Positions 1 to 32,844 of a stretch of 32,844 nucleotides of DNA are shown here, in pieces. The position numbers and the translations under genes were made by a program. The notes under the pieces are model-generated. The model made no database searches and was not told the DNA's origin. It was given only the letters and a program-made list of their open reading frames with translations. Each line of letters begins with the position of its first letter. Positions within the stretch are counted from its first letter, which is position 1. Origin of the DNA: Rhodospirillaceae bacterium (GTDB lineage Bacteria; Pseudomonadota; Alphaproteobacteria; UBA828); assembly GCA_018666805.1 (NCBI GenBank), contig JABIXB010000009.1, positions 1 to 32,844 of the forward strand. The letters run 5' to 3'.

Positions 1-1
1 G

Positions 2-1579
<1,578 letters not shown>

Positions 1580-1679
1580 CAGCTGCCAACAGATGCGGGC
1601 TGGATTTCGTATCTCACCGGTATATTCTAAATATTGTTAGCAGACGGCAATACGGACGCTTCTACCGGAAGGGGATGCC

Positions 1680-3170
1680 ATGACCGAAATTCGCTGCAAG
1701 TGCTATTTTCGAGTGTCTTTCGGCGGCGGCGTACCGCCATTTACCGTCATGATCGACACGATGGACGAGATCGACGCGGCGCGGAGTGCCATAGAAGGCG
1801 GGGCAAACAACGTCAATGGCAAGGTGATCGTCCGGCGCGCCGGATATAACGGAAATTGGAAATTTCATTTCGATCCCGCCAGCGTGTTTTTTTCGACCCG
1901 GGCGGGCGGTACGATACCAACCAAGGTTGAAAACAATCCTCATTCCTACAGCGGCCAGAAAATACGTTTCGGCAACGCGACCGCCATTGCCGAGATCAGA
2001 CCCGGCCTTGGCAAGACCCAGGCTTTCACGGCGCGCGGTTCCCAGCCGGCGCCGTGGAACGTGCGCCTGGTGCGGGCGCGCCAGGCGATGACGCAATTGC
2101 GCGCCCGCCATGGCGGTGAAAATTTCTCCTGGGGCACGGTCAAGGTCGGCCACATCGACACCGGCTATGTGCCGCACGCGGTGTTCGGTGCATGGACGGC
2201 TGGCACGGCAAACGCGGCAAACAGAAAATCCAATTCCACCATATTGTGGCAGCAGGGGCGGGATTTTCTCGACGGGGATGATGACAATCCGGAGGATACG
2301 ATGGATTACCGGGCCATGCTGCCGCCGCACTTTCCGGCGCATGGGTTACGCACCGGCAGCGTGCTGGCCGGGCGCAAGCTGGGTGTGGCGCCGGGATTGC
2401 CGTTGGTGCCGTATCGTGCGCTGCGAACCACCGTTCTCGTTTGGGATGGCGCCAAGACACGCGTGGCGCAGGCGATCAATGCGGCAAACACCCAGAATTG
2501 CCCGGTAATTAATATGAGTCTGGGCGGGCTGACCGCTTCGCGTGCTATGGGCGAAGCCGTCGACAAGGCTTATGACAAGGGCATTATCATCTGCGCTGCG
2601 GCCGGCCAGGCGACCGATCAGGTAACCTATCCGGGGCGCTATTTCCGAACCATCGGCGTCGGCGGCGTGCAGCCGAAGGGCATGAAAAGGCCGAGCGAAG
2701 GCGCGGCGCTTAGCAATATCGAACTTGAAATGTATGACGAGGTGCAACTCGGCGGCACGCAGTTTATCGCCGGCGACGATCAATATGTCGACATCTGGGC
2801 GCCCTCGGCCTGCATCGACCGGGCGGTGGCAAAAGAGAATGGCGCGCTTGACCGTATCTCCACCGATGGCGGCGGCGACGGCACCTCCTACGGCACGGTG
2901 CATGTGGCGGCGGCGGCGGCGATGTGGCTGCGCTGGCATGGCGCCGATCTGGATACGGCCTATGATAACGGCTGGAAGCGTGTCGAGGCGTTCCGCAAGA
3001 TCGTGCATCGAATCGGCTGCCGGGTGCTGGAACTTCCCGCCGATCCAAGCCGGGCGCCGCGCACGTTGCGCAATCCTTACATACTCGACATCAAGGCCGT
3101 CCTCGACGAGCCGTTGCCGCAAATCATCGACGATGATCGTAAAAGTCTGGCCACCGATCAGCGCTTCTAG
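1680..3170 (+). CDS. Subtilisin-like S8 family serine peptidase
   Basis: Predicted subtilase of 496 residues. The catalytic triad is readable: Asp160 in GHIDTG, His221 in HGLRTGSVLAG and Ser403 in GTSYGT. VINMSLGG (276-283) is the usual strand before the oxyanion region. The residue that normally forms the oxyanion hole, Asn in AAGN, is Gln310 here (AAAGQ). The first ~120 residues form a separate domain I do not recognise. There is no signal peptide, propeptide cleavage motif or membrane segment, which suggests a cytoplasmic protein. The start is supported by GGAAGGGG seven bases or so upstream of the ATG. It ends 6 bp from the convergent DUF1272 gene, so it is probably a single-gene transcript. 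Substrate and role are unknown. Confidence 0.85.
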   Translation: MTEIRCKCYFRVSFGGGVPPFTVMIDTMDEIDAARSAIEGGANNVNGKVIVRRAGYNGNWKFHFDPASVFFSTRAGGTIPTKVENNPHSYSGQKIRFGNATAIAEIRPGLGKTQAFTARGSQPAPWNVRLVRARQAMTQLRARHGGENFSWGTVKVGHIDTGYVPHAVFGAWTAGTANAANRKSNSTILWQQGRDFLDGDDDNPEDTMDYRAMLPPHFPAHGLRTGSVLAGRKLGVAPGLPLVPYRALRTTVLVWDGAKTRVAQAINAANTQNCPVINMSLGGLTASRAMGEAVDKAYDKGIIICAAAGQATDQVTYPGRYFRTIGVGGVQPKGMKRPSEGAALSNIELEMYDEVQLGGTQFIAGDDQYVDIWAPSACIDRAVAKENGALDRISTDGGGDGTSYGTVHVAAAAAMWLRWHGADLDTAYDNGWKRVEAFRKIVHRIGCRVLELPADPSRAPRTLRNPYILDIKAVLDEPLPQIIDDDRKSLATDQRF

Positions 3171-3176
3171 AGGCTT

Positions 3177-3491
3177 TCATCGCGCTGCGGGCGGAATGTC
3201 GCCGACGCGGGCGACCAGGGTGCGCTGATCGTCCGGCTTGACCGGGTGATGCTTCTTTTCTGTGCTTGCAGGCTGGGCGCTGAGGCTGACGCCGGCCCGC
3301 CATTCTTCGGCTGGGCGCACCGGGCGCGGTACGAAGCCGCCGCCGCAATTGGGGCAGACATTCTCCAGCACCGTCTCGACGCAACTGCGGCAAAAGGTGC
3401 ATTCATAGGAGCAAATTCTTGCCTCCGATGAGGCTGGCGGCAGGCCAGTGGCGCAATTCTCGCAGATCGGCCGGAGTTCAAGCATGCTCAT
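3177..3491 (-). CDS. DUF1272 family cysteine-rich protein
   Basis: A 104-residue protein with the DUF1272 pattern: LELRPICENC at the N-terminus, then ARICSYECTFC and VCPNCGGGFVPRP. Eight cysteines (10, 13, 27, 31, 34, 37, 46, 49) are spaced as two probable zinc-binding knuckles. The function of this family is not established. The chosen ATG at 3491 overlaps the stop of the upstream YciI-like gene as ATGA and has GAGGG just upstream, so the two genes are probably translationally coupled. A second ATG two codons later (3485) is possible. The C-terminal ~40 residues are charged and not conserved in the family as far as I know. Confidence 0.85.
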   Translation of the reverse strand: MSMLELRPICENCATGLPPASSEARICSYECTFCRSCVETVLENVCPNCGGGFVPRPVRPAEEWRAGVSLSAQPASTEKKHHPVKPDDQRTLVARVGDIPPAAR

Positions 3492-3796
3492 CCGCCCTCT
3501 TCGGGCCGGCCCAGGACCCAGGACCACGGGCGGATTTGCACGTCGCTGAAGAGATCGGCCTGGCGGTACGGGTCGCCCGCCGCGAAGGCTTCCGCCGCGC
3601 CGAGAGCGGGCGCCTCGACGATCAACATCGTGCCGTTCATGGTCTCGCCGTCTGCCGCCAGGGTCGGGCCGCCGTGAATGACGCTGACATCCGGATGGGC
3701 TGCGGCGTCGCGCAGATAGGCGCGGTGCGCGTCGCGCGCCTCGAGCCGGACGTTGAGATGATCGGCGCGGTCGGTGGCGAAAATAACAAATTGCAT
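3488..3796 (-). CDS. YciI-like protein
   Basis: A 102-residue protein matching the YciI / dimeric alpha-beta barrel fold. It starts MQFVIFATDRAD, has R-x-x-R-x-A-H-R-A-Y-L in the first helix, contains GGP and NGTMLIVEA, and ends with the typical DPYRQADLF...IRPW pattern. Family members are small dimeric proteins with a conserved His/Asp pair; most have no proven reaction, though some act as dehydrochlorinases or ring-cleavage helpers. It is the first gene of a two-gene unit with the DUF1272 gene and is divergent from the hydratase gene at 3861, leaving a 64-bp shared promoter region. Function is not assigned. Confidence 0.85.
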   Translation of the reverse strand: MQFVIFATDRADHLNVRLEARDAHRAYLRDAAAHPDVSVIHGGPTLAADGETMNGTMLIVEAPALGAAEAFAAGDPYRQADLFSDVQIRPWSWVLGRPEEGG

Positions 3797-3860
3797 GGGC
3801 TTCTCCGCAGCGTGGTTGGCGCGGCTTGTCCGCCGCCTGTTGGTGCGCTAAGAGTGCTTT

Positions 3861-4649
3861 ATGGGAGATGCACAAGCAAGGGAAGCAGCAGCGCTAATCT
3901 GGCAAAATTGGCAGGGCCGGAGCCGCATTGACGGCCTGCCGGAAGCCTGCCGCCCGCAATCATTGTCCGAGGGCTATCAGGCCCAGGCCGCGCTCGCCGA
4001 ACTGAGTGGTTGGCAGCCGGTGGGGTGGAAAATCGCCGCCACCAGCATTGCCGGGCAAAAGCATATCGGCGTCGATGGGCCGCTCGCCGGGCGCTTGCTC
4101 GATGGCAAGCTGCACGATGATGGCGCCGAATTGCCGGCGGCGCATTTGCACATGGCGGTGGTCGAGGCGGAATTCGTCTTTCGCCTGGCAAGCGATTTAC
4201 CGGCACGCGGGCGCGACTACACGCCAGAGGATGTCGTCGCGGCAACGGCGGCGCTCCATCTCGGGCTGGAAATACCGGATTCGCGCTTCGAGGATTTCAC
4301 CATCGTCGGCGCGCCGCAGCTGATCGCCGATAATGCCTGTACCGAATTTTTTGTCCTCGGGCCGGCGGTGCCGGAGAGCTGGCGCGAGATCGACCTTGCC
4401 GCGCACAGCGCTGCTCTCACCATCAATGGCACGGTGGTGGCGGAAGGCATCGGCGCCAATGTGCTCGGCGATCCGCGCATCGCGCTCGCCTGGCTCGCCA
4501 ATGACCGCATACTGCACGGTGCGCCGCTCTTGGCTGGTGAGATTATCACCACCGGTACCTGCATCGTGCCGGCGGCGATTGCGCCCGGCGATGACGTGCT
4601 GGCGGATTTCGGCGCGCTCGGCCGCGTTTCCTTGAAATTTTCGGAGTAG
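3861..4649 (+). CDS. 2-keto-4-pentenoate hydratase-like protein (FAH superfamily)
   Basis: A 262-residue protein resembling MhpD/DmpE hydratases and 4-oxalocrotonate decarboxylase. These enzymes act on short 2-oxo-alkenoates in meta-cleavage pathways using Mg2+ or Mn2+. Visible hallmarks are GWKIAATS near residues 54-61, the metal-binding acidic pair in VEAEFVFRL, an LGLEIPDSRF segment, and the C-terminal LxAGEIITTGTC motif. No ring-cleavage dioxygenase or other aromatic pathway gene is in the window, so the true substrate is open. It is the first gene of a run with the oxidoreductase and methyltransferase genes, separated by a few bases or overlaps, and is probably co-transcribed with them. 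Confidence 0.82.
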   Translation: MGDAQAREAAALIWQNWQGRSRIDGLPEACRPQSLSEGYQAQAALAELSGWQPVGWKIAATSIAGQKHIGVDGPLAGRLLDGKLHDDGAELPAAHLHMAVVEAEFVFRLASDLPARGRDYTPEDVVAATAALHLGLEIPDSRFEDFTIVGAPQLIADNACTEFFVLGPAVPESWREIDLAAHSAALTINGTVVAEGIGANVLGDPRIALAWLANDRILHGAPLLAGEIITTGTCIVPAAIAPGDDVLADFGALGRVSLKFSE

Positions 4650-4655
4650 AGCGTG

Positions 4656-5666
4656 ATGGCAACGGATGTGAACAGGCAGATCGTTTTGGCGGCGCGGCCC
4701 GACGGCAACCCCAAGGAAACGGATTTCACCCTGCGCGAGGCAGCCCTGCCGGAGCCGCGCGCCGGTCAAATTCTGGTGCGCACCATTTGGCTTTCGCTCG
4801 ATCCCTATATGCGCCTCAGGATTGGCAACAACGAACAATATTATCCCGCCGTGCCGCTCGGCGATGTGGTGGTCGGCGGCGCGATCGGCCAAGTGATGGA
4901 AAGCCGCCATGGCGGCTTTGCCGAGGGTGATTATGTCGAGGCCTATAGCGGCTGGCAGGATTACGCCGTGCTTGGCGGCGGTGAGGCGCGAAAAGTCGAC
5001 CCCACGCTCGGGCCGCTGTCGACGGCGCTTGGCGTGCTCGGCATGCCGGGCCTGACCGCCTATCTCGGCCTGATCGATGTCGGCAGGCCGGAGCCCGGCG
5101 ATACGGTGGTGGTCTCGGCTGCGTCGGGCGCGGTCGGCGCGATCGTTGGCCAGGTGGCGAAAATCGCCGGTTGCCGCGCGGTCGGTATTGCCGGCTCGGA
5201 AACGAAGAACGCTTACCTCACAGACGAGCTCGGCTTCAATGCGGCGATCAATTACAAAACCGGTGATATCGGTGCGGCGCTGGACCGCGCCTGCCCGGAC
5301 GGTATCAATGTTTATTTCGAGAATGTCGGTGGTGCTGTCAGCGAAGCGGTCTATCCGCGCTTGGCGGCGCGCGCGCGCGTTGTCGTTTGCGGCGGTGTTT
5401 CGCAATACAATCTGAAATCACCGCAAACCACGCTGAGCAATTTGCAGAATATCCTCTTCACCGAGGCGCAAGTCGGCGGCTTCAATATCTTTTCCTACGC
5501 AGCGCGCTATGACGATGGCCGCAAACGCCTCGCCGGTTGGCTGGCCGAGGGGCGGCTCAAATACAAAGAAGATGTGGTCGAGGGGCTGGAGAACGCGCCA
5601 GGCGCTTTCCTGCGTTTTTTCGACGGCGAAACTTTCGGCAAACTGTTGGTAAGGGTAGCACAATGA
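4656..5666 (+). CDS. NADP-dependent oxidoreductase, zinc-independent MDR family
   Basis: A 336-residue medium-chain reductase of the CurA / prostaglandin reductase / leukotriene B4 dehydrogenase type, which reduces the double bond of alpha,beta-unsaturated ketones or aldehydes with NADPH. Evidence: PEPRAGQILVRTIWLSLDPYMR near the N-terminus (seen in part as LSLDPYMR), GMPGLTAYLGL, and the nucleotide-binding loop AASGAVGAIVGQVAK. Structural zinc cysteines are absent, as expected. A GTG sits directly before the chosen ATG; GGAG upstream suits either. Only a few bases separate it from the hydratase gene, and its stop overlaps the next start as ATGA, so it is translationally coupled to the methyltransferase. 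The natural substrate is unknown. Confidence 0.88.
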   Translation: MATDVNRQIVLAARPDGNPKETDFTLREAALPEPRAGQILVRTIWLSLDPYMRLRIGNNEQYYPAVPLGDVVVGGAIGQVMESRHGGFAEGDYVEAYSGWQDYAVLGGGEARKVDPTLGPLSTALGVLGMPGLTAYLGLIDVGRPEPGDTVVVSAASGAVGAIVGQVAKIAGCRAVGIAGSETKNAYLTDELGFNAAINYKTGDIGAALDRACPDGINVYFENVGGAVSEAVYPRLAARARVVVCGGVSQYNLKSPQTTLSNLQNILFTEAQVGGFNIFSYAARYDDGRKRLAGWLAEGRLKYKEDVVEGLENAPGAFLRFFDGETFGKLLVRVAQ

Positions 5667-6481
5667 ACGAGACGAAAATGGCGCGCTTTGTTGGCTCGAT
5701 CCCGGAAACCTATGACCGTGAACTGGGGCCGTTCCTGTTTGAGTATTATGCCGAGGATTTGGCCGCCCGCCTGAAAGCGCCGGCCGGTGGGCGCGTGCTG
5801 GAAATTGCCTGCGGCACCGGCATCTCGACCGAATATGCGCGCAATGTGCTCGAAGCCGGTATTTCGATCACGGCCACCGACCTCAACCCGCCGATGCTCG
5901 AACATGCCGAGGCAAATCGCAGCCATCTCGCCGGGGTGACGTTCAGCCAGGCGGATGCTCAGGCGCTACCCTTCGGCGACGGCCAGTTCGACGCCCTGTT
6001 CTGCCAGTTCGGCGTCATGTTTCTGCCCGACAAACCGCTCGGGTTTTCCGAATTTTTCCGCGTCCTCAAGCCGGGCGGAACGCTCGCCCTTAATGTGTGG
6101 GATTCGCTCGAGCGCAATCCGGTTGTTGGCTTGGCGTTTGAGACGATTTGCAGCTTTTTCGAATCCGACCCACCGCTATTTTTGTCGATACCTTTTGGCT
6201 GGAACGATCATGCTGTGATCCGCGCTCATCTCGAAGATGCCGGCTTCGGTGATGTCGCCATTGAAGCCGTACCGCATGGCGGCAGCCACCCGTCCGCCGC
6301 GGGCCTCGCCAAGGGGATGGTGCAGGGCAATCCAACAATGCTTGAAATCGAGGAGCGCGGCACCGCCTCGGCGGATGAAGTGGTCGTCACCCTAGCCGAA
6401 AAAATACGCGCAACCTACGGCGATAATCCTGTTCGTTCGCCGCTACAGGCGATCGTCGCTACAGCCCGCAAGCCTGAATAA
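5663..6481 (+). CDS. Class I SAM-dependent methyltransferase
   Basis: A 272-residue methyltransferase of the Methyltransf_11/UbiE-like type. SAM-binding motif I is VLEIACGTGIST (about residues 45-56), with the acidic strand ITATDLN after it, FSQADAQALPF as motif II/III and FRVLKPGGTLALNVW as the post-motif. The ATG overlaps the stop of the oxidoreductase gene (ATGA), which fixes the start; a longer in-frame extension upstream would run deep inside that gene and is not credible. The methyl acceptor cannot be predicted; the C-terminal half resembles small-molecule methyltransferases. It is the last gene of the unit and faces the korB gene tail to tail. Confidence 0.88.
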   Translation: MNETKMARFVGSIPETYDRELGPFLFEYYAEDLAARLKAPAGGRVLEIACGTGISTEYARNVLEAGISITATDLNPPMLEHAEANRSHLAGVTFSQADAQALPFGDGQFDALFCQFGVMFLPDKPLGFSEFFRVLKPGGTLALNVWDSLERNPVVGLAFETICSFFESDPPLFLSIPFGWNDHAVIRAHLEDAGFGDVAIEAVPHGGSHPSAAGLAKGMVQGNPTMLEIEERGTASADEVVVTLAEKIRATYGDNPVRSPLQAIVATARKPE

Positions 6482-6546
6482 TTATCAAGATTATTTGTCG
6501 CCATTGTTGCTACTTCAAAGCGCGACTGCGCGCCCGAGCATGCGCG

Positions 6547-6596
6547 AGGTAGCCAAGGGAGCGGATGCGACCGCCCGGCGCCTGAGGGATCTACCT
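6547..6596. terminator. Possible bidirectional terminator hairpin
   Basis: In the 117-bp gap between two convergent genes, AGGTAG (6547-6552) can pair with CTACCT (6591-6596). Inside it, the GC-rich arms GGGAGCGG and CCGCCC (about 6557-6576) can form a second hairpin. There is no clear T-run on either side, so this is a weak call based on position and pairing only. Confidence 0.3.
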
Positions 6597-6598
6597 AA

Positions 6599-7630
6599 TT
6601 AGGTCGGCTCGACCGTCCAGGTGTGGCCGCTCTTGAGCAGGCTGTTGAGGTCCTGTGACGGGGATTTTTGCTTGGCTTCCTCGATTTGCCGTGCGACGCC
6701 GCTCTCGTAGCTTTCCGTCGGGTCGCAATAGAGCACGCCGATGGCGACCGGGAATTCCGGTGCTTCCATGCGCGCCAGCCAGCCGGCCAGGGTGCGGTTG
6801 GTCTGGTCGTGCATCTGCACGTCATCGATGGTGACGCCGTTTTCGCCGACGGTGACCACTTCGAGGGCGAGAATATCGTGATTGACGCGAATGCCCTTAT
6901 TGCGCTCGGCGCCGAAAATCAGTGGCTGGCCGTGTTCGACATGGAGCTGGGTGTCGGGCGCGGTTTTCTTGACCGCGAAATTGTCGAACGCGCCGTCATT
7001 ATAGACGATGCAGTTCTGGAAAATTTCGACGAAGGAGGCGCCCTTGTGGGCGTGCGCGCGCTTCAGCACTTGCGGCATATGCTTTTGATCGGTATCGACC
7101 GAGCGGGCGACGAAGCGCGCACCGGCGCCGAGCGCGAATGAAGTGGCCGAAACCGGGTGATCGATCGAGCCCATCGGCGTTGATGGCGAGAGTGTGCCCT
7201 CGCGCGAGGTCGGCGAATATTGCCCCTTGGTCAGGCCGTAAATCTCATTGTTGAAGAGCAGAATATTGAGATCGATATTGCGCCTGAGCGCATGCAGGGT
7301 GTGATTGCCGCCGATCGACAGCATGTCTCCGTCGCCGCCGACAACCCAGACGTCGAGTTCCGGATTGGCGAGTTTCACGCCGGTGGCGAAAGCCGGTGCG
7401 CGGCCGTGAATGGTGTGGAAGCCATAGGTCGCCATGTAATAGGGAAAGCGCGCGGCGCAGCCGATGCCCGAGACGAACACCACATTCTCGGTCGGCGTGC
7501 CGATCTCGGCGAGCGCCTTCCTCACCGACTTAACAATGGCGTAGTCGCCGCAACCCGGGCACCAGCGCACTTCTTGATCGGAGATGAAATCCTTCGGCGT
7601 GAGGTCCGCCGCCGCGATAATATCGTTCAT
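6599..7630 (-). CDS. korB: 2-oxoacid:ferredoxin oxidoreductase, beta subunit
   Basis: Thiamine diphosphate-binding subunit (343 residues) of a two-subunit 2-oxoacid:ferredoxin oxidoreductase, most likely 2-oxoglutarate-specific, making acyl-CoA, CO2 and reduced ferredoxin. WCPGCGDY carries Cys24 and Cys27; with Cys58 (GIGCAARFPYY) and Cys207 they match the four ligands of the single [4Fe-4S] cluster in two-subunit enzymes. The TPP motif is GDGDMLSIGGNH (about 99-110), followed by NNEIYGLTKGQ. The start at 7630 lies one base beyond the stop of korA, with GGAG upstream, so the two subunits are coupled. Substrate choice between 2-oxoglutarate and other 2-oxoacids is inferred from overall resemblance. 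Confidence 0.9.
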   Translation of the reverse strand: MNDIIAAADLTPKDFISDQEVRWCPGCGDYAIVKSVRKALAEIGTPTENVVFVSGIGCAARFPYYMATYGFHTIHGRAPAFATGVKLANPELDVWVVGGDGDMLSIGGNHTLHALRRNIDLNILLFNNEIYGLTKGQYSPTSREGTLSPSTPMGSIDHPVSATSFALGAGARFVARSVDTDQKHMPQVLKRAHAHKGASFVEIFQNCIVYNDGAFDNFAVKKTAPDTQLHVEHGQPLIFGAERNKGIRVNHDILALEVVTVGENGVTIDDVQMHDQTNRTLAGWLARMEAPEFPVAIGVLYCDPTESYESGVARQIEEAKQKSPSQDLNSLLKSGHTWTVEPT

Positions 7631-7631
7631 C

Positions 7632-9521
7632 CTATTTCTCCAGAGCGGCGCGAATGCCGTCTTCAACTTCAATAATGCGGAACGGCTTGCCGGTCACTTT
7701 GCAAAGGCTCTCGATCGGCAGCAAATAGCGGTCGCGCAGGATGGTCGAGAGCTGGCCCATATTCATTTCCGGCACCAGCACCTTGTCGAAGCGGGCCAGC
7801 AGATCGCCGAGGTTTTTCGCCAGTGGATTGATGTAGCGCAGATGGATGTGGCTGACCGCCTTGCCTTCGTCGCGGAGATGGCCAACGGCGCGGCTGATCG
7901 GCCCATAGGTCGAGCCCCAGCCGACCACCACGATCTGCCCGCTGTCGCCGCCGGATTCAATTTCCTGCAACGGGATATCGTCGACGATACCGGCGATTTT
8001 GTTGAAGCGGGTATTGGTCATCAGTTGGTGGTTTTCAGGATCGTTGGAAACATTGCCGCTGTCCGAATCGCGCTCCAGCCCGCCAATGCGATGCTCAAGA
8101 CCCGGCGTGCCGGGCTTGACCCAGGGCCGGGCCAGGGTTGCGCTGTTGCGCATATAGGGTTGGAAGCCCTCGGCCTCGGTGCGGAATTCGACCTTGAACG
8201 GTTCGAACTGATCGGCGTCCGGCACCAGCCAGGGCTCGGCGGCGTTGGCGATATAGGTGTCGCTCAGCAACATCACCGGCGTCATATATTTGGTCGCAAG
8301 GCGCACCGCCTCGATGGCGACATCAAATGAATCGGCCGAGGAATGGGCGGCGAGGACGATCAGCGGCGCATCGGCATTGCGGCCATAGGCGGCAAGATAA
8401 AGGTCGGACTGCTCGGTTTTTGTCGGCATGCCGGTCGACGGTCCGGCGCGCTGGGTATTGACCACAATCAGTGGCAATTCGGAGGCGATGGCGAGGCCGA
8501 TCGCTTCGGTCTTGAGCGCAATGCCGGGGCCTGAGCTTGAGGTCACGCCGAGCGCGCCACCGTAAGATGCGCCAATGGCGGCGCAAACGGCGGCAATTTC
8601 ATCCTCGGCCTGGAAGGTCGTCACGTCATAGGCCTTGAGGCGGGAAAGTACATGCAGGATGCCCGAGGCCGGGGTGATCGGATAGGAGCATAAGGCGATT
8701 TTGAGACCGGCCAGTTGGGCACCAGCGACAAGGCCCCATGAGGTTGCCTCGGTGCCGGTCACGGTACGGTAGACGCCGGGAGCAAAATCCGCCGGCTTGA
8801 TGGTGAAGCCGCGCACATCGTCCGGCATTTCCGCCGTCTCGCCGAAGGCGTGGCCGGCCTTGAGGGCGGCGACATTGGCTTTCGCCACTTCCGGCAGTTT
8901 TTTGGCGAATTTGCCTTCGAGGTAGGCGATGGTGGGCCCGAGGTCGCGGTCATACATCCAGCTGATCAGGCCGAGCGTCCACATATTCTTGCAACGCAGG
9001 CCATCGCGTTTGTTGACTTCCGTATCGCTCACCGCTTCCAATGTCAGACGCGAAATATCGATTGGGAAAACGCGGTATTTTTCCAAGCTGCCGTCTTCGA
9101 GCGGGTTTTTGTCGTAGCCGGCCTTCTGGACATTTTTTTCGCTGAACGAGCCTGAATCGACGATTACCAGGCCACCCGGCTTGATTTCCTCGATATTGAC
9201 GATTAGCGCCGCCGGGTTGAGCGCGACGAGCGCATCGGGCGCATCGCCCGCCGTCATGATGACGCCCGAGCCGAAATTTATCTGAAATGCCGAGACGCCG
9301 TAGGGTGTGCCGATCGGGGCGCGGATTTCAGCCGGAAAATCCGGAAAGGTTTCGAGGTCCTGGCCGGCGATGGCCGTCGTTTCGGCGAAGCGGCCACCGG
9401 TTAATTGAATGCCGTCGCCCGAATCGCCGGCGAAGCGCACCACGACTGAATCGACTTCTTCGCGGCTGTTTTCCGCCATCTTCAAGGCCGTATTTCCATC
9501 CGAGCTCACGCAACTCTCCAT
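7632..9521 (-). CDS. korA: 2-oxoacid:ferredoxin oxidoreductase, alpha subunit (gamma-alpha fusion)
   Basis: Large subunit (about 629 residues) partnering the korB product. The N-terminal gamma domain (about 25-215) holds RFAGDSGDGIQLTGG. The alpha domain starts near 265 with YPITPAS (280-286), the variant of the YPITPSS loop that contacts the 2-oxoacid, followed by FQAEDEIAAVCAAIGASYGG and SSSGPGIALKTE. The C-terminal domain includes IVVVGWGSTYGP. This gamma-alpha fusion is typical of two-subunit KorAB enzymes. The start is uncertain: ATG at 9521 is used, ATG at 9479 fits the conserved domain closely, and GTG at 9566 is the longest reading. GGAGGGG at about 9559-9565 is too far from 9521 to serve it. 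Confidence 0.88.
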   Translation of the reverse strand: MESCVSSDGNTALKMAENSREEVDSVVVRFAGDSGDGIQLTGGRFAETTAIAGQDLETFPDFPAEIRAPIGTPYGVSAFQINFGSGVIMTAGDAPDALVALNPAALIVNIEEIKPGGLVIVDSGSFSEKNVQKAGYDKNPLEDGSLEKYRVFPIDISRLTLEAVSDTEVNKRDGLRCKNMWTLGLISWMYDRDLGPTIAYLEGKFAKKLPEVAKANVAALKAGHAFGETAEMPDDVRGFTIKPADFAPGVYRTVTGTEATSWGLVAGAQLAGLKIALCSYPITPASGILHVLSRLKAYDVTTFQAEDEIAAVCAAIGASYGGALGVTSSSGPGIALKTEAIGLAIASELPLIVVNTQRAGPSTGMPTKTEQSDLYLAAYGRNADAPLIVLAAHSSADSFDVAIEAVRLATKYMTPVMLLSDTYIANAAEPWLVPDADQFEPFKVEFRTEAEGFQPYMRNSATLARPWVKPGTPGLEHRIGGLERDSDSGNVSNDPENHQLMTNTRFNKIAGIVDDIPLQEIESGGDSGQIVVVGWGSTYGPISRAVGHLRDEGKAVSHIHLRYINPLAKNLGDLLARFDKVLVPEMNMGQLSTILRDRYLLPIESLCKVTGKPFRIIEVEDGIRAALEK

Positions 9522-9623
9522 AGATAGAATAAAATATTTGCCGGGGTGTTTTCGCCACCCCTCCACTCAGTCAGTACATATGCCTAATCGTGGGATTCGT
9601 CCACAGTCTAAAGCGTCAATTCC

Positions 9624-9640
9624 GAGTGATTTTAGAGTGA
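9624..9640. promoter_or_regulatory. Direct repeat, possible regulator site upstream of korAB
   Basis: On the korAB coding strand two TCACTC hexamers are separated by TAAAA, a repeat period of 11 bp (one helical turn). The repeat lies about 100-150 bp upstream of korA in an AT-rich gap. On the same strand a TTGAC occurs just downstream of it (about 9613-9618). This spacing suits a dimeric activator or repressor bound on one DNA face. The regulator is not identified and a chance repeat is possible. Confidence 0.3.
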
Positions 9641-9672
9641 ACCAGACTGATTAATAAATAACACAGCTTGTC

Positions 9673-10977
9673 TTAGCCGAGCACCGCCAGCATCTCGGCA
9701 ACCGTGACGAATTTCTTGCGCGGCGCGCCTTCGCGCGCATTGGCGATTTCGGCCGCTTCGATTTGCTGCCATCCGGTAAAATCGACCGCGCGCACGCTGC
9801 GTTCGCTCAACATCGCCTCAAGGCCGGAACGCCCGCTTTTGCCGCCGCCCGGGCCAAGGTCGGCGAGAATTTGCTCGGCCGCCAGTTTACCGTCCGGTTT
9901 GTTGCTGCCGATCACACCGCTCGGGCCACGCTTGATCCACCCCACCGCATAAAGGCCGTCCGCCACCCGGCCGTCGTCATTGGTAACGATGCCGCCGCGT
10001 TCGTCGAACGGCGTATCAGCGACCGGCTTTGAGGTATAGCCGATGGCGGCGACGACCAGGCCGCATGAGATTTCGAAATATTCGCCGAGGCCGACGGCGC
10101 GCCCGTCCCGCACTTCCGTGCGCTCGAAACGCACCGCCTCGACATTATCGCCGCCGAGGATCTCGACCGGCTGGGCGTAATAGACGAAATGCACCCGTTT
10201 TGGCTTTTCGTCCGCCGTGCGGCCGACAAACTCGCGCACCGTGGCGAGGTTTTTTTCCCTCAAGCGGCGGTCGCGGTCGGACATCTCGCCGTCAACTGAA
10301 TCGGGCAGTTGCGCCGCCTCGATCTGCGGCACGCAGTTTTCGAGATGGCCCATCTCGCGCAGCTCGACATTGGTGTATTTGGCTTCGTTGGGGCCGCGCC
10401 GGCCAACCATATAAACATCGCTCAAAGGCGACGCCTGAATGGGGTCGGCGGCATAATCGGGTAAATCGGTTGCCGCCATCTCCCCCGGCGTTTTGACCAG
10501 CACCCGGGCGACATCGATCGCCACATTGCCGTTGCCGAGCACGACCACGCCTTTCACGTCGAGGTCAGGATTGAGATCGCGGAAATCGGGATGGCCGTTA
10601 TACCAATTGACGAAGGTGGCGGAGCCGAACACGCCCTTTTTATCTTCGCCCGGAATGCCGACCGCGCGGTCGCTGCCGGCACCGACGGCGAGCACCACCG
10701 CGTCATACATGTCGCGCAATTCAGGCAGGCCGATATCCTTGCCGATCTCGACATTGCCGTAAAAATTGACGTCTTCATGCGCCGCTGTTTTGGCGAAGGC
10801 GCGCATGACATTTTTCGTCTTTTCGTGATCCGGCGCCACGCCGAAGCGGATCAGGCCATAAGGGCAGGGCAGGCGCTCAATGATATCGACGCGGCAGTCG
10901 CTGTCCGATTTCACCAGGGCGTCGGCGGTATAAAAGGCGGCCGGGCCTGAACCTATGATCGCAACACTCAAACTCAT
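9673..10977 (-). CDS. fprA: Ferredoxin-NADP+ reductase, adrenodoxin reductase type
   Basis: A 434-residue FAD enzyme moving electrons between NADP(H) and ferredoxin. The FAD loop is IIGSGPAAFYTADAL (about 7-21), followed by PCPYGLIRFGVAPDH, the hallmark of the adrenodoxin reductase/FprA family. The NADPH-binding loop is VLGNGNVAIDVARVL, and the C-terminal GWIKRGPSGVIGSNKPDG is also diagnostic. It lies upstream of korAB on the same strand with a 151-bp gap. This suggests a working pair: ferredoxin reduced by the 2-oxoacid oxidoreductase could be converted to NADPH, or NADPH could drive reduced ferredoxin formation. No ferredoxin gene is in the window. The symbol is by family resemblance. Confidence 0.9.
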   Translation of the reverse strand: MSLSVAIIGSGPAAFYTADALVKSDSDCRVDIIERLPCPYGLIRFGVAPDHEKTKNVMRAFAKTAAHEDVNFYGNVEIGKDIGLPELRDMYDAVVLAVGAGSDRAVGIPGEDKKGVFGSATFVNWYNGHPDFRDLNPDLDVKGVVVLGNGNVAIDVARVLVKTPGEMAATDLPDYAADPIQASPLSDVYMVGRRGPNEAKYTNVELREMGHLENCVPQIEAAQLPDSVDGEMSDRDRRLREKNLATVREFVGRTADEKPKRVHFVYYAQPVEILGGDNVEAVRFERTEVRDGRAVGLGEYFEISCGLVVAAIGYTSKPVADTPFDERGGIVTNDDGRVADGLYAVGWIKRGPSGVIGSNKPDGKLAAEQILADLGPGGGKSGRSGLEAMLSERSVRAVDFTGWQQIEAAEIANAREGAPRKKFVTVAEMLAVLG

Positions 10978-11120
10978 ATGGGAATTTGCTTCTTGAGGAT
11001 TCGCAAGCCAAGGATATTAGGGGCGGCAAAATATGACAGTGAATAGGCGTTTGTTAAAACTATTTTTGCCCCATTTGCTCGGTCTTTCGGTTTTTTAGCG
11101 GTGAGATGGCGCGCTTGGCG

Positions 11121-11717
11121 CTAAAGCGCCGCCGATTGCCCCCAGGATGCGCTGAACACGGTCTCTGAAAGCGGGCGGCGGGCGCGTGGTGCCAGCTCCT
11201 TTTGCTTCAAATCATCGGCCAGGTTGTCGGCTTCGCCCAGGTAGCCGATGGCGGCGCCGCAAACCGGCTCAAAGCCCGCCGGCAGGCTATAGGTTTGGCG
11301 GATTTCATCTATCAATATACCTGCCATCTGGTGGACATAGAGGCCAAGTGCGGTGGCCTGGACGGTGAGGCCGGCAATCGCCTGGCCGCTATCATGGAAG
11401 GCATGGCGGTTTACGGAGCGATTCTCAAAGTGGGTCTCAGCCACGGCAAAAAGCAGTATTGGCGCCGCCGTGGCCCAGCCGCGGTTATACTCATTGATGC
11501 AGGCAAGGGCGGATTCGAATTCCGCTTCGCTCTGCTCACGCACGGCAATAATGAAGCGCCAGGGCTGGGTATTGTAGGCGGATGGCGCCCAGCGCGCGGC
11601 CTCCAACAGGGAGCGCACGGATTCCGGCGGCACGGGGCGGCTGGAGAAGGCGCGCGGGCTCCAGCGCTCGCGCAGTTGATGCAAAATCGGGAAATCATTA
11701 TTGGCAGGTTTATGCAT
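11121..11717 (-). CDS. Nitroreductase family protein
   Basis: A 198-residue FMN-dependent oxidoreductase of the nitroreductase superfamily. Family signatures are RERWSPRAFSSRPV at the N-terminus (FMN phosphate-binding arginines), EAARWAPSAYNTQPWRFI, and the central HDSGQAIAGLTVQATALGLYVHQMAG helix pair. The C-terminal arginine typical of FMN contact is likely in RARRPLSE. These enzymes use NAD(P)H to reduce nitro compounds, quinones or enones; the physiological substrate is not predictable. The ATG at 11717 has AAGGA at a suitable distance. It stands alone, divergent from the isochorismatase-like gene across 149 bp in which I see no further gene. Confidence 0.88.
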   Translation of the reverse strand: MHKPANNDFPILHQLRERWSPRAFSSRPVPPESVRSLLEAARWAPSAYNTQPWRFIIAVREQSEAEFESALACINEYNRGWATAAPILLFAVAETHFENRSVNRHAFHDSGQAIAGLTVQATALGLYVHQMAGILIDEIRQTYSLPAGFEPVCGAAIGYLGEADNLADDLKQKELAPRARRPLSETVFSASWGQSAAL

Positions 11718-11866
11718 GTTGGCTGAGCTTCCTTATTGCGGCACGGAGTTACTTGCGACATGGCGTTATTTGCTGAGTTATCTGCACCACCTTATCGCAC
11801 CAACCTTGCGCCGGGGCCATGATTTGGTCAGGTTGGGCGCATCATCCAATTTTAAGGCAGATAAAT

Positions 11867-12421
11867 ATGTTGCTCGAAGCCAAGCGCTCCATTCTGGTTA
11901 TCATCGATTTGCAGCAAAAGCTCAATCCGGCCATCGACAAGGGCGCCGAAGTGGTAGCGCGGGCGGAAATCCTGATCGAAGGGGCGCGCCAAATGGGTGT
12001 GCCGGTGATCGTTTCGGAGCAATATCCCAAGGGTTTGGGGCCGACAATCGAGTCCGTGGCGGAGAAATTGCCCAATGAATCAAAAACAATTAGCAAGCTA
12101 ACATTTAGTGCCATGCGCAGCGCTAATTTTGCCAGAAAATTGGCTACATTGCGCGCCGAAGGGCGCGACCAGATGGTGGTTTGCGGCACCGAGGCGCATA
12201 TTTGCGTGATGCAGACGGTAGCCGATTTGCTGGCCGAAGATGCGCCCGTGTTTCTGGTCAATGACGCGGTCGGATCGCGCGCCGAGCATAATCGTCAGGC
12301 CGGCATCGCGCGCATGGCCCAGCTCGGCGCCCAATGTGTCACCAGCGAGATGGTATTGTTCGAATGGCTTGAAGTTGCGGGCAGCGATGAATTCAAGGTA
12401 ATTAGTAAGCTAATTATTTAA
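11867..12421 (+). CDS. Isochorismatase-like cysteine hydrolase
   Basis: A 184-residue hydrolase of the isochorismatase superfamily. The expected Asp-Lys-Cys triad is present: Asp14 in VIIDLQ, Lys77 in SKLTFSA and Cys113 in GTEAHICVMQT, with a likely cis-peptide before the cysteine loop. This set matches the YcaC-like / nicotinamidase-like branches, which hydrolyse amides or ureido groups. The ATG at 11867 is preceded by AAGGCAG; an in-frame start at 11819 would add residues that fit no family member. The last four residues KLII arise from an AT-rich palindrome that overlaps the stop codon. Substrate unknown. Confidence 0.85.
   Translation: MLLEAKRSILVIIDLQQKLNPAIDKGAEVVARAEILIEGARQMGVPVIVSEQYPKGLGPTIESVAEKLPNESKTISKLTFSAMRSANFARKLATLRAEGRDQMVVCGTEAHICVMQTVADLLAEDAPVFLVNDAVGSRAEHNRQAGIARMAQLGAQCVTSEMVLFEWLEVAGSDEFKVISKLII
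12399..12416. terminator. AT-rich hairpin over the 3' end of the hydrolase gene
   Basis: TAATTAG (12399-12405) and CTAATTA (12410-12416) form a perfect 7-bp stem with a TAAG loop, followed by TTTAATAATAACA. It covers the last codons and the stop. It could slow or end transcription, but an all-AU stem is weak, so this is a low-confidence terminator. Confidence 0.3.
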
Positions 12422-12456
12422 TAATAACACTAAAACAATAATTTACGCGGCGTTTC

Positions 12457-13347
12457 TCAAGTGATTTTTCTGTGGCGGAGATAGACGAACCAATAGACCG
12501 CGCCAACCAATACGCCGCCGCCGATGATATTGCCGATTATCACCGGCACCAGGTTGAGAATCATGCCTGAGACGGTGAGCGCGTCATAATTTGCCGGCTG
12601 GGCGGCGATATCGGCCCAGAAGCCGTCGCCGGCGCCGGCCTTGATCATCAGGCCAAGCGGCAGGAAATACATATTGGCGATCGAATGCTCGAAGCCGCCG
12701 GCGACAAACGCCGCGACCGGCGGCACGACCGCTGCCACCTTGCCGGCCACCGTGCGCGCGGAAAAGCTGAGCCATACCGCCAAACAGACCAGAACATTAC
12801 ATAAAATGCCGAGCGCCAGCGCTTCGCCAAAGCCGAGCTCAGCCTTTGCTTCAGCCGCTGCCAGCGCCGCCGCGCCGACCTGGCCGCCGCCAAAGCCATA
12901 TTGCCCGGCGGCAAAGATCAGCCCTGCCGTTGCCACCGCGCCGACGAGATTGCCGATCAGCACAATCAGCCAGTTGCGCAGGAGAGCCAGCGTCGTCACG
13001 CGCCGCGCTGCCCAGGCCATGACAATCAGGGCGTTGCCGGTAAAGAGCTCGGCGCCGCCGATCACCACCAGAATGAGACCAAGGGAAAAGGTAAGGCCGC
13101 TCAGCAGACGGGCGACGCCAAAGGGTAGAAAATCCGCCGCCCCGGCGACGGTGACGGTGGCGAACATGGCGCCAAAGGCGATGAAGGCGCCGGCCAGGAC
13201 AGCAAGGGCGAAAAGCCGGATGGCGTCGAGCCCGGCCTTGGCCTCGCCGACGCGCTCCGCTTTCAGCGCCATTTCCTGCGGCATCAAATTATCGATGCCC
13301 TGGTGATTGTTCGGATCGGTGTTTCTATCGTGCGCTTCAGGGCTCAA
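12457..13347 (-). CDS. Formate/nitrite transporter (FNT) family channel
   Basis: Membrane channel of about 296 residues in the FNT family (FocA/NirC relatives), pentameric pores for small monovalent anions such as formate, nitrite or hydrosulfide. Six hydrophobic segments are visible. Family signatures include AGAFIAFGAMFATVTV, GLILVVIGGAELFTGN (channel entry), NWLIVLIGNLVGA, GILCNVLVCLAVWLSFSART and AGGFEHSIANMYFLPLG (with the pore histidine). The conserved N-terminal helix includes GIDNLMPQEMALKAE, so the ATG at 13284 is too late. The TTG at 13347, with GGGAG 11 bases upstream, is the best start. No formate or nitrite enzyme is nearby, so the transported anion is open. Confidence 0.85.
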   Translation of the reverse strand: MSPEAHDRNTDPNNHQGIDNLMPQEMALKAERVGEAKAGLDAIRLFALAVLAGAFIAFGAMFATVTVAGAADFLPFGVARLLSGLTFSLGLILVVIGGAELFTGNALIVMAWAARRVTTLALLRNWLIVLIGNLVGAVATAGLIFAAGQYGFGGGQVGAAALAAAEAKAELGFGEALALGILCNVLVCLAVWLSFSARTVAGKVAAVVPPVAAFVAGGFEHSIANMYFLPLGLMIKAGAGDGFWADIAAQPANYDALTVSGMILNLVPVIIGNIIGGGVLVGAVYWFVYLRHRKIT

Positions 13348-13596
13348 TGTTTTCGCTGCTCCCGATATCAATCTGCTGGCTTCGAGGTGCTTAGTATATC
13401 CCGGCCGGTGAATATTTGGCCGTGATTTCCGTCGCTTCGCGCCGAGAGGCCTGTGAGGGGCCGGTTGCATTCGACCCGTCGCGCCGCTACGGTTCTGTTT
13501 CTGCTGCATGAGCGATGTAACGCGCAAGCTGAATTGCGCCCGCTCGTGGCTGGGAAATAGTTTTACAAAAGACCAACGAACAGAGGAGATAGGTTC

Positions 13597-14562
13597 ATGA
13601 TCGGTCGAAGAGCGGTATTGGCCCTGGGCGCTGCGGTTGTGATGGCGGCATCATTCGCGGGTGCCCCAGCCAAGGCGGGACAGGATATCCTAATCGGCGG
13701 TGGCTCGGTCACCGGCGTCTATTATCAGGTCGCGCTGAATGTGTGCAATTTGCTCAACAAGCACAGCAGCGACAAATATAATTGTGTTGGCCGCCCGGCG
13801 CTGGGCTCGGTCTTCAACATCCGCGCGGTTAAGCGCACCCTGCTCGATTTCGGCGTCGCCCAGTCGGATCGCAATTTCGAGGCTTTCCGGGGCAAGGGCG
13901 ATTGGCAAGGCAAGCCGATGGAGGATCTGAGGAGCGTTTTCAGCATGCATCCGGAAACGGTGCTGCTCGTGACCCGCGCCGATACCGGCATCAATAGTGT
14001 TGCGGATCTCAAGGGCCATGCCGTCAATATAGGCAATCCCGGTTCGGGCCAGCGCGGCAATGCCGAAGATGTGCTGCGCCTCTATGGCATCGACAAGGAC
14101 AATGATATCAAGGCGCAGGGCCTGCAACAGCAGGAAGCCAGCCGCGCTCTGATCGACAAGAAGATCGACGCTTTCTTCTATACGGTCGGCAACCCGTCGG
14201 CGGCGATCGAAGAGCCGGCCAATTCGACCCAGATCAAGATCATTCCGATCAATGATGCGGCGATCTATGGCTTTGTCGACGAGCGGCCCTATTACGTTAT
14301 GACGACGATTCCGGCCGGCACCTATAAGGGCGTCGATGTGGATGTCGAAACCTATGCCGTGACGGCAACCGTGGTAACCAGCGCCAGTGCTTCGGACGAG
14401 ATGGTCTATGACGCCGTCAAAACGGTGTTCGACAATCTTGACGAGCTCAAGGCAACGCATGCGGCGTTCCGCGTGCTGACGCCGAAATCCATGCTCAAGG
14501 GCCTCACCGCGCCATTACATGACGGCGCGATGAAATATTACAAAGAGCAGGGCTGGAAATAA
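13597..14562 (+). CDS. TAXI-family TRAP transporter solute-binding protein
   Basis: Periplasmic binding protein of 321 residues. The signal peptide is clear: MIGRRAVLALG, a hydrophobic core, and AKA before a likely cleavage site at residue 27/28. The twin arginine at 4-5 leaves Tat export possible. The mature part begins ILIGGGSVTGVYYQVA, the TAXI signature, followed by CVGRPALGSVFNIRAV and, later, LKGHAVNIGNPGSGQRGNAE. GAGGAGAT lies upstream of the ATG. It is the first gene of a TRAP operon with the fused permease and UspA genes. TAXI ligands are poorly known (glutamate and other carboxylates in a few cases). A hairpin terminator after the gene suggests it is made in excess over the permease. 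Confidence 0.93.
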   Translation: MIGRRAVLALGAAVVMAASFAGAPAKAGQDILIGGGSVTGVYYQVALNVCNLLNKHSSDKYNCVGRPALGSVFNIRAVKRTLLDFGVAQSDRNFEAFRGKGDWQGKPMEDLRSVFSMHPETVLLVTRADTGINSVADLKGHAVNIGNPGSGQRGNAEDVLRLYGIDKDNDIKAQGLQQQEASRALIDKKIDAFFYTVGNPSAAIEEPANSTQIKIIPINDAAIYGFVDERPYYVMTTIPAGTYKGVDVDVETYAVTATVVTSASASDEMVYDAVKTVFDNLDELKATHAAFRVLTPKSMLKGLTAPLHDGAMKYYKEQGWK

Positions 14563-14609
14563 GCGGCCATTAATTACGCTAAGTTTTGCCACAGCGATTG
14601 GCAATTTAA

Positions 14610-14643
14610 GAGGGGGCGGCAGTTAGCCGTCCCCTCATTTTCT
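14610..14643 (+). terminator. Hairpin terminator/attenuator between binding protein and permease genes
   Basis: GAGGGGGCGGC (14610-14620) pairs with GCCGTCCCCTC (14626-14636) as an 11-bp stem with one G-U pair and the loop AGTTA, followed by ATTTTCT. This is a good intrinsic terminator shape. Its place inside a transporter operon points to partial termination that lowers permease expression relative to the binding protein. Confidence 0.75.
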
Positions 14644-14665
14644 ATCCACCAGGGACGAATCGAAC

Positions 14666-16852
14666 ATGGCTGAGCCCGGGCCTGAGACGGAGGATAGCGG
14701 CGAAACGCGTGCGCAGGAGATCGTTGCGCAGGTTGAAAGCGGGCCGCGCAATCCGGAGTTTTGGCTCTCGCGCCTCACCATCATGCTGCTTTGCATCGCT
14801 TGGTCGGGCTATCAGCTCTATATCGCCTATCAGCCGATCGACGCGACCATCGCGCGCGCCTGGCATCTCGCTTTCGCTATATTATTGGTCTTTCTCGCCT
14901 ATCCCGCCTTCAACGAAGCGCGCCCGCCTTTCTGGGTGAAGCTCTGGCGCCGCCTGTTACCGCGCCGCCGGCGCAAGCGCTCGCTGCGAGGCTATATTCC
15001 GCTCTTTGATGTGGCGCTTGGCGTTATCGCGGCCGCCGCTGCGCTTTATATCTGGTGGGATTACGAAGGCATCATCATGCGCCAGGGCCTGCCGAGCCAG
15101 GCCGACGTCTGGATCGGCGTGGTGATGATAATCCTACTCCTTGAAGCGGCGCGCCGCGCGCTCGGTTTGGCTCTGCCGATCCTCGGCATCATCTTTCTCG
15201 CTTACAGTTTTCTCGGCCCTTACCTGCCGGAAATTCTGCGCCACCGCGGTATTCCGCTCGACTATGTCATCAACGATCAATATCTCTCGACCACCGGCAT
15301 CTTCGGCGTGCCGCTCGCCGTTTCAACCGATTTCGTCTTCTTGTTTGTGCTCTTTGGCGCCCTCCTGGATCGCGCCGGGGCGGGTAAATATTTTATCGAT
15401 GTTGCCTTCGCCGGGCTCGGCTGGATGCGCGGCGGGCCGGCCAAGGCGGCGGTGGTTGCCTCTGGCCTCACGGGTATGGTGTCGGGCTCGTCGATCGCCA
15501 ATACGGTGACCACCGGCACCTTCACCATTCCGCTGATGAAGAAGGTCGGCCTGCCGGCGCACAAGGCCGCCGCCATCGAAGTGGCGGCCTCGACCAATGG
15601 CCAGCTGATGCCGCCGATCATGGGCGCGGCGGCTTTCATCATGGCCGAGATTATCGGCATCCCCTATCTCGACGTGGTGCGCGCGGCGCTGATTCCGGCG
15701 CTGATTTCCTATATCGCGCTCTTCTATGTCGTCCATCTCGAGGCGCGCAAGCTCGACATCAAGATCATCCCGCGCTCCGAACTGCCGCGCCTGTTGAAGA
15801 CGTTCCTGGGTGGTCTGCATTATCTCGTGCCGATTATCGTGCTGGTGGTTTATCTCGTCGTGCTGCGCCGCTCGGCCATTACCTCGGCGCTCCTTGCCAT
15901 TGAGGCGCTTGCCGTGATCATTGTCGTGCAGCGCCCGATTATTGCCTGGCTCGCCTGGCAGCGCGCCGGCCTGACGGCCCAGCATGGCGAGACGCTTGGC
16001 CTTGCGCTCAGAACCGCCTTTGCCGATGGCATCAAGGATATTTTCCTCGGTATGATCGGCGGCGCGCGCAACATGATCGCGGTTGGCGTGGCGACGGCGA
16101 GCGCCGGGATTATCGTCGGTGTGGTGATCAGCACCGGTCTGGTCGGGCGCTTCGTTACCCTGATCGACACCGTCTCGGGCGGCAATATCTATCTCATGCT
16201 GATCCTGACCGCGATCACCAGCATGATCCTCGGCATGGGCCTGCCGACGACGGCGAATTATATCGTCATGGCAACGCTGACGGCGCCGGTGATCGTCACT
16301 CTCGGCAGCGATGCCGGCCTGCTGATTCCGGTTATCGCGGCCCATCTGTTTGTGTTTTATTTCGGTATCCTCGCAGATGATACGCCGCCCGTGGGTTTGG
16401 CAGCATATGCCGCGGCGGCGATCGGGCGCACCGATCCGATCAAAACCGGCATTCAGGGCTTCACCTATGATCTCAGAACCGCGATCCTGCCCTTCATCTT
16501 CCTGTTCAATACCGAACTGCTGATGATCGACGGCGTCGCAGCAGACGGCACGGTTGTCTGGATCGATAATCCATTGCGCCTGATCTGGATTTTCGTCGTC
16601 TCGCTGCTGGCGATGTTTTCCTTCGCTGCCGCGATCCAGGGCTTTTTCGCCGAGCGTTGCAGTATCGTCGAGCGGCTTCTGCTGCTGGCGTTCTGCGTGC
16701 TGTTGTTCCGCCCCTCGGTCGCCGCCGAGCCGCTCGATATTCCGCGCGAACTGTTACAGGGATTGGCGATCGTCGCCTGCGCCCTTTTGTACACCGTGCA
16801 GCGCTTGCGCGCCGGCAGTTGGCACCTGCCCGGGCGCAACCGTCCGGCGTAA
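14666..16852 (+). CDS. TRAP transporter fused permease (DctQM type)
   Basis: Inner-membrane permease of 728 residues that joins the small DctQ-like part (roughly residues 1-190, four membrane segments) and the large DctM-like part (from about 200, about twelve segments). The DctM signature SGSSIANTVTTGTFTIPLMKK lies near residues 272-290, followed by AASTNGQLMPPIMGAAAFIMAE. A second conserved block is LGMGLPTTANYIVMATL, and HLFVFYFGILADDTPPVGLAAYAAAAI completes the pattern. It uses ion gradients to import the ligand captured by the upstream TAXI protein. Fusion is the usual state for TAXI systems. An ATG at 14666 is used. The UspA-like gene follows 39 bp downstream. Confidence 0.93.
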   Translation: MAEPGPETEDSGETRAQEIVAQVESGPRNPEFWLSRLTIMLLCIAWSGYQLYIAYQPIDATIARAWHLAFAILLVFLAYPAFNEARPPFWVKLWRRLLPRRRRKRSLRGYIPLFDVALGVIAAAAALYIWWDYEGIIMRQGLPSQADVWIGVVMIILLLEAARRALGLALPILGIIFLAYSFLGPYLPEILRHRGIPLDYVINDQYLSTTGIFGVPLAVSTDFVFLFVLFGALLDRAGAGKYFIDVAFAGLGWMRGGPAKAAVVASGLTGMVSGSSIANTVTTGTFTIPLMKKVGLPAHKAAAIEVAASTNGQLMPPIMGAAAFIMAEIIGIPYLDVVRAALIPALISYIALFYVVHLEARKLDIKIIPRSELPRLLKTFLGGLHYLVPIIVLVVYLVVLRRSAITSALLAIEALAVIIVVQRPIIAWLAWQRAGLTAQHGETLGLALRTAFADGIKDIFLGMIGGARNMIAVGVATASAGIIVGVVISTGLVGRFVTLIDTVSGGNIYLMLILTAITSMILGMGLPTTANYIVMATLTAPVIVTLGSDAGLLIPVIAAHLFVFYFGILADDTPPVGLAAYAAAAIGRTDPIKTGIQGFTYDLRTAILPFIFLFNTELLMIDGVAADGTVVWIDNPLRLIWIFVVSLLAMFSFAAAIQGFFAERCSIVERLLLLAFCVLLFRPSVAAEPLDIPRELLQGLAIVACALLYTVQRLRAGSWHLPGRNRPA

Positions 16853-16891
16853 AAATGAGATATCTTTATTTGCACAAATTTGGAATGCGAT

Positions 16892-17320
16892 ATGTATAAG
16901 TCAGTTTTGTTACCGCTCGATTTGAACGAGAAATCATCGTGGGAAAAAGTCCTGCCGGCGGTGCGTGACATCTGCCACAGTTCGGGCGGCACCCTGCATG
17001 TGATGACGGTATTGCCGGATTACGGAATGACCATTGTCGGCCAATATTTCCCCGAGGGGGCAGAGGGCGACGCCTTGAGCGCGGCGCTGGCGGAGCTCAA
17101 GAAAATCACCACCGAGCATGTCGGCCCGGGGGTGGCGCTCGAGCACATCATTGCCCAGGGCACGGTGCATGAGCAGATCTTGGAAGTGGCGGAGCGCATC
17201 GATGCGGATCTGATCGCCATGGCGGCGCGCCGTCCCGGCTTCGCTGATTTCCTGCTCGGCGATACCGCCTATAAGGTGGTGCGGCGCTTCCAGCACTCGG
17301 TGATGATCGTCCGTGCCTGA
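16892..17320 (+). CDS. Universal stress protein (UspA family), TRAP-associated
   Basis: A 142-residue cytoplasmic UspA-fold protein beginning MYKSVLLPLDLNEKSSWEK. The C-terminal nucleotide-binding region reads AARRPGFADFLLGDTAYKVVRRFQHSVMIV, close to the G-2X-G-9X-G pattern of ATP-binding members. A TTG upstream at 16880 is in frame but the ATG matches the family start. UspA proteins encoded with TRAP permeases include TeaD of Halomonas, which binds ATP and lowers transporter activity; a similar role is inferred here. The gene ends 6 bp from the convergent manC-like gene. Confidence 0.88.
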   Translation: MYKSVLLPLDLNEKSSWEKVLPAVRDICHSSGGTLHVMTVLPDYGMTIVGQYFPEGAEGDALSAALAELKKITTEHVGPGVALEHIIAQGTVHEQILEVAERIDADLIAMAARRPGFADFLLGDTAYKVVRRFQHSVMIVRA

Positions 17321-17326
17321 TTGTTT

Positions 17327-18754
17327 TCAGCTGCGCCCGTAGCGGTCCTCAATGCGGACGATATCGTCTTCGCCGAGATAATCGCCGCTTTGCACCTCGA
17401 CCACATGGAGCGGCTCGCTGCCCGGATTTTCGAGCCGGTGGTGCACGCCGGTGGCGATGAAGGTCGATTGATTGGCATTGAGCTCGAGCGTCTCCGCATC
17501 GCGCGTGACCCGGGCGCGACCCGCCACCACCACCCAATGCTCGGCGCGTTTGTTATGATATTGCAGCGAAATACCGGCGCCGGGATTGACTGTGAGCAGC
17601 TTGACCTGAAAGCCTGGCCCGTGACGGAGACCCTCGAACGCGCCCCACGGCCGCACCACGCGGGTGTGTGACACGGCCTCGCCGCGGTCTTGTGCTGATA
17701 GAATAGCAACCACATCCTTGACCGCCTCGGCCTTATCCTTGGGCGCGATCAGGATGGCATCCTTGGTTGCCACCACGGCGATATCCTCAAGGCCAAGTGC
17801 GGCGATCAGCGGACCGTCGCTGCGGATATAGGATGATTTGCAGTCGAGCGCGATGACGTCGCCTTCGATTAAATTATCGCCGTCACCGCGCGCCGCCACT
17901 TGCCACAGTGCGCGCCACGAGCCGACATCGCTCCAGCCGACATTGATCGGCATCACCGCCGCCTGCTCGCAATCCTCCATCACCGCATAATCGATCGAAT
18001 CGCCGGTCATGGCGGCGAACGGGGCCTCGTCGAGGCGGAGGAAATCCTGCTCGGCGCTCGCCCGGCCGAGCGCGGCGCGGCAGGCGCTTACCATGTCCGG
18101 CTGCAGCCGCTCCAATTCGCTGAGATAGTGCGCGGCGGAAAACAGAAACATGCCACTGTTCCAGAGATATCCGCCCGCCGCCAAATATTCCTGCGCCCGC
18201 GCCGCGTCGGGCTTTTCGACGAAGCGGGTGACCTTGTGGCAAGGCCCGCCGGCAATGGCATCGCCTTCAAGAATATAACCATAGCCGGTTTCCGGCGCGT
18301 CCGGCGTGATGCCGAAGGTGACGAGCGAGCCGTCGGCCGCAAGCGCCGCCGCTTGGTGAATGGCGGCGGCGAGGCCGCCGGGGTCGGTGATGACATGATC
18401 GGCCGGCGAGATCAGCATCAGCGCATCGCTGTCCTGCGCCGTCAGCATCAGTGCGGCGATTGCCGCCGCCGGCGCGGTATTGCGCCCGACCGGCTCGAGC
18501 ACGATGCGCGCCGGTTCGATATCGATTTGGCGCATCTGCTCGGCCAGGATAAAGCGGTGCGCTTCATTGCAAAGAAAGAGCGGCGCCGCGAAACCCGGGC
18601 CGGAGAACCGCTTGGCCGTATCCTGCACCATGGTGTTGTCGCCGATCAGGCGCAGCAATTGCTTGGGATATTCGGCACGCGACAACGGCCAAAGCCGTGT
18701 GCCGGAACCGCCGCACAGAATCACCGGGTGAATGTTAGCCACTTTTGCTGCCAT
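17327..18754 (-). CDS. manC: Mannose-1-phosphate guanylyltransferase / mannose-6-phosphate isomerase
   Basis: Bifunctional type II PMI/GMP enzyme (475 residues) that supplies GDP-mannose for polysaccharides. The nucleotidyltransferase signature GGSGTRLWPLSRAEYPKQLL is near residues 14-33, with VEKPD as the second active-site motif. The C-terminal cupin (from about 350) has the metal-binding pattern QYHNKRAEHW of the isomerase half. The ATG at 18754 overlaps the stop of the preceding membrane-protein gene as TGATG, so the GTG one codon earlier is less likely. It is the last gene of the leftward four-gene unit and ties that unit to surface polysaccharide synthesis. Length is normal for the family. 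Confidence 0.93.
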   Translation of the reverse strand: MAAKVANIHPVILCGGSGTRLWPLSRAEYPKQLLRLIGDNTMVQDTAKRFSGPGFAAPLFLCNEAHRFILAEQMRQIDIEPARIVLEPVGRNTAPAAAIAALMLTAQDSDALMLISPADHVITDPGGLAAAIHQAAALAADGSLVTFGITPDAPETGYGYILEGDAIAGGPCHKVTRFVEKPDAARAQEYLAAGGYLWNSGMFLFSAAHYLSELERLQPDMVSACRAALGRASAEQDFLRLDEAPFAAMTGDSIDYAVMEDCEQAAVMPINVGWSDVGSWRALWQVAARGDGDNLIEGDVIALDCKSSYIRSDGPLIAALGLEDIAVVATKDAILIAPKDKAEAVKDVVAILSAQDRGEAVSHTRVVRPWGAFEGLRHGPGFQVKLLTVNPGAGISLQYHNKRAEHWVVVAGRARVTRDAETLELNANQSTFIATGVHHRLENPGSEPLHVVEVQSGDYLGEDDIVRIEDRYGRS

Positions 18755-19215
18755 CACATGCCGCCCACTTCGGATTGGATGCTGTCCCAGACGCCGAGCG
18801 AAAAGCCGGGCGCGACATTCAGGCCAAAGGCCGATTTGAGCACGTAGAGGGCGCCGAAGACGAAACTCACCAGCAACAGCAGGACCAGCGTTAGGAACAG
18901 AAAGTTGCCGACCGTGGCAAACGGATGGGAATGGCGCTCGGCGCGGTTGCGGCTGCGTGGCCGTTTGTCGATGCCGGTGAGAAAGACGAAATAATAGGTC
19001 CGTGCCAAAACCGGTAAGGTAAAGCGCAGATCAATGGCGTGGCGGCCCCAGGTCTTAACGCCGTAGGCGCGGATGATGACGCGGAGCTGCTCATCGCTGA
19101 AGCTCTCGGCAATATTGGCCGGCATGGATTCGGCAAATTTGCGGACAAAGTGATGATCCGCCTTGGACGGCGTGGTGCCGGGCGGGGCGGTAGTGGGTTT
19201 CGTATCCAAGCTCAA
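18754..19215 (-). CDS. Small single-pass membrane protein, function unknown
   Basis: A 153-residue protein I cannot assign. The first ~20 residues are Pro/Thr-rich, then a soluble region contains PANIAESFSDEQLRVIIRAYG and WGRHAIDLRFTLPVLARTYYFVFLTG (about 56-81). A basic patch RPRSRNRAER precedes one strong membrane segment at about 102-126, and a ~27-residue tail follows. By the positive-inside rule the N-terminal part is cytoplasmic. The start is TTG at 19215, overlapping the upstream stop as TTGA, with GGAAG nearby; its own stop overlaps manC as TGATG. This double overlap implies tightly coupled translation with the nucleotidyltransferase and manC, so it probably serves the same pathway. 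Confidence 0.75.
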   Translation of the reverse strand: MSLDTKPTTAPPGTTPSKADHHFVRKFAESMPANIAESFSDEQLRVIIRAYGVKTWGRHAIDLRFTLPVLARTYYFVFLTGIDKRPRSRNRAERHSHPFATVGNFLFLTLVLLLLVSFVFGALYVLKSAFGLNVAPGFSLGVWDSIQSEVGGM

Positions 19216-20321
19216 GCTTCCGCTTTTTCTATCGGCAGGCCGGGTAGATCATGCGTGCGCCGGATCACCAGGCCGGCCAGCCGTTCGCCGTTACGCAGCA
19301 CCAAGTGTAGGGGCGAATCATAGAGGCGCATTTCAAGCCTCAGTTTAAGGCCGTCCGGCAGGCGCGGCAACGCCAACGAGCGCATGTTGGCGGCGATGGT
19401 TTGCACAAGAGTGTGACTCGGGGCGCCGAGGCTGCGCCCGGCGAACAGCCCCTCGGCGCCCGCAATGCCGAATTCGGCCAAGAGGTCGCGGTAAAAAATG
19501 GTGCGCCGGACGCTGCGCCCGCGCCGCGCCATCGCCTCGACCAAGGACCAGTCAGGCGGCTGCCGCGCGAGCAAAAAAGCCGCATCGAACAACGCCTTGA
19601 GGCCGCGCGGCTCGTAAAAATCCCGGAACGCATGGAGCGCTAGAATGAGGAAGCTGTGCTCGGCACTGGGCACGCTGAGCGTGCCGTTCTCGGTATCGAC
19701 GCGCCGGGCGCTGGCGAACAGCTCTGGTGTCGGCACGCCACGGCTGGCCGGATAGTCGATTACCAGGCGGTGGAAATCGACGTAGAAATCGCCGCTTTCG
19801 CGCGGTGTCACCGGCGCGAAACTGGCTCTTGTCAGCGCGCCCCACGGGCGGTCCGATGCGGGGTCGACCACGCTGACATAATCCTCGGCTTTCAAATGGG
19901 CGCAAAGCGCGGGCAGGTCGGATTGCCGTACCAGGATATCGGCATCGGGCAGGAGGCGAAGATAGGGCGCGTCATAATATGCATAGGCGGTGGCGAGCCC
20001 CTTGATGGCGAGACAGGGAATCTGCTTGTCTTCGAGCGCCGCCACCAGCTCGAGCATGCCGCGTCGCGCGTGGCGCGACGCAACGGCGCTGATTTGCGCG
20101 CGGCGCAATAGTTCATCGCGCCCGCCGGAGCCGTACGTCGCCTTATCCTGGCCGAGCGCATCAAGGCAGGCCAAGGCGAGCGGTGCGCCGATCAGTTGTG
20201 TGGCAAGGGCGGCGCGTTCGGGTGTCGAAAATAATTCGCCAATAAATGTTTGCAGGAAAGCGCCGGGCAGGCCGGTCAGCGCATCGGAGCCAAGCGCATT
20301 GCGCGCGTCCCCATCAGACAC
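19212..20321 (-). CDS. Uncharacterised nucleotidyltransferase (NTP_transf_5-like)
   Basis: About 369 residues with the nucleotidyltransferase-fold pattern of the PF14907-type family. The core is LAIKGLATAYAYYD followed by LRLLPDADILV, giving a conserved Lys (~107), Arg (~122) and a probable metal-binding Asp-x-Asp (~126/128). Later FYVDFHRLV matches the third acidic position of the fold. The reaction is unknown; relatives often occur with PqqD-like and HprK-like genes, as here. GTG at 20321 is preferred because AGGG precedes it and it lies 8 bases after the upstream stop; TTG at 20351 would overlap the proteinase gene by 22 bases. Its stop overlaps the next gene as TTGA. Confidence 0.8.
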   Translation of the reverse strand: MSDGDARNALGSDALTGLPGAFLQTFIGELFSTPERAALATQLIGAPLALACLDALGQDKATYGSGGRDELLRRAQISAVASRHARRGMLELVAALEDKQIPCLAIKGLATAYAYYDAPYLRLLPDADILVRQSDLPALCAHLKAEDYVSVVDPASDRPWGALTRASFAPVTPRESGDFYVDFHRLVIDYPASRGVPTPELFASARRVDTENGTLSVPSAEHSFLILALHAFRDFYEPRGLKALFDAAFLLARQPPDWSLVEAMARRGRSVRRTIFYRDLLAEFGIAGAEGLFAGRSLGAPSHTLVQTIAANMRSLALPRLPDGLKLRLEMRLYDSPLHLVLRNGERLAGLVIRRTHDLPGLPIEKAEA

Positions 20322-20329
20322 GATTCGCC

Positions 20330-21043
20330 CTATCCCCGATGCAGCCACCAAGATTTCTCGTTGAGCGAAAAGAACGGCTTATAGTGGTGGATCTTCTTGC
20401 TCGGCAGAATCTGTTTGATCTGATTGTCGAGAATGTAGGGCTTGTTTTTGATATAGACCGCGAGGATGCCGTGCGCGACGCCGAGATTTTCGTCCTGCAC
20501 GACGACGATGCGCATCTTATCGAGAGGAAAGCCAATCGCGCGCAGCGACATATATTTGGCGATGGCGTAATCCTCGCAATCGCCATTTTGCGATTTAAAC
20601 TGGCTCGGCGTCGCCCAGTAATCATCGACGCCCCAATTGCGAATGTCGGTGATGTATTTCACGCCATTCAGATAATTGTTGATCGCCTTGACCTTCTTGA
20701 CGGTTTTCTTGCCTTCGAGGGAATTGAGAAAGGCTTGCCATTCGGCCAAGTGGCAGGTGTTGAAGGTGGCGCTGGTGCAATCGCCTTCGCCAAGCGCGCC
20801 GGCCTTGAAATAGCGCTTCAACATGCCGGTCCATTTGGGGAACGGTTTGAGGTTTTTGTTGCGAATTTCCTTGGTGCCAAAGAGCTTGCCGGCCTTGCTG
20901 GCGGCCTCGACATCGCTCATCGCGCCCGAGACGGCAACCACCACCGTCGCCGCGATCAGCACCGCCAAAAAGCGGCCGGCCAAAAGTTTGATACCCGGAA
21001 TGTTCACAAGCATCCTTAGAACGTCCGTTAAATAGGCGGACAT
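20330..21043 (-). CDS. Transglutaminase-like cysteine proteinase (BTLCP, LapG-like)
   Basis: A 237-residue protein of the bacterial transglutaminase-like cysteine proteinase family (PF06035), which includes the periplasmic protease LapG that cuts surface adhesins. The triad is Cys156 in NGDCEDYAIAKY, His191 in GVAHGILAV and Asp206 in YILDNQ. A hydrophobic signal region lies at about 20-42. The ATG at 21043 overlaps TATAAT (TATAATG), so if that is the -10 box the real start is downstream: ATG at 21013 or GTG at 21007, the latter with AAGGA in front. It heads the leftward unit and is divergent from the sensor gene. No LapA-like adhesin is in the window, so the target is unknown. Confidence 0.85.
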   Translation of the reverse strand: MSAYLTDVLRMLVNIPGIKLLAGRFLAVLIAATVVVAVSGAMSDVEAASKAGKLFGTKEIRNKNLKPFPKWTGMLKRYFKAGALGEGDCTSATFNTCHLAEWQAFLNSLEGKKTVKKVKAINNYLNGVKYITDIRNWGVDDYWATPSQFKSQNGDCEDYAIAKYMSLRAIGFPLDKMRIVVVQDENLGVAHGILAVYIKNKPYILDNQIKQILPSKKIHHYKPFFSLNEKSWWLHRG

Positions 21044-21173
21044 TATAGCGCGATGCGTGCCTATATTACAGGTGGCGAAGTCAATTGTTGGAGAGCAATA
21101 TTACTTTCCGTAAGCTATAGTTCTTAACCATAATGCGTGCAAAGCGCAGATATCAGCTTGCCGAGGGTAGGAC

Positions 21174-21452
21174 ATGTCAGAAATCGATCTGTTTGAAAGC
21201 AAAACCGAGAACCGCCGGCTGGCGGCGAATGTGCGCCTTTTGGCGGGCGTTGTGGTGCTCGGGATCGCCATTGCGGTTGGCGTGATATTCGTCTTCCGCT
21301 TTGCCGATGCGCAATATGAGCGCGATTTGCGCGACTGGCAGGTGCGTCTCGGCATCGTCGCGGAAAGCCGCCTGGAGGCGGTCAATGAATGGCTGGAAAC
21401 ACAATATGCCGGCCTGCAGGGCCTGGCTGACAACACCGCGCTTAAGCTCTAA
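21174..21452 (+). pseudogene. 5' fragment of a membrane sensor gene (TM1), cut by an in-frame stop
   Basis: The first 92 codons of a sensor. They encode a short cytoplasmic start, one membrane segment (about residues 20-43) and the beginning of a periplasmic domain ending GLADNTALKL. A TAA at 21450-21452 then stops the frame, and the very next codon, ATG, continues in the same frame with the rest of the Cache-like domain. A single base change would restore one 718-codon gene. GAGGGTAGG precedes the ATG at 21174. Whether this is a real nonsense mutation, a sequencing error, or a stop-start pair allowing reinitiation cannot be told from the sequence. Confidence 0.7.
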
Positions 21453-23330
21453 ATGACCGAACTTAGCCTCGCCGAAGGCGATATTGAGGATGTGACGGAC
21501 GAGCCGGCGCAGCGCACTTACTTGCGCAATCTTCTCGTCGCCACCGCTGATCGCACCGGGTTTATCGGCCCAGTGCTCGGCCCCGAGGTGAACGCCAATG
21601 TCGAGCGCATCGGCCTCGCCGGCCTGGCTTTGGCCGATGCCAATGGGCAAATCCTCGTCGCCACGCCGGAAATGCCGCCGGGCGATGAAAAACTGCGCGC
21701 TTTGTTGCGCGAGACGCCGCAGGGCGAGCGCGGCATGCGCGATATTTATGCCGGCGCCGCTGGCCATCCCAGCATCGCCTTTATTGCGCCGATCTTCATG
21801 CTGCAAAGAGAGGGCGATCCGGCGGCGCAGATCGGCCATGTGATCGGCATCAAGCTGGTCGAGGAAGAGCTTTATGACCGCCTCATTCAGCCCGGCACGA
21901 CCGAGGCAAGCGCCGAGGCGCTGCTCGTGCGCGAGACCCCCTCGACGGTCGAATATCTCTCGCCGCAGGCCGATGGCACGGCGCCGTTGAAGCGCAGCCT
22001 GGCGCTCGATACCACCGACCTCGCCTCGGCCTATGCGATCGAAAAGCCGGGCGGCTTCGGCCTCAAGCAGGATTACCGCGGCGACCGCGAAGTGCTGATT
22101 ACCTCGCGCGCCGTTTCGCTGGCGCCGTGGACGCTGCTTTACAAGATCGACCGCGATGAGGCGATGGCGGAATCGGATTCCAGGCGCGACGCCATCATCA
22201 TCACTTTCATCCTGGTGATTGCCGTCGTCGGCACGGCGCTGTTGGCCGTTTGGTACATGGCTTCCTCGGCGCGCGCCACTGATATGGTGGCCAATCTGAA
22301 AGATCTCGCGCTGCGTTTTGAGAGGCAGCAGAATTTCCTCCGTCTCGTTACCGACAGCCAGCCCAACGAGATCGCCATTATCGATGAAAGCTCGACCTAC
22401 CGCTTTGGCAACAAGAAGGTGGCGGACCATGCCGGCATCCAGACCCATGAAGTGCGCGGCAAGACCCTGGCGGCGATGGTCGGCCCGGTGCGGGCTAAAG
22501 TCGTTGAGAAGCTTAACCGCGAAGCCATGGCGGAGGGGGAAACGATCACCGATGTCCACCGCGAGGTGGACCCCGAGGACATAGACACTTTCCATGTCAT
22601 CCAGTCGGAGCATATCCCGTTAAGCGAAACGCTCGGCATGCCGCCTGGCGTTCTTCTGGTCTCGGAGGATATCACCGAGGCAATAAGGGAACGCGAGAAG
22701 CGCGAGCGGACCATGCGCGAGCTGGTCAACACGCTGGTGACGGTGGTCGATCGGCGCGATCCTTACTCGGCCCATCATTCGACCCGCACGGCGGAAGTGG
22801 CGCGCGCCATCGCCATCGATATGGACCTTGAGGAAAATCTGGTCGAGACGGCCGAAATTGCCGCCTCGCTGATGAATTTGGGCAAGATTCTGGTGCCGCA
22901 GGAATTGCTCACCGCCGATCGCAAATTGACCACCGAAGAGCGCATGCTGATTCGCAATTCCACCCTGACCAGCGCCGATCTGCTCGAAGGCATCGATTTT
23001 GGCGGGCCGGTGGCGGAGACCCTCGGCCAGATGCTGGAATTCGTCGATGGCTCGGGCGTGCCCAACGGTCTTGCCGGCGACGATATTCTCAAATCAGCGC
23101 AAATCTGCGCCGTCGCCAATACCTTTGTCGGCCTGATCAGCCCGCGCTCTTACCGCGAAGGCATGGATTTCATCAAGGCGGTCGATATTTTACAGGGCGA
23201 TGTCGATCATCAATTCTCGCGCGGTGTGGTCGCAGCCCTGGTCAGCCATCTTGAGAATAAGGGCGGCAAGGCCGAGGGGGAGCATTTCCGTGTGCTTGAC
23301 GAGGCGGCGGATACGGATCGCGACGCCTAG
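21453..23330 (+). CDS. Cache-PAS-HD-GYP-like sensor protein, 3' part, degenerate active site
   Basis: 625 residues read from the ATG directly after the in-frame stop. Order: rest of a periplasmic Cache-like domain (1-235), membrane segment (about 247-269), PAS-like domain (about 295-410) and HD-GYP-like domain (about 421-600). The HD-GYP fold is recognisable from LVTVVDRRDPYSAHHSTRTAEVARA, LGKILVP, EERMLIR and DGSGVPNGL. Key residues are lost: the HD pair is Met474-Asn475, the HHE before DGSG is MLEF, and GYP is GVP. It is therefore unlikely to hydrolyse c-di-GMP and may be a binding or scaffold protein. Without the 5' fragment it lacks its first membrane anchor. It lies upstream of the phosphatase and PqqD/HprK-like genes. 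Confidence 0.75.
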   Translation: MTELSLAEGDIEDVTDEPAQRTYLRNLLVATADRTGFIGPVLGPEVNANVERIGLAGLALADANGQILVATPEMPPGDEKLRALLRETPQGERGMRDIYAGAAGHPSIAFIAPIFMLQREGDPAAQIGHVIGIKLVEEELYDRLIQPGTTEASAEALLVRETPSTVEYLSPQADGTAPLKRSLALDTTDLASAYAIEKPGGFGLKQDYRGDREVLITSRAVSLAPWTLLYKIDRDEAMAESDSRRDAIIITFILVIAVVGTALLAVWYMASSARATDMVANLKDLALRFERQQNFLRLVTDSQPNEIAIIDESSTYRFGNKKVADHAGIQTHEVRGKTLAAMVGPVRAKVVEKLNREAMAEGETITDVHREVDPEDIDTFHVIQSEHIPLSETLGMPPGVLLVSEDITEAIREREKRERTMRELVNTLVTVVDRRDPYSAHHSTRTAEVARAIAIDMDLEENLVETAEIAASLMNLGKILVPQELLTADRKLTTEERMLIRNSTLTSADLLEGIDFGGPVAETLGQMLEFVDGSGVPNGLAGDDILKSAQICAVANTFVGLISPRSYREGMDFIKAVDILQGDVDHQFSRGVVAALVSHLENKGGKAEGEHFRVLDEAADTDRDA

Positions 23331-23372
23331 GTCCGGCTTGCACGGGCGCGCCGGTGCGCTAGATTTTAGGTG

Positions 23373-24140
23373 ATGTTTGGATTGTTCGAAAAGCGCCGCA
23401 AACGCGGCCGGGAAAACGCCGCCGCGCCGCGCGTGGCGGAGGATATGCGTGTCTATGCCATTGGCGACGTGCATGGCCGGCTCGATCTCCTGAAAAAGCT
23501 AAGCGGCAAAATTTCCGAGGATCGTGCTGCTAATCCGGCGGCGCGCTACAAGCTGATTTTCCTTGGCGATTATGTCGACCGTGGAAGTCAGAGCCGCGAA
23601 CTACTCGATCTTTTGTCAGAAGGCCCAATCGACGGTTTCGAGACGATTTATCTCTCCGGCAATCATGAGGAATTTCTGCTGCGTTTCCTCAGCGACACAT
23701 CTGATGCTTCGTCTTGGCTCTATTATGGTGGCGCCAATACCTTGATCAGCTACGGCATCTCGGCCTCGCCGCTGCAAAACGACCCCGAGCGCCTGATCGC
23801 CATTCAGCAAAAATTCCGCGATGTCCTGCCGGAGAGCCACTTGGCGTTTTTGCGCAACCTCGAGACCAGCCATGTCGAGGGCGATTATTTCTTCACCCAT
23901 GCCGGCGTCCGCCCCGGCGTCGCGCTCGACGATCAATCGCCCGATGACCTGTTGTGGATTCGCGATGAATTTCTCGCCTCGAAAGCCGATCACGGCCGTG
24001 TCATTGTGCACGGTCACTCTGTGCGCATGCGGCCCGAGCTTCTCGCCAACCGCATTGGTATCGATACCGGCGCCTATGATACCGGCGTTCTAACCTGCCT
24101 GGTGCTTCAGGGAGAGGGCCAGTGGCTACTGCAAACCTGA
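23373..24140 (+). CDS. PPP-family metallophosphatase (serine/threonine phosphatase type)
   Basis: A 255-residue phosphatase with all three metal-site motifs of the PPP family: GDVHGRLD (about 32-39), GDYVDRG (about 66-72) and GNHEEF (about 96-101), plus HAGV and VHGHS further on. Such enzymes use two metal ions to remove phosphate from Ser/Thr, sometimes from diadenosine polyphosphates (ApaH-like) or other substrates. GTG directly precedes the chosen ATG. It sits 42 bp after the sensor gene and just before the glycosyltransferase-PqqD and HprK-like genes, so it is a candidate to reverse the phosphorylation made by that kinase-like protein. This pairing is inference from position. Confidence 0.88.
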   Translation: MFGLFEKRRKRGRENAAAPRVAEDMRVYAIGDVHGRLDLLKKLSGKISEDRAANPAARYKLIFLGDYVDRGSQSRELLDLLSEGPIDGFETIYLSGNHEEFLLRFLSDTSDASSWLYYGGANTLISYGISASPLQNDPERLIAIQQKFRDVLPESHLAFLRNLETSHVEGDYFFTHAGVRPGVALDDQSPDDLLWIRDEFLASKADHGRVIVHGHSVRMRPELLANRIGIDTGAYDTGVLTCLVLQGEGQWLLQT

Positions 24141-24156
24141 TTCCTGTTCCGGCGCC

Positions 24157-25455
24157 GTGACCGCGACCGGCGACACCCCGCTCGTTTGTATCTTGAGCGA
24201 CAGCGATGGGCCGCGCTTGGCCGCCGCCATTCAATCGGCGCAAAGTTTTGACCTCACGGTGCTGGTTGGCGCTTGCGCCAATAAGCCGGGCGGCGTCGCG
24301 GCCGTCGATATCGATTGGCAGGATGATTTTGCCGCCGCGCGCAATCAGCTTGCTGATATCGCACTCGAACAATATGCCGATCATCCCTATCTGCTGTGGC
24401 TCGACAGCGACGAAGAATTGATCTCCTGGCCGGCGCATGATTGGGGCGCGGAAACGGCGCCCTGGTTTTCGCTGCAAATTGAAGACACCGAGGCGCTTAC
24501 GCCGCGCCCGACCACCCGCCTGCAACGCAATAATGGTTCGCTGCGCTGGCATCATGCCATTCACGAAATGCTCTATTCCGTCACGCCGCCACAAGCCCCA
24601 ACCGCCGAACCTCTGGGTGGTGCGCTGCTGCGCCATCATGGCTATGCCGACGATCAGACGATTGCCGCCAAACTCAGGCGCAATCAGGCCATCGTTGCGG
24701 CGGAGCGCCGCTGCGGCTTTGACTATCTCTATCTCTGGGTCGAAGAGGCGCGCTTTGCCGAGGCTTTCGGCAAGGGCGCGACCATGGCTTGGACCAAGGT
24801 ATTCAACCACCCGGAAGCAGCGCCGCGCCATCCCGGTGCTATCGATCTTAGGGTCGAGGCGGCGGAATCTCTTTGCGCCTTCGGCAACACGGCGCCGGCG
24901 CTGCAATTGCTGGCGGAAAATCCACGGATCTTGGGTCTGCAATTGGCCGTCCTCGGCGCCGAGCAGCGGGAAAGTGGGGAGGTCGATGCGGCGCGGCTCG
25001 ATTTTCTCAGCCATTGCGCCCGCGCCGGCCCCGGCGATTGGCGCTATAGTTATCCGCGCGCCCTGTTGGGCGCCTCGCGCGAGGAAATTCTGGCGCTGGT
25101 CAAAGAAGTCGCGGATGAGAATGATCAGTCCGCCACAAGCGATAAGATCAAGCGAAGTGATGGGGAGCAAAAGATGACGGGCCGGTTCACGCAGAGCGAC
25201 GATTTCGACGCCGAAACTCTCGGCAACGATTTGGTTCTCATGAACAACAAGACGCGCGAGGTGCTGACCCTCAACCCGACGGCGCGCGCGGTCTGGGATC
25301 TGCTTGAGGGTGGGCTCAGCCGGGACGAGATCGGTGAAGCCTTTGGGCAAGCGTTTCCCGATATCGATAGCGTCATCCTTGGCAAAGACATCAACCGCAC
25401 CTTGGAGCATCTTCTCGCCAGCGGCCTGATTTCGCGCGACGGGGACGCGGCTTAA
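24157..25455 (+). CDS. Glycosyltransferase family 2-like protein fused to a PqqD-like domain
   Basis: 432 residues in two parts. Residues 1-339 resemble a GT-A glycosyltransferase: DDFAAARNQL (56-65), WLDSDEEL with the metal-binding Asp-x-Asp (83-85), and RWHHAIHEML, typical of GT2 proteins related to LPS or exopolysaccharide synthesis. Residues 340-432 are a PqqD-like fold: LVLMNNKTREVLTLNPTARAVWDLLEGGLS, a winged-helix domain that in RiPP pathways binds precursor peptides. GTG at 24157 begins the frame but has no good ribosome-binding site. A very strong one lies inside the gene before ATG 25174, so PqqD may also be made alone. Linker residues 318-339 are charged and low in complexity. Confidence 0.78.
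   Translation: MTATGDTPLVCILSDSDGPRLAAAIQSAQSFDLTVLVGACANKPGGVAAVDIDWQDDFAAARNQLADIALEQYADHPYLLWLDSDEELISWPAHDWGAETAPWFSLQIEDTEALTPRPTTRLQRNNGSLRWHHAIHEMLYSVTPPQAPTAEPLGGALLRHHGYADDQTIAAKLRRNQAIVAAERRCGFDYLYLWVEEARFAEAFGKGATMAWTKVFNHPEAAPRHPGAIDLRVEAAESLCAFGNTAPALQLLAENPRILGLQLAVLGAEQRESGEVDAARLDFLSHCARAGPGDWRYSYPRALLGASREEILALVKEVADENDQSATSDKIKRSDGEQKMTGRFTQSDDFDAETLGNDLVLMNNKTREVLTLNPTARAVWDLLEGGLSRDEIGEAFGQAFPDIDSVILGKDINRTLEHLLASGLISRDGDAA
25162..25176 (+). promoter_or_regulatory. Internal ribosome-binding site and start for a free PqqD-like protein
   Basis: GGGGAG (25162-25167) stands 6 bases before an in-frame ATG (25174-25176). Initiation there would give a 93-residue PqqD-like protein, close to the length of stand-alone PqqD family members. 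A TGA in another frame lies at 25158-25160, just where a separate upstream gene would be expected to end. Confidence 0.6.
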
Positions 25456-25464
25456 AAGCTGTTT

Positions 25465-26313
25465 ATGCCGGTAAAAACCTACCGCTTCGCCTGGCAAAGC
25501 CACGGTGCGCATGTTCGCACCCGGGACACGGATTTGATTGCCACGCTGGGCCGCTTTCTCGGTCTCGAGCCAGTGCCGGAGGAAGTGCTGCCGGCCGGCG
25601 AAGCGGATAATCTCATCACCATCGAGGAAACCGGCGGCGAGTTCATCATCGCCACGCATGATTGGCAATTGAGCGCCGGCAACCGTGAGCAATTGCTGTT
25701 CGCCGCCCTTGAGGCGATTGGGCAGATCTTCATCTATGATTTTCCCGGCGCGATATTTCATGCCGGGGCTTTTCTCGCGGGTAAGGGCGCGGTCGCTTTT
25801 TTCGGCGCGCCGCAAAGCGGTAAAAGCACGCTCGGCTTTGCTGCCTGGCGGCGCGGCCTGGCGCTTTTCGGCGATGACAGAATTGCGCTTATGGACGAAG
25901 GCCGGCGGGTTCAGGCATTTCCGAAATGCGTCAAACTCCGCCTGCCGGCGCTCGGCGCGCATCCGCCCGGAGCTGAAAACCTAACCTCGGAAATGGTGGT
26001 TGAGGCGGATTTGGGCCATGAAATCCGCTTCATTCTGGCCCGCACTCTGCCCGGATTTTGCCCCTACGACGCCGTTGCGGAGGTGGGTGTCGTGGTCGAG
26101 CTTAAGCGCGGTGTTGAGGGCGGCGCGACGCTCGCCCCCCTTGCGGCGGAAGATGCGGTTGAAGCCGCTCTTCAGAATGTCGTATCGCCAGAATATGAAC
26201 CGATGGAAATTGTCCGCCTGATGAAACGCCAGGCTGAGAACGGAAGATTATTCCGCCTTACGGTCGGGCCGGGCGGTACCGAACACGCCCTCGATCTGTT
26301 GCTGGAGGTGTAA
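25465..26313 (+). CDS. HprK-related kinase (HPr-rel-A type)
   Basis: A 282-residue protein related to the C-terminal kinase domain of HPr kinase/phosphorylase. The P-loop is GAPQSGKST (114-122), preceded by FHAGAFLAGKGAVAFF (98-113) and followed by FGDDRIAL (135-142), matching the acidic catalytic pair of HprK. The first ~85 residues are not the HprK N-terminal domain and include a LAPGEADNLITIEE-like strand region. HprK phosphorylates a serine of HPr; here neither HPr nor PTS genes are near, so the substrate is unknown and may be another cluster protein or a sugar/peptide. It starts 9 bp after the PqqD domain. PqqD-like plus HprK-like gene pairs are a recognised but unexplained association. 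Confidence 0.82.
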   Translation: MPVKTYRFAWQSHGAHVRTRDTDLIATLGRFLGLEPVPEEVLPAGEADNLITIEETGGEFIIATHDWQLSAGNREQLLFAALEAIGQIFIYDFPGAIFHAGAFLAGKGAVAFFGAPQSGKSTLGFAAWRRGLALFGDDRIALMDEGRRVQAFPKCVKLRLPALGAHPPGAENLTSEMVVEADLGHEIRFILARTLPGFCPYDAVAEVGVVVELKRGVEGGATLAPLAAEDAVEAALQNVVSPEYEPMEIVRLMKRQAENGRLFRLTVGPGGTEHALDLLLEV

Positions 26314-26326
26314 GTGGCGCGGTTGC

Positions 26327-26866
26327 TTAGTCGCTGAGGCCCTGCAGGAAGAGGATCAGATTGGCGCGGTCGCCTTCTTTCCTAACCCCGGCAAACGCCA
26401 TTTTGGTGCCGGGCACGGTTCCCTTCGGATTGATCAGAAACTCGTTCAGCGCCGAGATACTCCAACTTCCACCCTGTGAGGACATGGCAGCGGAATATTT
26501 AAAGCCTTCTGCCGCACCCACATCGCGGCCGATGATGTTCCAGAGATTGGGGCCGACCTTGTTCTTTCCGCCCGCCTCGGCGGTGTGACAGGCGCCGCAT
26601 TTTTTGAAGATTTTCTTGCCTTTGGCGGCATCCGCCCCGGCCAGTATTTCTTCGATTCCGGCAACTGCGGCAACCGCCTCTGCCTCCTCTTCTTCCGCTG
26701 CGGCCTCGTCGCCGTCTTCTTCCTCGGCTTCGGGCAGGGCATAGGCCATGCTGCCATGGTGATCATCAATATGATAAACATTGGTGGAGATGATCCACGA
26801 CACCATCGTGACCAATCCCGCGAAAAGAATGGCACCGGCGATTTTGTTCAGTTCAAATGGCGACAT
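26327..26866 (-). CDS. Membrane-anchored c-type cytochrome (CycM-like)
   Basis: A 179-residue class I cytochrome c. An uncleaved N-terminal membrane segment (about 8-28) is followed by a strongly acidic, Ala/Glu-rich linker (47-68) and a heme domain with CGACH at 90-94. The axial methionine is Met156 in GTKMAFAG, and [10 protein letters not shown] is typical of mitochondrial-like cytochrome c. This layout matches CycM/cytochrome c552, which passes electrons from the bc1 complex to an aa3 oxidase. The ATG at 26866 is chosen because the longer frame has no signal sequence at its start. The gene is divergent from kdsB and convergent with the HprK-like gene (13 bp apart). Confidence 0.9.
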
Positions 26867-26988
26867 GGCTCTGACAATGCCTCGGTATTGTGGGCGGCGT
26901 GTTTGCGTGTGGTGTATTTTGGGCGAATTTAGCCGCTTCCCTCCAGCCTGTCCAACTCCTATAAGGCGGGACAAAGGATAACAAGCCT

Positions 26989-27756
26989 ATGGCAGCTTCG
27001 TTAAAGTCATCCCGGGCGCAGCCGGTGAACCCGATCATTCTGATACCGGCGCGGATGCAATCGCAGCGCCTGCCGGACAAGCCGCTCGCCGATATTGCCG
27101 GCGAGGCGATGATCGTGCAGGTCATGCGCCGCGCCGAGGAAGCGGATTTGGGCCGCGTTGTGGTGGCCTGCGGCGAGGCGGAAATCGCCGCCGCGGTGAC
27201 GGCGGCGGGCGGCGAGGCGGTGCTGACCCGTCCCGATCATGCCTCGGGTTCCGATCGCATTCATGAGGCGCTGATGATCATCGATCCCGATGGCGCGCAC
27301 GATGCGGTGGTGAATGTGCAGGGCGACCTGCCGACGCTGGCGCCTGACCTGCCGCGCGCCGCACTTGATTTGTTGGATGATGCGGCGGTCGATATCGGCA
27401 CGCTGGCGGCGGAAATCACTGACGCGGACGAACGCGACAATCCGAATGTGGTCAAGGCCGTGGTCTCTCCCGACGGCACGGGAAAAGGCGGGCGGGCGCT
27501 TTATTTCACCCGCAGCACCGCGCCATCCGGCGATGGCCCGCTCTATCACCATATCGGCCTCTATGCTTTTCGCCGTGCCGCGCTGATGCGCTTTATCGAG
27601 CTGCCGCCGAGCCCATTGGAAGAACGCGAGCGGCTCGAGCAGTTGCGCGCGCTCGAGGCCGGCATGCGTATCGATGTGGCCTTCGTTGACACTGTTCCCC
27701 TCGGTGTCGATACTCCGCGCGAATTGGCCCGGGCGCGGGATATTCTTGGCGGATAG
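26989..27756 (+). CDS. kdsB: 3-deoxy-manno-octulosonate cytidylyltransferase
   Basis: A 255-residue enzyme activating KDO as CMP-KDO for lipopolysaccharide inner core. The N-terminal motif is [17 protein letters not shown] (about 12-28), then [33 protein letters not shown], and [13 protein letters not shown], all diagnostic of KdsB. Length is typical. The ATG at 26989 begins a short extra N-terminal stretch before the first strand, common in alphaproteobacteria. It is followed 8 bp later by pheA, as often in this class, and is divergent from the cytochrome gene across a 122-bp promoter region. Confidence 0.93.
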
Positions 27757-27764
27757 AATCTGAC

Positions 27765-28643
27765 ATGAGCGACAGTAATTCAGAGGCGAGAGAGACGATT
27801 GCCTTTCAGGGCGCTCCGGGCGCCTATTCGGATTTGGCCTGCCACCAGGTCTATCCCGATATGCGCTCGCTGCCGTGCAAAACCTTCACTGATGCCTTCG
27901 CCGCGGTGGCGGAAGGGCGCGCCCATTTCGCCATGATCCCAATCGAAAATTCGGTCGCCGGGCGGGTTGCCGACATTCATCAGCTATTGCCGGAATCACA
28001 CCTCCGCATCGTGGCTGAGCATTATCAGCCGGTGCATCACCAATTGCTCGCCTGCAAGGGCGCTCACGCGGCGGGGCTAAAAATCGTGCGTTCGCACGTT
28101 CATGCCCTGTCGCAATGCCGTAACGTGATCCAACGTTTGAGTCTGGATGCCGTTGTGCATGCCGATACCGCTGGCGCGGCGGCGGAAATCGCCAAGCTCG
28201 GCGATCCCAGCGTTGCCGCCATTGCCTCTGGTTTGGCGGCGGAGATTTATGGCCTCGATGTGATCGAAGCCGGGGTCGAGGACGAAGCGCACAACACCAC
28301 GCGTTTTGTCGTCTTGGCGAAACAGGCAATCGACCCCGATCCGGCCGATGGCCCGGTGGTTACCTCGTTCGTTTTCCATGTGCGCAATGTGCCCGCCGCG
28401 CTCTATAAGGCGCTCGGCGGCTTCTCGACCAATGGCGTCAACATGACCAAGCTCGAAAGCTACATGGTCGGCGGCACTTTCACCGCGACGCAATTCTTTG
28501 CCGAGGTCGAAGCCCATCCGAGCGAGCACCACTTACAGTTGGCGCTTGAGGAATTGGGCTTCTTCACCAGCGAAGTGACGATCATGGGCGTCTATCCCGC
28601 CCATCCGTTCCGCGCCGAATCAGCGAAGAAAAATAATAAGTAA
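27765..28643 (+). CDS. pheA: Prephenate dehydratase
   Basis: A 292-residue monofunctional prephenate dehydratase (phenylpyruvate from prephenate; phenylalanine synthesis). AFQGAPGAYSDLAC opens the catalytic domain; IPIENSVAGRV and NTTRFVVLAK (the TRF motif) complete the active site. A C-terminal ACT domain (about 195-280) with KLESYMVGGTF, a variant of the ESRP loop, implies feedback by phenylalanine. It probably shares a transcript with kdsB. Its stop codon abuts that of the convergent nudC with no base between, so there is no room for a separate terminator. Confidence 0.95.
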   Translation: MSDSNSEARETIAFQGAPGAYSDLACHQVYPDMRSLPCKTFTDAFAAVAEGRAHFAMIPIENSVAGRVADIHQLLPESHLRIVAEHYQPVHHQLLACKGAHAAGLKIVRSHVHALSQCRNVIQRLSLDAVVHADTAGAAAEIAKLGDPSVAAIASGLAAEIYGLDVIEAGVEDEAHNTTRFVVLAKQAIDPDPADGPVVTSFVFHVRNVPAALYKALGGFSTNGVNMTKLESYMVGGTFTATQFFAEVEAHPSEHHLQLALEELGFFTSEVTIMGVYPAHPFRAESAKKNNK

Positions 28644-29600
28644 TTAAGTTGGGAAGTGCCCGTCGATCCAGTCGCGTAAGAGGCGCCGCGCGATGGAGTA
28701 TTCGCCCGGCATGCGGAAATCGTCCGAGGGTTTCACATCGCGCAGCCAGTCGCGATTGTACCAATTGGCGTATTCGAGCTCTTTTTCGTCGACCTTGATC
28801 TCGCGGCTCGCCGCCTTGGCCATGAAGCCGACCATAATCGAAGCGGGAAACGGCCACGGCTGCGAGGAGTGGTAGCGCACGTCGCTGACATGCACGCCCG
28901 ATTCCTCGAAAATCTCGCGCGCCACGTTCTCCTCCAGGCTTTCGCCCGGCTCGAGAAAGCCGGCCAGGGTGGAGTGCATGCCCGCCGGCCAATGCGATTG
29001 GCGGCAGAGGAGAGCATCGTCGCCGTCATGCACGAGCACGATCACCGCCGTATCGGTGCGCGGAAAATGCACGGCGCCACAATCGGTGTTGGTGCAGGCG
29101 CGCTCGTGCCCGGCTTTGCGCGCGATGCTCTTATGGCCGCAGGCGGCACAAAAGCCGTTCTTGCGGTGCCAATACATCAGCCCGCGCGCATAGGCGAGGA
29201 TCGCCGCTTCCGGCGCCGGGACGAGCTGCACCGATTCGCGCAGATCCATCAGCGCACCGCCGGCATAGCGCGATATCACGGCTTCTTCCGGCAAATGCGA
29301 CAAATCGATGGCGAAATGGGCGACCGCGCTCTCATCCGGCGTGACGCCTAGCAGGGCGAGCGGTGCGGCGCCCTCGGCCCAATCCTCGAGCCAGCCTTCG
29401 AGCGCCAGGCGATCATTGAGCGCGGCGCGCGGCTCGGCGCCGCCAAACACAATGCTTTGCTGGTTCCAGACCGCGATAAAGCGGCTCGCCGGATTGTCCA
29501 ACTGGGATTTTATCCAGCTATCATCGGCCCTTAGGTGATCGACACGGTCGAGCGGCACGCCGGAGAAAATATTGCCCGGCAGCAGGGATAATTTTCGCAT
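28644..29600 (-). CDS. nudC: NADH pyrophosphatase (Nudix, zinc ribbon)
   Basis: A 318-residue NudC-type Nudix hydrolase that splits NAD(H) and can remove NAD caps from RNA. A zinc ribbon is formed by CAACGH and CTNTDCG (about 154-175). The Nudix box runs GFLEPGESLEENVAREIFEE and continues to SGV, with all acidic residues kept. SQPWPFPASIM is the SQPWPFPxS specificity motif. ATG at 29600 has GAGG in front and is preferred to TTG at 29636. It starts next to a 21-bp tandem repeat that lies between it and the SRP RNA gene. Confidence 0.92.
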   Translation of the reverse strand: MRKLSLLPGNIFSGVPLDRVDHLRADDSWIKSQLDNPASRFIAVWNQQSIVFGGAEPRAALNDRLALEGWLEDWAEGAAPLALLGVTPDESAVAHFAIDLSHLPEEAVISRYAGGALMDLRESVQLVPAPEAAILAYARGLMYWHRKNGFCAACGHKSIARKAGHERACTNTDCGAVHFPRTDTAVIVLVHDGDDALLCRQSHWPAGMHSTLAGFLEPGESLEENVAREIFEESGVHVSDVRYHSSQPWPFPASIMVGFMAKAASREIKVDEKELEYANWYNRDWLRDVKPSDDFRMPGEYSIARRLLRDWIDGHFPT

Positions 29601-29632
29601 GGCGTCAACCTCGCATAGCCGCCCCCATTCGG

Positions 29633-29716
29633 TCAAAGAAGCTTACACCTGAATCAAAGAGGCTTGCGCCACTGCCAAAGGGGCTTGCGCTGTTTTCTAA
29701 GAAGCTTGCGTGGGGG
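29633..29716. repeat. Four-copy 21-bp degenerate tandem repeat
   Basis: Four head-to-tail units at 29633-29653, 29654-29674, 29675-29695 and 29696-29716. Each has a core close to AAAGAAGCTTGCG; the flanking bases vary. The 21-bp period equals two helical turns. The last unit supplies the -35 element of the SRP RNA promoter, and the other units carry similar CTTGCGC blocks. It is non-coding. Confidence 0.8.
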
Positions 29717-29734
29717 GCGGGCACTACTGATATA
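29706..29734 (+). promoter_or_regulatory. Probable promoter of the SRP RNA gene
   Basis: TTGCGT (29706-29711) and GATATA (29729-29734) are separated by 17 bases, which puts the expected transcript start at about 29741-29743, the first base of the SRP RNA helix. An 8-bp inverted repeat, GGGCACTA and TAGTGCCC (29719-29740), overlaps the -10 box. Confidence 0.6.
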
Positions 29735-29742
29735 GTGCCCCC

Positions 29743-29840
29743 GGGAGACCGGCGGCGGACGGCCGCCTCGCCAACCCGGTCAGATCCGGAAGGAAGCAGC
29801 CGTAACGAGCGCAGGACGGGTCGCATGTCCGGCCTCCCAC
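29743..29840 (+). ncRNA. ffs: Signal recognition particle RNA, small bacterial type
   Basis: 4.5S-type SRP RNA of about 98 bases. The conserved domain IV core is present: the internal loop sequence GGTCAGATCCGGAAGGAAGC followed by AGCCGTAACGAGC. The ends pair (GGGAG near 29743 with CTCCC near 29834-29838). It pairs with Ffh to target nascent membrane proteins. Position directly upstream of dnaX is common in bacteria. Ends are estimated from pairing, so each may be off by a few bases. Confidence 0.93.
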
Positions 29841-29907
29841 CTAATCCGCGTGATTGGCGATACTCCGCCGGTTTGCGTCCGATCAAAACTTTAATTGTGG
29901 ATTCCGG

Positions 29908-31626
29908 ATGGGCGAAGAAGGCCCTTACCGCGTTCTGGCCCGCAAATATCGGCCGATAAATTTTTCCGACCTTATTGGTCAGGAAGCGCTTGTGCGCACC
30001 GTAACCAATGCGATCCGTACCGGTCGCTTGGCGCACGCCTTCCTGCTGACGGGCGTGCGTGGCGTCGGCAAAACCTCGACGGCAAGAATCCTCGCGCGCG
30101 CGCTCAATTGTACCGGCGCCGAAGGACAAGATAGCGGACCGACGGCCGATCCCTGCGGCGCCTGCGAGCATTGCCTTGCGATTGCCGAGGACCGCCATGT
30201 CGATGTGCTCGAAATGGACGCCGCCTCGCATACCGGCGTCGACGATATGCGCGAGCTCATCGATGGCGTGCGCTACCGCCCGACCAGCGCGCGCTACAAG
30301 GTCTATATCGTCGATGAAGTGCATATGCTCTCCAAACAGGCCTTCAACGCCCTCTTAAAAACCCTGGAAGAGCCGCCGCCGCACGCCAAATTCATTTTCG
30401 CCACCACCGAAGTGCGCAAACTGCCGGTCACCGTGCTGTCGCGCTGCCAGCGCTTCGATCTACGCCGCGTCGATGCGGAAACCCTGGCGGCGCATTTTCA
30501 GTCCGTGGCCGAGAAGGAAAATGCGGAAATCGATAGCGCCGCGATCCGCCTGATTGCGCGTGCCGCCGATGGCTCGGTGCGCGACGGCCTCTCGCTCCTG
30601 GATCAGGCGATCGCCCATGGCGCCGGGGCGGCGGGCGAGGCCGAAGTGCGCGATATGCTCGGCCTTGCTGATAGGGCGCGCGTGTTCGAGCTGTTCGAAG
30701 CGGTGATGAAAGGCGAGATCGCCGCAGCGCTCGATCTCCTCAATGAGCAATATAATGCCGGCGCTGATCCGATAACCGTGCTCGAAGATATGCTTGAGCT
30801 GACCCACTGGCTGACCCGGGTGAAGCTGGTGCCAAGCGTGGCCGAAGAGCCGGGTATCCCTGAGATCGAGCGCCGCCTTGGCCAGGAGATGACAGCCAAG
30901 CTGGCGATGCCGGAACTGACCCGCGCCTGGCAAATGCTGCTCAAGGGCCTCGGCGAAGCGCGCGCCGCACCGCATGCCCTGATGGCGGTGGAGATGGCCT
31001 TGGTGCGCCTCGCCTATGCCGCCGATCTGCCGAGCCCGGCCGATGCCGTGCGCGCGCTCGAAGGCAGTGCTGCCAAGCCTGCATCAGCCAAGCCGGCGCC
31101 GGCTGCGCCAGCGGCGCCGCCACCTGATTCACCTGCGGCATCGGGGCCGGCGCCGGATTCGAATGGTGGCCAAACGGCCCTGGCCGAGGAGCGGGCGCCC
31201 GAGCCCGCGCCCGAGCCAACGCCGCAACCGGAAGCGAGTCTTGGCAGCGAGGTGACGTGTCTCGAAGATATCGTTGCCCTGGCCGAACGCCACCGCGAAA
31301 TGGAGCTGCGCCATTGGCTGGTAGCCGATGTGCATCTGGTGCGCTTTTCGCCCGGCCATATCGAGATACGGCAAAACGAAAACATGTTCGGTAATATGGC
31401 CGGTACGCTGGGCGAAAGATTACAGGACTGGACCGGCGCGCGCTGGATGGTGTCGCTTTCCGACAAGGCCGGTGAGCCGACGCTTGAGGAACAGGCACAA
31501 GCGCGCGCCGCAGCCAAATTACGCGCCGCCGCCGACGATCCGCTGGTGCGTCAGGTATTGAAAAATTTCCCCGATGCCGAAATCAGCGGCTTGCGCGAGG
31601 ATGGTGAATCGGGCGACAAGGAATGA
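29908..31626 (+). CDS. dnaX: DNA polymerase III subunits gamma/tau
   Basis: Clamp-loader ATPase of 572 residues. Walker A is GVRGVGKTS (49-57), a zinc site uses Cys68, 83, 86 and 89, and Walker B is [28 protein letters not shown] and [12 protein letters not shown] (sensor and SRC motifs) follow. A Pro/Ala-rich linker (about residues 395-450) leads to the C-terminal tau region that contacts the polymerase. ATG at 29908 is used because [16 protein letters not shown] is the usual start. No slippery A-run for a gamma frameshift was noticed. It heads the operon dnaX-ybaB-recR. Confidence 0.95.
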
Positions 31627-31648
31627 CCGCAATACGGAGACAAGTGAT

Positions 31649-31969
31649 ATGAAACTGGGCCAGATGATGAAACAGGCACAGGAGATGCAGGCCAAGATGG
31701 CCGAGATGCAGGAAGGCCTGGGTTCGCTCGAAGTCAGTGGCGGCTCCGGCGCCGGCCTGGTGAGCGTCACCCTGAACGGCAAGGGCGAGATGCGCAGCAT
31801 CAAAATCGACCCGTCGCTGGTCAACCCGGACGATGTCGAAATGCTCGAGGATCTCGTCGCCGCCGCCTTCAATGATGCCAAGGCCAAGGTTGAGGCCCAT
31901 GTTCAGGAAGAGATGTCGAAATTGACCGGCGGCCTCAACCTGCCGCCCGGCATGAGTTTGCCGTTTTAG
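31649..31969 (+). CDS. ybaB: YbaB/EbfC nucleoid-associated protein
   Basis: A 106-residue DNA-binding protein of the YbaB/EbfC family. A Met/Gln-rich helix ([15 protein letters not shown]) is followed by the beta-core [30 protein letters not shown] and a C-terminal helix ending [18 protein letters not shown]. It forms tweezer-like dimers and binds DNA broadly. GGAG precedes the ATG at 31649 by 9 bases; longer frames run into dnaX. Its place between dnaX and recR is the usual one. Confidence 0.95.
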
Positions 31970-31990
31970 GCTCGGCCACGGACGTCCAGC

Positions 31991-32584
31991 ATGGCCGGCA
32001 ATGATATCGAACGGCTGATCAATTATCTGAGCAAGCTGCCCGGCCTCGGGCCACGCTCGGCGCGCCGTGCCGCGCTGCATATGTTGAAACGCCGTGAGGC
32101 GCTGATGGTGCCGCTCCTGAAAGCGCTCGAAAGTGCGGCGGAAAATATCAAACCGTGTGCCACCTGCGGCAATCTCGATACCGACGATCCCTGCGCCATC
32201 TGCGCCAATCCCGAGCGCGACGGTAGCCTGATTTGCGTCGTCGAGGAGGTCGCCGATCTGTGGGCGCTCGAGCGCACGCACAGTTATAAGGGGCGCTATC
32301 ATATCCTCGGCGGTCTGTTGTCGGCGCTCGATGGCGTCGGCCCGGAGGATCTCAACATCGCCGGTCTGATCACGCGCGCCGGCGCGCCGGAGGTGACGGA
32401 AATCATCCTCGCCATGAGCGCCACCGTCGACGGCCAGACGACGGCGCATTTCGTCACCGACAGGCTGAAGGGCCAGGATGTCAGCATCACCCGTCTGGCG
32501 CACGGCGTGCCGGTCGGCGGCGAACTCGACTATCTCGACGACGGGACGCTGAGCGCCGCCCTTAAGGCGCGCCGCCCGCTTTAG
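31991..32584 (+). CDS. recR: Recombination mediator protein RecR
   Basis: A 197-residue RecR, which works with RecO (and RecF) to load RecA at gaps. A helix-hairpin-helix motif [17 protein letters not shown] (about 16-32) precedes the four-cysteine zinc finger (Cys56, 59, 68, 71), then a Toprim domain starting [14 protein letters not shown] and a Walker-like C-terminal THLARGVPxGxEL-type motif, here [19 protein letters not shown]. Full length and normal. It is the last gene of the dnaX operon. Confidence 0.95.
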
Positions 32585-32692
32585 TCTTCGCCGCTGGTGT
32601 CGTGCTTAGTGAGTGGAGGGGCAGCGGGAAATCGAGCTAGTTAATTTATTTTTGATTGGAAACGTTCCCGTATTTCTACGCTATGTAGCCGG

Positions 32693-32844
32693 TCATTTCG
32701 GCCGCCACTCGCGAGCGAGCTTTTCTGCTTCGGCGATCTGCTCACGAGTCATATCGTCCTCCATGAGGTCACGAAATTCAGCCGCGCCCACGTCTCCTTG
32801 GCTGGCTGCAAGGATGAACCACATGTGCGCCAGCACCCAGTTCA
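32693..32844 (-). CDS. Sel1-repeat (tetratricopeptide-like) protein, C-terminal end only
   Basis: The last 50 codons of a gene read leftwards that enters from the right edge. The visible residues read NWVLAHMWFILAASQGD, then VGAAEFRDLMEDDMTREQIAEAEKLAREW, ending RPK and TGA. This matches the typical C-terminus of Sel1-like repeat proteins, where a final A-W-x-x-L-A-A-x-Q-G-D repeat is followed by a capping helix with MTxEQIAEAxxLAREW. Sel1 proteins mediate protein contacts, often in envelope or signalling processes. The 5' end and most repeats are outside the window. Confidence 0.75.
   Translation of the reverse strand, partial: NWVLAHMWFILAASQGDVGAAEFRDLMEDDMTREQIAEAEKLAREWRPK

Follow-up and report, generated by a model that had tools for sequence, protein, structure and literature searches.

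The closest known counterpart of the gene analysed here is DvhD of Desulfovibrio vulgaris. As presented in the sections of PMC13090378 covered here, DvhD is built of a TM segment, a dCache domain, a second TM segment, a PAS domain and an HD-GYP domain without metal ligands, an arrangement that the gene described below shares. The HD motif of DvhD reads SQ, its double His is lost, and the protein binds c-di-GMP without hydrolysing it. A protease of the C93/BTLCP family, DvhG, adjoins the receptor, as one does at our locus, and an AlphaFold 3 model in the same sections assigns the predicted protease contact to helix alpha1' within the dCache domain. In the portions of its literature covered here, LapD/LapG of Pseudomonas fluorescens follows a logic that would be expected at our locus too, in that a c-di-GMP receptor in the inner membrane holds back a C93 protease in the periplasm. 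DvhD/DvhG are reported to have been placed in a lapD lapG strain of P. fluorescens. LapD is described in those sections of PMC13090378 as a LapD/MoxY periplasmic domain joined to HAMP-GGDEF-EAL, none of which our receptor has. The active HD-GYP phosphodiesterases PmGH (4MCW/4MDZ) and PA4781 (4R8Z) share the HD-GYP fold with it, but carry the metal-binding HD and HH motifs that it is missing.

The stretch of DNA analysed here (the window; 32,844 nucleotides) is an entire contig, G000:C262, of a 3.92-Mb draft genome of a Rhodospirillaceae bacterium in 317 contigs. On its plus strand, the frame 21174-23330 opens with ATG at 21174, runs through 92 sense codons (21174-21449) into TAA at 21450-21452, and continues in the same frame from ATG 21453 with 625 sense codons to the terminal stop at 23328-23330. 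A previous reading of this DNA, made from its letters and open frames (the sequence-only reading), had reported an in-frame TAA directly before an ATG, with TM1 and the start of a periplasmic part in codons 1-92; its coordinates, codon counts and single frame are all borne out, and TM1 and the periplasmic start lie where it placed them. The features of the locus are listed below.

21174..21452, plus strand: receptor 5' fragment, comprising the cytoplasmic N-terminus, TM1 (about 21237-21302) and the first long periplasmic helix, ending in TAA (from orthologues and a model of the G003 orthologue)
21450..21452, plus strand: in-frame TAA, within a short helix corresponding to alpha1' (about 21435-21470; from 34 orthologues and the model)
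21453..23330, plus strand: receptor 3' fragment, comprising the rest of the dCache domain (to about 22175), TM2 (about 22185-22262), PAS (about 22353-22682) and a degenerate HD-GYP domain (about 22734-23216) (from Pfam, PDB sequence matches and the model)
20330..21043, minus strand: Peptidase_C93/BTLCP protease (LapG/DvhG-type) with an N-terminal hydrophobic segment and Cys, His and Asp motifs (from Pfam PF06035, LapG structures and linkage)
19628..22258, strand not applicable: deleted in place in congener G001 (L040), and with it the whole protease gene and the receptor 5' part (from contig comparison)
20975..22389, strand not applicable: deleted in place in congener G004 (L041), and with it the protease gene's start and the receptor 5' part (from contig comparison)

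We read the gene, with a probability of roughly 0.6, as a DvhD-type receptor with a recent nonsense mutation in alpha1', most likely a null allele beside an intact protease gene, and as one of several lesions at this locus in the genus.

The identity of the receptor rests on sequence and fold for its cytoplasmic part and on fold for its periplasmic part. Pfam recognised no domain in the 5' part; the 3' part has PAS_4 and HD_5. The best matches among PDB sequences were the PAS/HD-GYP fragment of DvhD (9RC0, E = 3.4e-39) and its c-di-GMP-bound HD-GYP fragment (9RBZ, E = 1.9e-32), with the next HD-GYP chain at 4.1e-12, and a profile of 32 orthologues returned the same two fragments first (1.4e-75 and 8.9e-58; next 1.2e-36). 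A profile of the periplasmic part found no solved match among PDB sequences, and its match emerged from fold comparison only. The AlphaFold2 model of the orthologue in G003, the nearest congener, has a mean pLDDT of 87.9 and a pTM of 0.50, the latter making its domain placement uncertain; it predicts a long helix at the start (6-84), a short one after it (87-98), a domain of two lobes, TM2, PAS and HD-GYP. With this model DvhD ranks first in Foldseek, and in a VIA comparison the DvhD periplasmic domain 9RC2 tops the dCache chains (Z 20.8 over 249 residues, 3.6 A), ahead of an integrative chemoreceptor model (18.2) and of further solved dCache domains (at most 17.8). The AlphaFold2 model matches 9RC2, 9RC0 and 9RBZ in succession, giving a predicted order of TM, dCache, TM, PAS and HD-GYP that the window frame has broken at codon 93. 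As the three DvhD structures are the top matches for their respective parts, by sequence or by fold, the window gene is very probably an alphaproteobacterial DvhD-type c-di-GMP receptor rather than a new kind of gene. The sequence-only reading was right to call it a sensor gene, and did not recognise its DvhD-type identity, its protease partner or the lesions in congeners. LapD was rejected as an identity, given the HD-GYP and PAS domains and the dCache fold of the periplasmic part.

Orthologues from eight other genomes cross the stop position without a gap and with a sense codon in every case (Tyr in seven, Leu in one), which rules out two genes adjoining by chance. This alignment and the existence of intact copies agree with the earlier view of one continuous sensor gene broken at a single codon. 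We extended the comparison to 34 orthologues: 32 of the 62 receptor places outside the window's own genome, checked residue by residue, plus G003 and G021; of the remaining 30 places, that in G362 alone was inspected. The sequence-only reading had pointed to the residue that close relatives hold at the 21450-21452 codon, and this proved to be Tyr in 32 of the 34, Leu in one (L045) and unreliable in one (L108, an open frame lacking the first segment, which is retained in every count). In the G003 model, the stop falls in the short helix that would correspond to alpha1' of DvhD. Apart from the window, an in-frame stop occurs in one of the 62 other receptor places (G362), and in none of 25 class copies of a 728-residue transporter encoded in the window; these counts are too few to show an excess in the receptor. 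The G362 case (G362:C69, L149 5354-5356) is a distant orthologue with a lone in-frame TAG near the end of TM2 and an open frame on both sides.

The locus was compared in five congeners (G001, G002, G003, G004 and G005). A 12.5-kb contig of G001 passes, midway along, straight from window position 19627 to 22259, and gene order is the same on either side; in G004, a joint connects about 20974 to 22390, and some 24 bases there do not align. One contig of G005 lacks the receptor and several neighbours; a protease remnant of about 120 bp is left in it, and the flank holds some N. One contig of G002 stops inside the protease gene and another begins at about window position 26328, and the receptor was not found in that genome. 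The receptor frame of G003 is open; the contig begins 54 bases upstream of codon 2, and no C93 gene was found in that assembly. There is no ATG in G003:C98 (L039 1-60) where the window receptor starts, the contig beginning there. Loss is seen in three congeners (G001, G004 and G005), and contigs end at the locus in G002 and G003. Two genomes of another genus of the same family, G006 and G011, have the receptor-protease pair with open frames. Since this gene has also been damaged or lost by other routes in close relatives, the window gene looks recently broken and not of a new kind.

The broken copies have not drifted. Between the window and G003, NG86 omega was 0.12 for codons 1-92, 0.18 for the periplasmic part and 0.13 for the cytoplasmic part, and nine neighbouring genes compared likewise gave 0.14-0.34. 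Two outgroups agree at 205 cytoplasmic sites, of which 64 differ in the window, 60 in G003 and 61 each in G001 and G004; for 222 earlier sites the counts were 67 in the window and 69 in G003. Broken copies are as constrained as the open one, and therefore either the lesions arose recently, or the 3' part retains some role, or the stop is not real. An old pseudogene is ruled out, as constraint has not been lost.

The last of these options is the main rival explanation: a sequencing, assembly or consensus artefact, under which the cells would carry an intact DvhD-type receptor and the TAA would be a wrong or minority-strain base. The genome is a 317-contig draft, an error would equally leave frame and constraint intact on both sides of the stop with no decay, and the contigs of two congeners break at the locus, as mixed strains would cause. 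Against this, no other gene of the window that could be checked against real relatives is broken, several "possible lesions" listed in our scan having been dismissed as shadow frames on the antisense strand or as end effects. The congener lesions, two in-place deletions with flanking gene order kept and one erased locus, are moreover beyond any base error. We consider an artefact unlikely on balance, and the nonsense allele is probably real.

If the receptor is of the DvhD type, its HD-GYP domain would be expected to have lost the means of hydrolysis. The HD pair is replaced in all 33 orthologues covered (MN in 29, another non-HD pair in four; L047, a fragment, is left out of this count), and it is replaced in the window as well, where the double-His region reads ML. 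The c-di-GMP contacts of DvhD that are kept in the orthologues are L577, R650, P567, an aromatic residue or His at 652 and a basic residue at 520. Several of these residues are general to HD-GYP domains. E668 is partly kept, and the DvhD sites Y621, K582 and R569, as given in the sections of PMC13090378 covered here, are lost in the alphaproteobacterial orthologues. By analogy with DvhD, the alphaproteobacterial receptors likely bind c-di-GMP.

The divergent neighbour of the receptor (20330-21043, minus strand) matches PF06035 at E = 1.6e-20 and LapG structures at 1.8e-21 and 5.7e-20, and its Cys, His and Asp motifs are present in an alignment to LapG 4FGO. It scores 105.5 bits with the NCBIfam LapG equivalog NF045674, under the curated cut-off of 320, and is thus LapG-like and not LapG itself. 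A C93 gene stands beside the receptor in 28 of the 34 loci, divergently upstream in 26 and on the other side in two. The other six had none in the first stretch taken; five of them had none in longer stretches either, and the contig of the sixth starts at the receptor. Compared with DvhD/DvhG in the sections of PMC13090378 covered here, the window pair is divergent, its HD motif is MN in place of SQ, and its receptor gene is broken.

These results also bear on whether the gene encodes an ordinary dCache-PAS-HD-GYP sensor phosphodiesterase with no functional relation to the adjoining protease. Pfam and NCBIfam do give generic domain names only, five of the 34 loci are without a nearby protease, and two further C93/BTLCP genes of this genome, G000:C131 (L091 8180-8974) and G000:C111 (L092 6986-7747), stand near response-regulator or hybrid histidine kinases instead of a DvhD-type receptor. 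Such an enzyme is nonetheless improbable, with the metal ligands gone in 33 of 33 covered orthologues, C93 linkage in 28 of 34 loci, and DvhD scoring well over other HD-GYP and dCache chains. DvhD-type proteins might otherwise receive the annotation of HD-GYP phosphodiesterases.

The sequence-only reading had further suggested that TAAATG could permit reinitiation, which our analysis does not support. The 20 bases preceding ATG 21453 hold no purine-rich ribosome site, and its position is Met in only 14 of the 34 orthologues and Leu, Val or others elsewhere; TAAATG is incidental, since this ATG is simply the next residue, an ordinary codon without a ribosome site. A restart product would lack TM1, leaving the periplasmic domain without an export signal. 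It is therefore highly improbable that the stop is tolerated, with read-through or restart at the adjacent ATG yielding a full-length or shortened receptor: the ATG does adjoin the TAA in frame, the downstream part is still constrained and the congener copies missing the 5' part remain open too, but against these stand the absent ribosome site, the unconserved start, the missing TM1, the lack of a TTA-anticodon suppressor among 37 typed tRNAs of the genome (one of 38 matches was uncalled) and the use of TAA as an ordinary terminator. A change of genetic code was ruled out, as TAA terminates 10 of the 26 listed genes of the window.

For the DvhD-type receptor with a recent nonsense mutation, the Desulfovibrio analogy suggests how the locus might work. 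The HD-GYP domain would bind c-di-GMP and the signal would pass outwards across the membrane to the dCache domain, which at high c-di-GMP would restrain the divergently encoded LapG/DvhG-type protease; when c-di-GMP falls, the protease would cut surface adhesins free. With the receptor lost and the protease gene intact, as in the window genome, any adhesins that are made would be cleaved continuously, and with both lost, as in G001, they would be left uncut. The coexistence of receptor-only loss and double loss suggests that the module is being dropped and not set to one state. More tentatively, a DvhD/DvhG-type c-di-GMP module for adhesin release may be undergoing repeated, recent inactivation at this one locus in the genus, through nonsense mutation, deletion and erosion, with the sister genus keeping it intact; the genus would then show, at different stages, the natural and parallel loss of a choice between sticking and leaving. 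Such a natural series of lesions is one on which the value of an adhesion switch could be tested.

Receptor matches at E <= 1e-60 occurred in 62 of 385 genomes of the class, the window's own included, and no relatives were found in viral contigs. This places a recently solved receptor type (DvhD, 2026) in a wide alphaproteobacterial set, with an adjoining protease at most of the loci examined. We found no paper on a DvhD-type pair in Alphaproteobacteria, although the class-level Fig. 9b of PMC13090378, a source covered in part, may include it; in the passages covered of PMC9756655, on c-di-GMP genes in five alphaproteobacterial orders, "degenerate" and "transglutaminase" do not occur.

The Dvh operon, in the sections of PMC13090378 covered here, holds large adhesin and type 1 secretion genes in the locus, and among the Pfam-scanned proteins of the window no adhesin or dedicated type 1 secretion gene was recognised beside the pair. 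An ABC exporter fragment lies at window 20-1576, about 20 kb from the receptor-protease pair. In a LapD_MoxY_N search of the window's genome for a LapD, the controls matched nowhere. The retention_LapA model gave matches in 10 of 11 genomes searched, none at the cut-off. In three proteins of the window's genome the match coincides with a FecR domain, and two of these carry RTX repeats. These two, encoded at G000:C111 (L141 875-6883) and G000:C204 (L142 5435-10708), are large and have the FecR domain close to the N-terminus, and their first 400 residues hold one AAAG-like and one PAAG-like motif. Judged by sequence, they are candidate adhesins and possible protease substrates, offered as a lead only.

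Around the pair lie an NTP_transf_5 gene (19212-20351, minus strand), a gene for a PqqD-domain protein (24157-25455, plus strand) and one for a weakly HprK-like protein (25465-26313, plus strand), all of which are absent from G005 together with the receptor. In G004:C232 (L041 8157-8982), the homologue of window 25465-26313 is split over two frames, probably by a frameshift.

Follow-up and report, generated by a model that had tools for sequence, protein, structure and literature searches.

A single open reading frame in the window, the whole stretch of 32,844 nucleotides from Rhodospirillaceae contig JABIXB010000009.1 that was analyzed here, joins a putative GT2-type glycosyltransferase (GT) to a PqqD domain. 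The fusion is genuine and is conserved in related genomes, and it probably gives rise to two proteins, the fused GT–PqqD protein and a free PqqD, within a putative peptide-modification module.

Structure of the fusion gene

The frame extends from GTG to TAA and encodes 432 amino acids without a stop, with the GT2-like and PqqD-like domains sharing it as originally predicted. Its parts are as follows.

24157–25455, + strand: GT2-type glycosyltransferase–PqqD fusion gene (putative), 432 amino acids, GTG start; open fusion also in genomes G001, G003, G004, and G007
24157–24726, + strand: GT-A-like catalytic part (putative), amino acids 1–190; PDB profile match to GmaR, motifs common to homologues
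24727–25098, + strand: segment following the GT-A part, amino acids 191–314; conserved, dN/dS of about 0.15–0.3, helices suggested by a low-confidence model
25099–25173, + strand: linker, amino acids 315–339; 22–28 codons in homologues, stop-free, unconserved in sequence, dN about equal to dS
25162–25167, + strand: internal Shine-Dalgarno (SD)-like sequence GGGGAG, 6 nt before the ATG at 25174
25174–25455, + strand: PqqD/RRE domain with its own in-frame ATG, amino acids 340–432; PF05402, predicted free product of 93 amino acids

Residues 359 to 425 of the window protein matched the PqqD family PF05402 with an E value of 1.2e-11 and a score of 45.2 bits, versus a curated Pfam cutoff of 23.4, and all five fusion homologues matched the same family. 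This part of the protein is predicted to be a leader-peptide-binding RRE. The original division of the protein into a GT (residues 1–339) and a PqqD part (340–432) stands with regard to the limit of PqqD; the GT side was refined to a GT-A part of about residues 1–190, a helical segment (191–314), and the linker (315–339). Codon 340 of the fusion is an in-frame ATG (25174–25176), and the predicted GGGGAG ends 6 nt upstream of it, with its GGAG at 25164–25167. The out-of-frame TGA expected just before this ATG is located at 25158–25160, and a further TGA at 25175–25177 overlaps the ATG as ATGA and closes the frame 24437–25177.

A Pfam search with residues 1–190 of the window protein gave no match, and Glycos_transf_2 was matched weakly, below the threshold, by three of the five homologues (best E = 0.057). 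A profile built from the five homologues matched GmaR in the PDB with an E value of 2.6e-11 and SunS weakly, with an E value of 0.31. GmaR functions in flagellin glycosylation and SunS in bacteriocin peptide glycosylation. The motifs W-x-D-F-A-A-A-R-N, L-W-x-D-S-D-E-E, and H-x-x-H-E are retained in the GT part of the homologues. A search for an acidic D-x-D-type motif pointed to D83-S84-D85-E86, which is invariant in this part, to be read together with the subthreshold Pfam GT2 matches and a poor structure model: the AlphaFold model obtained from the five sequences had a pLDDT of 45, too low for use. The NH2-terminal part may be described as a putative GT2-type peptide or protein glycosyltransferase resembling GmaR and SunS.

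Distribution and origin of the fusion

The uninterrupted fusion was also found in three genomes of the same genus, G001, G003, and G004 (71, 63, and 60% identity to the window protein, respectively), and in G007 of another genus in the same family (50%). Five genomes including that of the window thus carry it, at 50–71% identity to the window protein and with differing linkers. Given the identical open fusion in four other genomes, an assembly frameshift in the window contig is excluded, and the comparison indicates that the fusion is real. The five linkers contain no stops (product of shuffle probabilities, 0.01) and differ in length by whole codons only. Profile searches of 385 sampled genomes from the class and 398 from the phylum revealed no other fused GT–PqqD, and a scan of genome contigs returned only the G003 contig already found. 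Two genomes were not scored: G008, which is incomplete, has PqqD at a contig edge, and in G002, the contig breaks inside the kinase gene.

In G183, from another family of the class, the GT and PqqD genes lie side by side in different frames, and their stop and start codons overlap in the sequence GTGA; in G247, PqqD is a discrete 93-amino-acid gene on the strand opposite to the GT. Because GT and PqqD are separate genes in these outgroups, the fusion was probably derived within its family. The outgroups fit the original suggestion that two once separate genes were joined by a small indel, although the event that joined them is not visible. The G183 GT carries an independent one-base frameshift in mid-gene (L022, about 9010; G183:C3:106947), and the GT of G764 is also broken. 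A G247 GT of the same type (L021:15-1658, +) is fused not to PqqD but to a PrmA-like methyltransferase (PF06325, E = 4.4e-39).

Conservation of the internal start site

The in-frame internal ATG is kept in all five fusions, each with GGAG 5–6 nt upstream, so that the original prediction of an internal ribosome-binding site extends to every fused homologue; the outcome named beforehand as refuting it, homologous fusions lacking such a site, was thus not what the comparison gave. The background for GGAG at a spacing of 4–9 nt is 1.9–5.0% of positions in the same genes; given that the five fused sequences are few and related to one another, these frequencies are not to be read as probabilities. 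The normal GT start lacks GGAG in four of the five genomes. At the domain boundary of five HprK–PqqD fusions from other loci, which served as controls, no SD sequence with a start codon was found.

Both GT and PqqD are under purifying selection, with dN much below dS; the linker between them aligns poorly, with dN about equal to dS in pairs for which both could be estimated. Among the last 30 nt before the ATG, six columns are invariant in the four same-genus genomes: GGAG (–10 to –7), the only run of such columns, and single bases at –28 and –1. Across genera, GGAG and ATG are retained with an SD spacing of 5 instead of 6. The residues encoded at the internal SD differ among the five fusions (DGEQK, DGETE, EEGG, WESG, and SGDA), and the constraint therefore acts on the nucleic acid rather than on the protein. 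By SD duplex energy alone, in a wide window, the internal site ranks in the best 0.7–15% of positions, a moderate result. The motif, spacing, and column tests are more telling than duplex energy, and the loss of similarity around the site is a stronger argument than the frequencies. Collectively, the internal start looks selected. PF05402 occurs once per fused genome, and free PqqD could therefore come only from the internal start. The idea of two products from one gene thus gains comparative support from an SD sequence and an ATG kept in a neutrally evolving linker, with the free protein itself a predicted product.

Kinase and nucleotidyltransferase genes near the fusion

Three genes near the fusion are listed below.

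23370–24140, + strand: metallophosphoesterase, upstream of the fusion (PF00149, E = 4.6e-16)
25465–26313, + strand: HprK-like kinase, 282 amino acids, P-loop GAPQSGKST (TIGR04352, E = 5.9e-4, below cutoff; PDB HPr(Ser) kinase, E = 0.071)
19212–20351, – strand: NTP_transf_5 nucleotidyltransferase in a divergent operon, co-occurring with PqqD (PF14907, E = 5.4e-28)

The kinase gene follows the fusion after a gap of 9 nt. Discrete, adjacent HprK-like kinase and PqqD genes are present in G247, and the two are fused in G762, G036, a second G247 locus, and plasmids of Shinella and Paracoccus. Plasmid searches with the window kinase itself gave no match. The plasmid fusions (L148 and L149) are annotated only as "PqqD family protein" and lie beside genes for an S8 peptidase and an ECF sigma factor. 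An S8 peptidase gene is also present in the window, at 1680–3170, 22 kb from the fusion. NTP_transf_5 (PF14907) was detected in the fused genomes except G001, as well as in G183 and G247; in G001, blastp recovered the COOH-terminal part of the protein on the same contig. G005, G006, and G011 lack both NTP_transf_5 and PqqD.

The divergent operon (17327–21043, –) is tightly overlapping and encodes a LapG-type cysteine protease (PF06035, 20330–21043), NTP_transf_5, a protein of 153 amino acids with one transmembrane segment, and a ManC-like mannose-1-phosphate guanylyltransferase. An ORF at 20246–21019 (+) was discarded, given that the opposite strand encodes the LapG-type protease. A PAS/HD-GYP gene (21174–23330, +) is split by an in-frame TAA at 21450–21452, directly before an ATG at 21453. 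The G003 homologue has TAC at this position and a single frame on the scale of 700 amino acids, and the TAA is either a recent nonsense change or an assembly error.

Candidate precursor peptides

A short ORF beside the G247 kinase gene encodes the peptide MSKQRRRELLKRLAVVAVSGYIVPTAILMYPRNANAAFCDQHPSDPKCI (L021:1747-1935, –). Relatives were detected in G764 (E = 1.5e-5), G183 (2.8e-4), and, weakly, G003 (0.04), all of which hold this GT or its fusion, with the peptide gene not beside the GT; the 11 genomes searched had been picked for having the GT, and the co-occurrence can be taken only as a hint. In G762 and Shinella, the HprK–PqqD genes are immediately preceded by genes for similar peptides whose tails are rich in Ser and Gly. 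A profile of these six peptides detected further peptides, absent from its training set, whose genes directly precede HprK–PqqD genes in G036 (E = 2.9e-7) and at the second G247 locus (4.6e-7), where a further copy was detected with an E value of 6e-4. The peptides share RR-x-x-L/I-x-R-L/M, a hydrophobic stretch, and Y-x-A/V-P, followed by a variable tail with abundant Ser, Gly, Cys, or Pro. They constitute a candidate family of precursor peptides, linked to HprK–PqqD, with a twin-arginine-like leader and a variable Ser/Gly/Cys-rich tail, and with the following members.

L021:1747-1935, – strand: candidate precursor peptide
L131:7693-7851, – strand: candidate precursor peptide
L130:5367-5582, + strand: candidate precursor peptide
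L129:4684-4833, – strand: candidate precursor peptide
L128, about 5619-6389, + strand: candidate precursor peptide
L148:4535-4795, + strand: candidate precursor peptide
L020:9823-10458, – strand: candidate precursor peptide
L113:2479-2919 and 3284-3937, + strand: candidate precursor peptides

Comparison with NCBIfam assigned the peptides to no family and gave only weak matches to twin-arginine signals, and part of their similarity may therefore be export-signal likeness. A scan with the six-peptide profile gave no significant match in 0.98 Mb (25%) of the genome from which the window comes, the gaps around the window operon contained no convincing small precursor ORF, and a plasmid search with the G003 peptide gave no match. 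A match of G000:C122 to the G247 peptide (E = 0.27) was rejected because it is a long frame that lacks the motif. The interval preceding the HprK–PqqD gene of Paracoccus marcusii (L149, about 4380-4900) contains a peptide-like sequence that is not annotated, with its leader in one frame and its Ser/Gly-rich tail in another.

Interpretation and alternative explanations

According to the explanation that we favor, initiation at GTG 24157 would yield a GT2-type peptide or protein glycosyltransferase with a COOH-terminal PqqD/RRE that presents the leader peptide to the enzyme, whereas initiation at the internal ATG 25174, driven by GGGGAG, would yield the free 93-amino-acid PqqD. The latter would serve the HprK-like kinase encoded directly downstream; elsewhere, PqqD occurs paired with or fused to a kinase of this type. 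Together, GT, PqqD, the HprK-like kinase, and NTP_transf_5 would form a module that most likely modifies small exported peptides with tails rich in Ser, Gly, and Cys. A more specific proposal, which we put forward only tentatively, is that of a shared adaptor, with one PqqD domain acting in cis on the GT and in trans for the HprK-like kinase. A single gene would supply both forms through internal initiation, and the system would represent a class of peptide modification not yet described, in which peptides with twin-arginine-like leaders and Ser/Gly/Cys-rich tails are both phosphorylated and glycosylated.

That the internal SD and ATG are little-used relics of a once separate pqqD start, with only the fusion being of consequence, seems unlikely. 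Separate genes in the outgroups would lead one to expect such a relic, the protein itself could also preserve the Met, and the known sequences are just five and related; however, GGAG and ATG stay in place where the similarity of the surrounding linker is gone, and they persist across genera despite the altered spacing. We are equally doubtful of the converse, that free PqqD is the functional product, its start also supplying ribosomes to the kinase gene that lies 9 nt beyond, and that the fused form arises incidentally as the GT frame runs on into PqqD. The strong internal SD, compared with the mostly weak SDs of GT and kinase, the pairing of PqqD with the kinase elsewhere, and the linker without protein-level constraint all suit this explanation. 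The frame is nevertheless open in five genomes, with whole-codon length changes, and, with GT under purifying selection, any translation of GT necessarily produces the fusion. An assembly or sequencing frameshift joining two genes, as the original prediction had also envisaged, might be suspected from a genome fragmented into 317 contigs and from the premature TAA at 21450 in a nearby gene, but it is refuted by the open fusion with different linkers in four other assemblies, and we regard it as highly improbable.

Known RREs are either stand-alone proteins or domains of fusion proteins. If our favored reading of two products is true, a gene retaining the two forms would show that fusion can be gained without loss of the free adaptor for a second enzyme, and annotation of fused RREs could then hide free products. 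The candidate precursor family beside HprK–PqqD genes renders an unexplored phospho- or glycopeptide system directly testable.

Comparison with known systems

The window protein resembles SunS (glycocins) and GmaR (flagellin) in its GT-A domain at the E values given above, and differs from both in its COOH-terminal PqqD domain. The window resembles the HPr-rel-A system (NCBIfam TIGR04352/TIGR04353) in combining a PqqD chaperone with an HprK-related kinase, by weak matches: the window kinase scored 19 of 200 bits against TIGR04352, far below the curated cutoff and outside membership of the system, and for TIGR04353 no match was reported for the window protein, the best among homologues having an E value of 8.7e-6.

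In lasso peptide biosynthesis, Ser is phosphorylated by a homologue of HPr kinase, after which a nucleotidyltransferase attaches hexoses to the phosphate (PMC8498205). The systems for paeninodin and pseudomycoidin, phosphorylated or phosphoglycosylated lasso peptides, share with the module a PqqD-type chaperone, an HPr kinase homologue, and a nucleotidyltransferase (PMC8498205), whereas the module has an added GT2 enzyme, different peptides, and no PF13471. This lasso protease domain had no match in 12 genomes including G000, and a lasso peptide cluster was therefore rejected; a Pfam scan of 30 window ORFs gave no match to an asparagine-synthetase-like cyclase. Given that no lasso protease domain was found, the likeness is one of analogy, not membership.

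Cas11 is produced from cas8 or cas10 by in-frame internal initiation that gives rise to a COOH-terminal subunit (PMC11899642). As with the window gene, one gene has two products, predicted in the window, and an internal ATG with an SD-like sequence, and a small subunit is, or in the window would be, required alongside the large protein; in contrast, Cas11 belongs to the CRISPR machinery, and its short product is proven (PMC11899642).

RRE–glycosyltransferase fusions were reported in 2020 and 2025 as unexplained architectures, by RRE-Finder and its update, and combine a PqqD-like RRE with a glycosyltransferase as in the window (PMC7470986, PMC12710340). Those entries describe no internal start, whereas the window fusion has one and adjoins genes for an HprK-like kinase and NTP_transf_5 (PMC7470986, PMC12710340). 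Our literature search, with subscription journals mostly outside its coverage, retrieved no paper combining an RRE–GT fusion with internal initiation and none on an HprK–PqqD peptide module. RRE–glycosyltransferase fusions as such are thus already known, and the new part is the conserved internal start together with the module.
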